From: Candidatus Agathobaculum merdipullorum
Lineage (GTDB): Bacteria > Bacillota > Clostridia > Oscillospirales > Butyricicoccaceae
DNA length: 64,000 nucleotides
Direction of reading: 5' to 3'
Assembly: GCA_019115185.1 (NCBI GenBank)
Contig: DXDZ01000008.1
Coordinates: 1 to 64,000 of the forward strand
The notes below the pieces were generated by a model. The model did not search any database and was not told the DNA's origin. It saw only the letters and a program-made list of their open reading frames with translations. The translations under genes were made by a program, and so were the position numbers. Positions 1 through 64,000 of the stretch are shown here, piece by piece; position 1 is the first letter of the stretch; every line of letters starts with the position of its first letter.

Positions 1-192
1 TTTTACAATTTCTCCAGCGTCATCTGTATAAATCCCGCTATTGCACATGCAATCTATAAAGATCAGGCCATTGCATGAGTTATTCAACATCAACTTCTGC
101 GCCCACGATTTAATGTATTCCTCTATCAGTTCAAATTTCTTGATTGTGTGAGGGCTGGCCTTGCTAATTACGCTTTTCTTTCTCGCTGGCAT
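1..192 (-). CDS. TcmP-like three-Cys-motif partner protein (3' part truncated by window edge)
   Basis: Manual translation of 192->1: MPARKKSVISKASPHTIKKFELIEEYIKSWAQKLMLNNSCNGLIFIDCMCNSGIYTDDAGEIVK. Resembles the TcmP N-terminus (HTxxKxxlixxYxxxW...FIDxxxxxGxY). Open to the window edge. Confidence 0.6.
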   Translation of the reverse strand, partial: MPARKKSVISKASPHTIKKFELIEEYIKSWAQKLMLNNSCNGLIFIDCMCNSGIYTDDAGEIVK

Positions 193-203
193 ATCGTCAC
201 CCT

Positions 204-425
204 TCACTTAATAACATCTTTTCCGGTCGGAATCAACTCCATGATGTCTCCAATGTCGCAATTCAGCGTTTTGCATACCTTCATTAGCACTTCCATACTG
301 ACGGTTTCACCTTTAGACAGCTTGGTAACGGATGCCCAGCTGATACCGGCCTTCGCCTGCAAATCCTTTTTCTTCATATCTCTATCTATCAGGATTTTCC
401 ATAATTTTTTGTAACTAACTTCCAT
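204..425 (-). CDS. small XRE/Cro-family HTH regulator
   Basis: MEVSYKKLWKILIDRDMKKKDLQAKAGISWASVTKLSKGETVSMEVLMKVCKTLNCDIGDIMEL is a classic HTH_3. Start chosen at the ATG with AAGGGG upstream. 11 bp upstream of the TcmP-like gene. Confidence 0.88.
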   Translation of the reverse strand: MEVSYKKLWKILIDRDMKKKDLQAKAGISWASVTKLSKGETVSMEVLMKVCKTLNCDIGDIMELIPTGKDVIK

Positions 426-635
426 AGCAGTCCCCTTGTCTTTATTATAAGGCACCTGAAGTGATACATACACAATAGCAGGATACCACAAACCCTCTCA
501 AAGCACAAGGATCATCTTCATATTTGCGCGAATTTTCTTCTTTTTATCAAGAAAAATCTATGTAAATATGAGGCGGCCAGAACAATTTCAAGTATGCAAC
601 TGATGTGTAACAAAAAAGGAATGATATCCAAATAA

Positions 636-685
636 AAAATAGCCAAGCCTGTTTGCTATATACTGCAAACAGGCTTGACTATTTT
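636..685 (-). terminator. intrinsic terminator downstream of rlmD
   Basis: Perfect inverted repeat AAGCCTGTTTGC-N8-GCAAACAGGCTT followed by a T-rich tract on the minus strand. Confidence 0.85.
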
Positions 686-691
686 ATCGGA

Positions 692-2329
692 TCAAATCAT
701 TTGAAAATGCCTCAATGCCTCCATAATCGCCGCTTCCTTCTCCGGCGGGCACTGCGGTACTTTCGCATCTTCTTTTTTCGACAAGTTATAGTTCTGCCCA
801 ACCTCCAGACCGCATTTCCGTTTGACCTGGGAGATATATAAGCTGGACACCTTCAAACCATACTTCTCCAACACATAGGCTTTGATCTCGTCATAGGTCG
901 CCTTGCTCTCCGCCGCCGTCAGATCCAGCTCATCCAGATTCAACTCCACTTCGATATGCTGCTTGGTGTTTAGTTTGGACAAAAGTACTACCGTCTCAAC
1001 ATGTCCAGTCCTCGGGAATAAATCAAACGCCTGTGCACACATCAGTCGATACCCAGCACCGGTCAGCTCGCGCACATCACGCGCAAGTGTCGCTGGGTCG
1101 CACGACACATACACCACGCGCGGCGGCTTCATTTTCAGAATCGCATCGCGTGTCTGCTCATCAAGTCCTTTGCGCGGCGGATCGACCACCAATACATCCG
1201 GCCGCACACCGCGCACCGCCAACTGCCGCGCCGCCTGCCCCGCGTCCGCACACAGAAATTCCACGTTTTCCATTTCGTTGCGAATCGCGTTTTGGCGCGC
1301 ATTTTCTACCGCTTCCGGCACGATCTCTACACCGATTACGGTTTTGGCTTTCTCCGCCAGCGTCAGTGTGATCGTTCCCGCGCCGCAGTACAGATCAATG
1401 ACAGTCTCTTGGCCCGTCAGTCCCGCAAATTCCACCGCGCAAGCATACAACCGCTCGGCTTGCACGTGATTGACCTGATAAAACGCCTCGGGCGAGAGCA
1501 GGAAAGAATGTCCGCAAAGCCGATCCTCCAGCATCGGCTCACCCCACAGCACATCTGTGCGATCACCGAGAATAACATTGTCGCCGCGCTGGTTATGATT
1601 CAGCAAAACGCCGGTCAATGACGGCTCAGCTTGTCGCAGGCGACGTACCAGCTCGTCCAACGCGGGCATTTTGCGTGTTGCGGCGATGAGCGTCAACTGG
1701 CTTTCCCCGCTCTTTTCGCCCACTCGAACGTAAATATGCCGTATAGCTCCGCGTTTGGCCGCATAGTCATACGGCGGCACATCAAACGCCTGCATCCACT
1801 GCCGCACAACAGCCGCGATGCGGTCGGCGGTCTCAGACTGAATGAGGCACTGCTCCACCGGCACAATATCATGGCTGCGCGGGCGGTAAAAGCCAGTTAT
1901 GATGTTGCCATTCGCATCCCGCCCGACCGGATACTGCGCCTTGTTGCGATAATGCTCGGTCGTCGGCGCGCCCATGATGCCTTTGAGCACCGCGCCGTCC
2001 TGCCCACCAATACGAGTCAGCGCGTCGCGCACTTTTTTCTCCTTGGCACGCATCTCCTCTTCATAGGTAATGTGCTGATAGCAGCAGCCGCCGCACTTGT
2101 CCGCGACCGGACACGCCGGACGGATGCGTGCACCCGACGGCACGACCAGCTTTTCCAGCCGCGCATACGCCACATTTTTCGTGAGTTTGACGATGCGCAC
2201 ATCGCATTGATCACCTACCGCTGTGCGCGGCACGAATACTGCGCGTCCATCAACTTTGCCGATGCCGGTGCCGTCTGCCGTGTAATCCACGATCTGGCAG
2301 CGATAAATTTTATTTTTGACAAGCTCCAT
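692..2329 (-). CDS. rlmD: 23S rRNA (uracil-5-)-methyltransferase RlmD/RumA family with C-terminal extension
   Basis: TRAM-like N-terminus, CGGCCYQH Fe-S Cys cluster, DLYCGAGTITL SAM motif, VVDPPRKGL and VYVSCDPATLARD motifs. Start at MELVKNK. Confidence 0.93.
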   Translation of the reverse strand: MELVKNKIYRCQIVDYTADGTGIGKVDGRAVFVPRTAVGDQCDVRIVKLTKNVAYARLEKLVVPSGARIRPACPVADKCGGCCYQHITYEEEMRAKEKKVRDALTRIGGQDGAVLKGIMGAPTTEHYRNKAQYPVGRDANGNIITGFYRPRSHDIVPVEQCLIQSETADRIAAVVRQWMQAFDVPPYDYAAKRGAIRHIYVRVGEKSGESQLTLIAATRKMPALDELVRRLRQAEPSLTGVLLNHNQRGDNVILGDRTDVLWGEPMLEDRLCGHSFLLSPEAFYQVNHVQAERLYACAVEFAGLTGQETVIDLYCGAGTITLTLAEKAKTVIGVEIVPEAVENARQNAIRNEMENVEFLCADAGQAARQLAVRGVRPDVLVVDPPRKGLDEQTRDAILKMKPPRVVYVSCDPATLARDVRELTGAGYRLMCAQAFDLFPRTGHVETVVLLSKLNTKQHIEVELNLDELDLTAAESKATYDEIKAYVLEKYGLKVSSLYISQVKRKCGLEVGQNYNLSKKEDAKVPQCPPEKEAAIMEALRHFQMI

Positions 2330-2404
2330 TTTGTGGCGCTCCTTTTTCCGATATATCCGTATTATATCATGTCCGCGGCACATACTGCAATCGGAAAGGA
2401 GCGA

Positions 2405-2635
2405 ATGCCCGTGAAACAGGATAAGCACAAGCAGGTATCGGCCAACGTGCCCTTTTCCTTTCTAAATGCCATGGGCCACGACACGCGCGCAATGGAGCGG
2501 TTCTTTGAGCTGCCGCACGAGACCCGCGAAACACTAACCGATGCCGTCTGTGTCTCAGATGACCCGGACACGCGCACTGAGCAGGCGCTCAAGTCACTGG
2601 CGCACGGCGGCGAAGGCTACTGCGACCGATACTGA
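2405..2635 (+). CDS. small hypothetical protein (76 aa)
   Basis: ORF MPVKQDKHKQVSANVPFSFLNAMGHDTRAMERFFEL...GYCDRY with AAAGGAG SD just upstream, followed by a terminator. Confidence 0.65.
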   Translation: MPVKQDKHKQVSANVPFSFLNAMGHDTRAMERFFELPHETRETLTDAVCVSDDPDTRTEQALKSLAHGGEGYCDRY

Positions 2636-2675
2636 AAAGCAGAAAAGCGTCCAGTCGGACGCTTTTCTGCTTTTT
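2635..2675. terminator. bidirectional intrinsic terminator
   Basis: AGCAGAAAAGCGTCC-AGTC-GGACGCTTTTCTGCTTTTT between convergent genes. Confidence 0.85.
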
Positions 2676-2712
2676 GTTCTGTTTTTTCCTCATATCCTAC
2701 TTTTTTCACAGT

Positions 2713-3480
2713 TTAAGATACGATAATCTCCTGCGCCATCTGGAACAGATCGTCGGCCGTCATGCCGAGATCAAAGCCACTGAGCGTATAAGACACGCCG
2801 TCCTGTTCCCAGCGAAGGAACTGATATTCCTGCTCGGTGATCTTGTTTGAGCCATAACCGATCTGCAAGTCTCCTGCCTCCACGGCCGCCTGCTCCTCCG
2901 CAGTCGGCTCGTAATCCGCGGGAACTGCCTTGTAATCATCGGCACTGTACTGCACGATTACGCCGTCGATCTCTCGCGTATCGTCAAACGTGCTCGTGTC
3001 CACGGTCGTGCCGTCGTTATGCGCTTCGCCCGTGCCCAGATGCAGCGTTACCCCATTCCGCTCATATTCGGCGTCGATATTCGTCCACTCACGCAGCACA
3101 TTGCCGTCCTCATCCTTTTCGCCGCCGTATACATGCACACCGTTTTTGAATACAAAGCCGTTTGAGAACGACTCCGGCATCTTGGTGCCGTCCGTCAGCT
3201 CGGCCTGTGTTTCGGTATAACTCATGCGTTCATTCGACCAGGAATTTCCAAATGTATAAGCAACAATACCGTTGCCCGCTACTGCGCCGGTAACGGCCAC
3301 CGCCGCCACAAGTACGACCGCGGCCAAGCGCTTGGCGAACGGACGGTGTACCTTGCGCGGCGCTTCACCGCTTTTGATGGCAAAATCAATACGGGTCTTA
3401 AGTTTTTCAGGTGCCTGCATCCCCTCTGCACAACGGTGCAGCATCTCCTGCATTTCGCGTTCCATCTTCATCTCATCCAT
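2713..3480 (-). CDS. membrane-anchored anti-sigma-like protein (DUF4367-like)
   Basis: N-terminal cytosolic segment, one TM helix (AAVVLVAAVAVTGAVAG), extracellular domain; overlaps the 3' end of the ECF sigma gene by 8 bp. Confidence 0.7.
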   Translation of the reverse strand: MDEMKMEREMQEMLHRCAEGMQAPEKLKTRIDFAIKSGEAPRKVHRPFAKRLAAVVLVAAVAVTGAVAGNGIVAYTFGNSWSNERMSYTETQAELTDGTKMPESFSNGFVFKNGVHVYGGEKDEDGNVLREWTNIDAEYERNGVTLHLGTGEAHNDGTTVDTSTFDDTREIDGVIVQYSADDYKAVPADYEPTAEEQAAVEAGDLQIGYGSNKITEQEYQFLRWEQDGVSYTLSGFDLGMTADDLFQMAQEIIVS

Positions 3481-4030
3481 GTGTTACAGCCTCCTCTGGC
3501 TTTCCCTCTTTTTCGGTCAGCGCCTGCCGCAGATGGCGGCGGGCGGAAAACAGGCGGGATTTGACCGTGCCCTCGGTCACGCCGAGCGTGCGCGCAATCT
3601 CTTTGACCGGCCGGTTGTCGAAATAATACAGCACCAGCACAGTGCGGCGCTTTTCATCGAGCGCGTACATGGCCTCATACAGCCTCCGCTGCTCGTCTGT
3701 CCGCAGCACAGTGGACAGCGCGCTTTCACTCGTTCCGGTCTCGAAAAACTCCGCAACCGGCGTTTCACGCTTGGCTTTGCGGCAGTATTTCCACGCTGCG
3801 CGTGTCAGCGTTCTGAGCAGCCACGGACGGAATTTCGACCCGTCCTTAAGCGATCCAATCGACCGCACGCAGGTCACAAACGCTTCCTGTGTTAAATCCT
3901 CGCCGTCTGCGCGGTTGCCGGTAATCAGACACGCAATTCGATAAGCATCATTTTTATAACGCTCATACAGTTCGTCGAACGCCTGCATGTCTCCCTGCTG
4001 CATCCGCCGGACCAGTTGTTCATCGGTCAT
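3473..4030 (-). CDS. ECF-type RNA polymerase sigma factor
   Basis: MTDEQLVRRMQQGDMQAFDELYERYKNDAYRIACLITGNRADGEDLTQEAF (sigma2) and VLVLYYFDNRPVKEIARTLGVTEGTVKSRLFSARRHLRQ (sigma4). Confidence 0.93.
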   Translation of the reverse strand: MTDEQLVRRMQQGDMQAFDELYERYKNDAYRIACLITGNRADGEDLTQEAFVTCVRSIGSLKDGSKFRPWLLRTLTRAAWKYCRKAKRETPVAEFFETGTSESALSTVLRTDEQRRLYEAMYALDEKRRTVLVLYYFDNRPVKEIARTLGVTEGTVKSRLFSARRHLRQALTEKEGKPEEAVTHG

Positions 4031-4264
4031 AGCTTTGCTCCTTTGCGTTTTTGGTGCACCTGTTAATAAGAGCCGCTTAGCGACGATTAGGTTCAAAAAA
4101 TTTTTTCGCCGCCTGTTTGGAATGCTTCCGATCATAAGAGCCTACTCAGTGCAAATCGGTTCATCAAATATTGAACAAATCTCCCCTGCTTTGGCGGTTG
4201 TGTTTTACATTCTCGTCCCCTATACTGTTACTATACTCCAAACGGTACAAGGAGGGAACCCTTC

Positions 4265-6034
4265 ATGGACAAGCAGGCATTTTTTAACGGAAAAGTATTC
4301 GACGCATGGCGCTGGTTTGGCGCTCACATTAAAGACCATTCGGTCGTTTTTCGAGTTTTTGCGCCAAATGCCGCCAGAATTACTGTCACAGGGGCGTTTA
4401 ACGACTGGAAAGAGGATGAACTGACACAGAATGGTCGAAGCGGTTTCTGGGAGGTTTCCGTACCGGATGTGCGTCCGGGTCAGTTCTACAAATACCGCAT
4501 TTACACTCACAGCGGCACCGTGGTTGAGCACTGCGACCCTTATGGCTTCGCCATGGAGCTGCGACCGGGCTGCTGCTCAGTCATCACCGATCCGGACGAA
4601 TACCAATTCACCGACACTGATTGGATGGCCTCGCGCACGGCGGCGTCCGACGCGCCGCTGAACATCTATGAACTGCACCTTGGCTCATGGAAGCGCAATC
4701 CCGCGGACGAAAACGGCTGGTACCGCTATGACGAGATTGCCGATCTTCTTATCCCCTATCTGCACGAAAACGGTTTTACGCATGTTGAGTTCCTGCCGCT
4801 GTCCGAGCATCCGTTTGACGGCTCGTGGGGCTACCAAAACACCGGTTTTTTTGCTCCGACCTCGCGCTATGGCACGCCCGCACAGCTCAAAATGCTGATT
4901 GACCGACTGCATCACGCGGGCATCGGTGCGATCATGGACTTTGTCCCTGTCCACTTTGCGGTGGACAGCTATGGCCTTGCACTATTTGACGGCACTCCGC
5001 TTTATGAATATCCCCATCCTGACGTGGGCGAAAGCGAGTGGGGCAGCTGCAATTTCATCCACTCGCGCCGCGAAGTGCGCTGCTTTTTGCAGTCCGCGGC
5101 CGACTATTGGCTCGACCAGTTCCATTTTGACGGTCTGCGCATGGATGCAGTCAGCCGCCTGATCTTCTGGCAGGGCGACCCTGCGCGCGGTGTGAATGGC
5201 GACACACTGGATTTCCTGAAAAATATGAACGCGGGCCTCAAAGCGCGACATCCCTCTGCACTGTTGATTGCTGAGGACTCAACCGCATTTCCGGGCGTGA
5301 CCCGCCCGGTTTCCGAGGGCGGTCTGGGCTTTGACTACAAGTGGGATCTCGGTTGGATGCATGACACGCTGACCTATATGCAGACTCCACCGGATGAGCG
5401 TGCCGAACGGCGCGGTCAGCTGCTGTTTTCTATGGAATATTTCCCGAACGAGCACTATCTGCTGCCGCTATCGCACGACGAAGTCGTGCATGGCAAAGCA
5501 GCCATCGTTCAGAAGATGTGGGGCGCAGATCTGACCGACAAGTACGCACAGGCGCGCGCGTTCTACCTTTACATGTTTGCGCATCCGGGAAAAAAACTGA
5601 ACTTTATGGGCAATGAGCTTGGCTTGCGCATCGAGTGGAGCGAAGCCGCTGAGCTTGATTGGACATACATAGACGGTTCATTCCACGCATTCTTCTGCGC
5701 GCTCGGCAAAGCCTATTGCGAACACCCCGCGCTTCATGCGGACTATTCACCGGATTCTTTCCGCTGGCTGCCTGAGAATCCGGACGCGCCTTGTGTATTT
5801 GCGTGGGAGCGTCGCAGTGAAACCGAGCGACTGATCGCAGTCTGCAACTTCTCTGATAAGCCGTATGAGTTTGAGACAGACCTCCCTGCTCCGACCGTTT
5901 TGCTAAACACCGATTGGGAACGTTTCGGCGGCGAAATAAAAGAGACTATGCAGTCATTTATTAAAGTTTCGGACAGATTTTCGATTAAACTCGCAAAATT
6001 CAGCGCTATACTGCTTAAAATTGACAAAAACTAA
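4265..6034 (+). CDS. glgB: 1,4-alpha-glucan branching enzyme
   Basis: CBM48 domain, DGLRMDAVSRL, LIAEDSTAFPGVT, LPLSHDEVVHGK and KKLNFMGNELG motifs. Confidence 0.95.
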   Translation: MDKQAFFNGKVFDAWRWFGAHIKDHSVVFRVFAPNAARITVTGAFNDWKEDELTQNGRSGFWEVSVPDVRPGQFYKYRIYTHSGTVVEHCDPYGFAMELRPGCCSVITDPDEYQFTDTDWMASRTAASDAPLNIYELHLGSWKRNPADENGWYRYDEIADLLIPYLHENGFTHVEFLPLSEHPFDGSWGYQNTGFFAPTSRYGTPAQLKMLIDRLHHAGIGAIMDFVPVHFAVDSYGLALFDGTPLYEYPHPDVGESEWGSCNFIHSRREVRCFLQSAADYWLDQFHFDGLRMDAVSRLIFWQGDPARGVNGDTLDFLKNMNAGLKARHPSALLIAEDSTAFPGVTRPVSEGGLGFDYKWDLGWMHDTLTYMQTPPDERAERRGQLLFSMEYFPNEHYLLPLSHDEVVHGKAAIVQKMWGADLTDKYAQARAFYLYMFAHPGKKLNFMGNELGLRIEWSEAAELDWTYIDGSFHAFFCALGKAYCEHPALHADYSPDSFRWLPENPDAPCVFAWERRSETERLIAVCNFSDKPYEFETDLPAPTVLLNTDWERFGGEIKETMQSFIKVSDRFSIKLAKFSAILLKIDKN

Positions 6035-6053
6035 ATTTGACCACAAAGCGTTA

Positions 6054-6091
6054 AAAAAACAAAAACAGGCCGCACAAGCGGCCTGTTTTTG
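6054..6091. terminator. bidirectional terminator between glgB and the pur operon end
   Basis: AAAAACAGGCCGC-ACAA-GCGGCCTGTTTTT. Confidence 0.9.
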
Positions 6092-6131
6092 TTATCTCTT
6101 ATTTGCAAAAGCTATCTTGCAAGCAAAGGCA

Positions 6132-6656
6132 TTATCCAATTTTCGGGAACAGCTCCTGATCGATCACTGCATCCAGCGTCATACCGGCATAGGCGATCTG
6201 GGCAAGACCATCAATGAAGCGGCCAACCGCAGCAAGGAGTACCGAAATATTGTCTGCCACAAAAGGAATGATCTTCTCCAGCTCGAGTGAACCGTCAAGC
6301 AGCGTGTTGTGCTTGAGGTAAATCTGTCCCGCCTGCTCGTAATAGCCGAACGCCCCCAGCGCGCAGAAGTCGTTGCAATACGCACATGCGCGTCGCAGCT
6401 GATTGGCATGGGTATCCGGTGCGCCCTGAAACAGCGTAACGAAGAATTGCAGCAAGCCGCTGTCCTCGCCCGGCAGCTGAAGTGGAATAAAACACACCTC
6501 GATCACAACGTCCTTAGCGACCTTGCCCTGCCGCATTGCCTCACAGCGCAGCAGCGTGGGCGCGCCCTCCTTGCGCATCACCTCGGCACGAAAGCCGTTC
6601 TGATTCAAAACCTCAGCCATGCAGGCGAGAATCTGCTCTTGTTGTTCGATCTTCAT
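6132..6656 (-). CDS. hypothetical protein, YbjN-like fold suspected
   Basis: 175-codon ORF; ATGA overlap with the purD stop suggests operon membership. Confidence 0.65.
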   Translation of the reverse strand: MKIEQQEQILACMAEVLNQNGFRAEVMRKEGAPTLLRCEAMRQGKVAKDVVIEVCFIPLQLPGEDSGLLQFFVTLFQGAPDTHANQLRRACAYCNDFCALGAFGYYEQAGQIYLKHNTLLDGSLELEKIIPFVADNISVLLAAVGRFIDGLAQIAYAGMTLDAVIDQELFPKIG

Positions 6657-7909
6657 CCCTTTTTCACTCCAATATCCGTACGGTAATGTGCTTTGTCAAA
6701 ATGAATCTTCTTGACATCCGCGTATGCTTTGATAATGGCTTCGTCCAGCGTGGGCGCTGTCGCAGTCACGCCAAGCACACGGCCACCACTCGTGACAAAT
6801 GCACCGTCCTTAACCGCCGTGCCCGCGTGGAACACAAACGAATCGGTCACATCATCCAAACCGGTGATAACCTTACCCTTCTCATAAGCCTTCGGATAGC
6901 CGCCCGAAGCCATGCATACACAGCAAGCGGCATTATCCGCCCACTTAATTTCAATTTCGTCCAGCTTTTCGTCGATCACTGCGTTGAAAATATCAAACAG
7001 ATCGGTTTCCAAACGGGACAATACTGCCTGCGTCTCCGGGTCACCGAAACGCGCATTGTATTCGATCACCTTGGGACCCTTGGGAGTCAGCATCAGGCCG
7101 AAATACAGCACGCCCTTGAACGGACGGCCCTCCTGCGCCATAGCCGCCACGGTGGGCTTGAAAATGGTCTCCATGCAGGTTTTGGCGACATCCTCGGTAT
7201 AGAACCGCGAGGGCGAGAACGCACCCATACCGCCCGTGTTCGGGCCTTCATCGTGGTCATACGCACGCTTATGGTCCTGCGCCGACGGCATAGTCTTGAG
7301 GTGTTTACCGTCCACGAACGCAAGGACGGATACCTCAGGCCCGGTCAGGAACTCCTCAATGACGACGCGCGCACCGGCACCGCCAAAGGCATGGCCGTCG
7401 ATTGCGTCCTTGACTGCGGCAATGGCGTCCTCCTCGGTCATGGCAACCGTCACGCCTTTGCCAAGCGCCAAGCCGTCCGCTTTGACCACGATCGGCGCGC
7501 CCTGCTCCTTGATATAGGCAATTGCCGCCGCCGAATCCTCGAAAACAGCATAACCCGCAGTCGGAATGCCGTACTTTTTCATCAATTCCTTCGCAAAGGA
7601 CTTGGAGCCTTCGATCACTGCCGCGTTTTTCCGCGGACCGAAGGCGCGGATGCCCGCCTCTTCCAGCGCGTCCACCATGCCGAGCGCCAGCGGGTCATCC
7701 GGCGCGACCATCACGAGGTCGGGCTTGTGCTCCTTGGCAAACGCCACCACGCCGTCGATATCGGTTGCCTTGATGTCCACGCACTCCGCTTCCTGCGCAA
7801 TGCCGCCGTTGCCCGGTGCACACCAGATATGGTCCACCTTGGGGCTTTTCTTCAATGTATGAACGATGGCGTGCTCTCGCCCGCCGCCGCCGATCACCAT
7901 TACTTTCAT
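6653..7909 (-). CDS. purD: phosphoribosylamine--glycine ligase
   Basis: MKVMVIGGGGREHAIVHTLKKSPKVDHIWCAPGNGGIA and EYNARFGDPETQAVLSRL. Confidence 0.97.
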   Translation of the reverse strand: MKVMVIGGGGREHAIVHTLKKSPKVDHIWCAPGNGGIAQEAECVDIKATDIDGVVAFAKEHKPDLVMVAPDDPLALGMVDALEEAGIRAFGPRKNAAVIEGSKSFAKELMKKYGIPTAGYAVFEDSAAAIAYIKEQGAPIVVKADGLALGKGVTVAMTEEDAIAAVKDAIDGHAFGGAGARVVIEEFLTGPEVSVLAFVDGKHLKTMPSAQDHKRAYDHDEGPNTGGMGAFSPSRFYTEDVAKTCMETIFKPTVAAMAQEGRPFKGVLYFGLMLTPKGPKVIEYNARFGDPETQAVLSRLETDLFDIFNAVIDEKLDEIEIKWADNAACCVCMASGGYPKAYEKGKVITGLDDVTDSFVFHAGTAVKDGAFVTSGGRVLGVTATAPTLDEAIIKAYADVKKIHFDKAHYRTDIGVKKG

Positions 7910-8445
7910 GGTTTTTCTCCCTCCGTACGGATGTATTCTTTCTGCGCGCGGAACGTATCCGCCAGCAGCGCAATGTACCCGAGCACTGTCAGAGTATTGA
8001 CTACGGTCACGATCAAGGACAGCGCCATATCGTTGAGCCACCCGGGCGCCATGAGCAACGTCAGGATAAAACCTGCGCTCCATACGACGAAAATCGCCCA
8101 TTCGATCAGTGTTCCGCGCCCTGCGTCCCGCATCTGCGTGATATATGCCAACAGCAGCATGCAGCCGGTGAGCAGCAACGGCACCAGAGAGGCATATTCC
8201 AGCACCATGCGCAGCAGTCCCGGCGGCAACACAGTCGGTCCACAGACCACTTCAAAGCCGATGCACACATCAGCTGCGATGCTTGCGCGCAAAAACCAGC
8301 GCGATACCTGTTGCAAAGACAGCGCGCCCGCCGAAATCAGCGCATAGGCTACGATGTTCAGCATCCAGTTGCTCTGCAAAACCAAACCGAGCAGCAGCCC
8401 GCCTGCAATAGCCATATAGGCATAATAGCCGCGTATCAGTTTCAT
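7906..8445 (-). CDS. hypothetical multi-spanning membrane protein in pur operon
   Basis: Several hydrophobic helices; ATGA overlaps at both ends. Confidence 0.75.
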   Translation of the reverse strand: MKLIRGYYAYMAIAGGLLLGLVLQSNWMLNIVAYALISAGALSLQQVSRWFLRASIAADVCIGFEVVCGPTVLPPGLLRMVLEYASLVPLLLTGCMLLLAYITQMRDAGRGTLIEWAIFVVWSAGFILTLLMAPGWLNDMALSLIVTVVNTLTVLGYIALLADTFRAQKEYIRTEGEKP

Positions 8446-9026
8446 TTCTCCACCTGCTCTTTCAGCAGCGTTTTGGCACGCCACAGATAGCGTACCATCC
8501 AAACATAGGACACGATCGCCGCGAGCAGAGCAGTGATCTCGAGCACTATCTGCACCCGGAACAGCAGCGTGTATTGGCCTTGTGCGGCGGACCGTTCCGC
8601 CTCCCCTACAAATAGGGGCAGAAAGCCCATCATGGAAGCGCCGCGCTGGATGAGCGTGGACAGCGACCATGTCCGGCCGATGCGCAGCGTCTGCTCAGAT
8701 GCGTCCGCAGCGCGCAATTTACGGTCCAAACTGCGCTGCATGGGCAGATAGATCAGTAGAAACAGCAGGTTGACCAGCATATTGCCGATCCAATCAGGAC
8801 TGATGCCGTTTGGCAGCAGAACGGTCAGCACACAGCCAACCAACGCAGCTCCCACGGCAACCAGGCAGCGAAGCCGCCATGCAGCCCATGCATTCATCAC
8901 ATAGCATACCGCCATGAGCGCTGCCCCTGCCTGCGCGCCCACGATGCCAATGCAGGCCGCGGCTGCGACCTGCACAATCAGCGCTGCCAGCGTCCATTTG
9001 GCCGCAGACGCAGCATTTTCACGCAT
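8442..9026 (-). CDS. hypothetical multi-spanning membrane protein in pur operon
   Basis: Hydrophobic ORF MRENAASAAKWTLAALIVQVAAAACIGIV...; starts in TGATG overlap with the preceding gene. Confidence 0.75.
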   Translation of the reverse strand: MRENAASAAKWTLAALIVQVAAAACIGIVGAQAGAALMAVCYVMNAWAAWRLRCLVAVGAALVGCVLTVLLPNGISPDWIGNMLVNLLFLLIYLPMQRSLDRKLRAADASEQTLRIGRTWSLSTLIQRGASMMGFLPLFVGEAERSAAQGQYTLLFRVQIVLEITALLAAIVSYVWMVRYLWRAKTLLKEQVEK

Positions 9027-10201
9027 CAATGGTGGAACAGGCGCATGCCGGTAAACGCCATCACGATGCCGTATTTGTTGGCGGTTTCGATCACGTTATC
9101 GTCGCGGATCGAGCCGCCCGGCTGCACAATATACTGCACGCCCGACTTGCGCGCGCGCTCAACGTTATCACCAAACGGGAAGAACGCATCCGAACCGACG
9201 GTCACGCCCGTGTTTTTCGCAATCCACGCCTTCTTTTCCTCGGCGGTCAGCACTTCCGGCTTGACCTTAAAGGTATTCTGCCAAACGCCGTCCGCCAGCA
9301 CATCCTCGTACTCGTCCGATATATATACATCGATCGCGTTATCGCGGTCAGGACGGCGGATGCCGTCCACAAACTGCAAGCCCAGCACCTTGGGATGCTG
9401 CCGCAGGAACCAGTTGTCCGCCTTATTGCCCGCCAGTCGCGTGCAGTGGATACGGCTCTGCTGGCCTGCGCCTACACCGATGGTCATGCCATCCTTGACA
9501 TAGCAAACCGAGTTGGACTGCGTGTACTTGAGCGTAATGAGCGATAGGATCATATCGTGCTTAGCACTCTCGGGCAGTTCCTTGTTATCGGTAACGATAT
9601 TGTTCAGCAATGCTTCGCTGATCTCATAATCGTTATAACCCTGCTCAAAGCGAATGCCGAAAATATCGCGCTGCTCGATCGGCTTCGGCACATAGTCCGG
9701 ATCGATCTTGACCACGTTGTAGCTACCCTTGCGCTTGGTTTTGAGGATTTCGAGCGCCTCATCCGTATAGCCCGGCGCAATGATGCCGTCGGACACCTCA
9801 TGCGCGAGATACGCCGCGGTATCCGCATCGCACACATCGGAGAGCGCCGCCCAGTCGCCGTAAGAGCACAGGCGGTCTGCACCACGCGCACGGATATAGG
9901 CGCACGCGATGGGCGACAGCTCGTGGTCGGCCTCGACGAAGTACATCTGCTTCTCAACATCGGTCAGCGGCTTACCAAGCGCCGCGCCCGCAGGAGACAC
10001 ATGCTTGAAGGAAGCCGCAGCAGGCATACCAGTCGCCTTTTTCAGCGCCTTGACCAGCTGCCACGAGTTAAATGCGTCGCAAAAGTTGATATACCCCGGC
10101 TTGCCGTTCAAGACCTCGATGGGCAACTCGCCCTCGGTCATAAAGATGCGCGCCGGCTTCTGATTGGGGTTACAGCCGTATTTGAGTGCCAGCTCCTTCA
10201 T
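9026..10201 (-). CDS. stand-alone AICAR formyltransferase (PurH C-terminal-type, no IMP cyclohydrolase domain)
   Basis: MKELALKYGCNPNQKPARIFM..., AAASFKHVSPAGAALG, SNSVCYVKDGMTIGVGAGQQSRIHCTRLAG, SDAFFPFGDNVERARKSGVQYIVQPGGSIRDDNVI. Confidence 0.93.
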   Translation of the reverse strand: MKELALKYGCNPNQKPARIFMTEGELPIEVLNGKPGYINFCDAFNSWQLVKALKKATGMPAAASFKHVSPAGAALGKPLTDVEKQMYFVEADHELSPIACAYIRARGADRLCSYGDWAALSDVCDADTAAYLAHEVSDGIIAPGYTDEALEILKTKRKGSYNVVKIDPDYVPKPIEQRDIFGIRFEQGYNDYEISEALLNNIVTDNKELPESAKHDMILSLITLKYTQSNSVCYVKDGMTIGVGAGQQSRIHCTRLAGNKADNWFLRQHPKVLGLQFVDGIRRPDRDNAIDVYISDEYEDVLADGVWQNTFKVKPEVLTAEEKKAWIAKNTGVTVGSDAFFPFGDNVERARKSGVQYIVQPGGSIRDDNVIETANKYGIVMAFTGMRLFHH

Positions 10202-10923
10202 GCGTTCTTGCCCTCCTCGTGCTTATTGCGAATCTCCTGCCAATATGCACCGGTTTCAAGATCGATGTAGCGCACAAACAGTGCCACCTTGTTCTGCTCA
10301 TTCATGCTCGACCAAAGCATTTCGGTGAACTGCTTGATGGGCTTTTCGATGCGGATGCACTTTGGCTCACCGCGGAACGGCGGCAGCGGGTCGCCGTCAC
10401 ACTGGTAGGTATGGATGAAGTGGCCCAGACCCGGTACCGGCTTGTCATATTCATAGAAAAAGCGCTTGTTAGAGGTGCGGTCGGACGTAAAGTTCTTGAG
10501 GATGGACAGGCTGTAAGAGCCATCCTCATTGATGACGCCCGAAATGCGCGAGGTGTAGTTAGGCGCATCCGGCTCAAACTGACGGGTGCGAAGCGCATCG
10601 ATATAGCTCTTGCCCTGCTTCAGGTACTCGCAGATCGTGTCGGTCTGGTCGCCGTTGGTGACAACCAGCTTGCCTTCACACTGGCGTACCGGATGGTAAA
10701 TAATCAGCGAGGGGTCGGTCATCTTGGACGGATCATAAGCCTGCGTGCAGATGCCGTCCTCGGTCTCCACAAACACACGGTTGCGGCTGTTCTCCGAACG
10801 GCCCATGATGAAATACGCCACCACATTCTGCTTGTTATCCAGCGTGCGGCCAAAGATGATGCCGCGACCCGGATACGCATTGCTCATCAGCTCGTTGCTG
10901 ATATTGAACACATTCTTGCTCAT
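10198..10923 (-). CDS. PurO-like (archaeal-type) IMP cyclohydrolase
   Basis: MSKNVFNISNELMSNAYPGRGIIFGRTLDNKQNVVAYFIMGRSENSRNRVF resembles the IMP_cyclohyd/PurO family; ATGA overlap with the AICAR formyltransferase. Confidence 0.85.
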   Translation of the reverse strand: MSKNVFNISNELMSNAYPGRGIIFGRTLDNKQNVVAYFIMGRSENSRNRVFVETEDGICTQAYDPSKMTDPSLIIYHPVRQCEGKLVVTNGDQTDTICEYLKQGKSYIDALRTRQFEPDAPNYTSRISGVINEDGSYSLSILKNFTSDRTSNKRFFYEYDKPVPGLGHFIHTYQCDGDPLPPFRGEPKCIRIEKPIKQFTEMLWSSMNEQNKVALFVRYIDLETGAYWQEIRNKHEEGKNA

Positions 10924-10940
10924 AACGCTTTCCTTCCTCC

Positions 10941-11564
10941 TTACTTTCTGGCGACCCATGCGCCGTGAACGCTCAGGCGTCCTGCGCAAAAGTCGCTGAC
11001 GGCCTGCGGCAGAAGAATCCACTCGGCCTCACGCATCACACGTTTCTGCAGCGTCTCCGCTGTGTCTCCTTCCTCCACTTCGACCGCTTTTTGTGCAATG
11101 ATTGCGCCACCGTCCACCACTTCAGAGACAAAATGGACAGTCGCGCCAGTCACCTTCACCCCTTTGGCGAGAGCGGCCTCATGCACGCGCAGGCCGTAAT
11201 ACCCTGCCCCGCAAAACGACGGGATCAGCGACGGATGCACATTGATGATGCGGTTTTCGTAGCGGCTACAAAAGCTGTCCGGCAGCACGGTCATAAAGCC
11301 CGCCAGCACGATCAGCCCGATCTCGTATTCCTCCAAAAGCGCGGTCAGCGCCGCATCGTAATCCTCCGCACTGTCAAAATCGCGGCGGCGCAGCACAGCA
11401 GACGGAATAGAAGCCTTCGCCGCACGTTCGAGTGCAAACGCCTCCGGATTGGAGGAAATCACCAGCCGGATGCTGCCGTTTTCGATCTTGCCTGCGGCCT
11501 GCGCGTCGATCAGCGCCTGCAAATTCGTGCCGCCGCCCGAAACCAAAACTGCGATGTTCGTCAT
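10941..11564 (-). CDS. purN: phosphoribosylglycinamide formyltransferase
   Basis: MTNIAVLVSGGGTNLQALIDA, LAGFMTVLP, NVHPSLIPSF, GATVHFVSEVVDGGAIIAQ. Confidence 0.96.
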   Translation of the reverse strand: MTNIAVLVSGGGTNLQALIDAQAAGKIENGSIRLVISSNPEAFALERAAKASIPSAVLRRRDFDSAEDYDAALTALLEEYEIGLIVLAGFMTVLPDSFCSRYENRIINVHPSLIPSFCGAGYYGLRVHEAALAKGVKVTGATVHFVSEVVDGGAIIAQKAVEVEEGDTAETLQKRVMREAEWILLPQAVSDFCAGRLSVHGAWVARK

Positions 11565-11582
11565 AACTGATTCTCCACTCTT

Positions 11583-12620
11583 TTACTCGAGCACAACGCC
11601 CTTTTCACCAGAGACGCACTCGCCAATGACGTATGCCTTCTCGCCCGCAGCCGAAATTGCGGCTATCGCGCGGGAAGCGTCCTCCGCCGCGACGGCAAGC
11701 ACCAGGCCCGCGCCCATGTTGAAGGTGTTGTACATATCGCGCTCCGGGATCTTGCCGGTCTTGGCAATCAGATCGAACACCGGCGGCACCGGCATTGCGC
11801 TCTTTTCAATCTTCGCATAGATGCCCTCCGGCAGCATGCGCGGCACATTCTCATAGAAGCCGCCGCCCGTGATGTGGCTGATGCCCTTAACCTCGACCTT
11901 GCCCATCAGGCCCTGAATGGCCTTGACGTAAATCTTGGTCGGGGTGAGCAGCTCCTCACCCAGCGTCTTGCCGAACTCGTCAATGTAGCGGCGCACAGAC
12001 TTTTCATTGATGCCCAGCGTCTTGCGCACCAGAGAATAGCCGTTGGAGTGCACACCCGAAGAAGCAACGCCAATCAGCGCGTCGCCCGGGCGGATGTTCG
12101 TGCCGTCGATCATCTTCTCTTTATCGACCATACCGACCGAGAAGCCCGCCATATCGTACTCGTCTTCGGGATAAAAGCCGGGCATTTCAGCGGTCTCGCC
12201 GCCGATCAGCGCGCAGCCTGCCTGACGGCAGCCCTCCGCGATACCGGAAACCATCTGCGCGATCTTGGCCGGGTGATTCTTGCCGACCGCAATGTAATCG
12301 AGGAAAAACAGCGGCTGCGCACCGCAGCAGGCAATATCGTTGACGCACATCGCTACGCAGTCGATGCCGACCGTGTCGTGCTTATCCATCAAAAAGGCCA
12401 GCTTGAGCTTAGTGCCCACGCCGTCCGTACCGGAAACCAGAATGGGATCAGCCATGCCCTTAAAGTCCGGACGGAACAGGCCGCCGAAGCCGCCGAGCGT
12501 ACCCATAACGCCCTTGGTAAAGGTCGATTCGACCATCGGCTTCATCAGCTTGACCGCCTCATAGCCGGCGGTTACGTCTACACCGGCTGCCTTGTAGCTT
12601 TCAGAACGGCTCTCACTCAT
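11583..12620 (-). CDS. purM: phosphoribosylformylglycinamidine cyclo-ligase
   Basis: [66 protein letters not shown]. Confidence 0.97.
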
Positions 12621-12656
12621 AGTAATACTCCTTCGTCGTTTTTTGAACGGAACGGC

Positions 12657-14078
12657 TTATTCCTTGCCGTTCCAGCAATAGGTACAAACCTTGTCGCGGT
12701 CCAGTCCGATGGCCTCCAGCAGGCCGTCAAGCGACTGATAGCCCAACGAACTGAAACCAAACTTTTCGCAAATGGTTTTCAGCATGCACTGGCCGCGCTC
12801 GGTGTTGGCATCCGCATATTCTTCCAGATGCTTCTGGCCCTCGTCGCCCTCCAGCTCCTGCACAATGCGGCGGGCAAGCAGCTCCATCTCGGAATTCGAG
12901 GAGGAAAAGTTCAGATACTTGCAGCCGTACATAATCGGCGGGCAGGCCGAGCGCATATGCACTTCCTTCGCGCCCGACTCATACAGAAATTCCACCGTCT
13001 CGCGCAGCTGTGTACCGCGCACGATGGAATCGTCCACAAACAGCAGCTTTTTGCCCTCGATCAGTTCAGGCACCGGGATCTGCTTCATCTTGGCAACCTG
13101 ATTGCGGACCTTCTGATTGGCCGGCATGAACGAACGCGGCCAAGTCGGCGTATATTTCACGAACGGACGGGCAAACGGCTTGCCGCATTCGTTGGCGTAG
13201 CCGATCGCGTGCGGCACGCCAGAATCCGGCACGCCTGCGATGTAGTCCACATCTCCGGCAAGGCCGCGCTTCTGATCGTCCTGCGCCATGATTGCGCCGT
13301 TGCGATAGCGCATAACCTCGACGTTGACGCCTTCATAGTTGGAATTGGGGTAGCCGTAATAAGTCCACAGGAAAGAGCAGATCTTCATCTCCTTGCCCGC
13401 GGGCGAGAGCGTTTCAAAACCCTCCTCGGTGACTTTAACGATCTCACGCGGCCCCAGCTCATAGGCATCCTCGTAGCCGAGCTTGTGGTACGCAAAGGAC
13501 TCAAACGAAACGCAGCAGCCGTCCTCATTCCGGCCGATCAGCACCGGCAAGCGGCCCAATCGGTCGCGCGCGGCGATGATACCGTCTTTGGTCAGCACCA
13601 GCACGGTCAGCGAGCCGTCGATCAGCTCCTGCGCATGCAGAATACCGGAAACCAAATCGTCCTTCTGGTTGATGAGCGCCGCGGCCAACTCAGTGGAGTT
13701 GACCTTGCCCGAGCTCATCGCCATGAACTGATGACCATGGTCGGAAAAATAACGGGAAACCAGTTCTTCCGCATTGTTGATGATGCCGACCGTAGTCAGC
13801 GCGTACAGGCCAAGGTGCGAGCGCACAAGCAGCGGCTGCGGATCGGTGTCGCTGATGCAGCCGATGCCGCTGCAACCGGAAAAGTCCGGCAGATCTTTCT
13901 CAAACTTGGTACGGAACGGGGTGTTTTCGATGCTGTGGATCTGACGCTGGAAGCCGCGTTCCTTGTCATACAGAATCATGCCGCCGCGGCGTGTACCCAG
14001 ATGCGAGTGATAGTCCACACCGAAGAAAATATCCAGCACGCAATCCTGCTTGGAGACTACGCCGAAAAATCCTCCCAT
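12657..14078 (-). CDS. amidophosphoribosyltransferase paralog lacking the N-terminal Cys nucleophile
   Basis: PurF-like throughout (YIAGVPDSGVPHAIGYA, LLFVDDSIVRGTQLRETVEFL) but begins MGGFFGVVSKQ where canonical mature PurF begins CGVFGI. Confidence 0.88.
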   Translation of the reverse strand: MGGFFGVVSKQDCVLDIFFGVDYHSHLGTRRGGMILYDKERGFQRQIHSIENTPFRTKFEKDLPDFSGCSGIGCISDTDPQPLLVRSHLGLYALTTVGIINNAEELVSRYFSDHGHQFMAMSSGKVNSTELAAALINQKDDLVSGILHAQELIDGSLTVLVLTKDGIIAARDRLGRLPVLIGRNEDGCCVSFESFAYHKLGYEDAYELGPREIVKVTEEGFETLSPAGKEMKICSFLWTYYGYPNSNYEGVNVEVMRYRNGAIMAQDDQKRGLAGDVDYIAGVPDSGVPHAIGYANECGKPFARPFVKYTPTWPRSFMPANQKVRNQVAKMKQIPVPELIEGKKLLFVDDSIVRGTQLRETVEFLYESGAKEVHMRSACPPIMYGCKYLNFSSSNSEMELLARRIVQELEGDEGQKHLEEYADANTERGQCMLKTICEKFGFSSLGYQSLDGLLEAIGLDRDKVCTYCWNGKE

Positions 14079-14081
14079 TTG

Positions 14082-15557
14082 TTACTCCTTGTCTTTATTC
14101 CCGCTGAGCGGGATTTCGTTTTCAAACATATTCTTTTCCGCCTGTTCGGGCACCGGAATCGGATATTCGCCCGAGAAGCAGGCGTCACAAAAGCCCAGTT
14201 TACAACCGACCGCAATCTTGCGCGCCGCTTCGAGCGACAGGAAGCCCAAGCTGTCCACGCCGATGATCTCGCGCATTTCCTCGACCGTGCGGCCATGCGC
14301 CAAAAGCTGGCTGCGCTCCGGGATATCGGTGCCAAAGAAGCACGGGTGACGGAACGGCGGCGCGGAGATACGCATGTGCACCTCGGCCGCGCCCGCGTCG
14401 CGCAGCAGCTTCACCAGCCGCGCACAGGTCGTGCCGCGCACGATCGAATCGTCAACCATAATCACGCGCTTGCCCTCGACCGCCGTGCGCAGGGCATTGA
14501 GCTTTAAGCGCACCGAGCGCTCGCGCTTATCCTGCCCCGGCTGGATAAATGTACGGGCGATATAGCGGTTTTTAATCAGGCCCACGCCATATGGAATGCC
14601 GGAAAACTTCGCATAACCGATCGCGGCGGGGATACCGGAATCCGGCACGCCGATGACCACATCCGCGCCGACCGGATGCTCGATGGACAGGTACTTGCCG
14701 GCTTCCTGACGCGCCAGCTCAACGCTGGCGCCGTCGATGATCGAGTCCGGACGAGCAAAGTAGATATACTCGAACACACAGGCTGTGCTCTTGCACTGCA
14801 CATCGCAGTGCATCGAGCGCAGCTCGCCGTTTTCGACCACACAGACCTCGCCAGGCTCTACGTCTCGGACAAAAGTCGCGCCCAGCGCGTCGAGCGCGCA
14901 GGTCTCGGAAGCGAAGATATACGCGCCGTCCAACAGACCGATGCACAGCGGGCGGAACCCATGCGGGTCGCGCGCCGCAATCAGTTTACGCGGGCTCATC
15001 ACAACGAGCGAATATGCGCCCTCGATGATGCCCATGGTGTTTTTGACCGCCTCTTCGATGCTGCCGCACTTGAGGCGCTCGTTGACGATGGTGTACACCA
15101 ACACCTCGGTATCGTTCGAGGAGCGGAAAATGCCGCCGTTCAACTCAATGCGGCGACGCAGTTCGCCCGCGTTGACCAGATTACCATTGTGTGCTACGGC
15201 AAGGTTGCCCTTGACGTGCGTAATAGCGATCGGCTGCGCGTTTTCGCGCGACTGCTTACCGGTCGTCGAATAGCGAACGTGACCGACCGCCATCGATCCG
15301 GGCATGCTGTCCAGAATTTGCTGGTTGAACACCTGACTGACCAAGCCAACGTCCTTGTGGCAACGGATAACGCCGCGATTGTTGACCGCGATGCCCGCCG
15401 CCTCCTGTCCGCGGTGCTGAAGTGCAAACAGCGCAACATATGCTTCGTGCGCGGCCGCAATCTCCTTGCCCTCGGGTGCGGCGATGCCGAATACGCCGCA
15501 CTCCTCGTGTACCTTGTCAAATGGGGTTTTGCTTTGCTTTAGAATACGATATTTCAT
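14082..15557 (-). CDS. purF: amidophosphoribosyltransferase (canonical)
   Basis: Propeptide then EECGVFGIAAPEGKE; ALQHRGQEAAGI; VIMVDDSIVRGTTCARLV. Confidence 0.97.
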   Translation of the reverse strand: MKYRILKQSKTPFDKVHEECGVFGIAAPEGKEIAAAHEAYVALFALQHRGQEAAGIAVNNRGVIRCHKDVGLVSQVFNQQILDSMPGSMAVGHVRYSTTGKQSRENAQPIAITHVKGNLAVAHNGNLVNAGELRRRIELNGGIFRSSNDTEVLVYTIVNERLKCGSIEEAVKNTMGIIEGAYSLVVMSPRKLIAARDPHGFRPLCIGLLDGAYIFASETCALDALGATFVRDVEPGEVCVVENGELRSMHCDVQCKSTACVFEYIYFARPDSIIDGASVELARQEAGKYLSIEHPVGADVVIGVPDSGIPAAIGYAKFSGIPYGVGLIKNRYIARTFIQPGQDKRERSVRLKLNALRTAVEGKRVIMVDDSIVRGTTCARLVKLLRDAGAAEVHMRISAPPFRHPCFFGTDIPERSQLLAHGRTVEEMREIIGVDSLGFLSLEAARKIAVGCKLGFCDACFSGEYPIPVPEQAEKNMFENEIPLSGNKDKE

Positions 15558-15582
15558 GGATTTGCCTTTTCTGCCGGGGGTG

Positions 15583-16299
15583 TTACTTGCTCATCACGCG
15601 CTTCATGATTTCCTGGTACGCTTCTTCTACGCCGCCCAGATCACGACGGAAGCGGTCCTTATCCAGCTTTTCGCCGGTGGTCTTGTCCCACAGGCGGCAG
15701 GTGTCCGGGCTGATTTCGTCAGCCAGCACGATGGTACCGTCCGCGGTCTTGCCGAACTCGAGCTTAAAGTCAACAAGCGTGACGTTGAGCGTATCAAAAT
15801 ACTGCTTCATCACTTCGTTGACCTTGAAGGCCATGGACTTAATCTGCTCGATTTCCTCGCGGGTGGCGAGCTTGAGAGCAATTGCGTGGTAAGCGTTCAT
15901 GAGCGGGTCGCCCAGATCGTCGTTTTTGTAGGAGAATTCGATGGTCGGCTCGTCAAACACGATGCCTTCGTTTACGCCGTAACGCTTGGCAAACGAACAG
16001 GCCGAGATATTGCGGATGATGACTTCGAGCGGTACGATGGACACCTTCTTCACCACGGTTTCGCGGTCGGAAAGCTGCTCGACGAAATGCGTCGGCACGC
16101 CCTGCTGCTCAAGCAGCTGGAACATATGATTGCTCATCACGTTGTTGATGACGCCCTTGCCGGCAATCGTACCCTTCTTTTCGCCGTTGAACGCAGTCGC
16201 GTCATCCTTGTAGTCCACGATCACCAGATTCGCGTCGTCGGTTGCAAAAACCTTCTTAGCCTTGCCTTCGTAGAGCTGTTCTTTCTTTTCCATGTCCAT
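15583..16299 (-). CDS. purC: phosphoribosylaminoimidazole-succinocarboxamide synthase
   Basis: [68 protein letters not shown]. Confidence 0.97.
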
Positions 16300-16401
16300 A
16301 TTCCTCCATTTATATGTGTAATTTAAAACAAACGGTTTTGTTTTGGGTTTTACCCGACCGGCGCAATGGTCACGCCCGCCGCGCCTTTACCCTATTTCAA
16401 T

Positions 16402-16893
16402 TTAGGCAAACTGTGCCTTGATTTTTTCGTCCTTGGCCATGACTTCGCTTGCCATGTCCGCCTTGAACTGCGCGAGCTTGTCCGCAAGCGCGTCGTCCGA
16501 CAGTGCGATCATCTGCGCGGCAAGGATGGCAGCGTTGTCCGCGCCGTCGATTGCCACCGTCGCCACCGGGATGCCCTTGGGCATCTGCACGATAGAGAGC
16601 AGGCTGTCCATGCCGCCCATTACGCTCGTGCCCATCGGCACGCCGATCACCGGCAGAGTCGTGTTGGCCGCCAGCACGCCGCCCAGATGGGCCGCCTTGC
16701 CTGCCGCCGCGATGATGACACCAAAGCCGTCGTCCTTTGCGTTTTTAGCCAGCTGCTCCGCCACCGCCGGCGTGCGGTGTGCAGAGCAAATGCGCACTTC
16801 GGTCGGGATATCAAACGATTTCAGGCGATCAATGCACTTTTCCATCACCTTCAGGTCGCTGTCTGAGCCCATGATGACCAGAACTTTTTTCAT
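16402..16893 (-). CDS. purE: N5-carboxyaminoimidazole ribonucleotide mutase
   Basis: KKVLVIMGSDSDLKVMEKC, RICSAHRTPA, IIAAAGKAAHLGGVLAANTTLPVIGVPM. ATG 16893 with GAGGAGG SD. Confidence 0.97.
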   Translation of the reverse strand: MKKVLVIMGSDSDLKVMEKCIDRLKSFDIPTEVRICSAHRTPAVAEQLAKNAKDDGFGVIIAAAGKAAHLGGVLAANTTLPVIGVPMGTSVMGGMDSLLSIVQMPKGIPVATVAIDGADNAAILAAQMIALSDDALADKLAQFKADMASEVMAKDEKIKAQFA

Positions 16894-16907
16894 CTGCAAT
16901 TCCTCCT

Positions 16908-16945
16908 CAAAAAAACAAATGAGGACACGGATATACCCGTGTCCT
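16908..16945 (-). terminator. intrinsic terminator/attenuator in the purE leader
   Basis: Minus strand AGGACACGG-GTATAT-CCGTGTCCT followed by CATTTGTTTTTTT, about 15 nt upstream of the purE start. Confidence 0.8.
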
Positions 16946-16953
16946 GTATGTGC

Positions 16954-17037
16954 TCAATATGCTGCACCAATGCCCGAAATTATGCACGAATGCCCGGACA
17001 TTTCCGCTGTTTGCATCAAGAAAACACTGCCGGTCAT
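16954..17037 (-). CDS. candidate leader peptide (27 aa) in the purE leader
   Basis: ATG preceded by AAAGAGGTG; encodes MTGSVFLMQTAEMSGHSCIISGIGAAY and stops 8 nt before the terminator stem. Confidence 0.45.
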   Translation of the reverse strand: MTGSVFLMQTAEMSGHSCIISGIGAAY

Positions 17038-17081
17038 ATGCGCACCTCTTTCTCTCAGGCGGTCGGTGAAGATACACTATT

Positions 17082-17110
17082 ATTTTATCGAATACCGCTG
17101 TGCATTGCAA
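17082..17110 (-). promoter_or_regulatory. sigmaA-type promoter of the pur operon
   Basis: TTGCAA (17110-17105) - 17 bp - TAAAAT (17087-17082) on the minus strand. Confidence 0.7.
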
Positions 17111-17169
17111 GCATTTTACATGGTTTTTTCGTCTTTTGTGCAAATGCCCAAAGATATCCGTCCCGCGCG

Positions 17170-18348
17170 TCAGCTTTCGTGCAGAACGCCCCCCGCGTAC
17201 AGCACTTGCTCCATCTGATGCACGCGCTCGGTCCACGAGCATTGCGCACCATATTCCAGACGCTTGCGCACCTTTTCCGGGTCGTTTTCCGCCGCGGCAG
17301 CGTCACACAGCTGGAGAAATTCGTCCGCATTGTGCGCAATATAGACTACGTCCTTGAAGTCCTCCACCTGCAGCGGCTCGCGCGTCGAAACGACCGGCTT
17401 GCCGGTGGCAAGGTATTCATAGAACTTGAGCGGCGACACATCCTTGCTCAGCGCACCTGCGCGGAACACGTTCAGGCATACATCCACCTGCGCAAGGTAC
17501 GCAGGCAACTCGGGCTGCGGCACCAAACCGTGAAACACGATGTTCGGGTACTGCTGCAAATGCGTCAAATCCACGCCCGGCAGCGTACGGCCAATGAGGA
17601 AAATCGTCGCGTCCGGCCGCTCCTTTGCCAGCTTTTCGATCAGCGCATAGTCAATGCACTCCTGCAGCATGCCGACAAAGCCGAACACCGGGTGCTTGAG
17701 CTCTTTCATATCCGCCGGGCACGGCAGCGTGTCCTTTTCCTTCTGCACACGCGAAAAAATCTCATACGCTGCGCCGTTCGGAATCATTTTGGTCGTGGGA
17801 TTGATCTTTTCGAGCGTTTCCGCCAGACCGACTGCGGTGGCAAAAACCTGATCGGCGGGCTTTGCCAGATCACGCTCCATTTGATCGACCACTGCCGGGT
17901 TGATATGGCCCTTGTAGGCCGAATGGCGGTCTACACAGTCATACACGAGCGCACGATGCGGCACATGCTCGACAATATCGCACGAGGACGGTGAATAGCA
18001 CCACAGCACGGTCTCGTCCCCAAAGCCATGCTCGCGCATTTTTTTGCGCACAAAGGCCGCCTGCCGCTTCTGGTTGATTTTGTTGACCCAGCGGAACTTG
18101 TTGAAAAACGGCAGCACGGGCGGCAGCGCATACACCGTGATATTTTCGTGTCCCTCGACCTTTTCTCCCGGCTGCTTATACTTATTGATATAGGCAGACG
18201 CTTTTTTGTCTTTGAGCGGCGCAATCAACGACACCGGAGGGTCGAAATACAGCACCTCGCTGTTCCGCAGACGGCTCATTACGTTCTGCTTGCGCGTGGG
18301 CAGCGGGTGATAATTGGTGGTTGAAAGGCAAACGACATGATTTTTCAT
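17170..18348 (-). CDS. glycosyltransferase family 1-type protein (TuaH-like)
   Basis: MKNHVVCLSTTNYHPLPTRKQNVMSRL, DCVDRHSAYKG, HPVFGFVGMLQECIDYALIEKLAK, PLKFYEYLATGKPVVST. Confidence 0.85.
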   Translation of the reverse strand: MKNHVVCLSTTNYHPLPTRKQNVMSRLRNSEVLYFDPPVSLIAPLKDKKASAYINKYKQPGEKVEGHENITVYALPPVLPFFNKFRWVNKINQKRQAAFVRKKMREHGFGDETVLWCYSPSSCDIVEHVPHRALVYDCVDRHSAYKGHINPAVVDQMERDLAKPADQVFATAVGLAETLEKINPTTKMIPNGAAYEIFSRVQKEKDTLPCPADMKELKHPVFGFVGMLQECIDYALIEKLAKERPDATIFLIGRTLPGVDLTHLQQYPNIVFHGLVPQPELPAYLAQVDVCLNVFRAGALSKDVSPLKFYEYLATGKPVVSTREPLQVEDFKDVVYIAHNADEFLQLCDAAAAENDPEKVRKRLEYGAQCSWTERVHQMEQVLYAGGVLHES

Positions 18349-20594
18349 TCTTCTGCCTCCTCCTTTTTGTTTTGAATGCCGAGCAGAATGGCTGCGCCGT
18401 GCACATTTTCATGCTCACGCTCACGCAGCAGCTTGGCGTTGCGCCGCACTTCCTCATCCAGCGCACCGGACAGGCATTTGTCGATCATAGCGCACAGCTC
18501 GTCCGCGCGCACCTCGCGCAGCTGCAAACACGTGCTGCTGCCGATGTACTTGAGAAAGCTGTCCACTTTGATATCATAGCTCATGCCGACGACCGGCACG
18601 CCCTGTCCCGCCGAGAACATCAGCGAGTGCAGCCGGATACCGACCACGGTTTTCATACGCGCAAGGATACCGATGGTCACCTCAATCGGCTGGCGCGTGC
18701 GCACCGCATACCACGGACAGTGCAGCAGGGTGCCCACCCGCTCGGCGGGCGTCAAGTCGCTGGGAAACTCAATCGGTACAAATACCGGCGTCAAACCATG
18801 CTTTTCATAGGCATAATCCGCTGCTGCCGCGATGGCGGGCAGCGCAGCGTCCAGTCCCTTCCAGTTGCGCAAACCGAAGCCGATATAGCGTCCATTCGGA
18901 TCGATGCCGCTCTGCTCCATGGCCAGCGACACCACCTCATACGGCGCCGCATTCAGAATGATGGTCGGGTCGGCGGATACGCGGATATCCGGCCGGGTCA
19001 CGCCCATGCGTGCCAGTTCCTGCTTGGAATTTTCGTCGCGCAGCGTGATGCGGTCCACCGATCCGTCGATGGTTTTGGCCGCCATGGCGCGGTTGCCCGC
19101 ACGGTTGATCGGGCCAATGCCGCAGCCGTACATCATCACCTTGCAGCCACGCTTTTTCGCCGCGCGCAGCGTGTAGCAGTAATACCAGATCGAACGGGTC
19201 GAGGTTACGTCCTGCATCAGCGTACCGCCACCGTTAATATAAAGCGCCGCATGGCGGAACCGTCGCAGGATGGAAAAGATGTTAAACGTATACACCGCGC
19301 CTGTGCGGTAGGTCAGACGAGTCTCCTGCGGGCGGCGGGACATGACGCAAATCGTGCGTTCGGGGGCAAGTGCGCGCATCTCCTGCACGATCGCCTCCAG
19401 AATCGCGTCATCGCCCGCATTGCCGCGACCGTATGCGCCGCAGATAACAATGCTCTCGCGCTCATTTTTCGGGCGGTGGAAGCGAGCAAGCACATGGCGG
19501 TAGTTAGCCTCCTGCCGCTCACACATCTTATCCTTGGAAAAATCGCGCGATGCCTTTTCATACAGTGCCTGCGCAAAGGTTTGACGTAGTTCGGCGTCGT
19601 TTGCCAGCCGCACCATGTATTCGCTCAGCTTTTTATCATCCCCAACCGGGAAAATATAGCCATTTTCACCCGTATCAATCAGCTCGGGCATACCGCCGAC
19701 ATTCGAACAAATGGTCGCGCAACCTGCGCAAACGCCCTCGAGAATGGAATACGGAAAGGTTTCGGACACAGAGGACAGCAGGTTGATATCCATGGCACGG
19801 AAAAACGGCTCGACCGGCGACACCCAGCCGCAGAATGTCACGCGATCGGTGACACCCAGCTGTGCGCACAGCTTTTTGAGCATTTCTTCATCCTCGCCCT
19901 CGCCCGCAATGAACAGACGCAGCTGCGGTGCGTCATGCAAGGCTGCGGCAAAGGCGCGCACGGTGGTCGCGATGTCCTTGACCGCCGTCAGGCGCGCGGC
20001 GATGCCGCACAGCACATCTCCGTCCTCGATTTCCGCGCCATAGTGCTCTTTCAGGTACTGTGCGCGGTCAAACTCGCCCTCCGGACGGTGAAACTCCATG
20101 CCGTTATAGATTTTCACGATGCGTTCCGGGTCGAAGCCGCGCTCGATCAGGGTGCGCGCCATGCGGTCGGCCACCGGCTGATAAAAGTCCAGAAAGCGCA
20201 GCGCCACCGCATTTGCCGCGCCGAACGTATGCTGCTTGAGCGGGTTGCCGAGATAGTCCAGCTTATAATCCGAATGCACGGTTGTCAGCACCGGCACGTG
20301 GCGCGTGCGGCGCACCATCGCCCCCATCAGATTGGCGCGGCCGCCATGACAGTGGATGATATCCGGCCGGAACTGATCCACCAGATCGCGCATCGCCCGC
20401 GCCGCGCGGAACGGATTGTGCCGCTCGATCACGCGCACATCAATGCCGCGCTCGCGTGCCTCGTCCGCGAACGGGCCTGCGCGGAAGGAAATCAGCATCA
20501 CTTCATTGCGCCTGGCAAGCCCGGTGACGGTATTCATAATTTGGGTCTTGGCGCCGCCCACGTCGCCGCCGCCCATCACATGCATCACTCGCAA
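18345..20594 (-). CDS. bifunctional GT4 glycosyltransferase / CsaB-type polysaccharide pyruvyltransferase fusion
   Basis: N-terminal GT4 (MHVMGGGDVGGAKTQIMNTV...SETFPYSILEGVCAGCATICSNVGGMPELI), C-terminal pyruvyltransferase (IVICGAYGRGNAGDDAILEAIVQEM...INGGGTLMQDVTSTRSIWYY...GIRLHSLMFSAGQGVPVVGMSYDIKV). Probable TTG start with GGAGG. Confidence 0.88.
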   Translation of the reverse strand: MRVMHVMGGGDVGGAKTQIMNTVTGLARRNEVMLISFRAGPFADEARERGIDVRVIERHNPFRAARAMRDLVDQFRPDIIHCHGGRANLMGAMVRRTRHVPVLTTVHSDYKLDYLGNPLKQHTFGAANAVALRFLDFYQPVADRMARTLIERGFDPERIVKIYNGMEFHRPEGEFDRAQYLKEHYGAEIEDGDVLCGIAARLTAVKDIATTVRAFAAALHDAPQLRLFIAGEGEDEEMLKKLCAQLGVTDRVTFCGWVSPVEPFFRAMDINLLSSVSETFPYSILEGVCAGCATICSNVGGMPELIDTGENGYIFPVGDDKKLSEYMVRLANDAELRQTFAQALYEKASRDFSKDKMCERQEANYRHVLARFHRPKNERESIVICGAYGRGNAGDDAILEAIVQEMRALAPERTICVMSRRPQETRLTYRTGAVYTFNIFSILRRFRHAALYINGGGTLMQDVTSTRSIWYYCYTLRAAKKRGCKVMMYGCGIGPINRAGNRAMAAKTIDGSVDRITLRDENSKQELARMGVTRPDIRVSADPTIILNAAPYEVVSLAMEQSGIDPNGRYIGFGLRNWKGLDAALPAIAAAADYAYEKHGLTPVFVPIEFPSDLTPAERVGTLLHCPWYAVRTRQPIEVTIGILARMKTVVGIRLHSLMFSAGQGVPVVGMSYDIKVDSFLKYIGSSTCLQLREVRADELCAMIDKCLSGALDEEVRRNAKLLREREHENVHGAAILLGIQNKKEEAEE

Positions 20595-20755
20595 AACAGA
20601 TTCCTCCAAAGGACATTTTCTCACAGATACAGACAGTATAGCACGAACAGCGCACAAATGCAAAAACAAGTGCCGCTGTTTACAAACCGTTATTTGTTTT
20701 TCCTCAAAAACCATGCTATACTATAACTATCTGACCGAAAGCGAGGGTTTTTCCT

Positions 20756-22201
20756 TTGTCCTCAAAAAACACCATGACGCGCGATGCGATGCTGTTTTTG
20801 CCGGCCAAGGTCATCGAAGGCCTGCTGGTAATCGCGTGCTCGTCGCTGTATACGCATATTTTCACCGAATCCGCCGTCACGGCCTTCAACCTGACCAATA
20901 CGACCGTGCAGCTGATCTACCTGATTCTTGCCGGATGGATGGCCAACTCCGCCACCCGCTATGTCGGTGAAGAATTCCGCACCGATCAGGGCCGCGGGCT
21001 GTTCTCCACGGTTTCGACCATCTATCTGCTGCTTTGCGCCGTGGTTGCCGTTGGCTGCGTGGCAGGCGCTGTTCTTCTGCGCGACCCGGTCTATCTGGGC
21101 GGCGCGATCATGTTCTGCTCCTACACCGCCTTTCAGGTACTGAACGCGGCACTGATCCAGCTTGGCCGCATCCGGGCTTCGATCTTCTGGTCGCTGACCT
21201 CGGCGGTTCTCAAGCTCGCCGTTGCGTTTGTACTGTGCGGCGGCAAGGCAGATTACCCCCTGCCCTATCCCGCGATTTTTGCAAACACCATTGCAGACGG
21301 CGTTGCCGCAATCGGCGCGGCAATCGCGCTCAGCCTGCCGGTGGTGGTGCGGCTGCGCTTTTTCTCCAAGCCGCTTTTGCGCAGGTTTTTACAGTACGGT
21401 GTGCCGCTGATGGGCGTTTCCATCTCGGTGGCGCTGCTCAATCAAATCGACAAATATCTGGTCGTCGGTTTCTACGGCGATATTCTGTATGCCTATTACT
21501 CCCAGAACAACTCGATTGCCTCCGGTCTGTTCACGATGATCTCGGTCGGCATCATGCGCGGTGTGTACCCCGCTGTGCTGCGCGGCTGGCGTGAGGGTGG
21601 TCGGGATGCGGCCAAGCCTTTGCTTGATCAGGGTGTGCGGCTGTATCTTCTGATTGCAGTGCCCGCGGTTGCAGGACTGACCGCCGTTGCGCTGCCCATG
21701 TCACGCTTCCTGTTTGCCAAGGGATATGATGCAGGCGCACCGGTCATTGCATATACTGCGCTCGCCATGCTGTTCATGGGACTGACCGAGTACGCCAACA
21801 AAGCCTACGAGCTTGAACAGTCCACCGGTCAGGTGTTGCAAAACAGCGCAGCGGCGGCCATCATCAAAGTGATTTCCAGCGTCATTCTGCTGCGCGCTTT
21901 CGGCTTCACCGGCGGTGCCATGGGCTCGATCGTCGCCTTCGCGTCCTACTTTTTCATCACCTGCGTGCGAGTGCGTTGCCGTTTTCTGTTCCATGTACCG
22001 GCCAAAAGTCTGGCACGCATCATTGTTAGCGCCGTGCTGTGTGGCGCGGCGGCCTATGCCTGCACCCTGCTGCCGGTGAGCAACCTTGTACGCCTGATCT
22101 GCGCCGTCCCTGCGGGCGCGATCGTCTACGCTGTGTGTATCGTCGCCAGCGGCGAAGGGCGCGCGGAAATGCAGGCCGTCCTGCGCAGACTCAAACGCTA
22201 A
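20756..22201 (+). CDS. polysaccharide flippase (Wzx/MurJ-like, MOP superfamily)
   Basis: About 12-14 hydrophobic helices; RFLQYGVPLMGVSISVALLNQIDKYLVVGFYG. TTG start. Confidence 0.85.
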   Translation: MSSKNTMTRDAMLFLPAKVIEGLLVIACSSLYTHIFTESAVTAFNLTNTTVQLIYLILAGWMANSATRYVGEEFRTDQGRGLFSTVSTIYLLLCAVVAVGCVAGAVLLRDPVYLGGAIMFCSYTAFQVLNAALIQLGRIRASIFWSLTSAVLKLAVAFVLCGGKADYPLPYPAIFANTIADGVAAIGAAIALSLPVVVRLRFFSKPLLRRFLQYGVPLMGVSISVALLNQIDKYLVVGFYGDILYAYYSQNNSIASGLFTMISVGIMRGVYPAVLRGWREGGRDAAKPLLDQGVRLYLLIAVPAVAGLTAVALPMSRFLFAKGYDAGAPVIAYTALAMLFMGLTEYANKAYELEQSTGQVLQNSAAAAIIKVISSVILLRAFGFTGGAMGSIVAFASYFFITCVRVRCRFLFHVPAKSLARIIVSAVLCGAAAYACTLLPVSNLVRLICAVPAGAIVYAVCIVASGEGRAEMQAVLRRLKR

Positions 22202-22246
22202 AACCATTTTATCCGTTGGTTTTTCACCTTTTTTCTCGCAAAAAAC

Positions 22247-22275
22247 TTGTCTATCCTGCAAATCAATGGTATAAT
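22247..22275 (+). promoter_or_regulatory. sigmaA-type promoter upstream of AspRS
   Basis: TTGTCT - 17 bp - TATAAT. Confidence 0.75.
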
Positions 22276-22319
22276 ATGACCCTGTATGAAAATGCTGAAA
22301 TAGAGAGGCGTTAATAATT

Positions 22320-23645
22320 ATGGAAATGATTCACGAAGCGGGCCAGTACGTCGATACCGTAAAGCGCGTGTGCGATGCGGTTGGCAGCGAAGTCACCTTC
22401 CGCGGCACGGTGCACCGCGTGCGCGATATGTCGGACTTTGCGTTCGTCATCATGCGCGTTGAACGCGGCCTGATCCAGTGCACCTTCCAGGGGGACGAAA
22501 TCGGCAGCATCAAGCGTGCCGAAGTCAAGGACGCAATGGTACTCGAAGTCACCGGTACGGTGCGCGAAGAGCCGCGTGCCGAGCACGGCGTTGAGGTCGT
22601 GCTGAGCGCAATCAAGGTGCTCGCCCGTCCGTACGACCAGCTGCCGGTGCCGCTGGGCAAGAAGTATATGGGCCTGTCGCTCGACGTAGATCTGCCGCTG
22701 CGTCCGATCACGCTGCGTCACCCGATCAAGCAGGCGGTATTCCGCGTGCAGGGCGCGATCGCGGACGGCTTTGCGCAGTATATGCAGTCGCAGGGCTTCA
22801 CCCACATTCACACCCCTAAGATCGTCGTTGCGGGCGCAGAGGGCGGCGCAAACCTGTTCAAGCTGGATTACTTTGGCCAGCCGGCGTACCTCGCGCAGTC
22901 TCCGCAGTTCCACAAGCAGTATCTGGCCGGCGCGTTCGGCCGCGTTTTTGAGATCGGCAGCGTCTATCGCGCCGAGCGCCACAACACCTCGCGCCACCTG
23001 AACGAATATATTGGTCTGGACTTCGAGATGGCTTACATCGACTCGATGTACGACGTCATGGCGATGGAGACCGGTATGCTCAAGGCGGTCATGGCTTATG
23101 TCAAGGAGCACTGCCCGGAAGAGCTTGCACTCCTCAAGGCGGACATCCCGGAGATCACCGAGATTCCGACCATCCGTTTCCATGAGGCCAAGCAGATCAT
23201 GGAAGAAAAGTACGGCCACAAGTCCAAGAACCGTTACGACCTCAACCCGGATGAAGAAGTGCTGCTCTGCCAGTGGGCAAAGGAAGAGCACGGCAGCGAT
23301 TTCGTGTTCGTCACCCACTTCCCGTCCGCCAAGCGTCCGTTCTACGCAATGGACGATCCCGAAGATCCCAAGCTCGCTCTGTCGTTCGACCTGCTGTTCC
23401 GTGGTCTGGAGATTACGACTGGCGGCCAGCGCATCCACGACTATCAGGAGCAGATCGCAAAGCTGGAAGCGCGCAAGATGAACGTCGAGCTATTTGAGTC
23501 GTTCACCATGCTGCACAAGTACGGCATGCCCCCGCACGGCGGTCTGGGCATCGGTCTGGAGCGACTGACCATGCAGCTGCTGGGTCTGAACAACGTACGC
23601 GATGCGTCCATGTTCCCGCGCGACATGAACCGTCTCGAACCGTAA
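22320..23645 (+). CDS. aspS: aspartate--tRNA(Asp/Asn) ligase, archaeal-type
   Basis: OB-fold N-terminus, VFRVQGAIADGFAQYMQSQGFTHIHTPKIVVAGAEGGANLFKLDYFGQPAYLAQSPQFHKQYL, FEIGSVYRAERHNTSRHLNEYIGLDFEM, GGLGIGLERLTMQLLGL. Confidence 0.92.
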   Translation: MEMIHEAGQYVDTVKRVCDAVGSEVTFRGTVHRVRDMSDFAFVIMRVERGLIQCTFQGDEIGSIKRAEVKDAMVLEVTGTVREEPRAEHGVEVVLSAIKVLARPYDQLPVPLGKKYMGLSLDVDLPLRPITLRHPIKQAVFRVQGAIADGFAQYMQSQGFTHIHTPKIVVAGAEGGANLFKLDYFGQPAYLAQSPQFHKQYLAGAFGRVFEIGSVYRAERHNTSRHLNEYIGLDFEMAYIDSMYDVMAMETGMLKAVMAYVKEHCPEELALLKADIPEITEIPTIRFHEAKQIMEEKYGHKSKNRYDLNPDEEVLLCQWAKEEHGSDFVFVTHFPSAKRPFYAMDDPEDPKLALSFDLLFRGLEITTGGQRIHDYQEQIAKLEARKMNVELFESFTMLHKYGMPPHGGLGIGLERLTMQLLGLNNVRDASMFPRDMNRLEP

Positions 23646-23660
23646 GTCAACAAACGGCAA

Positions 23661-23699
23661 ACACCGTCGGAATCCACAATTCCGACGGTGTTTTTTTTG
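23661..23699 (+). terminator. intrinsic terminator after aspS
   Basis: CACCGTCGGAAT-N4-ATTCCGACGGTG followed by T8. Confidence 0.95.
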
Positions 23700-23845
23700 T
23701 TCATTTGTTTTCTTTTATTTTCCAATTCTGCGTATTTCATAGGATTTTGGTAACAAAACGGAAAAATTTTCAGGTATGCTGTCACAAAATCCCTCTGCCG
23801 TCCGTTATAACGGGTGAACATGTTCCTATGAAAGGGGGCGCAGTC

Positions 23846-24382
23846 ATGGACGCCCGCCCACTCGACGAGCGCTTTGCCGAAGGCAGCGAGGCCGCGCTCG
23901 CGGATGCAATTGCGCTGTACGGCCAGCCGCTTCTGCGATATTGTCATCATATTCTATGCGACTATCACGAAGCGCAGGACGCCGTGCAGACCACCTTTAT
24001 CAAAGCCTATGACAATCATCACCGATTCCGTCCGGGCACCAGCTTGAGTGCATGGCTCTACCGCCTTGCCTATACGACCTGCGTGGACCTGCTGCGCCAC
24101 CGCAAGCGCCAGCTGGTCACGCCGCCGCCTGTGGCTGCCGACCCGGATTACATCGGTGAGGACTTGCGCCGCGCACTCGAGACCCTATCGCCCGAGCAGC
24201 GCGCACTGGTATACAGCCGGGTCATTGAACAACGCAGCTTTGACGCACTCGCCGTGATTTACGGCAAATCTGCCGCAACCTTGCGCAAGCGATATGAACG
24301 CGCACGCAAAAAGCTGGCACAGGCGCTGCAAGGGACTCCGGCAGAAAGGAGGAGCAGAGCATATGAAACTCACACCGGATGA
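23846..24382 (+). CDS. ECF-type RNA polymerase sigma factor
   Basis: LLRYCHHILCDYHEAQDAVQTTFIKAYDNHHRF and LSPEQRALVYSRVIEQRSFDALAVIYGKSAATLRKRYERARKKL; AAAGGGGG SD. Confidence 0.9.
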   Translation: MDARPLDERFAEGSEAALADAIALYGQPLLRYCHHILCDYHEAQDAVQTTFIKAYDNHHRFRPGTSLSAWLYRLAYTTCVDLLRHRKRQLVTPPPVAADPDYIGEDLRRALETLSPEQRALVYSRVIEQRSFDALAVIYGKSAATLRKRYERARKKLAQALQGTPAERRSRAYETHTG

Positions 24383-25772
24383 TCTGCGTATTCGGCAAGC
24401 GCTGGAACAGATCGAAACCCCGATGTATGATATTGCTGGCGCTGTACGCGAGCAACGCGCCCGCCGCAGCCGTCGTATGCCGCTGCGCAGCCCGCAGCGC
24501 ATTCTGGCCGCTGTGCTTGCCGCGGTCCTCCTGACAGCGACTGCCGCCGCAGCTGTGGTGCAGTTCTCCGGCGGTTGGAACGCACTGTTCGGAAAAAATG
24601 TGATGATACCGGATGGTCTCGCCACCCCTGTACGGCAAACGCAAACCATCGACGGTTGTACCATCACATTGGAAGACGCCATTGTCAGCGAAGACGATGT
24701 TGCGGTGCTCTATTCCTTCCGCTATGCGGACAACTCCATTGTCAACAGCGGTACACGCATGACCATTTTGGGCAATTCCAATCTGCTCATGGACGGTTCG
24801 GATGAATACTGTCTATCCTCCAGCGGAATGGGGTCGATGGACAGTCAGGACCCTTCGGTGGAATATTACTACGAGGCTTTTGCGCTGTCCGAAGATCCCG
24901 GCGACCGGCAGTTGACGTTGACCATTGATCCGGCATCCTATATGGAGCAGACCGACAGCCTGCCTGCCCCGATGGATCTTGCGACAATCTACCGTTCGCA
25001 TCCGGTCTCCTATTCAGAGGAAGCCGACGGCGCACAGCGGCTCACCGCCCTGCAACAGCAGGACTGTACAAGTGTGATTTTGCCGCAGTCCTATCAATCC
25101 CCCGAAATACAATTTGCAGGCGTCGCCTTTCAGGGCGACATTCTGTGCGTTTCGCTCTGTATGCCGGAATATGATTCCTATGACAGTGAAGCAGCGCAGA
25201 TCGACGCTTTGCGGGACATCCGCACCGGCCACCTGTACTATGGCTCGCTGCACAGCTACGGCGACACGAACTCCGCCACTGAGCTTTGCGAAACCCAGTT
25301 TGAAGGGCTGAGCGAAGAGGATCTGCCCTATCTGGAGCCGCAGATCTCTTATCGGCGCTGTACCCCGCTGACCGAAACGGGCTGGTCGTTTTCCTTCTGC
25401 GCACCGAGTGCGAAAACGCTGACACGCGAGTTGAACCTAACTATGGCCGATGGTATTCGACTCAATCAGCTCACCATCACGCCGCTCGGCATCGAGCTTA
25501 CCGGCACCATGGCGGTCGATCCTGCATCCGATAATCCGCTATACTTTGACGACCAGCAGACACCGGTTGTGACGCTTGTCCTGCAGGACGGCACCACCGT
25601 ACACACGGTATCGCATGGCAACTCGCTCAGTTCGGACAGCGCAGATCCGACCACTGCGCAGTTTGGCATCGAATACCAATATCAGACCGGTTCGGAAAGC
25701 CGCCGTTTTCTGCAAACTGAAACCATTACAGCCATCCGAATCAATCATGCCACCATTTCGATAGAAGAGTAG
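24363..25772 (+). CDS. anti-sigma-like membrane protein (DUF4179-like)
   Basis: Short cytosolic N-terminus, one TM helix, large extracellular region; 20-bp overlap with the ECF sigma gene. Confidence 0.75.
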   Translation: MKLTPDDLRIRQALEQIETPMYDIAGAVREQRARRSRRMPLRSPQRILAAVLAAVLLTATAAAAVVQFSGGWNALFGKNVMIPDGLATPVRQTQTIDGCTITLEDAIVSEDDVAVLYSFRYADNSIVNSGTRMTILGNSNLLMDGSDEYCLSSSGMGSMDSQDPSVEYYYEAFALSEDPGDRQLTLTIDPASYMEQTDSLPAPMDLATIYRSHPVSYSEEADGAQRLTALQQQDCTSVILPQSYQSPEIQFAGVAFQGDILCVSLCMPEYDSYDSEAAQIDALRDIRTGHLYYGSLHSYGDTNSATELCETQFEGLSEEDLPYLEPQISYRRCTPLTETGWSFSFCAPSAKTLTRELNLTMADGIRLNQLTITPLGIELTGTMAVDPASDNPLYFDDQQTPVVTLVLQDGTTVHTVSHGNSLSSDSADPTTAQFGIEYQYQTGSESRRFLQTETITAIRINHATISIEE

Positions 25773-25831
25773 AAAGCCCCGTGGGGGGTAAATGAGGCCG
25801 GGCGGTGTGGGGCCGTTCCGGCTCGGCATAT

Positions 25832-25864
25832 AACAGCCTGCTGATGCGCAGGCTGTTCTTTTTT
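25832..25864 (+). terminator. intrinsic terminator
   Basis: ACAGCCTGC-TGAT-GCGCAGGCTGTTCTTTTTT. Confidence 0.85.
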
Positions 25865-26072
25865 GGTGATATCCTTGTTAAATTCGCACATTGCACAGTT
25901 TTACTGTTTACTTTTTGTGCATAAAATACAAGAATAATAAAGTGTGTTCCTTCTCCCGTTCCAAAATGATGAAAAAACATCGATAACGTAAAAAACACTT
26001 TTCTTTCTGTATTTTTATGCTATAATGTTAGCAGAAAAAGAATTCATTGCTTTTGAAATGGAGGTAATCATT

Positions 26073-26315
26073 ATGACCAGAGGTATCCGCGTAAAGAATA
26101 CGGATGATATCCAGAAGATTAACAAGATTGTCACCAAATACGGCTTTGATATCTGGATTCACGGCAAGAGCGGCATGGTAGATGCCAAGAGCCTGCTCGG
26201 TATGTTCCTGCTGTCTCTCAACGAGCCGCTGCAGATCGTGCTGGAAGACGACGTCGATCCGACCGCCCTGTTCAAGGATCTGGCTGACTATCTGGAGATC
26301 GAGGACGAGGAGTAA
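26073..26315 (+). CDS. HPr-like protein without the His phospho-acceptor loop
   Basis: Aligns by eye to HPr around the Ser46 region (GKSGMVDAKSLLGMFLLSLNEPLQIVLE vs [27 protein letters not shown]) but lacks GIHARPA. GGAGG SD. Confidence 0.75.
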   Translation: MTRGIRVKNTDDIQKINKIVTKYGFDIWIHGKSGMVDAKSLLGMFLLSLNEPLQIVLEDDVDPTALFKDLADYLEIEDEE

Positions 26316-26342
26316 TCCTTTCCCGCATCCGATTTACTTAAC

Positions 26343-26382
26343 AAAAAAGCACCGGAAACGCTCTCGTTTCCGGTGCTTTTTT
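26343..26382. terminator. bidirectional intrinsic terminator
   Basis: AAAAAAGCACCGGAAACG-CTCT-CGTTTCCGGTGCTTTTTT. Confidence 0.95.
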
Positions 26383-26394
26383 GCTGTTTGGTTT

Positions 26395-27459
26395 TTACAA
26401 AATCCGCAGCGTCTTAGGCGCTTCGGTCAGATTGATACAGCCATCCTCAATAACGTACAGCATATCCTCGGTACGCACGCCAAACTTCCCAGGCAGATAA
26501 ATCCCCGGTTCCGCCGTCAGGATACTGCCCGCAGGCAGCAGCGCTTCCGAGCGCGAGGATGCCGTTGGCGCTTCGTGGATTTCCAGACCCACGCCGTGAC
26601 CAAATCCATGACCGAAGGCATCCCCGTAGCCTGCCGCCTCGATCACGCGGCGCGCTGCGCCGTCCACCTCGCGGCCGGACACGCCTGCCTTGCAGCACGC
26701 GATACCTGCCAGCTGCGCATCCAGCACGATATCGTATACGCGCTGCATCTCCTCGGTCACATGGCCAACCGCGACTGTGCGCGTCATATCTGAGCAGTAA
26801 CCGTCCACAATGCAGCCGAAATCCATGGTCACAAAATCGCCCGCTTCGATCTGCTTCTCGGTCGGCACACCGTGCGGCTTGGAACTGTTCGCACCCGATA
26901 CCACGATCGGATCGAATGACATATTCTCTGCCCCATAATGCAGCATCAGATAGGTCAGACGCGCAGCGATTTCCTTTTCAGTCACGCCCACGCGGATATC
27001 GTTCATGACCTCTTCGAGCGCTTGTTCGGCAATGCGCTGCGCTGCAACGATCTTTCCGACCTCGTCATCCTCTTTGGTCACGCGCAGCCGGGCAACGCTA
27101 TCCTCCAATCGCATGGCGGTGGCATGCAGCGCCGTCGCCCAGCGGGTGTATTCCGCATGCGTCAGCGTTTCATCCTCCAGCGCTACCGTGCGCACATCGT
27201 CCTGCTCGATCAGCTCGTTGATGGCTGCGGTATAGCTGCGCCCCACGCCGATCTCGCGTACCTCAAAGTCCGTGACCGCTGCGCGCGCCGCCTCCACATA
27301 GCGGAAATCCGTATAGAACACCGCCTGCTTGGCAGACAGATACACCGCGCCCGCGGTCGAATGGAAGCCGGTCGCATAGCGACGGTTGGCCTCGCTGGTC
27401 AGCACCAGCGCGTCATACGGTGCTTCCAGCAGCAGCTCCTGTAATTCCTTTCGTTTCAT
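26395..27459 (-). CDS. M24 family Xaa-Pro aminopeptidase/dipeptidase
   Basis: VTMDFGCIVDGYCSDMTRTVAVG, GHGFGHGVGLEIHEAP, LTAEPGIYLPGKFGVRTEDM. Confidence 0.93.
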   Translation of the reverse strand: MKRKELQELLLEAPYDALVLTSEANRRYATGFHSTAGAVYLSAKQAVFYTDFRYVEAARAAVTDFEVREIGVGRSYTAAINELIEQDDVRTVALEDETLTHAEYTRWATALHATAMRLEDSVARLRVTKEDDEVGKIVAAQRIAEQALEEVMNDIRVGVTEKEIAARLTYLMLHYGAENMSFDPIVVSGANSSKPHGVPTEKQIEAGDFVTMDFGCIVDGYCSDMTRTVAVGHVTEEMQRVYDIVLDAQLAGIACCKAGVSGREVDGAARRVIEAAGYGDAFGHGFGHGVGLEIHEAPTASSRSEALLPAGSILTAEPGIYLPGKFGVRTEDMLYVIEDGCINLTEAPKTLRIL

Positions 27460-27469
27460 GGTTATCGCC

Positions 27470-27904
27470 TCACCCGATAATCGCCTTGACCGCATCCACG
27501 GCCAGCAGATAGCTATGCTTGCCGAAGCCCGCAATCACGCCCGCGCACACCGGCCCGATGACCGACTGATGCCGAAACTCCTCGCGCGCATGTACATTGG
27601 ACATGTGCACCTCCACCGCGGGCAGACGCACCGCTGCAATCGCGTCACGCAGCGCATAGCTGTAATGCGTATATGCGCCCGCGTTGATGATGATGGCGTC
27701 GCAGTCCTCGCGCGCAGCGTGAATACGATCAATGAGCGCACCCTCCGAGTTGGATTGGAACACCGCGCACTCCATCCCCAAACGCTGACATTTGTTGACC
27801 ACCTCCGCGTTGATGGCGGCAAGCGTCTCCGAGCCGTAGATACCTGGCTCACGCTGGCCGGTTAAATTGAGATTGGGTCCATGAATCAGCAGCACTTTTT
27901 TCAT
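27470..27904 (-). CDS. aroQ: type II 3-dehydroquinate dehydratase
   Basis: [69 protein letters not shown]. Confidence 0.96.
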
Positions 27905-28761
27905 TTTTCTATCTCCTTGTGAAAAATTTGCATCATCGTTACCGCGTCCTCGGCCTGTGTTCCGGCCGACTCACAGATAAACGTCGGGGTATAACCGCGC
28001 GCAGCAGCCTCCTGTGCGACCGGCGCAAAGTCCGGCCCGTATTCCGTATCCGCAAAGGTCAGATGCCGCACCTCGCCCTTGGCATTGTACTCGATATGAG
28101 AAAAATGCGCATGCAGCACGCGCGTGCGCTCCACACCGATCGTGTTCTCCATCCGATCGAACAGCTGCGCCACATCCTCGCGCGTGGACATGCAGCCTCC
28201 TGTGCGGCAGTTGAGATGGCCGAAGTCGATGCAGGGCATCAGACGCTCGTCCGCCGCGACCAGCTCACAGACCTCCTCGGCTGAACCGAGCACGCTTTTC
28301 TTGCCCATGGTTTCCAGACAAACCGTGCAGCCGATCAGGTGCGCTTCGTCCAACGCGCGCAGGATGTTTTTCACGTTTTCATGCGTATTGCGCATGGCGC
28401 GCTCGCGCGTCAGCTTGCCCTGCCCACCGCAGTGTACCACCATGCGCGTCGCGCCCAGCGGCACCGCCAGCCGCGCCGTCTCCATCACATAGCCGACGTT
28501 CTTTTCCATCCGCTCGCTTTCCTCGGAGGACAGATTGATGAAATACGGCGCGTGAATGCTCATGGCGATGCCATGCTGCGCCGCCGCTGCGCCGATTTTG
28601 CGCGCAGTTTCTTCTCCGCAGCGCACGCCGCGGCCGCACTGATATTCAAACGCGGTCAGGCCCTTAGCGGCCAGCCACGCGGGCGCATCCTCGCTTTTCT
28701 TGAAGCCCTCGGCGGCAAAGGACTCGGAATTGCCCGCCGGGCCGAATCTCGCTTCACTCAT
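27901..28761 (-). CDS. endonuclease IV/xylose isomerase-like TIM barrel protein
   Basis: [74 protein letters not shown]. Confidence 0.85.
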
Positions 28762-29266
28762 GCCGTCCCCTCGCTTCCATTCTGCGCTTGCCGCGCTCGA
28801 TAAAACCGCGCTCGATCTGATAGCGCACGTTCACCCAGAAATAATGTCGGTCGAGCGTCTGCACATAGCAGGTCAGCGCGCCGACGCGGTTGCCGCCGAG
28901 CACATCCGTGAAAATCTGGTCGCCCACCACGGCAATCTGGCTTAGCGGCAATCCCAGCCGCTTTGCCGCCCGACGGAAGCCGCCTGCCAACGGTTTTGCC
29001 GCCCGGCAGATATATTCCGCGCCCAGCGCCTCACAGAATTTCCCCACGCGCGTCTCGCGGTTGTTGGAAAACACCAGCACCTGCAGCCCGGCCTCGCGCA
29101 GCGTGCGCACAAAAGGCGCGAGCGTATCCGGCGGCAGCGCCGCCTTGTGCGAAGCCATCGTGCCGTCCAGATCAATCAGCACGCCGCGAACCCCATGCTG
29201 CTCCAGCAGCGCGGGCGTAATATCATAAATGGAATCAAACACATAATCCGGAATCAGTTTGCTCAT
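28754..29266 (-). CDS. YqeG-family HAD-IIIA phosphatase
   Basis: VRGVLIDLDGTMASHKA, LVFSNNRETRVGKFCEALGAEYICRAAKPLAGGFRRA, QIAVVGDQIFTDVLGGN. Confidence 0.92.
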   Translation of the reverse strand: MSKLIPDYVFDSIYDITPALLEQHGVRGVLIDLDGTMASHKAALPPDTLAPFVRTLREAGLQVLVFSNNRETRVGKFCEALGAEYICRAAKPLAGGFRRAAKRLGLPLSQIAVVGDQIFTDVLGGNRVGALTCYVQTLDRHYFWVNVRYQIERGFIERGKRRMEARGRHE

Positions 29267-29392
29267 TCGTTCACTCCTGCGTTCTCACTTTGGCGAATGC
29301 CACATATAGTGTAATAGAATTTGTCCAAAAAGTCCAGTGCAGCGCCGCGAAACCCTCTGTGCGCCGCTGCCCCGAACACAAGGGAGTCGATC

Positions 29393-30166
29393 ATGATGGT
29401 ATATACGAAAAATCTGGTGCTGGTATGCACCGGCCGAGATACGGCACGCGCCGCCGGGCAGGGCATGCCCGTGCTGCACCTTTGTCTGGGCATCACGCCC
29501 AAGGGCGCTTTACAGCGTTTACAATTGCCCACCGCGCAGGCGCACTGTCTGCTCGGCTTGTGCGACCCACCGCTCGATCTGGCCATTTGCAACCCGGATC
29601 GTTTGGCGACAGATCTGGTTTTTGAGGCCAAACGCACGGGCGCTCCCGGCGTATTCGCGGATTTTGAACACGACACACCGCGCGGTCGTGCGCTGCTGAC
29701 CGCCTTTGATGCCGCGCTGCACGAGGCGGATATTCCGTTTTTCGTCCCGCTTGCCTGCGGCCGACAATTGACCCACGCGGTTTTGACCACACCGACCGCT
29801 CTTTCCGGCGGCAGTCTGACTGCCTATATCTCGTCCTTGCAGGGGATCTACGGTGCAGCGCGCATCGCGGCGTTTTTGCAGCCCATCTCGCAGGATTTCA
29901 TGCTGCCGTCCTTGTCTCCGAACGGCAAAACCCTGACCAAAACCGAACGCAACGCGCTGCTCGAACGGACAGGGGCACAGGCGTTCTTCTCGCGCGAGCT
30001 ATGCGCCAAATACTTTACCTATACCGACCAGGACGGCCGCGCGCACTTTGTGCTGTTCGACGATGCCTCCACGCTGGAGGCCAAGCTCGCGCAGCTGACC
30101 GGCTGCGGCGTGCAAACCGTGTTTGCGCTGTTCCCGGATGCCGCCGAGCTGCTCAATCCGTCGTGA
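29393..30166 (+). CDS. hypothetical protein (possible TIM-barrel/glycosidase-like)
   Basis: 257-aa ORF with AAGGGAG SD; no confident family. Confidence 0.6.
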   Translation: MMVYTKNLVLVCTGRDTARAAGQGMPVLHLCLGITPKGALQRLQLPTAQAHCLLGLCDPPLDLAICNPDRLATDLVFEAKRTGAPGVFADFEHDTPRGRALLTAFDAALHEADIPFFVPLACGRQLTHAVLTTPTALSGGSLTAYISSLQGIYGAARIAAFLQPISQDFMLPSLSPNGKTLTKTERNALLERTGAQAFFSRELCAKYFTYTDQDGRAHFVLFDDASTLEAKLAQLTGCGVQTVFALFPDAAELLNPS

Positions 30167-30632
30167 TCGGCGCGGTTTTCGCCCGTGTCAGAGCAATCAG
30201 ATCCGCCGGGGCGCACTCGATCTGGTAGCCGATTTTACCCGCCGATACGATGACGGTCGGGATCGCGTTCACGCTCTCGTCAAACACCGTCGCAAACGCT
30301 TTTTTCATGCCGACCGGCGAGCAGCCGCCGCGCACATAACCGGTCAGGCCCAGCAGCTCCTTGACATGCACCATTTCCACCGACTTCTCCCCTGCGGCCT
30401 TGGCAGCTTTTTTCAGGTCAAGCTCCTTCGCCACCGGGATGACAAACACATGATAGCTGCCCGAGCGACCACGCGCCACCAGTGTTTTAAACACCTGTTC
30501 GATATTCTGGCCGAGCAGTTCGGCCACCGTCACGCCGTCCACGGCTTCCTTGCCGTGCGGATATTCATGTGCGGTATACGTGATTTTATGCTGTTCGAGC
30601 ACGCGCATCACATTGGTTTTGTCCGATGCCAT
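30153..30632 (-). CDS. ybaK: YbaK/EbsC-type Cys-tRNA(Pro) deacylase
   Basis: VMRVLEQHKITYTAHEYPH, VFKTLVARGRSGSYHVFVIPVAKELDLKKAAKAAGEKSVEM, GYVRGGCSPVGMKK. Confidence 0.94.
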   Translation of the reverse strand: MASDKTNVMRVLEQHKITYTAHEYPHGKEAVDGVTVAELLGQNIEQVFKTLVARGRSGSYHVFVIPVAKELDLKKAAKAAGEKSVEMVHVKELLGLTGYVRGGCSPVGMKKAFATVFDESVNAIPTVIVSAGKIGYQIECAPADLIALTRAKTAPITTD

Positions 30633-30701
30633 TTTTCTCGCTCCAATCTGCGTTTTATACAGATATTATAGCTTCCATTTGTGCAAAGCGCAAGAAATAT
30701 C

Positions 30702-30733
30702 AAAAGGGTTTCTCCATTGGAGAAACCCTTTTT
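30702..30733 (-). terminator. intrinsic terminator of the SLH/efflux operon
   Basis: AAAAGGGTTTCTCC-ATT-GGAGAAACCCTTTTT. Confidence 0.9.
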
Positions 30734-30744
30734 CTCTTGCCTCA

Positions 30745-32592
30745 TCATATGGGACGCGCCACCACGATGCGGATGCGTCCGCCGTCGTCCGTGTCCTTGT
30801 CGTAATAGCAGGTAATGTCATATGCATTCAGATTATTGCGCAGCTCGGTCAGGGACAGCAGGCTGTAATCCGAGTTCTCATACAGATATACCGCACAGTC
30901 ATCCCAGAACAGCCAGCTTTCGCCGTCCTCGGTCACGCCAAGCTGGGTAATGCTGTCCGGATTTTTGATCTGCTCGAGTGCGCGCACGGATTGCAGCTGT
31001 CCATTCTCAATTGTCAACCGCGCCGGGCCAACCGACGCGCCAAGCGACTTTCCGCTGGTGGACAACGTCTGCTTTTCGCCACCCACCAAATAGGTGTACT
31101 CGCCCGATATGCTTGTTTCGGTGGACTCGTTTTTGGCCGATGTGATGATCCCATATTCATACAGGTCGCCCGTAAAATCATTGAGAATAAGGTCGGTAAT
31201 CTCGCCCGCGTCATTGACCGCACAGTACCGCACATCGCTTTTTTCCAGCACCGCGCCGCTTAAGCGAGAATAGTACACTCGCACAGCTGTAGTATCGTTG
31301 ACATCCAGAATGCGCACATCGTTCGCCATGGTTTTGCTGCCGATCGTGTGTCCCGATACCGTGCCGGTCACCGATGTGGACCTCAGGATAGAAACATCGG
31401 TTTCGGACGAGCCGAAACCGATCGAAACAAAAGCACCTTCTTCAATCGAGGTCTTGGAGCAAGGATAAACGTAGCTGACGCCATCGGTTGCCGTAACCGT
31501 GATCGTTCGGGCGGTGTACGCATTGCCGACCGCGTTATAATAGGTCCCTGTGCCAGTCGCAGTCACCACGCCGGCAACAGACACAGCGTAATCCTCCGCC
31601 GGCAGCGCATAAGCCACCTTACCGTCCCGACCGAGCAGCAGAGTCACGACATCCCCAATATTCAGTCCGCCGAGCGCTGACAGCGCATAAGCCGCTTCGC
31701 TGGTCTCGATCTCATAGGTGATGCCTGCCACCGTCACAGAAGTCGGTGAGGAAGTGGAAGGCGACGCGGATTGATAGGTGCCGCTGACCGCATTAGCATA
31801 GGCCCAGATGGTCGAGTCATTGTAATAAATGACGTCATATTGCTGCACCGCGTCGGCAGTCGATGCATAGCCGTTGCGATAAACCGTTTTGTTTGCATCC
31901 GAAACAATATCGGTCAGGCTGCCCTCCACCACAAACGGCCCTTCCATCGTATCCGAAACCATGCTCAGATAGTCGATCTCGCCGTCGCTGTTCAGGGTAT
32001 AGCCCAGCGTCTGCGCATAAACCTGCCCATCCTTGGTATCTGCGTTTAACAGATTATAGAACAGATACATCATGTTGCGGCGTGTCATGGTCGTGCCCTG
32101 CGAAGCGGTCACACCCGTATCCAAACCGAGCGACTGATAAAGCGCAAGCTGTGCATAGGGATAAGAGCCGGAAAAATCCTCGGTCGTATAGCCGAGCAGC
32201 TTGAGACAACCGGTCGCTGCTTCCTCTAGCGTGACCGTCTGATCGGGCTTGTAGCTGCCGTCCAGATAACCAGTCAGCCAGCCCTGCTGTACTGCCGTTT
32301 TCACATAGCCCGCCGCCCAGTGCGTATAGGGTACATCCTTGAACGGCGAGACATTGGACGTACCCGCTACTTTATCCTTGTAGCTGGACGCTGCCACCAG
32401 CATTTTGGCATACTCCGCTCGGGTGACCGATTGGTCCAGATGCATATTGCCACTGGTATCACCCACCATGATGCCAGTCGAGCGAATCACCTGCTCGACC
32501 ACGCTTTCGGACACGCTGTCCGCCGCCAGCGCCGCGGGCAAGCTGCCTGCCAGCAGCACCGCCGCCAGCAACAGCGAAAGCATCTTTTTCAT
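30745..32592 (-). CDS. SLH-domain surface protein
   Basis: Signal peptide MKKMLSLLLAAVLLAGSLPAALAA; SLH repeats FKDVPYTHWAAGYVKTAVQQGWLTGYLDGSYKPDQTVTLEEAATG. Confidence 0.9.
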   Translation of the reverse strand: MKKMLSLLLAAVLLAGSLPAALAADSVSESVVEQVIRSTGIMVGDTSGNMHLDQSVTRAEYAKMLVAASSYKDKVAGTSNVSPFKDVPYTHWAAGYVKTAVQQGWLTGYLDGSYKPDQTVTLEEAATGCLKLLGYTTEDFSGSYPYAQLALYQSLGLDTGVTASQGTTMTRRNMMYLFYNLLNADTKDGQVYAQTLGYTLNSDGEIDYLSMVSDTMEGPFVVEGSLTDIVSDANKTVYRNGYASTADAVQQYDVIYYNDSTIWAYANAVSGTYQSASPSTSSPTSVTVAGITYEIETSEAAYALSALGGLNIGDVVTLLLGRDGKVAYALPAEDYAVSVAGVVTATGTGTYYNAVGNAYTARTITVTATDGVSYVYPCSKTSIEEGAFVSIGFGSSETDVSILRSTSVTGTVSGHTIGSKTMANDVRILDVNDTTAVRVYYSRLSGAVLEKSDVRYCAVNDAGEITDLILNDFTGDLYEYGIITSAKNESTETSISGEYTYLVGGEKQTLSTSGKSLGASVGPARLTIENGQLQSVRALEQIKNPDSITQLGVTEDGESWLFWDDCAVYLYENSDYSLLSLTELRNNLNAYDITCYYDKDTDDGGRIRIVVARPI

Positions 32593-32605
32593 ACTTTTCC
32601 TCCTT

Positions 32606-33781
32606 TTAATCATAGCGCAGCGCGTCGATCGGGTTGAGTTTTGCCGCCTTATTTGCCGGCATAAAGCCGAAAAACACACCGATGAACACCGAAACGCCAA
32701 AGCTGACACCGACCGCGCTCACCGACGGCGCAGCGTTGATGCCGATCGCCTGCCCAAGCGCGACCGCAACTGCTGCGCCGAACACAATGCCGATCACGCC
32801 GCCGAGCGCCGAAGTCGTACCTGCTTCAATGACGAACTGCCGCATGATATCACGTTTTTTTGCACCAAGCGATTTACGGATGCCGATTTCGCGTGTGCGC
32901 TCGGTTACCGACACCAGCATGATATTCATGATGCCGATGCCGCCGACCAGCAGCGAAATACCCGCAATGCCGACCAGCACCATGGTCATCATCGAGGTCA
33001 TCTCCTCCATCGAGTCGATCATCTCCTGCATATCGGAAATGGCGTAAAAATCGTCGTTTTCAAACACCGTATACAGGGCATTATCCAGAATGGTCGTGCC
33101 CTGCGCATTCAGAGAAGAATCCCATGTGGCGAAGGTGTAGGTAGAAATCTGGCCAAACGTCAGCTTGGATGCCGTCGTATACGGCAGATAAATGCAGTCG
33201 TCGGCCGAGCCTTCCGTGGAATCATCCTGCTGCTCGATCACGCCGACGATGGTCAGCGCATTGCCGTTGACCTTGATCGTCTGCCCGACCGCATTGCCGC
33301 CCAGCATATTCGCCACATACGAGCCGACAACTGCTACCTTACTGCGCGCTTCCAGATCTGCAAAGCTCAAAAACCGGCCGCTTTGCAGCCCAAGGCCGTT
33401 GATCTCGGCATACTGCTCGGACACGCCGCTGACCGTGGTGGACGAAAAGCTATCCGAATCAGTCCCGGTTTTGACCGAACCCATGACCATCACGGTCGGG
33501 CTCATGCCCAGGAACACATCGGTGTTTTCCTCATACAGGTCATACATATCATCCACATCCACCGTGCGGGACGAACCGCGCCCGGTGACGTTTACGGTCA
33601 GCATGTTGGTTCCCATATCCTCGAACATCGAAGTGACCTCACCCGTCATGCCCTGCATAAGCGAAACAAGGATGATAACCGATCCGACGCCGATGATGAT
33701 ACCCAGCATGGTCAGAAACGCGCGCAGCTTACTGCCAGCCAAACTTTTGAGCGCCAGCTTGAACGCCTGTGTAAATCCCAT
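32606..33781 (-). CDS. ABC transporter permease (MacB/FtsX family)
   Basis: LAGSKLRAFLTMLGIIIGVGSVIILVSLMQG and IAGISLLVGGIGIMNIMLVSVTERTREIGIRKSLGAKKRDI. Confidence 0.95.
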   Translation of the reverse strand: MGFTQAFKLALKSLAGSKLRAFLTMLGIIIGVGSVIILVSLMQGMTGEVTSMFEDMGTNMLTVNVTGRGSSRTVDVDDMYDLYEENTDVFLGMSPTVMVMGSVKTGTDSDSFSSTTVSGVSEQYAEINGLGLQSGRFLSFADLEARSKVAVVGSYVANMLGGNAVGQTIKVNGNALTIVGVIEQQDDSTEGSADDCIYLPYTTASKLTFGQISTYTFATWDSSLNAQGTTILDNALYTVFENDDFYAISDMQEMIDSMEEMTSMMTMVLVGIAGISLLVGGIGIMNIMLVSVTERTREIGIRKSLGAKKRDIMRQFVIEAGTTSALGGVIGIVFGAAVAVALGQAIGINAAPSVSAVGVSFGVSVFIGVFFGFMPANKAAKLNPIDALRYD

Positions 33782-33784
33782 CCG

Positions 33785-34516
33785 TCAGTCTCCTCTCGGG
33801 AAGGCCTCGCGCGCCGGGCCGTCAAAGATGATTTTTCCGTCCGCCACGCGGATAACGCGCTTTGCTTCCTGCGCGATGCTGTTGTCATGCGTAATCAGGA
33901 CGATGGTGTTGCCCTCGTCGTTGAGCTTCTGCAGGAAGTCCAGCACCTCGCGGCTGGTGCGCGAGTCAAGCGCGCCGGTCGGTTCGTCTGCAAGAATGAC
34001 CGAAGGGTTGCCCGCAAGCGCGCGGGCGATGGAAACGCGCTGCTGCTGACCGCCGGAAAGCTGGCTGGGCAGGTTTTTCTCCTTGCCCGCAAGACCGACG
34101 CGCGCGATCTGATACCGCGCCCGCTCGGCACGCTCATCCGAGGGTACGCCTGCATACAGCAGCGACAGCTCGACGTTTTCCTGCACGTTCAGCTTGGGGA
34201 TCAGGTTGTACTGCTGAAAAATGAATCCCAGCGTTTTATTGCGGATCTCGGCCTGCTCGTCATCAGTCAGCTCGGAAACGTCCTCACCGTTCAGAAAATA
34301 CTGCCCACTCGTCGGCACATCCAGACAGCCGATGATGTTCATCAGTGTACTTTTACCCGAGCCTGACTGCCCGACAATCGCCACAAATTCGCCCTTGTAA
34401 ATCTTCATCGAAACACCGTCCGAGGCGTGCACATCCGTGTCACCCATATGGTAAATCTTATAGATATCGCGCAGCTCGATCAGCGGTGTTCCGGTTGTTT
34501 CCTGTTGTGTGTTCAT
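33785..34516 (-). CDS. ABC transporter ATP-binding protein (MacB/LolD-like)
   Basis: [45 protein letters not shown]. Confidence 0.96.
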
Positions 34517-36351
34517 CACGGCATACCGCCTCCACCGCCGGCAGGCATTCCACCGCCGCCACCGGAGGGCATTCCGCCGCCTCCGCCGCCGGACATGGCG
34601 CCCATACCGCCGCCGGGCATACCGCCCATATCACCGCCGGGCATCATGCCCATTTCTTCCTCTTCACCGGAGGACTCATGCATCACCTGCGGCACATAGA
34701 CGATATCTCCTTCCGCAACGTCGGAGACGATCTCGATGAAATTATCATCCGACAAGCCGGTTTCCACCTCGACCGCCTTCCAGCCGTCCGGCAGCAGCGT
34801 ACCGTTTACCATTGTGCCGTCCGTATTCTTTGCGCTATCGTCCTTGACATATACGATATTGCCGCGCTGTACGGCAGAGATTGGTACGGCGATTGCATCC
34901 GCCGCTTCATCGACCACAATGGTCGCGTCCACGTTCATGCCGGGCAGCAAATCCTCAGGCGGGTTGTCGATCTGCACGGTGACCGGATAGCTGGTCACGC
35001 CATTTTCTGTCGTGCCCGCAACTGAAACCTTGGTCACCACGCCTTCAATGGGTTCTGCGCTCTCCAGCGAATCGCAGGTGATATTGACCGTCTGCCCCAC
35101 CGCGACCTGATTGATGTCCAGCTCGTCAAGCGAAATATCAAAGGTCAGATAAGACAGATCATAAATAACCGCCAGCGTCGTCTGGCCGTTGGTCGCGTCG
35201 AGCGTATCGCCCACCTTGGTGTTTTTGGTAATCACAGTGCCGTCGATCGGCGCGGTGATGGTATAGTCGTCCAGCTTATCGACGGTATTCTGATAGGAAA
35301 GCTGCTGCTGGGCAAGCGACAGCTTGCTGTTCTCCACTTGGTTTTCGACCGAGGTAGAGGACAGCGTCGCCACGGTCTGACCCGCGGACACGGACGAGCC
35401 CTCCCGGATGGACAGGCTCGCTACCTTGCCAGCGGTGTCCGCGGTTATTGTGAATTCGGACAGATAAGTAAAGTTTGCGCCCTGATTGCAGGCCACGCCG
35501 CCCACCGTTGCGCTTGCCGCCGACGAAGTGGACAGGCCGCCCGGATTACTCACCTGAATGGTCACATATCGGACGATCTGATAGCCGTCGAGCACGGTAT
35601 CCGCCGCATCAATGGCCGTCACCGTGCCGATGAGCGTCTCAAACGAACCGTCAATCGTAACCGTTGCCGCGGAGCCCACGCTGAATGTTGCCGCATCCGA
35701 GGCATTAAACGGCACGGTCAGCTCCATAGACGACGAATCGCGCACATCCGCAATCGTCGCGCCTGCCTGCACCTGATCGCCCGCCTCTACATACAGCTTG
35801 GTCACCACGCCGGATTTCTCCGATTTGACATTCAGATCATCCAGACTTTCCACCGTCTGGTTATAGCTGTTCTGGCTCTGCTGGAGCGAGAGCTGCGCCT
35901 GTTCAATCGAGTTTTTCGCGTCTGTGCTGTCGATTTCATACAGCACATCGCCCTTTTTCACCTCGTCGCCTTCCTCAAACGTGCAGGACAGCACTTCGCC
36001 CTGCACCGCGCTGGTGACATCATACTGATTGGCTGGTTCAATGGTGCCGGTTGCGGACAGCGTCAGCTGGATATCCCGTCGGGATGCTTCGCTCTCGGTG
36101 TAAGTTTGCGTCACCTCGCCCTTTCCAGACTGCAAAAAATGCCGCACGCCGAACGCGCCGACCAGCACAACCACCAGTACGACCGGAATGACCACCTTCT
36201 TTTTCAGCTTCCGGCGTTTCTTCTTTTTGCGGTGCGCACCCGGCGGTGCGCTTTCGGCAGACGGTTCTTCTTTGCTCTCGCTGCTTACAGAAAATGTTTT
36301 CTTTCCCTTTCGGGACTTTTTTTCGCGCAATGAATCAAACGGCAGTTTCAA
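34516..36351 (-). CDS. HlyD/RND-type periplasmic adaptor homolog with Gly/Met-rich C-terminal tail
   Basis: TM anchor, biotinyl-lipoyl-like [26 protein letters not shown], coiled coil, C-terminal [45 protein letters not shown]. Confidence 0.92.
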
Positions 36352-36521
36352 TCTTTGCTCCCTCCTGCTTGCGTTTTATTACCGCGTATCATCATAAGCG
36401 CAGTAGTTTGAAGAAAGATTGAAAAAACTGTAACTTAACAATTTTTCCATCACTCCTACACAAAAACTCCACATACACCGCGCACAATAAAAAGCACCCC
36501 TTGTAGGAAAGGAGATTCTTC

Positions 36522-37196
36522 ATGCGCATTCTTCTGATTGGGGCAACTGAGAATGAAAAGATTCCGCAAGCGCTCCGGCGCGACCATATTTTGTTCGACC
36601 ACATCCCACTGCCCGGCGCAGAGCCGCTTCTCTGCCCAGAGGGACTGTATGACGTCGCAGTCCTGCTGACTGATCGTGCAGGCAAAGCTGCAGCGCAGCA
36701 ATTAACCGCGCTCCTGCCTTCCCTGCGGGAGGACGGTATGTCCGTACCGCTGCTGGTCGTGGCGGCACATCTGTCCGCGCGCGACCGTATTCTGGTGCTG
36801 GACGCCGGCGCGGACGATGTGCTGACCCAGCCCTTTCTGATCGGTGAACTGCTGGCACGCATCCGTGCGCTCAGCCGACGCAGTCCGGTATTGCAGCCTC
36901 GCTTGCTGCAAGCGGGCGATTTATCGCTCGACCGCGGACACTGCATCCTGACAGGCCCCAGAGGCAATGTCCGGCTGTCCTGCAAAGAGCTGCAACTGGT
37001 CGAGCTGTTCCTGCTGCACACCGGACAGGTATTGCCGCGCGAAACGCTGCGGCAAAAGGTTTGGGGCATCGATAGCGAATCCGCCTATAACGCCATCGAG
37101 GTCTATTTATCTTTGGTGCGCCGCAAGCTGCGCACCATTGGCTCGGATGCCCAAATCCACGCCGAGCGCGGCGTGGGCTATTACATCGAGGCATAA
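36522..37196 (+). CDS. OmpR-family DNA-binding regulator with degenerate receiver domain
   Basis: C-terminal winged helix (VRLSCKELQLVELFLLHTGQVLPRETLRQKVWG...YLSLVRRKLRTIG...RGVGYYIEA); receiver lacks phosphorylation residues. Confidence 0.88.
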   Translation: MRILLIGATENEKIPQALRRDHILFDHIPLPGAEPLLCPEGLYDVAVLLTDRAGKAAAQQLTALLPSLREDGMSVPLLVVAAHLSARDRILVLDAGADDVLTQPFLIGELLARIRALSRRSPVLQPRLLQAGDLSLDRGHCILTGPRGNVRLSCKELQLVELFLLHTGQVLPRETLRQKVWGIDSESAYNAIEVYLSLVRRKLRTIGSDAQIHAERGVGYYIEA

Positions 37197-37197
37197 C

Positions 37198-37247
37198 AAA
37201 ACGTCCCCGCAGCCACATGCTTCTGCATGGGCCGCAGGGACGTTTTT
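37198..37247. terminator. bidirectional terminator
   Basis: ACGTCCCCGCAGCCACATGCTTCTGCATGGGCCGCAGGGACGTTTTT between convergent genes. Confidence 0.85.
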
Positions 37248-37252
37248 CTGCG

Positions 37253-37354
37253 TTACCAGCCGCGGTACTTGCCGCGCTCGATCGGGCCGAACAGGACATC
37301 TGTCCAATGCCGGAACCAATCCCACAGTCCATTTATTCTGTTATCCTGTTTCAT
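37253..37354 (-). CDS. candidate small protein (33 aa)
   Basis: MKQDNRINGLWDWFRHWTDVLFGPIERGKYRGW with perfect AAAGGAGG SD 8 nt upstream of the ATG; stop sits just before a terminator. Confidence 0.55.
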   Translation of the reverse strand: MKQDNRINGLWDWFRHWTDVLFGPIERGKYRGW

Positions 37355-37483
37355 ACCGCGATCCTCCTTTGTATTTCTGATTTTATTCTATCCGATTTTA
37401 CCCAGCCTGTCCCTCACAAAACTGTGAAATTTTTCTTAAGAATTTATGAAGGGGCGGTCCGCATGGGACCGTCCCTTCTCGCT

Positions 37484-38752
37484 TTAGTCCTCGTCTTCCG
37501 GTGCATCCGCGCCGTCTGTCAGCCCAAGCACCGACTGGCTTTCCGCTTCGCTCAGCTCGGTCACGCCCTTGAGCTTGCGACGGATCGCGCGTGTGCGCGT
37601 GCCGACCAGCTTATCCAGCTCGCGGCTGGCCTGATCGAGCCGGGTCTGGGTCTGCGTCAGGCAGGCTTCAAACTTGTCAAACTCGGTCTTGACCGCGCCC
37701 AGAACGCTCCACACCTCACCCGAGCGCTTCTGAATCGCAATTGTGCGGAACGACATCTGCAAGCTGTTGAGCAGCGCTGCCATCGTGCTTGGACCTGCGA
37801 TATTGACATGGTAATCACGTTGCAGCACCTCCACCATGCCGCGGCTGACCGCTTCGGCGTACAGCCCCTCAAACGGCAGAAACAGGATGCCGAAATTCGT
37901 GGTGTACGGCGGCTCGAGATACTTGTCGTGTATATCTTTGGCCTCGGACTTGAGCGTAGCGATCAGCGTCTTGGCGCAGGCGTCGATCTGCTCGCGTGAG
38001 CCGTCCTCATAGGCGTCGCGCAGCGCGCCGTAGGTGTCGCCCGGGAACTTGGAGTCGATCGGCAGCCAAACATGCCCGCCGTCCTCGACCGGCAGCTTGA
38101 CCGCGTATTCGACCACATTGCGGCTGCCCGGCCGCGTAGCAACGTTGACGGCATACTGCTCAGGCGCGAGGATATCCTCCAAAATTGCACCCAGCTGGAT
38201 TTCGCCCACAATGCCGCGTGTTTTGACATTGGTCAGCACCTTTTTCAGGTCGCCCACGCCCTGCGCGAGCGTCTGCATTTCGCCCAGTCCTTTATAAACC
38301 TGCTCCAACCGCTCGTTGACCAGCCGGAAAGACTCGTTCATCCGCTCGGACAGAGTCTTTTGCAGCTTCTCGTCCACGATCTGTCGCATATCATCCAGTT
38401 TTTTGTTGTTGTCCGCCTGCATGGCGCGCAGGTTCTGATCCACCGTCACGCGGATGTTCTCCAGATTTTGCGTGGTTTCCGCGGTAAAGCCGTGCAGCCG
38501 CCGCTCAAACTGACCGAGCTGGTCGGTCACCGCGCTCATTTTGCCCGCAAGGCTTTTATCCATGACGGACAGCTGGTTCATCTGTGTCTCGCGTCCTTCG
38601 CGCAAATTCTGGTTGACCAGTGTGCCCAGCGCAGTGATCGAACTGCTGGCGTCACCGCCGCCGGACGGCTGCTGCCGTCGGGTGAGCAGCACGATGACCA
38701 GCACCAGCAGCACAACGACCAGCGCCAGCGTGATAATGGGTATGTATTGCAT
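37484..38752 (-). CDS. rmuC: DNA recombination protein RmuC
   Basis: RGIVGEIQLGAILEDILAPEQY, LPIDSKFPGDTYGAL, FGILFLPFEGLYAEAV, ISGPSTMAALLNSLQMSFRTIAIQKRS-like motif. Confidence 0.95.
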   Translation of the reverse strand: MQYIPIITLALVVVLLVLVIVLLTRRQQPSGGGDASSSITALGTLVNQNLREGRETQMNQLSVMDKSLAGKMSAVTDQLGQFERRLHGFTAETTQNLENIRVTVDQNLRAMQADNNKKLDDMRQIVDEKLQKTLSERMNESFRLVNERLEQVYKGLGEMQTLAQGVGDLKKVLTNVKTRGIVGEIQLGAILEDILAPEQYAVNVATRPGSRNVVEYAVKLPVEDGGHVWLPIDSKFPGDTYGALRDAYEDGSREQIDACAKTLIATLKSEAKDIHDKYLEPPYTTNFGILFLPFEGLYAEAVSRGMVEVLQRDYHVNIAGPSTMAALLNSLQMSFRTIAIQKRSGEVWSVLGAVKTEFDKFEACLTQTQTRLDQASRELDKLVGTRTRAIRRKLKGVTELSEAESQSVLGLTDGADAPEDED

Positions 38753-38772
38753 AGAGAATAATTCCTTTCGGT

Positions 38773-39438
38773 TCAGAGTACGTGTAATTCCTTGGCGATG
38801 CGCTGCATTTCCTCATCCGTTGCGGCAATCACGTCCGCGCAGGCTTTCAGGTCGTCTGAAATATGCGCCGGCATCTGCACATCGGATTTGTAGCGCAGCT
38901 GATGCTCCAGACTCGCCCAGAAGTCCATGGCGATCGTGCGCAGCTGCAGCTCGATGCGCACCGGCTGCGTGCGGTCGGACAGGAAGATCGGCACCTCGAG
39001 AATCAGATGCAGACTGCGGTAGCCGTTAGGCTTGGGTGTCTCGATATAATCCTTGCGCTCAATGAGCGTCAAGTCATCCTGCCGCATCAACATATCGGCC
39101 ACCGTGTAAATATCCTCAATAAACGGACAGATCACGCGAATACCGCCGATATCGTTGAGGTTTTCCATCATGGATTGCAGCGAGACGGGATACCCGCGGC
39201 GCTTGAGCTTACCGATAATGCTGCGCGGCGTTTTGATTCGGCTTTTGATCGAGTCGATCGGGCTGGGCTTACCCGAAATATGCGACTCGTCGCTCAGGAT
39301 ATCCAGTTTGGTTTTGATTTCGCGGATGCCCGCTTCATAGAGCATCATCATCTGCTGTAGCTGCATCGCGGATTCCAAAAGCTGTTCCTCGTCGTGCTGC
39401 GACAACTTATCCATGGCAAAAAAATCTGCAAGATCCAT
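38773..39438 (-). CDS. small alarmone synthetase (RelA/SpoT synthetase domain)
   Basis: IKSRIKTPRSIIGKLKRRG, NDIGGIRVICPFIEDIYTVADML, YIETPKPNGYRSLHLILEVP, VRIELQLRTIAMDFWASLEHQLRYK. Confidence 0.95.
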   Translation of the reverse strand: MDLADFFAMDKLSQHDEEQLLESAMQLQQMMMLYEAGIREIKTKLDILSDESHISGKPSPIDSIKSRIKTPRSIIGKLKRRGYPVSLQSMMENLNDIGGIRVICPFIEDIYTVADMLMRQDDLTLIERKDYIETPKPNGYRSLHLILEVPIFLSDRTQPVRIELQLRTIAMDFWASLEHQLRYKSDVQMPAHISDDLKACADVIAATDEEMQRIAKELHVL

Positions 39439-39643
39439 GCTATCCCCTCCGTTTAAAACGGCTCAACTTTTTTCTTATTATAACACAATTCCGCCGCACA
39501 CACAATCGGCCGAGGACAACGCCGTTTTTTCTCTGTGCGGCGCACGGAACGTTTAACTCTATTTAAAGTTGCACCGGTATTGTATAATAAAGGCAAGGAA
39601 CGAAAAAAACGGCTGTCGCTTGCGCCGATAAGGAGAAACGCAT

Positions 39644-40318
39644 ATGAGATTATTACTGGCTGAGGATGAAAAAGCCCTGTCCAAAGCGCTCGTCACCATT
39701 TTGGAGCGCAACAACTATTCAGTCGATGCCGTGGACAATGGACAGGACGCGCTCGACTATCTGGAAGCGGACAACTACGACGGCGTCATTCTGGACATCA
39801 TGATGCCCAAGGTGGACGGGATCACCGTGCTCAAAACCATCCGCAGCAAGGGCAACCGGATTCCGGTGCTGATGCTGACCGCAAAAGCCGAAGTGGACGA
39901 CAAGGTGCTCGGACTGGACGCCGGAGCAAACGATTATCTGACCAAACCATTCCACACGCAAGAGCTGCTCGCGCGCATCCGCGCAATGACCCGCACCCAG
40001 ACTGCCCAGACCGATTCACGCCTGCAAATGGGAAATGTGACGCTGGACTGCGCCACGTTTGAGCTTTCCACCCCGGCAGGCAGCTTCCGGCTGGCCAACA
40101 AAGAATTCCAGATTCTTGAACTGCTCATGCGTAACCCGCACAGTCTGATTGCATCCGAACGCCTGCTGGAAAAGATCTGGGGTTATGACAGCGAAGCGGA
40201 AATCAACGTGGTGTGGGTGTACATCTCCTATTTGCGCAAAAAGCTGTCCGCCCTGCGTGCCGACATTCAGATTAAGGCCACCCGGAACGCGGGCTATTCG
40301 CTGGAGGAACTGCCATGA
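39644..40318 (+). CDS. OmpR-family response regulator
   Basis: Intact receiver (AEDEK, VILDIMMP, TAKAE, YLTKPF) and winged-helix domain. Confidence 0.96.
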   Translation: MRLLLAEDEKALSKALVTILERNNYSVDAVDNGQDALDYLEADNYDGVILDIMMPKVDGITVLKTIRSKGNRIPVLMLTAKAEVDDKVLGLDAGANDYLTKPFHTQELLARIRAMTRTQTAQTDSRLQMGNVTLDCATFELSTPAGSFRLANKEFQILELLMRNPHSLIASERLLEKIWGYDSEAEINVVWVYISYLRKKLSALRADIQIKATRNAGYSLEELP

Positions 40319-41553
40319 TCCGAAAACTGCGTATCAAACTGATTATCGCCTCCATGGTGTCGCTGCTGGCCGTGCTGCTGGTCATCATGAGCGCCGTCAA
40401 TCTGGTCTACTACGGCCAAGTGATTCAGGAAGCGGACAGCACGCTCGCGCTGCTGGCGGCAAACGACGGTTTTTTCCCAAAATCCAACCACGAATTTCCG
40501 CCCGACGGGAAATTCCCCAAGCGAGAGCCGCATCTGTCACCCGAACTGCCTTATGAAACACGGTATTTCTTTGTCACTCTCGCAGAGGATGGCAGCGCGC
40601 GCTCGGTCAACACCGGAAAAATTGCCGCAGTGGACACCGCGGACGCCATCGCCTATGCGCAGTCCGTCTGGGCGCAGGGCAAAACACAGGGCTTCGCCGA
40701 CCAATATCGTTTTCTGGTGGACACCTCTTCCTCGGAACCACTCATCCTGTTTCTCGATTGCAGCCGCGGACTGGCTAACTTCAAAACGCTGCTCCTCAGC
40801 TGCATCGGCGTGTCGTTTGTCGGCTCGCTACTGGTGCTATTGCTGCTGATTTTTCTATCCGGGCGCATCGTGCGGCCGTTTCTGGAAAACTACGAAAAAC
40901 AAAAGCAGTTTATCACCGATGCCGGACATGAGCTGAAAACGCCGCTGACCATTCTCAACGCCGACGCAGAGATTCTCGCCATGGACTACGGCGAAAACGA
41001 ATGGGTCAGCGATATCCAGACGCAGACCAAGCGGCTGGCTGACCTGACGAACGATCTCATTCTGCTTTCCCGCATGGAAGAGGAACAGACGCAGCTGCAA
41101 ATGCTCGAGCTGCCGCTGTCCGATATCGCTGAGGAAACGATCACACCGTTTCAGGCGGTGGCGCGAACACAGGACAAGTCGCTGGAACTGCACATCCAGC
41201 CGATGCTCTCCCTGCGCGGAGACGAAAAATCTCTGCGCAAGCTGTTTTCCATCCTGCTGGATAACGCGGTCAAATATTCGGTCCCGCAAAGCACGATCTC
41301 CTGCACGCTGGAAAAGCAGAAGAACTTCATCCGCCTGTCGGTCTGGAACGCGGTCGATCACATCACCAAAGCCCAGACCGAGCATCTGTTCGACCGGTTT
41401 TACCGCACCGACCAATCCCGCAACTCGCAGACCGGCGGCTACGGTCTCGGGCTTTCCATTGCGCTGGCAATCGTCACCGCGCACAAGGGCAAAATCACCG
41501 CTACCACCGCGGATGAAGCCTCCCTGCTCATCACAGCGACGTTCCCCGCATAA
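40315..41553 (+). CDS. sensor histidine kinase
   Basis: Two TM helices, ITDAGHELKTPLTILNADAE H-box, GYGLGLSIALAIVTAHKG; overlaps the response regulator by 4 bp. Confidence 0.95.
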   Translation: MIRKLRIKLIIASMVSLLAVLLVIMSAVNLVYYGQVIQEADSTLALLAANDGFFPKSNHEFPPDGKFPKREPHLSPELPYETRYFFVTLAEDGSARSVNTGKIAAVDTADAIAYAQSVWAQGKTQGFADQYRFLVDTSSSEPLILFLDCSRGLANFKTLLLSCIGVSFVGSLLVLLLLIFLSGRIVRPFLENYEKQKQFITDAGHELKTPLTILNADAEILAMDYGENEWVSDIQTQTKRLADLTNDLILLSRMEEEQTQLQMLELPLSDIAEETITPFQAVARTQDKSLELHIQPMLSLRGDEKSLRKLFSILLDNAVKYSVPQSTISCTLEKQKNFIRLSVWNAVDHITKAQTEHLFDRFYRTDQSRNSQTGGYGLGLSIALAIVTAHKGKITATTADEASLLITATFPA

Positions 41554-41579
41554 TCAGTCTCCAATATACAGCAGTGAAG

Positions 41580-41605
41580 CAGCACCCGTCTCACGGCGGG
41601 TGCTG
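41580..41605 (+). terminator. intrinsic terminator-like hairpin after the histidine kinase
   Basis: CAGCACCCGTC-TCAC-GGCGGGTGCTG. Confidence 0.5.
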
Positions 41606-41632
41606 TTGCTATTTGCGCGTGTCCGCAATTTT

Positions 41633-41684
41633 AAGTTTGATTAAGGTTCTGGTTAAAGTTTGATTAAGGCAGCAGCGGTATACT
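41633..41684 (+). promoter_or_regulatory. phased direct-repeat operator and promoter of the VTC cassette
   Basis: AAGTTTGATTAAGG repeated exactly at 41633-41646 and 41656-41669 (23-bp period), followed by -10 TATACT at 41679. Confidence 0.6.
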
Positions 41685-41751
41685 GAACACGATCAAGAAA
41701 CATAGCTTGCAACATCACACCTTGCAAGCCCGCAGCAAGGAGGAAACATCC

Positions 41752-42471
41752 ATGGCATACCAAACGACCTTTGAGCGATATGAAATCAAATACCCACTGA
41801 CCGCACAGCAAAAAGAACAGCTGCTGCGCGCCATGCGCGGACGCATGCAGCTGGATCAATTCGGCCGCAGCACCATCCGCAACATTTACTATGATACCGA
41901 TACCTTCCGGCTGATTCGGCGGTCGCTGGAAAAGCCCACCTACAAGGAAAAGCTGCGTATCCGCAGCTATCGGCAGGTGCGGCCGGGCGATCAGGTGTTT
42001 GTGGAGCTGAAAAAGAAGTTTCAGTCCATTGTCTACAAACGGCGTCTGGTGCTGCCCGAAGCGCAGGCCATGGACAGCTTCCGCACCGGCAACGCGCTTC
42101 CCGTGCAGTCCCAGATTGCGAACGAAATCGAGTATTTCCGGGCGTATTACCACACGCTGCGCCCCGCGGTCTTTCTGTCCTACGAGCGCGAAGCCTTCTA
42201 TGCGCTGGACGGCAGCGACTTCCGCGTCACCTTTGACGAAAACATCCGATATCGCTGCCGCGACTTCTCGCTGGGCAGCGCGGTTTACGGTACGCCCCTG
42301 CTTACGGGCGGTCAGACGCTGATGGAGATCAAAACCTCCGGCGGGATGCCGCTTTGGATGACGCACGCGCTGACCGAAAACAGCATTTTCCACACCTCTT
42401 TTTCCAAATACGGCGCAGCATATCAACACATGCTGGACACTGACTTTTCTGGAGGACTGCTCTATGCTTGA
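41752..42471 (+). CDS. VTC-domain polyphosphate polymerase-like protein
   Basis: FERYEIKYPLTAQQKEQL, STIRNIYYDTDTFRLIRRSLEKPTYKEKLRIRSY, FVELKKKFQSIVYKRRL, LMEIKTSGGMPLWM. Confidence 0.92.
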   Translation: MAYQTTFERYEIKYPLTAQQKEQLLRAMRGRMQLDQFGRSTIRNIYYDTDTFRLIRRSLEKPTYKEKLRIRSYRQVRPGDQVFVELKKKFQSIVYKRRLVLPEAQAMDSFRTGNALPVQSQIANEIEYFRAYYHTLRPAVFLSYEREAFYALDGSDFRVTFDENIRYRCRDFSLGSAVYGTPLLTGGQTLMEIKTSGGMPLWMTHALTENSIFHTSFSKYGAAYQHMLDTDFSGGLLYA

Positions 42472-43159
42472 CAATCTGTTTCGCGGCCTGTTTGACACGG
42501 AGATGACCACGGTCATCCCGGTTTCCGACTTTTTGCTCTGCGTGGCAAGCGCGCTGGTCATCGGGCTGCTGCTCGCGGCTTGCTACATGTACCGCACCCG
42601 CTATACCCGCAGCTTTGTCGCCACGCTTGCGCTGCTGCCCGCCATCGTCTGCGTGGTCATTATGATGGTCAATGGTAACGTCGGCGCAGGTGTCGCCGTG
42701 GCGGGCGCGTTCAGTCTGGTGCGCTTCCGCTCGGTCCCCGGCACCGCCAAGGAGATCGGTGCGATCTTTCTGGCGATGGGCACGGGTCTGATCATCGGGA
42801 TGGGCTATCTTGCATATGCCTTCCTGTTCGCTGTGGTGCTGGGCGCGGCCACCATGCTGTATAACCATATCGACTTCGGCGCAGGGAAAAAGGCCGCGCG
42901 GTACCGCACCCTGCACATCACCATCCCGGAAGATCTGGACTACACCGGCGTATTTGACGGATTGCTGCGCGAATACACTTCCGCCTGCGAACTGACGCAG
43001 GTCAAGACCACCAACATGGGCAGCCTGTTCCGGCTGACCTACAACATCACGCTGCGCAGCGCAGACATCGAAAAAGAGCTGATCGACAAGCTCCGCTGCC
43101 GCAACGGCAATCTGGAAATCACGGTTTCCAAGCAGGAAACCATCACCGCTGAATTATAA
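42464..43159 (+). CDS. DUF4956 membrane protein
   Basis: TM-rich; GNVGAGVAVAGAFSLVRFRSVPGTAKEIGAIFLAMGTGLIIGMGYL is the conserved DUF4956 core. Confidence 0.9.
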   Translation: MLDNLFRGLFDTEMTTVIPVSDFLLCVASALVIGLLLAACYMYRTRYTRSFVATLALLPAIVCVVIMMVNGNVGAGVAVAGAFSLVRFRSVPGTAKEIGAIFLAMGTGLIIGMGYLAYAFLFAVVLGAATMLYNHIDFGAGKKAARYRTLHITIPEDLDYTGVFDGLLREYTSACELTQVKTTNMGSLFRLTYNITLRSADIEKELIDKLRCRNGNLEITVSKQETITAEL

Positions 43160-43174
43160 AGGAGCTTAACCGTT

Positions 43175-45166
43175 ATGAAAAAACATTGTGTGCTGCCGCT
43201 GCTTATGGCAGCTGCTGTGCTGGCATCCGGCTGTCAGGCCGCCGAAGCGGCGGATACAACCGGACAGACCGCGCTTGTCACCCCATCCGACATGTTCACC
43301 GACCGAGATCTGGAGGTCGGCTACGATGAAACAACTGCCGCCGCGATCACGCTTTCCGGCAGCGCCGCTTCCTGCGACAGCGATGCCGTCACCATAGACG
43401 GCAGCACCATCACCATCACCGACGAGGGCACTTACCTCCTGTCCGGCACGCTGGACGACGGCATGGTGATTGTCGATGCCGAGGACACGGACAAAATCCA
43501 GCTTGTGCTGAACGGCACGAGCATCCACTGCGCGGACTGCGCCGCGCTCTACGTCCGGCAGGCTGACAAGGTCTTTGTAACCACAGCAACAGACACGCAG
43601 AACACGCTGTCGGGTGGTGATACCTTCACCCCACTGAACGACAACAACATTGACGGCGTGATCTTCTCCAAGTCCGACCTGACACTCAACGGCCTTGGCA
43701 CGCTCACAATCGACTCGCCCGCTGGGCATGGCGTGGTCACCAAGGACGATCTGGCTGTCACCAGCGGCACCTATGCGATCACTGCTGCCGAGCAGGGCCT
43801 GTCCGGTAAGGACAGCGTGCGCATTGCGGACGGCACCTTCACCCTGACGACCGGCAAGGACGCCATCCAGAGCGATAACACCGAAGATACCGACAAGGGC
43901 TTTGTTTACCTCGCCGGCGGCACTTTCACCATCACCGCAGAGGGCGACGGCCTGAGTGCAAGCAGCTGGATGCAGGTCGATGATGCGACATGCACGATCA
44001 CCACCGGCGGCGGCAGCGCAAACGGCGAAACGCATGTCAGCGACACCGCACCCGGCGGTATGGGTGGCGGCAAGGGCGGGCGCATGCCCCAGATGGACGG
44101 CACAACTACCCCGGACGGCAGCACACAGCCGCCGGAACCCCCGACAGGTGAAACGCCCCCGGATGGCATGGAGCCGCCTGCCGATATGCCGCAGGATGCC
44201 GCTCCGTCCGATAGCGCTGCTGTTTCCGACACTGCCGCAGCGACCACCACGGACACGGCCGACTCGACTGACGCAAGCACGACCGACACGGTCAGCACCA
44301 AGGGACTGAAAGCCGGTACCGCGCTGACGATTCTCGGCGGCAACTTCACGCTCGACTGCGCCGACGACGCTTTCCACTCGAACGGCGACCTGACAGTCAG
44401 CGGCGGCACAGCCAATATCCAAACGGGCGACGATGCCTTCCATGCGGATAACGCGCTGACCATTGCGGACGGAGCCATCGACATCTCCACCTGCTATGAG
44501 GGGCTGGAGGGCCTGACTGTCACGGTCAGCGGCGGCGATATCAACGTAGTTGTCAGCGATGACGGCGTCAACGCCGCGGGCGGCGCCGACCAGAGCGGCT
44601 TTGGTGGAAACGGACAGGATCAGTTTGCTGCGGAAAGCGGCGTCAGCATCACGATCACAGGCGGCAGCCTGACCGTTAATGCTGGCGGCGACGGACTGGA
44701 CTCCAACGGCGACCTGACGATCAGCGGCGGCACGGTCTATGTTTCCACCAAGGATGGCAACGCGTATTCGGCGCTCGACTACAACGGCAACGCTTCCATC
44801 ACTGGCGGCACGCTGATCGGCGCAGGCTCGTCCGGCATGGCGCAGAACTTTGGCGAAAATTCCACGCAAGGCGCAATCCTGCTGACCGTGGACGCACAGG
44901 CGGCAGGCAGCACGGTTTCCATCAGCGACAGCGCGGGCAATGTGCTGGTCTCTTGGGACGCGCCGCAGGCCTTTAGCTCGGTGGTCATCAGCTGCCCCGG
45001 ACTGGAAGCGGATGGCACCTACACCGTCACGACCGGCACCTCCTCCACCGAAGTCACACTGGATGGCCTGCTGTACGGCAGCGGCGGCATGGGGCACGGC
45101 GGTATGGGCGGCGGCAATCGCGCAAACCGCGGCGAGACGGTACAGAATGCTGCCGCTTCAGCCTGA
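43175..45166 (+). CDS. lipoprotein with carbohydrate-binding/beta-helix repeats (DUF4353-like)
   Basis: Lipobox LASGC; repeated DDAFHSNGDLTVSGG/DDAFHADNALTIADGA units; Gly/Met-rich segments. Confidence 0.85.
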   Translation: MKKHCVLPLLMAAAVLASGCQAAEAADTTGQTALVTPSDMFTDRDLEVGYDETTAAAITLSGSAASCDSDAVTIDGSTITITDEGTYLLSGTLDDGMVIVDAEDTDKIQLVLNGTSIHCADCAALYVRQADKVFVTTATDTQNTLSGGDTFTPLNDNNIDGVIFSKSDLTLNGLGTLTIDSPAGHGVVTKDDLAVTSGTYAITAAEQGLSGKDSVRIADGTFTLTTGKDAIQSDNTEDTDKGFVYLAGGTFTITAEGDGLSASSWMQVDDATCTITTGGGSANGETHVSDTAPGGMGGGKGGRMPQMDGTTTPDGSTQPPEPPTGETPPDGMEPPADMPQDAAPSDSAAVSDTAAATTTDTADSTDASTTDTVSTKGLKAGTALTILGGNFTLDCADDAFHSNGDLTVSGGTANIQTGDDAFHADNALTIADGAIDISTCYEGLEGLTVTVSGGDINVVVSDDGVNAAGGADQSGFGGNGQDQFAAESGVSITITGGSLTVNAGGDGLDSNGDLTISGGTVYVSTKDGNAYSALDYNGNASITGGTLIGAGSSGMAQNFGENSTQGAILLTVDAQAAGSTVSISDSAGNVLVSWDAPQAFSSVVISCPGLEADGTYTVTTGTSSTEVTLDGLLYGSGGMGHGGMGGGNRANRGETVQNAAASA

Positions 45167-45197
45167 GTCACCTTGATTCAACATCATCATACCAGCC

Positions 45198-45235
45198 AAA
45201 GAGCCGGACGGAGCTTGCTCCGTTCGGCTCTTTCC
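45198..45235 (+). terminator. intrinsic terminator
   Basis: AAAGAGCCGGACGGAGC-TTG-CTCCGTTCGGCTCTTT. Confidence 0.8.
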
Positions 45236-45390
45236 CTTCGTAATCGCTTCCATTTTTGACAGAAAATATATCTGCCGCTTTTACTGGCTTTTTACAGGCA
45301 TTTGCGGTATACTATGGGTAATGTTTTGTCAGGGCAATGCCGCAAATACCCCGGCATCGCCGAAAAGCTGTCTGCGGAAGGTGAACTGTT

Positions 45391-46290
45391 ATGCCGTCTT
45401 TTGCCACCCATCATATTTTTGCCACAACCGTACAGCGTGTCACTGGGGATTCCGTGGCACATATCGCGGATGCCTGTCCCGCGGCTTACCGCTGGGGCGC
45501 ACAGGGGCCCGACCCGCTGTCCTATTATCACGCGCCGTTTCCCGGCCCGGTGCGCCGTCTGGCCCATCGCATCTGCACCGAACCGCCTGCACCGCTGTTT
45601 GAAGCGCTTTGCACGGCTGCCTTGCAGGAGCACAACACGGCGGCACTTGCCTATGTGTTCGGCTTCTGCACCCATTATGCACTCAGCCGCGTCACATATG
45701 CTTTCATCGAGGCGCAGGCCGACCGGCTGGCGCTCTATATGCCCGGTTATTCAACCGAAGCACGGCGCAAGCTGGTCGAAAGCGATATTGACGGCATCAT
45801 GATTGCAAGCTATATCGCCGCCGAACCCGCAGGCTATGAGGCATTCCGTCTGCTCGACCCCAACGCCGCGGAATGCACCGTGCTGGCCCGCGTGCTGGCG
45901 CATGCAGCCCGCGATGCATACGGCATACGCATTTCCCCCGCCGCGGTATACCGTTCGCTGCACGACATGCGCCGCATTCTGCATTTGACCCACAGCGGAA
46001 GCCATATCCGCGGCCGTCTGCTCCATTTGGAGCGTCTGATGGGCAAGACCGGTCTGGCGTCTGCGCTCATCCGCCCGGAAGAGCCGCTGGCCGCGGACTG
46101 CGCCAACCAGGAACATCGCCCGTGGACCGCAAACGGCGAGGAGCGGACGGAGTCCTTCTGCGATCTGTTTGACGCCGCCGTGCCGCTCGCCGTGTCGTTG
46201 CAGCGCGCCGTACTCGACCGATATTATCAACAAAAACCGCTTGATCCGCGCTTTTTCCCCACGGATTTCACCGGTAGCATGCACAAATAA
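45391..46290 (+). CDS. zinc-dependent phospholipase C-like protein
   Basis: FATHHIFATTVQRV, WGAQGPDPLSYYHAP, ALAYVFGFCTHYALSRVTYAFIE: His/Asp pattern of the PF00882-like family. Confidence 0.75.
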   Translation: MPSFATHHIFATTVQRVTGDSVAHIADACPAAYRWGAQGPDPLSYYHAPFPGPVRRLAHRICTEPPAPLFEALCTAALQEHNTAALAYVFGFCTHYALSRVTYAFIEAQADRLALYMPGYSTEARRKLVESDIDGIMIASYIAAEPAGYEAFRLLDPNAAECTVLARVLAHAARDAYGIRISPAAVYRSLHDMRRILHLTHSGSHIRGRLLHLERLMGKTGLASALIRPEEPLAADCANQEHRPWTANGEERTESFCDLFDAAVPLAVSLQRAVLDRYYQQKPLDPRFFPTDFTGSMHK

Positions 46291-46428
46291 TAAATTTTTA
46301 TAAACCTTCGACAGGTTTCGTATGACTTCGTCCTCCTGTTTGCGTAAGCTATCCATTGTTACCAAACTGTAACCTTTGGATTGTGAAAGGAGGGAATATG
46401 GAGATCACATTTTCTCCATACTACCGTC

Positions 46429-47727
46429 ATGCGAAACCTGTTATCTTTTATTTTCGGCTTGTTTTCCGGCCTGCTGTACGGGCTGGTCCGCGCCGTACTG
46501 CTGCTCGACCGGCTGATCTGCCTGCTGTATGATCTGCCGCTGTGGCCGGCCATCGGACGCGCGGTGCGCTTCGCCGGACGACAACGCACGGTCTGTGCGC
46601 TTGCTGTGTTCGTGCCGCTGTTCTTTGTCCCCGGCACACTACTCACGCAGAACGGCACCATGATCTATGTCAACGATCACCCGCTCGGACTGGTGGAAAA
46701 CGCGGACACGCTGTCCGCAGCGGTCGCGGAAATCGAGCAAAGCGCCTCCTCTCTGACGGATGAGGCGTATACTCTGCCGGTCTCGATCGACACCTGCGCC
46801 CTGCGCGCACCGGCATCCCAATTTCTGACCGAAGAAGAGCTGAAAAGCGACCTGATTCAGGCCAGCGGAGAACTCGACACGCTGGCAGTCATCTCGGTTG
46901 ACGGAGAGCGCGCCGGTGTGTGCCGCTCCGCCGAGGATGCTCAAGCGCTGCTTGACCGGGTGAAAGCCCAATACACCACCGCAGCGGACGAGAACACAGA
47001 TTTTCTGCAGGCGGTGCGGGTGGACGAAGTCGTGGCGCAAACCGCACTGGTTTCCGACCTGTCCACACTGTATGAGCAGTTATCCCCACGGCTGGATGTC
47101 ACCTCCACTCGCGCGGTGACCTACACCGAGTCCATCCCCTATGAAACCATCACCCGAGAAAACGATGAACTCGATCAAACCTATTGTGCCACCATTCAGG
47201 AAGGAAGCGAAGGCGAAGCGGTGGTCACAGCCGAAATCCAGACTGTGGACGGCCAGGAGCACGGACGCACGATTCTGGAGCGCACGGTACTCAGCAACGC
47301 AACCGACGAGATCATTGAGGTCGGTACGCGCAACATCGGCATCGGCACGGGCGAATTCATGGTGCCCATCAGCAACTACACCTTTACCTCGGGCTTCAAA
47401 TGGCGCTGGGGCAAGCTGCACAGCGGCGTCGATCTGGCGGCTGCCGAAGGCACACCGGTCTATGCTGCGGACAACGGCAAGGTGATTGTAGCGGAGGATT
47501 CGGGCAACGGCTACGGCAACTATATCATCCTCGACCATCAGAACGGATACAAAACCCTGTATGGGCATAACTCCCAGCTGCTGGTTTCGGTCGGTGATAT
47601 CGTTGCCAAGGGCGACAGAATCGCGCTTTCCGGCAACACCGGCAACTCCACCGGCCCGCATCTGCATTTTGAAGTCCATGTCGATGATGAGAAGGTCGAT
47701 CCTCAGCAATATATCATCCTCGCCTAA
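46429..47727 (+). CDS. M23 family metallopeptidase with G5-like domain
   Basis: N-terminal TM region, FTSGFKWRWGKLHSGVDLAAAEGTPVYAADNGKVI, GNSTGPHLHFEVHVD. Confidence 0.93.
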   Translation: MRNLLSFIFGLFSGLLYGLVRAVLLLDRLICLLYDLPLWPAIGRAVRFAGRQRTVCALAVFVPLFFVPGTLLTQNGTMIYVNDHPLGLVENADTLSAAVAEIEQSASSLTDEAYTLPVSIDTCALRAPASQFLTEEELKSDLIQASGELDTLAVISVDGERAGVCRSAEDAQALLDRVKAQYTTAADENTDFLQAVRVDEVVAQTALVSDLSTLYEQLSPRLDVTSTRAVTYTESIPYETITRENDELDQTYCATIQEGSEGEAVVTAEIQTVDGQEHGRTILERTVLSNATDEIIEVGTRNIGIGTGEFMVPISNYTFTSGFKWRWGKLHSGVDLAAAEGTPVYAADNGKVIVAEDSGNGYGNYIILDHQNGYKTLYGHNSQLLVSVGDIVAKGDRIALSGNTGNSTGPHLHFEVHVDDEKVDPQQYIILA

Positions 47728-47732
47728 AATAC

Positions 47733-47764
47733 AAAAAACGAGCCGAAAACCGGCTCGTTTTTTT
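47733..47764. terminator. bidirectional intrinsic terminator
   Basis: AAAAAACGAGCCG-AAAA-CCGGCTCGTTTTTTT. Confidence 0.95.
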
Positions 47765-47784
47765 ATTTCTCGCTTACAAAAGTC

Positions 47785-48339
47785 TCATGTGCGGATGCGT
47801 GCGCCCATTTCCGCGCTGGCATGGCTGAGCACCGGCAATAATACCGCACATACGATCACACCGGCAAGCCCCTGCACCGCATTGAACGGCACTCCGGCCA
47901 GCACCGCAGTCGCCGCAGCGCCAGCCGCACTGCCCGCCAGCAGCTCCATTCCGACTTCATACACAAAATATCCTGCTACCATCACGATCTCGGCCGGAAT
48001 CCCGCAAAGCGCCACGCGCACCGGCGTAGACATGCGCTCCCGTTTAATCATATGATGATACAGCCAGCCGCCGACCAGTGCGGTCAACGCCTTAATCGCA
48101 AACGTTCCCGGCACCCATGCCATATAGCCGCCGAACAAATCCGCCAACATGGAACCAATGCCTGCCGCCAACGCGCCCAAGCCCGGCCCAAGCAGGATGC
48201 CGCAGATCAGCACCATGCCGTCGCCCAAATGGATATAGCCCAGCGTCGGTGTAGGGATACGGATTACCATAGTTGCAACCGTGGTCAGCGCTGCCAGCAG
48301 CGCTGCCGTAATGATAGTTTTTGTTTTATGGGTTGCCAT
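47785..48339 (-). CDS. ECF transporter S component
   Basis: IITAALLAALTTVATMVIRIPTPTLGYIHLGDGMVLICGILLGPGLGALAAGIGSMLADLFGGY. Confidence 0.9.
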   Translation of the reverse strand: MATHKTKTIITAALLAALTTVATMVIRIPTPTLGYIHLGDGMVLICGILLGPGLGALAAGIGSMLADLFGGYMAWVPGTFAIKALTALVGGWLYHHMIKRERMSTPVRVALCGIPAEIVMVAGYFVYEVGMELLAGSAAGAAATAVLAGVPFNAVQGLAGVIVCAVLLPVLSHASAEMGARIRT

Positions 48340-48453
48340 ATTGAAACGCCTTCTTTCCTTTTGTCGCTTTGCATGTTCCTATTATAGTCGGCCATTGGCA
48401 TTTAAGAAAGCTCCAGTTTTTGCATTTTATCCAATGCCAGATAAGCACGCCCC

Positions 48454-48485
48454 AAAAAAGCAGCCGCCCCTTGGGGCGGCTGCTC
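48454..48485 (-). terminator. intrinsic terminator of but
   Basis: Minus strand GCAGCCGCCCC-AAG-GGGGCGGCTGCTTTTTT. Confidence 0.9.
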
Positions 48486-48506
48486 TGCTGCACAGATTCT
48501 GTGATG

Positions 48507-49847
48507 TTAGCGCTTGTTGGAACGCTTCCAGATATGCATTTTCTCCGCGTCTGCGATCAGCTGCTCACGGAAGTCCGGATGCGCCACCGAAATCAGGTCC
48601 TCGGCGCGCTGCCACATGGACTTGCCCTTGAGGTTGACCATACCGTACTCGGTTACGATATAATGTGTGGTCGTGCGCGGATCGGTCACGGTCGAGCCGT
48701 TTGCCAGCGTCGGACGGATACGGGATGCGACCGTGCCATCCTTCTGCTTGAAGGTCGAGGACAGGCAGATGAAGCTCTTGCCGCCCTTGGACAGGTAAGC
48801 GCCCATGACGAAGTCGAGCTGGCCGCCCGTGCCGGAAATCTGCTTGGTGCCGGCGGACTCGGCGTTAACCTGACCGTACAGGTCGATATCAACTGCGTTG
48901 TTGATCGAAATAAAGTTGTCAATGCCCGCGATCACATGCACATCATTGGTGTAATCGACCGGCATGGAAGCGCACTCCGGGTTGTTGTCCAGATAGTCGT
49001 ACAGCTTCTTGGTGCCTGCCGCGAACGCATACGCCTGACGGCCACGGTCAATGTTCTTATTGCGGCCCGTGATCTTGCCAGCCTTGGCAATGTCAACAAA
49101 GGCATCCACGTACATTTCGGTGTGTACGCCCAGATCCTTCAGGTCGGATTCTGCGATCATCGCGCCGATGGTATTCGGCATGCCGCCGATACCCAGCTGC
49201 AAGCAAGCACCGTTCGGAATCTCCGGCACGATCAACTCGGCAACCTTGCGATCCACCTCGGTTGCCGCAGCGGAACCCATTTCCGGCATGGGTGCGTTAT
49301 TGCCTTCGACGATCATATCCACCTCGGAGACATGGATGCAGTCCTCCATACCACCCAGGCAGCGCGGCATGTTCTCATTTACTTCTACAATGATCTTATC
49401 TGCTACATCGCAGACCGCGCGCAGATGCGATGCCTGCGGACCAAAGCTGAAAAAGCCGTGGCTGTCCATCGGCGCCACCTGCAGCATGGCGACATCCAAA
49501 TGACCGATGCTCTCACGGTAGTAGCGCGGCAGCTCAGAATAGCGGATCGGGCCATAGAAGCCCGCACCGGTGGCGATGAACTTACGCTCTATGCCCGACA
49601 TGTGCCACGAATTCCACGTCATATGTGCTGCGGGGTCTTCAATCTTATAAATCTCCGGCACGCGCATCAATACGCCGCCACGGAAATTGACGTCGGTCAG
49701 CTCCGGCAGACGCTTGGCCATCGCCTGATCGAGCACGTCCGGTGTGCCAACACACCAGCCATAATCCACCCAGTCGCCCGACTTGACGACCTTAACAGCT
49801 TCCTCTGCCGTTGTCAATTTACTCTGATAAAGTGCTGTGTAATCCAT
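48507..49847 (-). CDS. but: butyryl-CoA:acetate CoA-transferase family protein
   Basis: Cat1/acetyl-CoA hydrolase family; [53 protein letters not shown]. Confidence 0.88.
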
Positions 49848-49865
49848 TTTGCCACAACCTCCATA

Positions 49866-49883
49866 TTGTCTATTCTTTAACAA
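49866..49883 (-). promoter_or_regulatory. degenerate Rex-like site upstream of but
   Basis: TTGTCTATTCTTTAACAA: one half matches TTAACAA exactly, the other has 2 mismatches to TTGTTAA. Confidence 0.4.
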
Positions 49884-50056
49884 TCTTAGCTTATTATACT
49901 ATATCCACTATTAGAGGTCAAGCAGAGGTTTGTATTACGCCAAAACATTCTCAGAACAATCCCAAAACTTTTCCTTGATTTTCTGAAATAAAGTGGTACA
50001 ATGATAAATGACTTTCACAGCACAGTACGATAAAGCGAATTTAGGAGGGTCCCCCA

Positions 50057-50902
50057 ATGAAAACCAAAAAGCTGCTGGCACTTCTGCTTGCCGGCGTGAT
50101 GAGTGCTTCCCTGCTGACCGGCTGCGGCGGCGGAAACAACGAGAATGCCGCTACGGACAACGGCGATGCTTCCAGCACCGAAACCACCAGCGATCTGGCT
50201 TATGTGAAGGATAAAGGCTCGATGGTGATCGGCTATACCGTGTACGAGCCGATGAACTATACCGATGAAAACGGCGAATTTACCGGCTTTGATACCGAAT
50301 TTGCCAAGGCCGTCTGCGAAAAGCTGGGCGTTGAACCCGAGTTCGTAGAAATCAACTGGGATACCAAGGTAGTAGAGCTGGATGCCAAGAGCATCGACTG
50401 CATCTGGAACGGCATGACCATCACGGATGACCTGAAGGAAAACATTGCTGTTTCCGATCCGTATGTCAAGAACATGCAGGTCGTTGTTATCAAGGACTCC
50501 AACAAGGACACCTTTAAGGATACCGCTTCCCTGTCCGGCGCTAGCCTCGTCGCAGAAGCCGGTTCTGCCGGTCAGGCTGCAATCGAAGCGGACGAAAATC
50601 TGTCGCAGGCCAATCTGACCACGGTCACCAAGCAGACCGACGCGCTGCTGGAGATCGAGTCCGGTGCCTCTGACGCTGCGGTGCTGGACTGGACGCTCGC
50701 CAAGAGCATGATCGGTGAAGGCACCGACTTTACCGACCTGATGATGATCGATGGCGTCGAGCTGTCGGTTGAGGAATACGGCATCGGCTTCCGCAAGGAC
50801 AGCGACCTTTGCACGGAAGTCAACAAGATCATGGCAGAGCTGGTTGAGGACGGTACGCTTCCTGCACTGGCTGAGAAATACGGCCTGAGCTTGGCGGAAT
50901 AA
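50057..50902 (+). CDS. amino acid ABC transporter substrate-binding lipoprotein
   Basis: Lipobox LLTGC; SBP family 3 (YTDENGEFTGFDTEFAKAVCEKLGVEPEFVEINWDTKVVELDAKSIDCIWNGMTIT). Confidence 0.95.
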   Translation: MKTKKLLALLLAGVMSASLLTGCGGGNNENAATDNGDASSTETTSDLAYVKDKGSMVIGYTVYEPMNYTDENGEFTGFDTEFAKAVCEKLGVEPEFVEINWDTKVVELDAKSIDCIWNGMTITDDLKENIAVSDPYVKNMQVVVIKDSNKDTFKDTASLSGASLVAEAGSAGQAAIEADENLSQANLTTVTKQTDALLEIESGASDAAVLDWTLAKSMIGEGTDFTDLMMIDGVELSVEEYGIGFRKDSDLCTEVNKIMAELVEDGTLPALAEKYGLSLAE

Positions 50903-50990
50903 GGAATTGTAACATAAGAAAATCAAGGCTGACGGGACAGCATTTTCATGCTGCCCCGCCTACCTTTGTTTGGGGAAAGGGTATTTTTAC

Positions 50991-51635
50991 ATGTCTGCGT
51001 CTGTCATTTTTACCAGCCTGACAAAAACCTTTGGCATCAACTGTCAGATTTTTTTCGTCACGCTGCTGTTTGCGCTGCCGCTGGGACTTATCATCTCCTT
51101 TGGCTCAATGAGCAAATTTAAGCCGCTCGCCTATCTGGTCAAGTTATTTGTCTGGATCATCCGCGGCACGCCACTTATGCTTCAGATTATCATTATATTC
51201 TACGGTCCCGGCCTGCTGTGGGACGGCACACTGCTGCCCCGCATCACTGCCACTTGCGTGGCTTTCATTATCAATTATGCCTGCTACTTCTCCGAAATCT
51301 ATCGCGGCGGCATCCAGTCCATCCCGCGCGGTCAGTATGAAGCCGGACAAGTGCTCGGCATGACCAAAAGCCAGATTTTCTTTAAAGTGACGCTTTTGCA
51401 GGTCATCAAGCGTGTTATTCCGCCCATGGGCAATGAATTCATGACGCTCATCAAGGATACTGCGCTGGCCAATGTTATCGCAACGAAGGAAATCATCATG
51501 ATGAGCAAGGAATACGCCACCAAGGGCCTGATCTGGCCGCTGTTCTCCACTGCTCTGTTCTTCCTGCTGTTCTGCGGTATCCTGACACTGCTGTTCGGCT
51601 GGCTGGAAAAGAAAATGGATTATTTCCGCGTGTAA
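50991..51635 (+). CDS. amino acid ABC transporter permease (HisM/GlnP type)
   Basis: IRGTPLMLQIIIIFYG, NYACYFSEIYRGGIQSIPRGQYEAGQVLGMTKSQ. Confidence 0.95.
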   Translation: MSASVIFTSLTKTFGINCQIFFVTLLFALPLGLIISFGSMSKFKPLAYLVKLFVWIIRGTPLMLQIIIIFYGPGLLWDGTLLPRITATCVAFIINYACYFSEIYRGGIQSIPRGQYEAGQVLGMTKSQIFFKVTLLQVIKRVIPPMGNEFMTLIKDTALANVIATKEIIMMSKEYATKGLIWPLFSTALFFLLFCGILTLLFGWLEKKMDYFRV

Positions 51636-51647
51636 GGAGGTGCCGAA

Positions 51648-52436
51648 ATGCCTATTCTGGAAGTACAAAACATCAACAAGAGCTTCGGCGCCACCAAGGT
51701 GCTGGACAACATCAGCTTTTCGCTGGAACGCGGCAAGGCGCTGGCCATCATCGGCTCAAGCGGTTCGGGCAAGACCACCCTGCTGCGCTGCCTGAACTTT
51801 CTGGAGACCCCGAACGCCGGTCGTATCATCGTCAATGGCGAGACCCTGTTCGACGCTGCGGATCATTCCTCCAAAAGCGACGAGGAAATCCGCAAGCGCC
51901 GTCTGCACTTCGGCATGGTGTTCCAGTCGTTCAATCTGTTCCCGCAGTACACCGCGCTGGAAAACGTCATGCTGGCAAGTCTGCTGCTCGCCAAGGCGCG
52001 GCCGGACTACAAGCAGAACAAGCGTGCGATCCATGAAGAGATCGAACATCACGCCATTGAGCTGCTCAGCCAAATGAGTCTGGAAGGCCGCATGAGCCAC
52101 TACCCGCATCAGCTTTCCGGCGGCCAGCAGCAGCGCGTGGCAATCGCACGCGCGCTCGCGCTGCATCCCGACATTCTGTGCTTCGACGAGCCGACCTCCG
52201 CGCTCGACCCCGAGCTGACCGGCGAGGTGCTCAAGGTCATCCGCTCGCTGGCCGACCAGCATACCACGATGATTATTGTCACGCACGAAATGGCTTTTGC
52301 ACGGGATGTTGCCGACCATATTCTATTTATGGACGGCGGTGTGATTGTCGAGGAAGGTTCTCCGACCGAGCTGTTTGAAAATACCCAAAATGAACGAACC
52401 AAGGCATTTTTGAGCCGTTTTTCACAAAACAACTAA
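51648..52436 (+). CDS. amino acid ABC transporter ATP-binding protein
   Basis: [50 protein letters not shown]. Confidence 0.97.
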   Translation: MPILEVQNINKSFGATKVLDNISFSLERGKALAIIGSSGSGKTTLLRCLNFLETPNAGRIIVNGETLFDAADHSSKSDEEIRKRRLHFGMVFQSFNLFPQYTALENVMLASLLLAKARPDYKQNKRAIHEEIEHHAIELLSQMSLEGRMSHYPHQLSGGQQQRVAIARALALHPDILCFDEPTSALDPELTGEVLKVIRSLADQHTTMIIVTHEMAFARDVADHILFMDGGVIVEEGSPTELFENTQNERTKAFLSRFSQNN

Positions 52437-52604
52437 AGGGCAGCAGTTCTTTCCAGGACTTTTCAGCACTTTCCACCAACTCCCCATTTACAAACCTCTT
52501 TAAATACGCTAAAATAATCCCGTATTCAAAAATGCGGGATTTTTTATTGTCTTTTTGTACAGGAACACTTGGTTATTTTTTGATGATTTTTTTGTTTGTT
52601 TGTG

Positions 52605-52633
52605 TTGAAGTTGTGGAATGGATTTGCTACAAT
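52605..52633 (+). promoter_or_regulatory. sigmaA-type promoter of the 4-hydroxybutyrate genes
   Basis: TTGAAG - 17 bp - TACAAT. Confidence 0.65.
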
Positions 52634-52719
52634 AAAAGCACAGGACAAATCTGTCCTGCCAAAGATGTAAAAAGCCCGCACGGCCTTTTATAAATTTTTA
52701 GAATGGAGATGTATCAATT

Positions 52720-53901
52720 ATGGCTATGGATGCTTTCAGCGCCTCCCTGATGCAGGACAAGAGAGAGATCATCATCGCCCCGACCATTTACAAGTTTGCA
52801 AACTTCGGTGAATTCGCCGCCGAGTTCAAGCTTGGCGAGCGCGACGTTGTCCTGACCAACGAATTCATCTACAAGCCCTTCATGGAGGAGCTTGGCCTGA
52901 AGAGCAAGTTTGTTTTCCAGGAGAAGTTCGGTGCAGGCGAGCCTTCCGAGGCTATGATCGAAACCATGTACGAAGCCATTCCGTATGATTCCTATGACCG
53001 CGTCATCGCTGTTGGCGGCGGCGCCATCATGGACCTTTGCAAGCTGCTCGGCTGCAAGCGCCCGAACTCTGTACATGAACTGTATTTCAAGCGCGAGCCC
53101 GTTGTACATGAGAAGGAAGTTATCGCCATCCCGACCACCTGCGGCACCGGTTCCGAGGTTACCAACATCTCGGTTGCCATCGTTAAGGACGAGAAGGACG
53201 GCAAGCTGACCGGCGGCGAGACCAAGCTCGGTCTGGTTTCCGACGACATCATCCCGAACAAGGTTTGCCTGGTTCCGGATCTGCTCAAGACCCTGCCCTA
53301 CAAGCCGTTCGCTGCTTCCGCAATCGACGCGCTCATCCACGCAACCGAGTCCTTCCTGTCCCCGCACCGCAAGACCGTTACCTCCGAGATGTACTCGGTC
53401 AAGGCGGCTGAGATGATTCTGGAAGGCTTCCGCCGCATCGCGCTGGAAGGCCCGGACGCTCGCATGGATTATCTGGGCGAGTTCGTTACCGCTTCCCTGT
53501 TTGCCGGCATCGCATTCCTGAAGGCTGGCTGCGCAACCGTTCACGGCATGTCCTTCCCGCTCGGCGGCACCTACCACGTTCCGCACGGCGAGTCCAACTA
53601 CGCTCTGTTCGGCAAGATCCTTGAGCTGTACGACGAGTACGAGCCGAACGGCGAGCTTGGCAAGTACAAGGAGCTCGTTGCTCGCTGCCTGGGCTGCAGC
53701 AAGGACGACGCGCTGCGCACCCTGAATGTCACCCTCGAGAAGGTTCTCCCGCTCAAGCCGCTGCATGAGTACGGCTTCAAGGAAGAGGACATCAAGAGCT
53801 TCCCGATCTCGGTAGAGGCAAATCAGCAGCGTCTGATCACCAACTCCTACCGTCCGTGGAGCATCGAACTGAGCGAGCGCGTATACCGCGAGTGCTTCTG
53901 A
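52720..53901 (+). CDS. 4hbD: iron-containing alcohol dehydrogenase, 4-hydroxybutyrate dehydrogenase
   Basis: AVGGGAIMDLCKLLG, IPTTCGTGSEVTNISV, FPLGGTYHVPHGESNYALF; next to abfD. Confidence 0.9.
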   Translation: MAMDAFSASLMQDKREIIIAPTIYKFANFGEFAAEFKLGERDVVLTNEFIYKPFMEELGLKSKFVFQEKFGAGEPSEAMIETMYEAIPYDSYDRVIAVGGGAIMDLCKLLGCKRPNSVHELYFKREPVVHEKEVIAIPTTCGTGSEVTNISVAIVKDEKDGKLTGGETKLGLVSDDIIPNKVCLVPDLLKTLPYKPFAASAIDALIHATESFLSPHRKTVTSEMYSVKAAEMILEGFRRIALEGPDARMDYLGEFVTASLFAGIAFLKAGCATVHGMSFPLGGTYHVPHGESNYALFGKILELYDEYEPNGELGKYKELVARCLGCSKDDALRTLNVTLEKVLPLKPLHEYGFKEEDIKSFPISVEANQQRLITNSYRPWSIELSERVYRECF

Positions 53902-53922
53902 TTTCTGTAAGCGTTTCGCCTG

Positions 53923-53962
53923 AACAGGGCGGGGACCCCCGCGTTCCCCGCCCTGTTTTTTC
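53923..53962 (+). terminator. intrinsic terminator after 4hbD
   Basis: AACAGGGCGGGGA-N7-TCCCCGCCCTGTTTTTT. Confidence 0.85.
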
Positions 53963-54034
53963 TTAGAAGGTTTGTTTGCCGCATGTCGGCAAATCCCTCA
54001 GAAAGTTTGAAAAGAGAAAGGATACTTGATCGCT

Positions 54035-55480
54035 ATGATGACCAAAGACCAGTACATTGAGTCCCTGCGCAAGCTGAAGCTCAATCTGTATATGTTCGGT
54101 GAAAAGGTGGAGAATCCGGTAGATAACCCGATCATCCGCCCCTCGCTCAACTCCTTTGCCGCTACCTATGAGCTGGCGGAGGATCCCCAGTACGAAGACC
54201 TGATGACCGCCACCAGCCATATCACGGGCAAGAAGATCAACCGCTTCACCCACATGCATCAGTCCACCGACGACCTCATCAAGAAGGTCAAGATGCAGCG
54301 TCTGCTCGGCCAGAAGACCGCAGCCTGCTTCCAGCGCTGCGTTGGTATGGACGCAATGAACGCCGTATTCTCCTCCACCTATGAGATCGACGAGGCCTGC
54401 GGCACCAAGTATCACGAGAACTTCGTCAAGTTCCTCACCCGCGTACAGGAAGAGGACCTCGCAGTTGACGGCGCTATGACCGACGTCAAGGGCGACCGTT
54501 CGCTCGCACCCTCCAAGCAGGCCGATCCCGACCTGTTCCTGCACGTTGTTGAGCGCACCGCGGACGGCGTATATGTCACCGGTGCAAAGGCACACCAGAC
54601 CGGCTTTGTAAACAGCCACGAAGTGCTGGTTATGCCGACCATCTCCATGCGTGAGGGCGACGAGGACTACGCGATCTCCTTTGCCATCCCGACCGACTCC
54701 GAAGGCATAACGCTGATCTACGGCCGTCAGTCCTGCGACACCCGCAAGACCGAGGAGTACAACGACATCGACGTGGGCAACAAGGTTTACGGCGGCCACG
54801 AAGTGCTGGTTATCTTCGACCACGTATTCGTTCCGAACGACCGAATCTTCCTCAACGGCGAAGTCAAGTTCGCCGGTATGATCGTTGAGCGTTTCGCAGG
54901 CTATCACCGTCAGTCCTACGGCGGCTGCAAGGTCGGCGTGGGCGACGTGCTGATCGGCGCAACTGCACTGGCAGGCGAAATGGCGGGCTCTGCCAAGGCG
55001 TCCCACGTCAAGGATAAGCTGATCGAAATGACTCACCTGAACGAGACGCTGTACTGCTGCGGCATCGCGTGCTCTTCGCAGGGCACCAAGACCAAGGCGG
55101 GCAACTACCTGATCGACCTGCTGCTGGCAAACGTCTGCAAGCAGAACGTCACCCGCTTCCCGTACGAGATCGCACGTCTGGCGCAGGACCTGGCCGGCGG
55201 CCTGATGGTTACCCAGCCCTCCGAGGCGGACTACCGCAACCCGGTTCTCAAGCCCTACATCGAGAAGTACCTCAAGGGCGTCGCTTCTGTGCCGACCGAG
55301 GACCGTATGCGCGTACTGCGTTTGATTGAAAACATGACGATGGGCACTGCTGCTGTCGGCTATCTGCCGGAGTCCATGCATGGCGCAGGTTCGCCCCAGG
55401 CTCAGCGCATCATGATTGCCCGTCAGTCCAACCTGGAAATGAAGAAGGAACTGGCGAAGAAGATTGCTCGTATCCAGTAA
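54035..55480 (+). CDS. abfD: 4-hydroxybutyryl-CoA dehydratase
   Basis: HpaB-like; KINRFTHMHQSTDDLIKKVKMQRLLGQKTAACFQRCVGMDAMNAVFSSTYEIDE, VTGAKAHQTG, YGGCKVGVGDVLIGA. Confidence 0.94.
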   Translation: MMTKDQYIESLRKLKLNLYMFGEKVENPVDNPIIRPSLNSFAATYELAEDPQYEDLMTATSHITGKKINRFTHMHQSTDDLIKKVKMQRLLGQKTAACFQRCVGMDAMNAVFSSTYEIDEACGTKYHENFVKFLTRVQEEDLAVDGAMTDVKGDRSLAPSKQADPDLFLHVVERTADGVYVTGAKAHQTGFVNSHEVLVMPTISMREGDEDYAISFAIPTDSEGITLIYGRQSCDTRKTEEYNDIDVGNKVYGGHEVLVIFDHVFVPNDRIFLNGEVKFAGMIVERFAGYHRQSYGGCKVGVGDVLIGATALAGEMAGSAKASHVKDKLIEMTHLNETLYCCGIACSSQGTKTKAGNYLIDLLLANVCKQNVTRFPYEIARLAQDLAGGLMVTQPSEADYRNPVLKPYIEKYLKGVASVPTEDRMRVLRLIENMTMGTAAVGYLPESMHGAGSPQAQRIMIARQSNLEMKKELAKKIARIQ

Positions 55481-55565
55481 TCTCTGAGCATTGCATAGGC
55501 ACTCATGGAGCACCGTGAGTGCCTATGTTTGCAATTTCACTTAGCCAAAGGAGGCTCAACGCACT

Positions 55566-55832
55566 ATGCTGCGCTGCACTGTCAAATTCTGCGGCGGCTG
55601 CAATCCGCGCTACGACCGCGGAGAAGCCTATCAAACCGTGCGCACCTCCCTTGCGGACGTCGCTGCATTTTCCTATCCGGAGGACGGCGTCCATTACGAC
55701 GTACTGCTGATTATCCGCGGCTGCACCGGCTGCCCCTATCTATATGAGGACATCGACGCTGATCATCGCATCATCGTGGACTCTGCGGACGGCATCCCGG
55801 AAGCCATTCGGACGATCCGGCAACTCGCGTAA
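55566..55832 (+). CDS. small CGGC-motif protein of unknown function (88 aa)
   Basis: MLRCTVKFCGGCNPRYDRGEAYQ...LLIIRGCTGCPYLYEDID; two CxxC pairs, in the pathway operon. Confidence 0.8.
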   Translation: MLRCTVKFCGGCNPRYDRGEAYQTVRTSLADVAAFSYPEDGVHYDVLLIIRGCTGCPYLYEDIDADHRIIVDSADGIPEAIRTIRQLA

Positions 55833-55881
55833 ATTGAACGGCCGCGCCAAGCGTCCGTTATTCAGAGGAGGATGATAGAAC

Positions 55882-57450
55882 ATGAAGAAAGTAAGCATTA
55901 TCTCGGCGGAAGAGGCCACGCTCAAGGTTCAGGACGGCGACACCATCGCCACCGGCGGTTTTGTCAGCTGCGCCTGCCCGGAAACCCTGTCCAAGGCGCT
56001 GGAAAAGCGTTTCCTTGAGACCGGCCACCCGAACAACCTGACCCTGTTCTTTGCAGCCGGTCAGGGCCACCGTGACGGCACCGGCGGCGACCACTACGGT
56101 CATGAGGGCATGGTCAAGCGCGTCATCGGCGGCCACTGGGACCGCGCGCCCCGTCTGGGTGAGCTGGCGCTGAACAACAAGATTGAAGCCTACAACCTGC
56201 CGCAGGGCGTTATCTCGCACATGTACCGCGATATCGCCGCGCACAACATCGGCACGATCACCCATGTCGGCCTGAAGACCTTTGTTGACCCGCGCAACGG
56301 CGGCGGCAAGCTCAACGAAATGACCAAGGAAGATCTGGTTACGATCGTCAACATCGAAGGCAAGGAGCGCCTGCTGTACAAGGGCTTCCCGATCAATGTT
56401 GTGTTCCTGCGCGCATCCTACTGCGACGAATACGGCAACTGCACCGTACATAGAGAGATTGGCCCGCTGGACGTTACGGCTATGGCGCAGGCGTGCAAGA
56501 ACTCGGGCGGCAAGGTCATCGTACAGGTCGAAAAGATCGTACAGGGCGGCTCGCTTGATCCGAAGCTGGTTGCCATCCCGGGCATCTATGTTGACTCGGT
56601 TGTCATCGGCTCGGAGGAAGAGAACATGCAGTGCCTCGGCATGCCGTATGACGGCGCACTGACCGGCGAATTCCGCATCCCGGTAGACGCAATCCCGCCC
56701 ATCCCGATGGACGCCAAGAAGATCATCGCCCGCCGCGCAGCGATGGAGCTGCCGCAGGATGCGATTGTCAACCTCGGCACCGGTGCACCGGAAAAGATCG
56801 CAAACGTCGCGGCAGAAGAGGGCATCTCGGACAAGATGACTCTGACCGTTGAGGCAGGCTCGATCGCAGGCGTTCCCTACGGCGGCACCCAATTCGGTGC
56901 AGCGGCAAATGCCATGTGCATCATCCCGCACAACGTACAGTTTGACTTCTATCAGGGCGGCGGTCTGGACGTTGCGTTCCTCGGCTTGGCTGAGACCGCT
57001 CCGAACGGCGACCTGAATGTTTCCAAATTCGGCACCCGTCTGGCAGGCGCAGGCGGATTCATCGACATCACCCAGAACGCCAAGAAGGTCGTTTACTGCG
57101 GCACCTTCACCGCCAAGGGCCTCAAGACCGCCTGCGAGGACGGCAAGCTCGTCATCACGCAGGAAGGCGCCAAGAAGAAGTTCGTCAACAAGGTCGAGCA
57201 CATCACCTTCTCCGGCGACTACGCTAACGAAGTACACCAGCCGGTTCTGTACATCACCGAGCGCGCCGTGTTCGAGCTGCGCCCGGAAGGCGTCACCCTG
57301 GTCGAAATCGCACCGGGCATCGACCTGCAGACGCAGGTGCTCGACCAGATGGAATTTGAGCCCAAGATCGCTTACCAGCCGGACGGCTCGATCAAGCTGA
57401 TGGATGCCCGCATCTTCCGCGACGAGCTCATGGGCCTGGCGAACGATTAA
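55882..57450 (+). CDS. fused alpha-beta acyl-CoA:acetate/3-ketoacid (propionate-type) CoA-transferase
   Basis: DGDTIATGGFVSCACPETLSKALEKRF, GHEGMVKRVIGGHW, INLGTGAPE-like NLGTGAPEKIANVAAEEG. Confidence 0.92.
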   Translation: MKKVSIISAEEATLKVQDGDTIATGGFVSCACPETLSKALEKRFLETGHPNNLTLFFAAGQGHRDGTGGDHYGHEGMVKRVIGGHWDRAPRLGELALNNKIEAYNLPQGVISHMYRDIAAHNIGTITHVGLKTFVDPRNGGGKLNEMTKEDLVTIVNIEGKERLLYKGFPINVVFLRASYCDEYGNCTVHREIGPLDVTAMAQACKNSGGKVIVQVEKIVQGGSLDPKLVAIPGIYVDSVVIGSEEENMQCLGMPYDGALTGEFRIPVDAIPPIPMDAKKIIARRAAMELPQDAIVNLGTGAPEKIANVAAEEGISDKMTLTVEAGSIAGVPYGGTQFGAAANAMCIIPHNVQFDFYQGGGLDVAFLGLAETAPNGDLNVSKFGTRLAGAGGFIDITQNAKKVVYCGTFTAKGLKTACEDGKLVITQEGAKKKFVNKVEHITFSGDYANEVHQPVLYITERAVFELRPEGVTLVEIAPGIDLQTQVLDQMEFEPKIAYQPDGSIKLMDARIFRDELMGLAND

Positions 57451-57494
57451 GTTCCGATTTTTTCTGTGTGTGTGTTGTGCAAATTTTGGGTATA

Positions 57495-57512
57495 TTGTTA
57501 ATCGTTTAACAA
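57495..57512. promoter_or_regulatory. Rex operator upstream of thl-crt-hbd
   Basis: TTGTTAATCGTTTAACAA, an exact match to the clostridial consensus TTGTTAA-N4-TTAACAA. Confidence 0.8.
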
Positions 57513-57528
57513 ACTTTCGTAAAACCCC

Positions 57529-57556
57529 TTGCAATTCTCCGCACATTTGATAAAAT
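57529..57556 (+). promoter_or_regulatory. sigmaA-type promoter of thl
   Basis: TTGCAA - 16 bp - TAAAAT. Confidence 0.7.
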
Positions 57557-57630
57557 ATTAACGAACTCGCAAGAGACACTAAACTGCACCGGTGCGTCCG
57601 GTGCCAGAGAAGAAAAGGAGTAACAGCCAA

Positions 57631-58818
57631 ATGAACGTTTACATCTGTTCCGCTGCCCGTACCGCTATCGGCACTTATGGCGGCACCCTCCGCGACGTAC
57701 CTGCCGCTCAGCTCGGCATCGCTGCTGCCAACGCTGCCGTTGAACGCGCTGGCGTTGACAAGGCCGCTATCGACGAATGCCTGTTTGGTCAGGTATTGCA
57801 GGGCGGCGTTGGCCAGAACGTAGCCCGTCAGGTATCTCTCGGCATCGGTATGCCGCTTGAGACCCCGGCCATGACCCTGAACAAGGTTTGCGCATCCTCC
57901 ATGCGTGCCATCTCTCTGGGCTCCCAGATCATCCGCTCCGGCGAGGATCAGATGATGCTGGTCGGCGGCTGCGAGTCCATGTCCGGTGCCCCGTACATCT
58001 CCCGCAACATGCGCTGGGGCGCTCGCATGAACGACGTTAAGTTCGTTGATATGATGGTTTACGACGGCGTATTCGACGTATTCAACCAGTACCACATGGG
58101 CATCACCGCGGAAAACGTTGCTGAGAAGTACGGCATCACCCGCGAGATGCAGGACCAGATCGGCTATGAGTCCCAGATGAAGGCTGCCAAGGCGATTTCC
58201 TCCGGCCGCTTCAAGGACGAGATCGTTCCGATCGAGGTCAAGAAGAAGAAGGAAACCATTATCTTTGATACCGACGAGCACTGCCGTCCGCAGACCACCC
58301 TCGAGGGTCTGGCAAAGCTGCGCCCGGCCTTCAAGAAGGACGGCACGGTTACCGCAGGCAACGCTTCCGGCATCAACGATGCAGGCGCAGCCATGATTAT
58401 CGCGTCCGAGGATTTCGTTAAGGCGCACGGCCTCAAGCCGATGGCCAAGATCCGCGCATTCGGCTCTGTTGGCTGCGATCCGGCAATCATGGGCATCGGC
58501 CCGATCGAATCCACCCGTCAGGCTCTCAAGCGCGCTGGTCTGACCGTTGCTGACCTCGACCTGATCGAGTCCAACGAGGCGTTTGCTGCACAGGCTGCTG
58601 CTGTTAACCGCGAGCTCGGCTTTGACATGGATAAGGTCAACGTCAACGGCGGCGCAATCGCTCTGGGCCACCCGATCGGTGCAGCAGGCTGCCGTATCAC
58701 CACCACTCTGCTTCACGAAATGATCAAGCGCGACCTGACCATCGGCCTTGCCACCATGTGCATCGGCGGCGGCATGGGCGAAGCCCTGATCGTAGAGCGC
58801 GACGAGCTCTGCAAGTAA
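57631..58818 (+). CDS. thl: acetyl-CoA C-acetyltransferase (thiolase)
   Basis: [69 protein letters not shown]. Confidence 0.97.
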
Positions 58819-58944
58819 TCATCGGCAGACAGCTTTTCGCACCCTCTCCGCATTGATTCCTGTAAATGAAATCGGTATCCGTCAGGCGATACGCTTTCCT
58901 GACGGATACCGGCTCGTCAGATAGATCGAAAGGAAGTCTTTACA

Positions 58945-59760
58945 ATGACTGATGTAGTAGTTGAGAAAAAAGGCCATGTGGCGGTCGTCAAGATCGAGCA
59001 CATGAAGGCCATGAACGCGCTTTCCACCGACATGTATGCTCAGCTGGAAGAGGCGTTCGATGAAGTCGGTAAGATGGATGACGTTTACTGCGTTATCCTG
59101 ACTGGCTCCTCCACCGTCAACAAGAAGGGCAAGACGGTCAACTCCTTCGTCGCTGGCGCTGACATCGCACAGATGTCCACCATGACGGTTGCAGAAGGCA
59201 AGTTCTTCGGCAACGATTCCAACCGTGTCTGCTGGAAGATTGAAAACTTCAAGCGCCCGGTAATCGCAGCGATCAACGGCTTCTGCCTCGGCGGCGGCTG
59301 CGAGCTGGCTTTGAGCTGTGACATCCGTCTGGCGTCCGACAATGCATTGTTCGGCCAGCCGGAAGTTGGTCTGGGCATCACCCCGGGCTGCGGCGGCACC
59401 CAGCGTCTGGCCCGCGTCGTTGGTCTGGGCAAGGCCAAGGAAATGATCTACACCGCCCGCGGCAACTACACTGCACAGCAGGCACTCGAAATGGGTCTGG
59501 TCAACTACGTATATCCGCTGGAAAACCTGATGGACGAAGCCATGAAGCTGGCAGAAGAGATCGCAGCGCAGGCTCCGATCGCAGTTTCTCTGTGCAAGGA
59601 AGCCATCAATGTCGGCATGCAGACCGATCTGAATTCCGCTCTGAAGTTTGAGGGCAACGTATTCGGTCAGTGCTTCGCAACCGAAGATCAGAAGTACGGC
59701 ATGGCTTACTTCCTTGACAAGAACAAGGAGAAGCCCGCTAAGGAATTCAAGAACAAGTAA
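58945..59760 (+). CDS. crt: 3-hydroxybutyryl-CoA dehydratase (crotonase)
   Basis: SFVAGADIAQM, AAINGFCLGGGCELALSCDIRLASDNALFGQPEVGLGITPGCGGTQRL. Confidence 0.95.
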   Translation: MTDVVVEKKGHVAVVKIEHMKAMNALSTDMYAQLEEAFDEVGKMDDVYCVILTGSSTVNKKGKTVNSFVAGADIAQMSTMTVAEGKFFGNDSNRVCWKIENFKRPVIAAINGFCLGGGCELALSCDIRLASDNALFGQPEVGLGITPGCGGTQRLARVVGLGKAKEMIYTARGNYTAQQALEMGLVNYVYPLENLMDEAMKLAEEIAAQAPIAVSLCKEAINVGMQTDLNSALKFEGNVFGQCFATEDQKYGMAYFLDKNKEKPAKEFKNK

Positions 59761-59806
59761 GCCGTTTTTGTTGATTGTTTAAGAGTGAGAGAGAGGTTAT
59801 ACTATC

Positions 59807-60673
59807 ATGAAAGTTTGTGTATTCGGCGCTGGCAACATGGGTGCACGCATTGCAGAAGTATTTTTGACCAATGGCCATGACGTTACCATGATCGACATCA
59901 AGCAGGAATTCCTCGATCGCGGTGTCAAGACCATCACCAACGATCTGTCCTTCATGGTAAAGAAGGAAAAGATCACCGAGGAGCACAAGAATGAGCTGCT
60001 GGCTGGTCTCAAGACCTCCATCGACCGCAAGTCTGCTGCTGACGCTGACTTCGTGATGGAAGTTATCCTCGAGCGCATGGACCTGAAGAAGGAACTGCTC
60101 AAGGAGCTGGACGATATCTGCCCGGCACACACCATTTTTGCCACCAACACCTCTGCCCTGTCCCCCACCGAGCTGGCGGCTTCCGTCAAGCGTTCGGATA
60201 AGGTCATTGGCTGCCACTTCTTCAACCCGGCTCAGATCATGAAGCTGGTTGAGGTTACCCGTGCGATCCAGACCTCGGACGAGACCTTCAAGACCGCATT
60301 CGATCTGATGGCTTCTCTGGGCAAGACCCCGGTTAGCGTACAGGAAGGCCCGGGCTTTGTGGTGAACCGCATCCTGATCCCGATGATGAACGAGGCTATG
60401 GGCATTGTTGCTGACGGCATCGCTTCCCCGGCGGACATCGACATTGCAATGCAGCTGGGTGCTGGCATGAAGTCCGGCCCGCTCCACACCGCTGATCTGG
60501 TTGGCCACGATGTCAACCTGGCGATCATGGAGACTCTGTACCGTGAGACCGGCGACCCGAAGTACCGTCCGCATCCGCTGATGCGCAAGATGGTTCGTGC
60601 GGGCTGGCTGGGCGTCAAGACCGGCAAGGGCTTCTTCGAATACGACGAATACGGCAAGGAAATTGTAAAGTAA
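59807..60673 (+). CDS. hbd: 3-hydroxybutyryl-CoA dehydrogenase
   Basis: VCVFGAGNMGARIAEVFLTNGHDV, VIGCHFFNPAQIMKLVEV, GPGFVVNRILIPMMNEA. Confidence 0.97.
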   Translation: MKVCVFGAGNMGARIAEVFLTNGHDVTMIDIKQEFLDRGVKTITNDLSFMVKKEKITEEHKNELLAGLKTSIDRKSAADADFVMEVILERMDLKKELLKELDDICPAHTIFATNTSALSPTELAASVKRSDKVIGCHFFNPAQIMKLVEVTRAIQTSDETFKTAFDLMASLGKTPVSVQEGPGFVVNRILIPMMNEAMGIVADGIASPADIDIAMQLGAGMKSGPLHTADLVGHDVNLAIMETLYRETGDPKYRPHPLMRKMVRAGWLGVKTGKGFFEYDEYGKEIVK

Positions 60674-60686
60674 CCTGTCCATAAAC

Positions 60687-60728
60687 GAGAAAGCTACTGT
60701 GCAAATCGTACAGTAGCTTTCTTTTTTC
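60687..60728 (+). terminator. intrinsic terminator after hbd
   Basis: GAAAGCTACTGT-N9-ACAGTAGCTTTCTTTTTT. Confidence 0.9.
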
Positions 60729-60842
60729 TTGTTCTTTTTTGGTGCTTTAGCCACATTTATTGTTTTTTTCTAACATTTGTTTGGCAAAATCAACAAATTT
60801 TGCAGCAATCTATGGCATTTCTCGAACAAACAAGATATAATA

Positions 60843-61361
60843 TTAAATATCTGGGAAATAGAATCTTACCAACGCGGCTGAAGCGGCAAACGCAGCCAAA
60901 TCTGCACATAACGCAGCCGGTATAGCATAGCGCATTTGCTTTAATCCCAAGTGTCCACCGTAAATACTGATGGTGTACAAACTGGTTTCTGATGCGCCCA
61001 ACATCACTGCCGTAACTCGACCAATATAGCTGTCCGGCCCATATCGTCCAATCAGCTCACTGCCCAGCGCAAGGCCACCGCCGCCGCTGATCGGCTTGAG
61101 CAAGGCAAGCGCTACGCAGTCTTTCGGAATGCCGAATACGCTAAACAGCGGTGCCAACCAGTCTGCTGCCAGATCAATCGCACCGGAGGCCCGCAGCATA
61201 TAGACCACGGTCAGCATGCCCACCAGCGTAGGTAAGATACTCACCGCTGTGTGCAGTCCCTTTTGTGCCCCGCGCAGGAATACCGGGAACACATCCACAT
61301 GTTTATACAATGCGTATAAGCCGATTGCTGCCAACAGCAGCGGAATCATTGTTGCCTGCAC
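60843..61361 (-). CDS. spmB: spore maturation protein B
   Basis: FLRGAQKGLHTAVSILPTLVGMLTVVYMLRASGAID, LKPISGGGGLALGSELI, VMLGASETSLYTISIYGG. Confidence 0.94.
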   Translation of the reverse strand: MQATMIPLLLAAIGLYALYKHVDVFPVFLRGAQKGLHTAVSILPTLVGMLTVVYMLRASGAIDLAADWLAPLFSVFGIPKDCVALALLKPISGGGGLALGSELIGRYGPDSYIGRVTAVMLGASETSLYTISIYGGHLGLKQMRYAIPAALCADLAAFAASAALVRFYFPDI

Positions 61362-61504
61362 AACGTTTCTTTGCGCTCCTTTCCATCATTTTTGACTTGA
61401 ATTTCAAATTTTGGAAAATATTTTTGGAAATAACAGGCAATTCGACATCTTTTGTGTCCGCTTTATGTAATAATACAAATTGTAATCCAACCAAACATTT
61501 CCTT

Positions 61505-62089
61505 CTATTTCCCCTCGGGGAATAATGATCGCATCAGCCTTCCGCTGAGCAGCACCACCGCCACCGAGAAAATAGACGCGCCCCAAACCGGCAGCATAAT
61601 ATCAAACGGCGACGAAGCGCCGGACGCTGCACGGACAGCCGCGACGGTAGAAGGAATCAACTGGATGGATGCTGTGTTTAAGGTAATCAATGTCAAGACG
61701 GTATTCGGGGAACCACAGCGCCCTTCCAGTGTATAAAGCCGGTCTGCCGCACGCAGGCCCAATGGCGTAGCTGCATTGGATAACCCCAACAGATTTGCCG
61801 CGACATTGGCGCTGACTGCCTCCATGGCTTCACGGTCCGCCGACGCTTTTCCAAACAACGGACGCAGCAGCGGCATCAGCATACGGGATAGCTTTTCCGC
61901 CAGCCCGGATTCCTGTACCAGCTCCATAATTCCGCTCCAGAAGCACATCAGGCCGGCGATACTGATGATGAGTGTGACTGCTTCTCCGGCTCCGGTACCG
62001 ACCGCTGTCGTCACCGTATCCAGCCTTCCAGTGAATGCACCGCAAATCAGCGCCAACACCAGAAATGCAACCCAAATTGCGGATAGCAT
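61505..62089 (-). CDS. spmA: spore maturation protein A
   Basis: AVTLIISIAGLMCFWSGIMELVQESGL, NVAANLLGLSNAATPLGLRA, LTLITLNTASIQLIPSTVAAVR. Confidence 0.94.
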   Translation of the reverse strand: MLSAIWVAFLVLALICGAFTGRLDTVTTAVGTGAGEAVTLIISIAGLMCFWSGIMELVQESGLAEKLSRMLMPLLRPLFGKASADREAMEAVSANVAANLLGLSNAATPLGLRAADRLYTLEGRCGSPNTVLTLITLNTASIQLIPSTVAAVRAASGASSPFDIMLPVWGASIFSVAVVLLSGRLMRSLFPEGK

Positions 62090-62178
62090 CCGCGCAACCC
62101 CCTTTCTGTCCAAGCTCCCCCCGTGGGGTTTTGGTGATACAAGATTCGACTGAAAAGAAATGAAGGAGTGTTTCACAC

Positions 62179-62421
62179 ATGAAGTCTACCGGTATTGTCC
62201 GAAAAGTGGATGAACTTGGCCGCATCGTGCTGCCCATCGAATTACGCCGCACTATGAACATAGACGTCAAGGATGCCCTGGAAATTTACGTAGACGGCGA
62301 TCAGATCGTTCTGAAGAAATATGAGCCGTCCTGCATCTTCTGCGGTAACGCAAAGGATATTATCCATTATAAGGGCAAAAACATCTGCGCGTCCTGTGCA
62401 CAGGAGCTCAAGCTGCTCTGA
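62179..62421 (+). CDS. AbrB/SpoVT-family regulator with C-terminal CxxC pair
   Basis: MKSTGIVRKVDELGRIVLPIELRRTMNI then CIFCGNAKDIIHYKGKNICASCAQEL. Confidence 0.95.
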   Translation: MKSTGIVRKVDELGRIVLPIELRRTMNIDVKDALEIYVDGDQIVLKKYEPSCIFCGNAKDIIHYKGKNICASCAQELKLL

Positions 62422-62431
62422 TACAGCCATT

Positions 62432-62466
62432 GACAGCCATCCCACACTCAGGGATGGCTGTTTTTT
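62432..62466. terminator. intrinsic terminator
   Basis: ACAGCCATCCC-ACACTCA-GGGATGGCTGTTTTTT; overlaps the spoIIID 3' end. Confidence 0.85.
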
Positions 62467-62744
62467 GATGCCATCCGCCGTTCCCGTTCTCCGGCCGCCC
62501 GCGCCCGATATTTCTCCCGTGTCGCCATGCCGCCGCGAATATGACGCTCCTCCTTATTGGTCTGCAAAACGGCCTGTACTTGCTCGTACAGCACCGCATT
62601 GAGCTTTTTCAGCCGTGTAGTAATATCCTTATGTACCGTTGATTTGGATACGCCAAATTGCGCCGCCGTCTGCCGTACCGTCGCTCCCTCCTGAATCATA
62701 TATTGTGCCAGCCGGATTGTACGCTCCTCTGGTAAGCCTTTCAC
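62448..62744 (-). CDS. spoIIID: stage III sporulation protein D
   Basis: ERTIRLAQYMIQEGATVRQTAAQFGVSKSTVHKDITTRLKKLN...HIRGGMATREKY. Confidence 0.94.
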   Translation of the reverse strand: MKGLPEERTIRLAQYMIQEGATVRQTAAQFGVSKSTVHKDITTRLKKLNAVLYEQVQAVLQTNKEERHIRGGMATREKYRARAAGERERRMASKNSHP

Positions 62745-62884
62745 CGTCGTCCCCCCTGACCTGTTGACGCTTTCATTACTCTCAATCTATGCGCCATCCT
62801 GGCCGTGTAGAACGCGGCTTCTGTCGTTTGCAATGCCACTATGGTCAATAATACCGTCGTCTGCAACACAAAAATGCGCTGTTC

Positions 62885-63508
62885 TCACTTGAGCAGCGCA
62901 TTGATGCCATTGGTATGATATTCTACGAGCCGGTTAAGATTCATGCGTACCTCACGCGGTCGAATCCGGTTTTTCAGAATCTGCACCGTGCCGTCGATCA
63001 GGTTGCTGGCCATGATTTGCGCCAGCAGCAGACTGTTGTCCTCATCTGCAAGCAGCGGCGCAGTCTTGGCCGCCAGCATATCGATCATGCTCTTGCGAAG
63101 ATCTTCATATCGCGTGCCATGGGACTGCTCCATAATGAGCAGCAGTCCGTATTTCTCCGCCAGCAGCAGCGAGATGACCTCCTCGGTCAGCAGCACCTGA
63201 TATTCGCGCTGCCCGGTCCGCGGATCGAAGCGCTTATCCTTAAAGCGCAGAATCAGCTTTTTCAGGCCCTCCGCCGCACCGTCGGTCAGTTCATAGAACA
63301 ATTCCTCTTTGTTTTTGAAATAATGATACAAGTTGCTCTTGCTGATGTTGACCTTGTCCGCGATCATTTGCAGAGATGTGCGGTCATACCCCCGCTGCAA
63401 AAACAAATGTTGTGCTTCCAGCAAAATTTTATGTCGAAGCTCATCCTTTAACACCTGCACAATAAAGACCACCCGTTCATTTCTTATTTCATTATAGCAT
63501 TTCTGCAC
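62885..63508 (-). CDS. TetR/AcrR-family regulator (true start possibly GTG near 63460)
   Basis: ILLEAQHLFLQRGYDRTSLQMIADKVNISKSNLYHYFKNKEELFYEL. Confidence 0.93.
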   Translation of the reverse strand: MQKCYNEIRNERVVFIVQVLKDELRHKILLEAQHLFLQRGYDRTSLQMIADKVNISKSNLYHYFKNKEELFYELTDGAAEGLKKLILRFKDKRFDPRTGQREYQVLLTEEVISLLLAEKYGLLLIMEQSHGTRYEDLRKSMIDMLAAKTAPLLADEDNSLLLAQIMASNLIDGTVQILKNRIRPREVRMNLNRLVEYHTNGINALLK

Positions 63509-63563
63509 CTTTTGTCAATAATCGGGCGGTTTCTTACCCATTTGGATTGGATCAAGCCAAAGG

Positions 63564-63600
63564 CAAAAAACAAGGACGCCGGATAACCGACGTCCTTTGC
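63564..63600 (-). terminator. intrinsic terminator of the decarboxylase operon
   Basis: Minus strand AAAGGACGTCGG-TTAT-CCGGCGTCCTTGTTTTTT. Confidence 0.85.
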
Positions 63601-63620
63601 TTTGTGTGAAAACGCTTGTT

Positions 63621-64000
63621 TTATGCACCAAAAACCTTGAGCATGAAGCCCGCAGCCACCGCAGAACCGATTACGCCTGCGACATTCGGGCCCATGGCAT
63701 GCATCAACAGGAAGTTGGCCGGATTGGCCTTCTGGCCCTCGACCTGCGACACGCGCGCTGCCATCGGCACCGCGGAAACGCCCGCCGAACCGATCAGCGG
63801 ATTGACCTTGCCGCCGGTCAGCTTGCACATGATCTTGCCGAAGATCAGGCCGCCGACGGTGGAGAACATAAACGCGATCAAGCCGAGAATGATGATCTTA
63901 ATGGTGTCCCACGTCAGGAACGTGCTGGCAACCGCCTTGCAGCCAACCGACAGGCCAAGGAAAATGGTCACAATGTTGCACAGTGCATTCTGCGCAGTAT
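63621..64000 (-). CDS. Na+-translocating decarboxylase beta subunit (OadB/GcdB family), partial
   Basis: [28 protein letters not shown]...[37 protein letters not shown]...[23 protein letters not shown]; frame open to the window end. Confidence 0.94.

Follow-up and report, generated by a model that had tools for sequence, protein, structure and literature searches.

What controls purine synthesis in Agathobaculum, if not one of the known purine regulators? The question is raised by the leader of the purE operon in the window, that is, in the whole analysed stretch of 64,000 nucleotides from Candidatus Agathobaculum merdipullorum, where a short upstream open reading frame (uORF) and an intrinsic terminator lie between the promoter and purE. 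The leader resembles a purine version of the pyrimidine-nucleotide switch of E. coli, and many Oscillospirales have the same arrangement before their purE gene.

The whole leader reads on the minus strand of the window. The promoter TTGCAA-N17-TAAAAT (17082–17110, with the -35 box TTGCAA at 17110–17105 and TAAAAT ending at 17082), reported in the initial annotation with its strand unstated, scores 9/12, and two promoter-like sites were counted in the region versus 0.5 in shuffled sequences. It is followed by a Shine–Dalgarno (SD) sequence at 17043–17050 (AAGAGGTG; in most relatives AAAGAGGTG) and by a uORF of 27 codons plus TGA at 16954–17037 (ATG at 17037, TGA at 16956–16954), with the predicted peptide MTGSVFLMQTAEMSGHSCIISGIGAAY. 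Two sites matching a pause consensus lie within the uORF, site 1 at 16983–16994 (GGCATTCGTGC followed by A; pause position C16984, next base A16983) and site 2 at 16963–16974 (GGCATTGGTGC followed by A; pause position C16964, next base A16963). The intrinsic terminator hairpin (16922–16945, AGGACACGGGTATATCCGTGTCCT) starts 8 nt past the uORF stop; folded alone, it reaches -16.2 kcal/mol (z -4.4), and two-sided compensatory change was detected at two of its pairs among relatives. Next come the T-rich tail of the terminator (16909–16921, CATTTGTTTTTTT), whose end is separated from the purE ATG by about 15 nt, and the purE SD sequence AGGAGGA (16901–16907). The uORF with its SD sequence, the exact spacing of the terminator and the end of the T-tract are thus as initially annotated.

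The first gene of the operon, purE, occupies positions 16402–16893 (ATG at 16893; PF00731, 1.5e-62), and the remaining pur operon (6653–16299, minus strand) comprises purC, purF, a PurF-like gene, purM, purN, the genes of IMP cyclohydrolase (PF07826) and AICAR transformylase, two membrane-type ORFs, and purD. Since these pur genes and those of IMP cyclohydrolase and AICAR transformylase are located downstream, the purE leader fronts most of the purine pathway. The second PurF-like gene (12657–14078, minus strand) lies directly after purF, and its amidotransferase and phosphoribosyltransferase domains are weak.

Known purine regulators and conservation of the layout

A search of the window leader against Rfam gave no match, with only chance matches at a relaxed E-value, which agrees with the earlier statement that conserved cores of the known purine riboswitches could not be found; covariance models of the purine, ZTP, and PRPP riboswitches gave no aptamer match, and no Rfam match was obtained at 20 loci with a uORF of this type. 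The pur operon of B. subtilis is likewise a purE-first operon with leader termination, but it is controlled by a purine riboswitch and PurR, while in the genome containing the window neither the purine riboswitch RF00167 nor, at 90% completeness, the PurR domain PuR_N (PF09182) was found. The latter domain had no match in 22 of the 25 genomes of the genus. In the open literature, outside which most subscription journals lie, no publication on a purE uORF of this type was found.

Another group of purE leaders in the same order, which also carry a leader terminator, contains the ZTP riboswitch. The corresponding model RF01750 works on control leaders and was found in 12 of the leaders tested, whereas none of the 20 uORF-type loci tested had it; judging from the sequences, the ZTP riboswitch and the uORF attenuator look like alternative devices before purE. 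In Breznakia pachnodae (L186), a purine riboswitch before purE is followed by a further uORF and a terminator-like hairpin, an arrangement of two devices in series.

Each of the 24 other Agathobaculum genomes included in a DNA search contained the leader. The uORF was compared in 23 leaders, those of the window and 22 relatives, leaving out L024, which seems to be disrupted, and L022, a duplicate of L021. It is kept in 23/23 leaders with the same SD sequence and the same frame, and the indels are in frame. Genus-wide conservation in the leader covers the -10 region and the TGTAAAATGCTTGCAAT stretch. The encoded peptide follows the pattern MTGSVFL...GHSCxxSGIGAAx with a variable middle part, the V-F-L codons varying synonymously. 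Site 1 is conserved in 22 of the 23 leaders, and the GG and TGCA of site 2 are fixed in all 23; the reading frame differs between the two sites, and GGT GCA has fixed wobble bases next to an Ala codon that is free to vary. The distance from the uORF stop to purE is 48–62 nt within the genus, with the terminator in between.

Two leaders of the genus deviate from this picture. The most diverged one, L025 (G002 contig 2), has lost site 1, has GGGCACTCGTGCA as site 2, and forms a strong local hairpin, CACGAG...CUCGUG, in place of a long-range pairing. In L024 (G010 contig 39), the leader terminator and purE are separated by additional sequence that contains a small ORF, and the leader of this species seems to be disrupted or displaced.

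The order of parts, namely SD sequence, short ORF, stop, hairpin with T tail, and purE, recurs in other genera of the family and the order, where the sequences themselves are unrelated. The layout, taken as an ORF of 14–45 codons that has an SD match of at least 5 and whose stop lies between -4 and +20 relative to the hairpin, was found in 48 of the 112 Oscillospirales purE leaders that lack the ZTP motif and remained after deduplication, while 1.6 of 53 shuffled leaders (about 3%) are expected by chance; since the leaders share ancestry to some degree and are not fully independent by descent, shuffle-based figures of this kind overstate independence. Related leaders include some from Butyricicoccus and Intestinibacillus. 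The distance from stop to hairpin in the uORF-type leaders ranges from -4 to 16 nt, with a median of 5. A parallel pyrimidine system at pyrB leaders was rejected, since the layout was present in 0 of 30 pyrB upstream regions of the same order.

The uORF peptides, conserved inside a genus, do not align between genera, and a peptide profile search of the order returned true matches inside the genus only, the weak matches L043–L060 not being upstream of purE. This pattern argues against the peptide sequence as the whole explanation. The leader-peptide attenuator proposed initially is upheld in part, as a leader-ORF attenuator, given the conserved uORF and the lack of an Rfam hit. On the basis of the sequence comparisons, a uORF-dependent transcription attenuator very probably precedes purE. 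The initial annotation spoke of translational attenuation, whereas the position of an intrinsic terminator right after the uORF stop most simply fits transcription attenuation by a translating ribosome.

Pause consensus within the uORF

One short pattern recurs towards the end of the uORF, and the hypothesis was fixed before the wider leader sample was collected. All patterns of the form XY-N(3–10)-XYZ, 8,192 gapped motifs in total, were scanned in 47 independent uORF regions, and GG-N6-TGC ranked first, being present in 27 of the 47 leaders versus 5.5 expected (z 9.5); the runner-up (z 6.5) overlaps it. The enrichment became weaker when the gap was shifted, and single-base variants of GG-N6-TGC occurred about as often as expected by chance. 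By its bases and spacing, the motif corresponds to the extended elemental pause consensus of RNA polymerase, G-11G-10T-3G-2Y-1G+1 (PMC6062546).

Of 33 sites, 30 have a purine directly after TGC, compared with 98 of 227 in the coding DNA of the same loci (Fisher p 1e-7). Split accordingly, the count for the 47 uORF regions is 24 for GGN6TGCR versus 3.2 expected and 3 for GGN6TGCY versus 2.5 expected, and among the leaders collected after the hypothesis GGN6TGCR was present in 14/31 versus 2.2 expected. The exact GGN6TGCR is absent from about half of the uORF-type leaders. While the E. coli consensus prefers G at +1, A and G are used equally in the purE leaders. The controls were near chance, with 3/47 for antisense, 2/47 for reversed, and 1/47 for upstream sequences, and 1/14 for ZTP leaders. 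Over the whole window, 124 occurrences were counted versus 126 expected, so that the motif marks the leader and not the genome. Coding DNA contains 0.22 GGN6TGC per 88 nt, which is above shuffled sequences; therefore, judged by this stricter standard, GGN6TGC is enriched about 3-fold, and about 7-fold when the purine is included.

The wobble bases within the motif are also biased: T occupies position -3 in 23 of 28 cases, and the Ala wobble base is a purine in 23 of 28 cases versus 51% in purE genes. When codons were redrawn synonymously, a mean of 11.7 was obtained and the observed 23 was never reached in 1000 draws. Such constraint on wobble positions points to the bases. Over the order, the motif has a reading-frame bias of 23:7:3, which indicates that a peptide effect of G-x-x-A may contribute. 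Taken as a whole, the motif statistics make it probable that GG-N6-TGC acts as a polymerase pause. No sensor was named in the initial annotation; the pause consensus inside the uORF proved to be the strongest conserved element.

Two other candidates for the conserved object were rejected. A mini-hairpin, GCA-N4-UGC, fails in several genera (e.g., GGGUCAAAUUGCA and GGUGAAAUUGCA) that still fit GGN6TGC, and the NusG-type pause motif TTNTTT is not enriched (16 versus 13.8). The latter distinguishes the purE uORFs from B. subtilis tlrB and vmlR, which also combine a uORF with a programmed polymerase pause in a Firmicute leader, but respond to antibiotics via pausing and ribosome stalling (PMC6851288, PMC9226507).

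A tripeptide of the form V/I-F-L/F recurs in 7 of the 47 purE uORFs versus 1.9 expected (Agathobaculum, L061, L067, L068, L070, L080, and L114). In Agathobaculum, V-F-L is invariant at the peptide level with synonymous codons, a feature that the pause model does not account for.

Proposed mechanism and alternative explanations

The best explanation of these observations would be a transcription attenuator of the pyrBI/pyrE type acting for purines, to which we give an even chance. Transcription would start about 180 nt 5' of purE, and the polymerase would meet consensus pauses inside the uORF, two of them in this leader, each of which would last until a purine nucleotide is added, namely A in this leader and either A or G in relatives (G in L103 and L232, for example). 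With ATP and GTP plentiful, the polymerase would leave fast and outrun the ribosome, the hairpin would form, and transcription would end; with ATP and GTP scarce, the polymerase would wait while the uORF ribosome closes up and reaches the stop codon, and the ribosome located there, 8 nt from the hairpin, would block it, so that purE–purD would be transcribed. The sequences show the uORF, the terminator, their geometry and conservation, and the enrichment of the pause consensus with a purine at +1; the pausing, its response to purine NTPs, and the masking of the hairpin by the ribosome are steps that we infer.

Two features of the pyrBI and pyrE leaders, a leader ORF ending at or across the terminator and an intrinsic terminator before the first structural gene, are present here, and the orfE–pyrE stop is also located about 8 nt before the pyrE terminator. 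The purE leader further resembles these systems in having a translated leader ORF, a pause in the leader (putative here), and a ribosome that would come near enough to mask the intrinsic terminator before nucleotide-pathway genes (PMC5021804, PMC4824070, PMC9291695). It differs in that the operon is a purine one and belongs to Firmicutes, that a purine occupies +1 of the pause, that the G-11G-10/T-3G-2C-1 consensus is exact, and that the terminator follows the uORF, whereas the pyrBI terminator lies inside the leader ORF. The likeness suggests that the purE leader works as pyrBI/pyrE do and makes it a candidate member of the NTP-sensing attenuators.

Individual steps have precedents. Nucleotide-specific pausing at pyrBI was reported by Donahue and Turnbough (1994, as cited in PMC9291695), and coupling of transcription and translation has been described for the same operon (PMC5021804). 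Bypass of a consensus pause drops when the next NTP, GTP, is lowered (PMC6336406), and a terminator is repressed by a ribosome that occupies a stop codon just a few bp ahead of it (PMC4824070). Bacillota have been classed as runaway transcribers (PMC13323073); therefore, close coupling cannot be assumed in them, and a ribosome-based switch would need a strong pause. A strong pause that restores coupling fits the model.

As purines are both the product of the operon and the next NTP at the pause sites, the simplest feedback would be one in which low ATP/GTP switches the pur operon on, and sensing of purine NTPs by the attenuator appears to be nearly an even proposition. The broader reading is more tentative and falls somewhat short of even: across the order, purines would be sensed by RNA polymerase itself and not by a riboswitch, with purine-+1 pauses in the leader ORF gating the terminator via the trailing ribosome, in Firmicutes with supposedly weak coupling. 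If true, a large group of gut Firmicutes would control purine synthesis by nucleotide-sensitive pausing and leader translation, which would mirror the way E. coli regulates its pyrimidine genes and would take the place of PurR or of a purine or ZTP riboswitch. The leaders would then also offer a natural case of the elemental pause consensus being retained by evolution base by base, and a test of ribosomal terminator control in bacteria whose polymerase normally outruns ribosomes.

The his, trp, and leu attenuators share with the purE leader a leader peptide, a synchronising pause (putative here), and a terminator, and their pauses have been proposed to synchronise translation with transcription (PMC9291695). 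By the same logic, the purE pause could merely synchronise polymerase and ribosome, with the signal sensed by the ribosome as the charging of tRNA, for example, Gly, Ser, or Cys; in the uORFs, Ser (9.7%), Gly (9.5%), Phe (9.1%), and Cys (5.8%) are abundant. The purine synthesis pathway uses glycine as a substrate. However, the purE uORFs have no control codons, neither a single-codon run nor a common codon set, and RNAalifold found no conserved antiterminator pairing with the terminator arms in the 23 genus leaders. Moreover, the distance between leader stop and terminator exceeds 20 bp in amino-acid attenuators (PMC4824070) but is just -4 to 16 nt in the purE leaders, and tRNA sensing would leave the use of A or G at +1, instead of the consensus G, unaccounted for. 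We regard this explanation as unlikely.

An arrest peptide is improbable as well. The nascent chain, with V-F-L near its start and G-x-x-A near its end, would stall the ribosome on a purine-related molecule and thereby mask the terminator, in agreement with the genus-conserved peptide and its synonymous V-F-L codons, with G-x-x-A as the top gapped dipeptide of the 47 uORFs (24 versus 9.2), and with the frame bias of the motif. Nevertheless, G-x-x-A is the only feature that the peptides share across genera and is partly explained by the DNA motif, which is the stronger signal (z 9.5 versus 5.3), has constrained wobble bases, and is out of the preferred frame in 8 leaders, site 1 of the window being one such case.

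It is very improbable that the uORF is a re-initiation aid for purE translation or a passive spacer before a terminator of constant efficiency. Leader ORFs have been proposed to boost translation of the next gene via re-initiation (PMC4833913), but here purE has its own strong SD sequence, the terminator lies within the 48–62 nt between it and the uORF stop in the genus, and the pause consensus would be left unexplained.

Least probable of all is an undescribed RNA aptamer overlapping the uORF and controlling the terminator, because, although the whole window leader folds better than shuffled sequences (z -2.98) and most members of the genus could form a pairing between a 5' CACCGA and the UCGGUG of site 2, that long-range pairing was rejected for its lack of two-sided covariation and its absence from L025, the leader without its terminator has an ordinary fold, on average hardly stabler than shuffled sequences (z from -2.0 to +0.9 in 13 leaders), no Rfam match was obtained and no structure shared between genera was noticed, and, when covariation of the genus leaders was checked as proposed initially, two-sided compensatory change was seen only in the terminator hairpin and not 5' of it.

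Sequence elements near the promoter

The sequence GGGCAnnnnTGCA was rejected as a genome-wide operator, since the only clear pair in this genome is located in the purE leader. A sequence resembling the leader repeat, GGACATTCGTGCAATTTGTCC, was found in a related genus (L047, G148 contig 1), where it precedes an unrelated promoter, and may be due to chance.

Another element, TTTGGGCATTTGCACAAAA, is located 5' of the -35 box (17134–17152, minus strand) and is kept at this place, before the purE promoter, in the majority of the Agathobaculum loci that were checked. It is nearly unique in the genome, with one exact site and one site with two mismatches, and in related genera it is resembled by TTTTGGGCAAGTATACGATTTTT and TTTTTGTGGATTTACACGATTTTT. 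It may be an operator for an unknown purine regulator.
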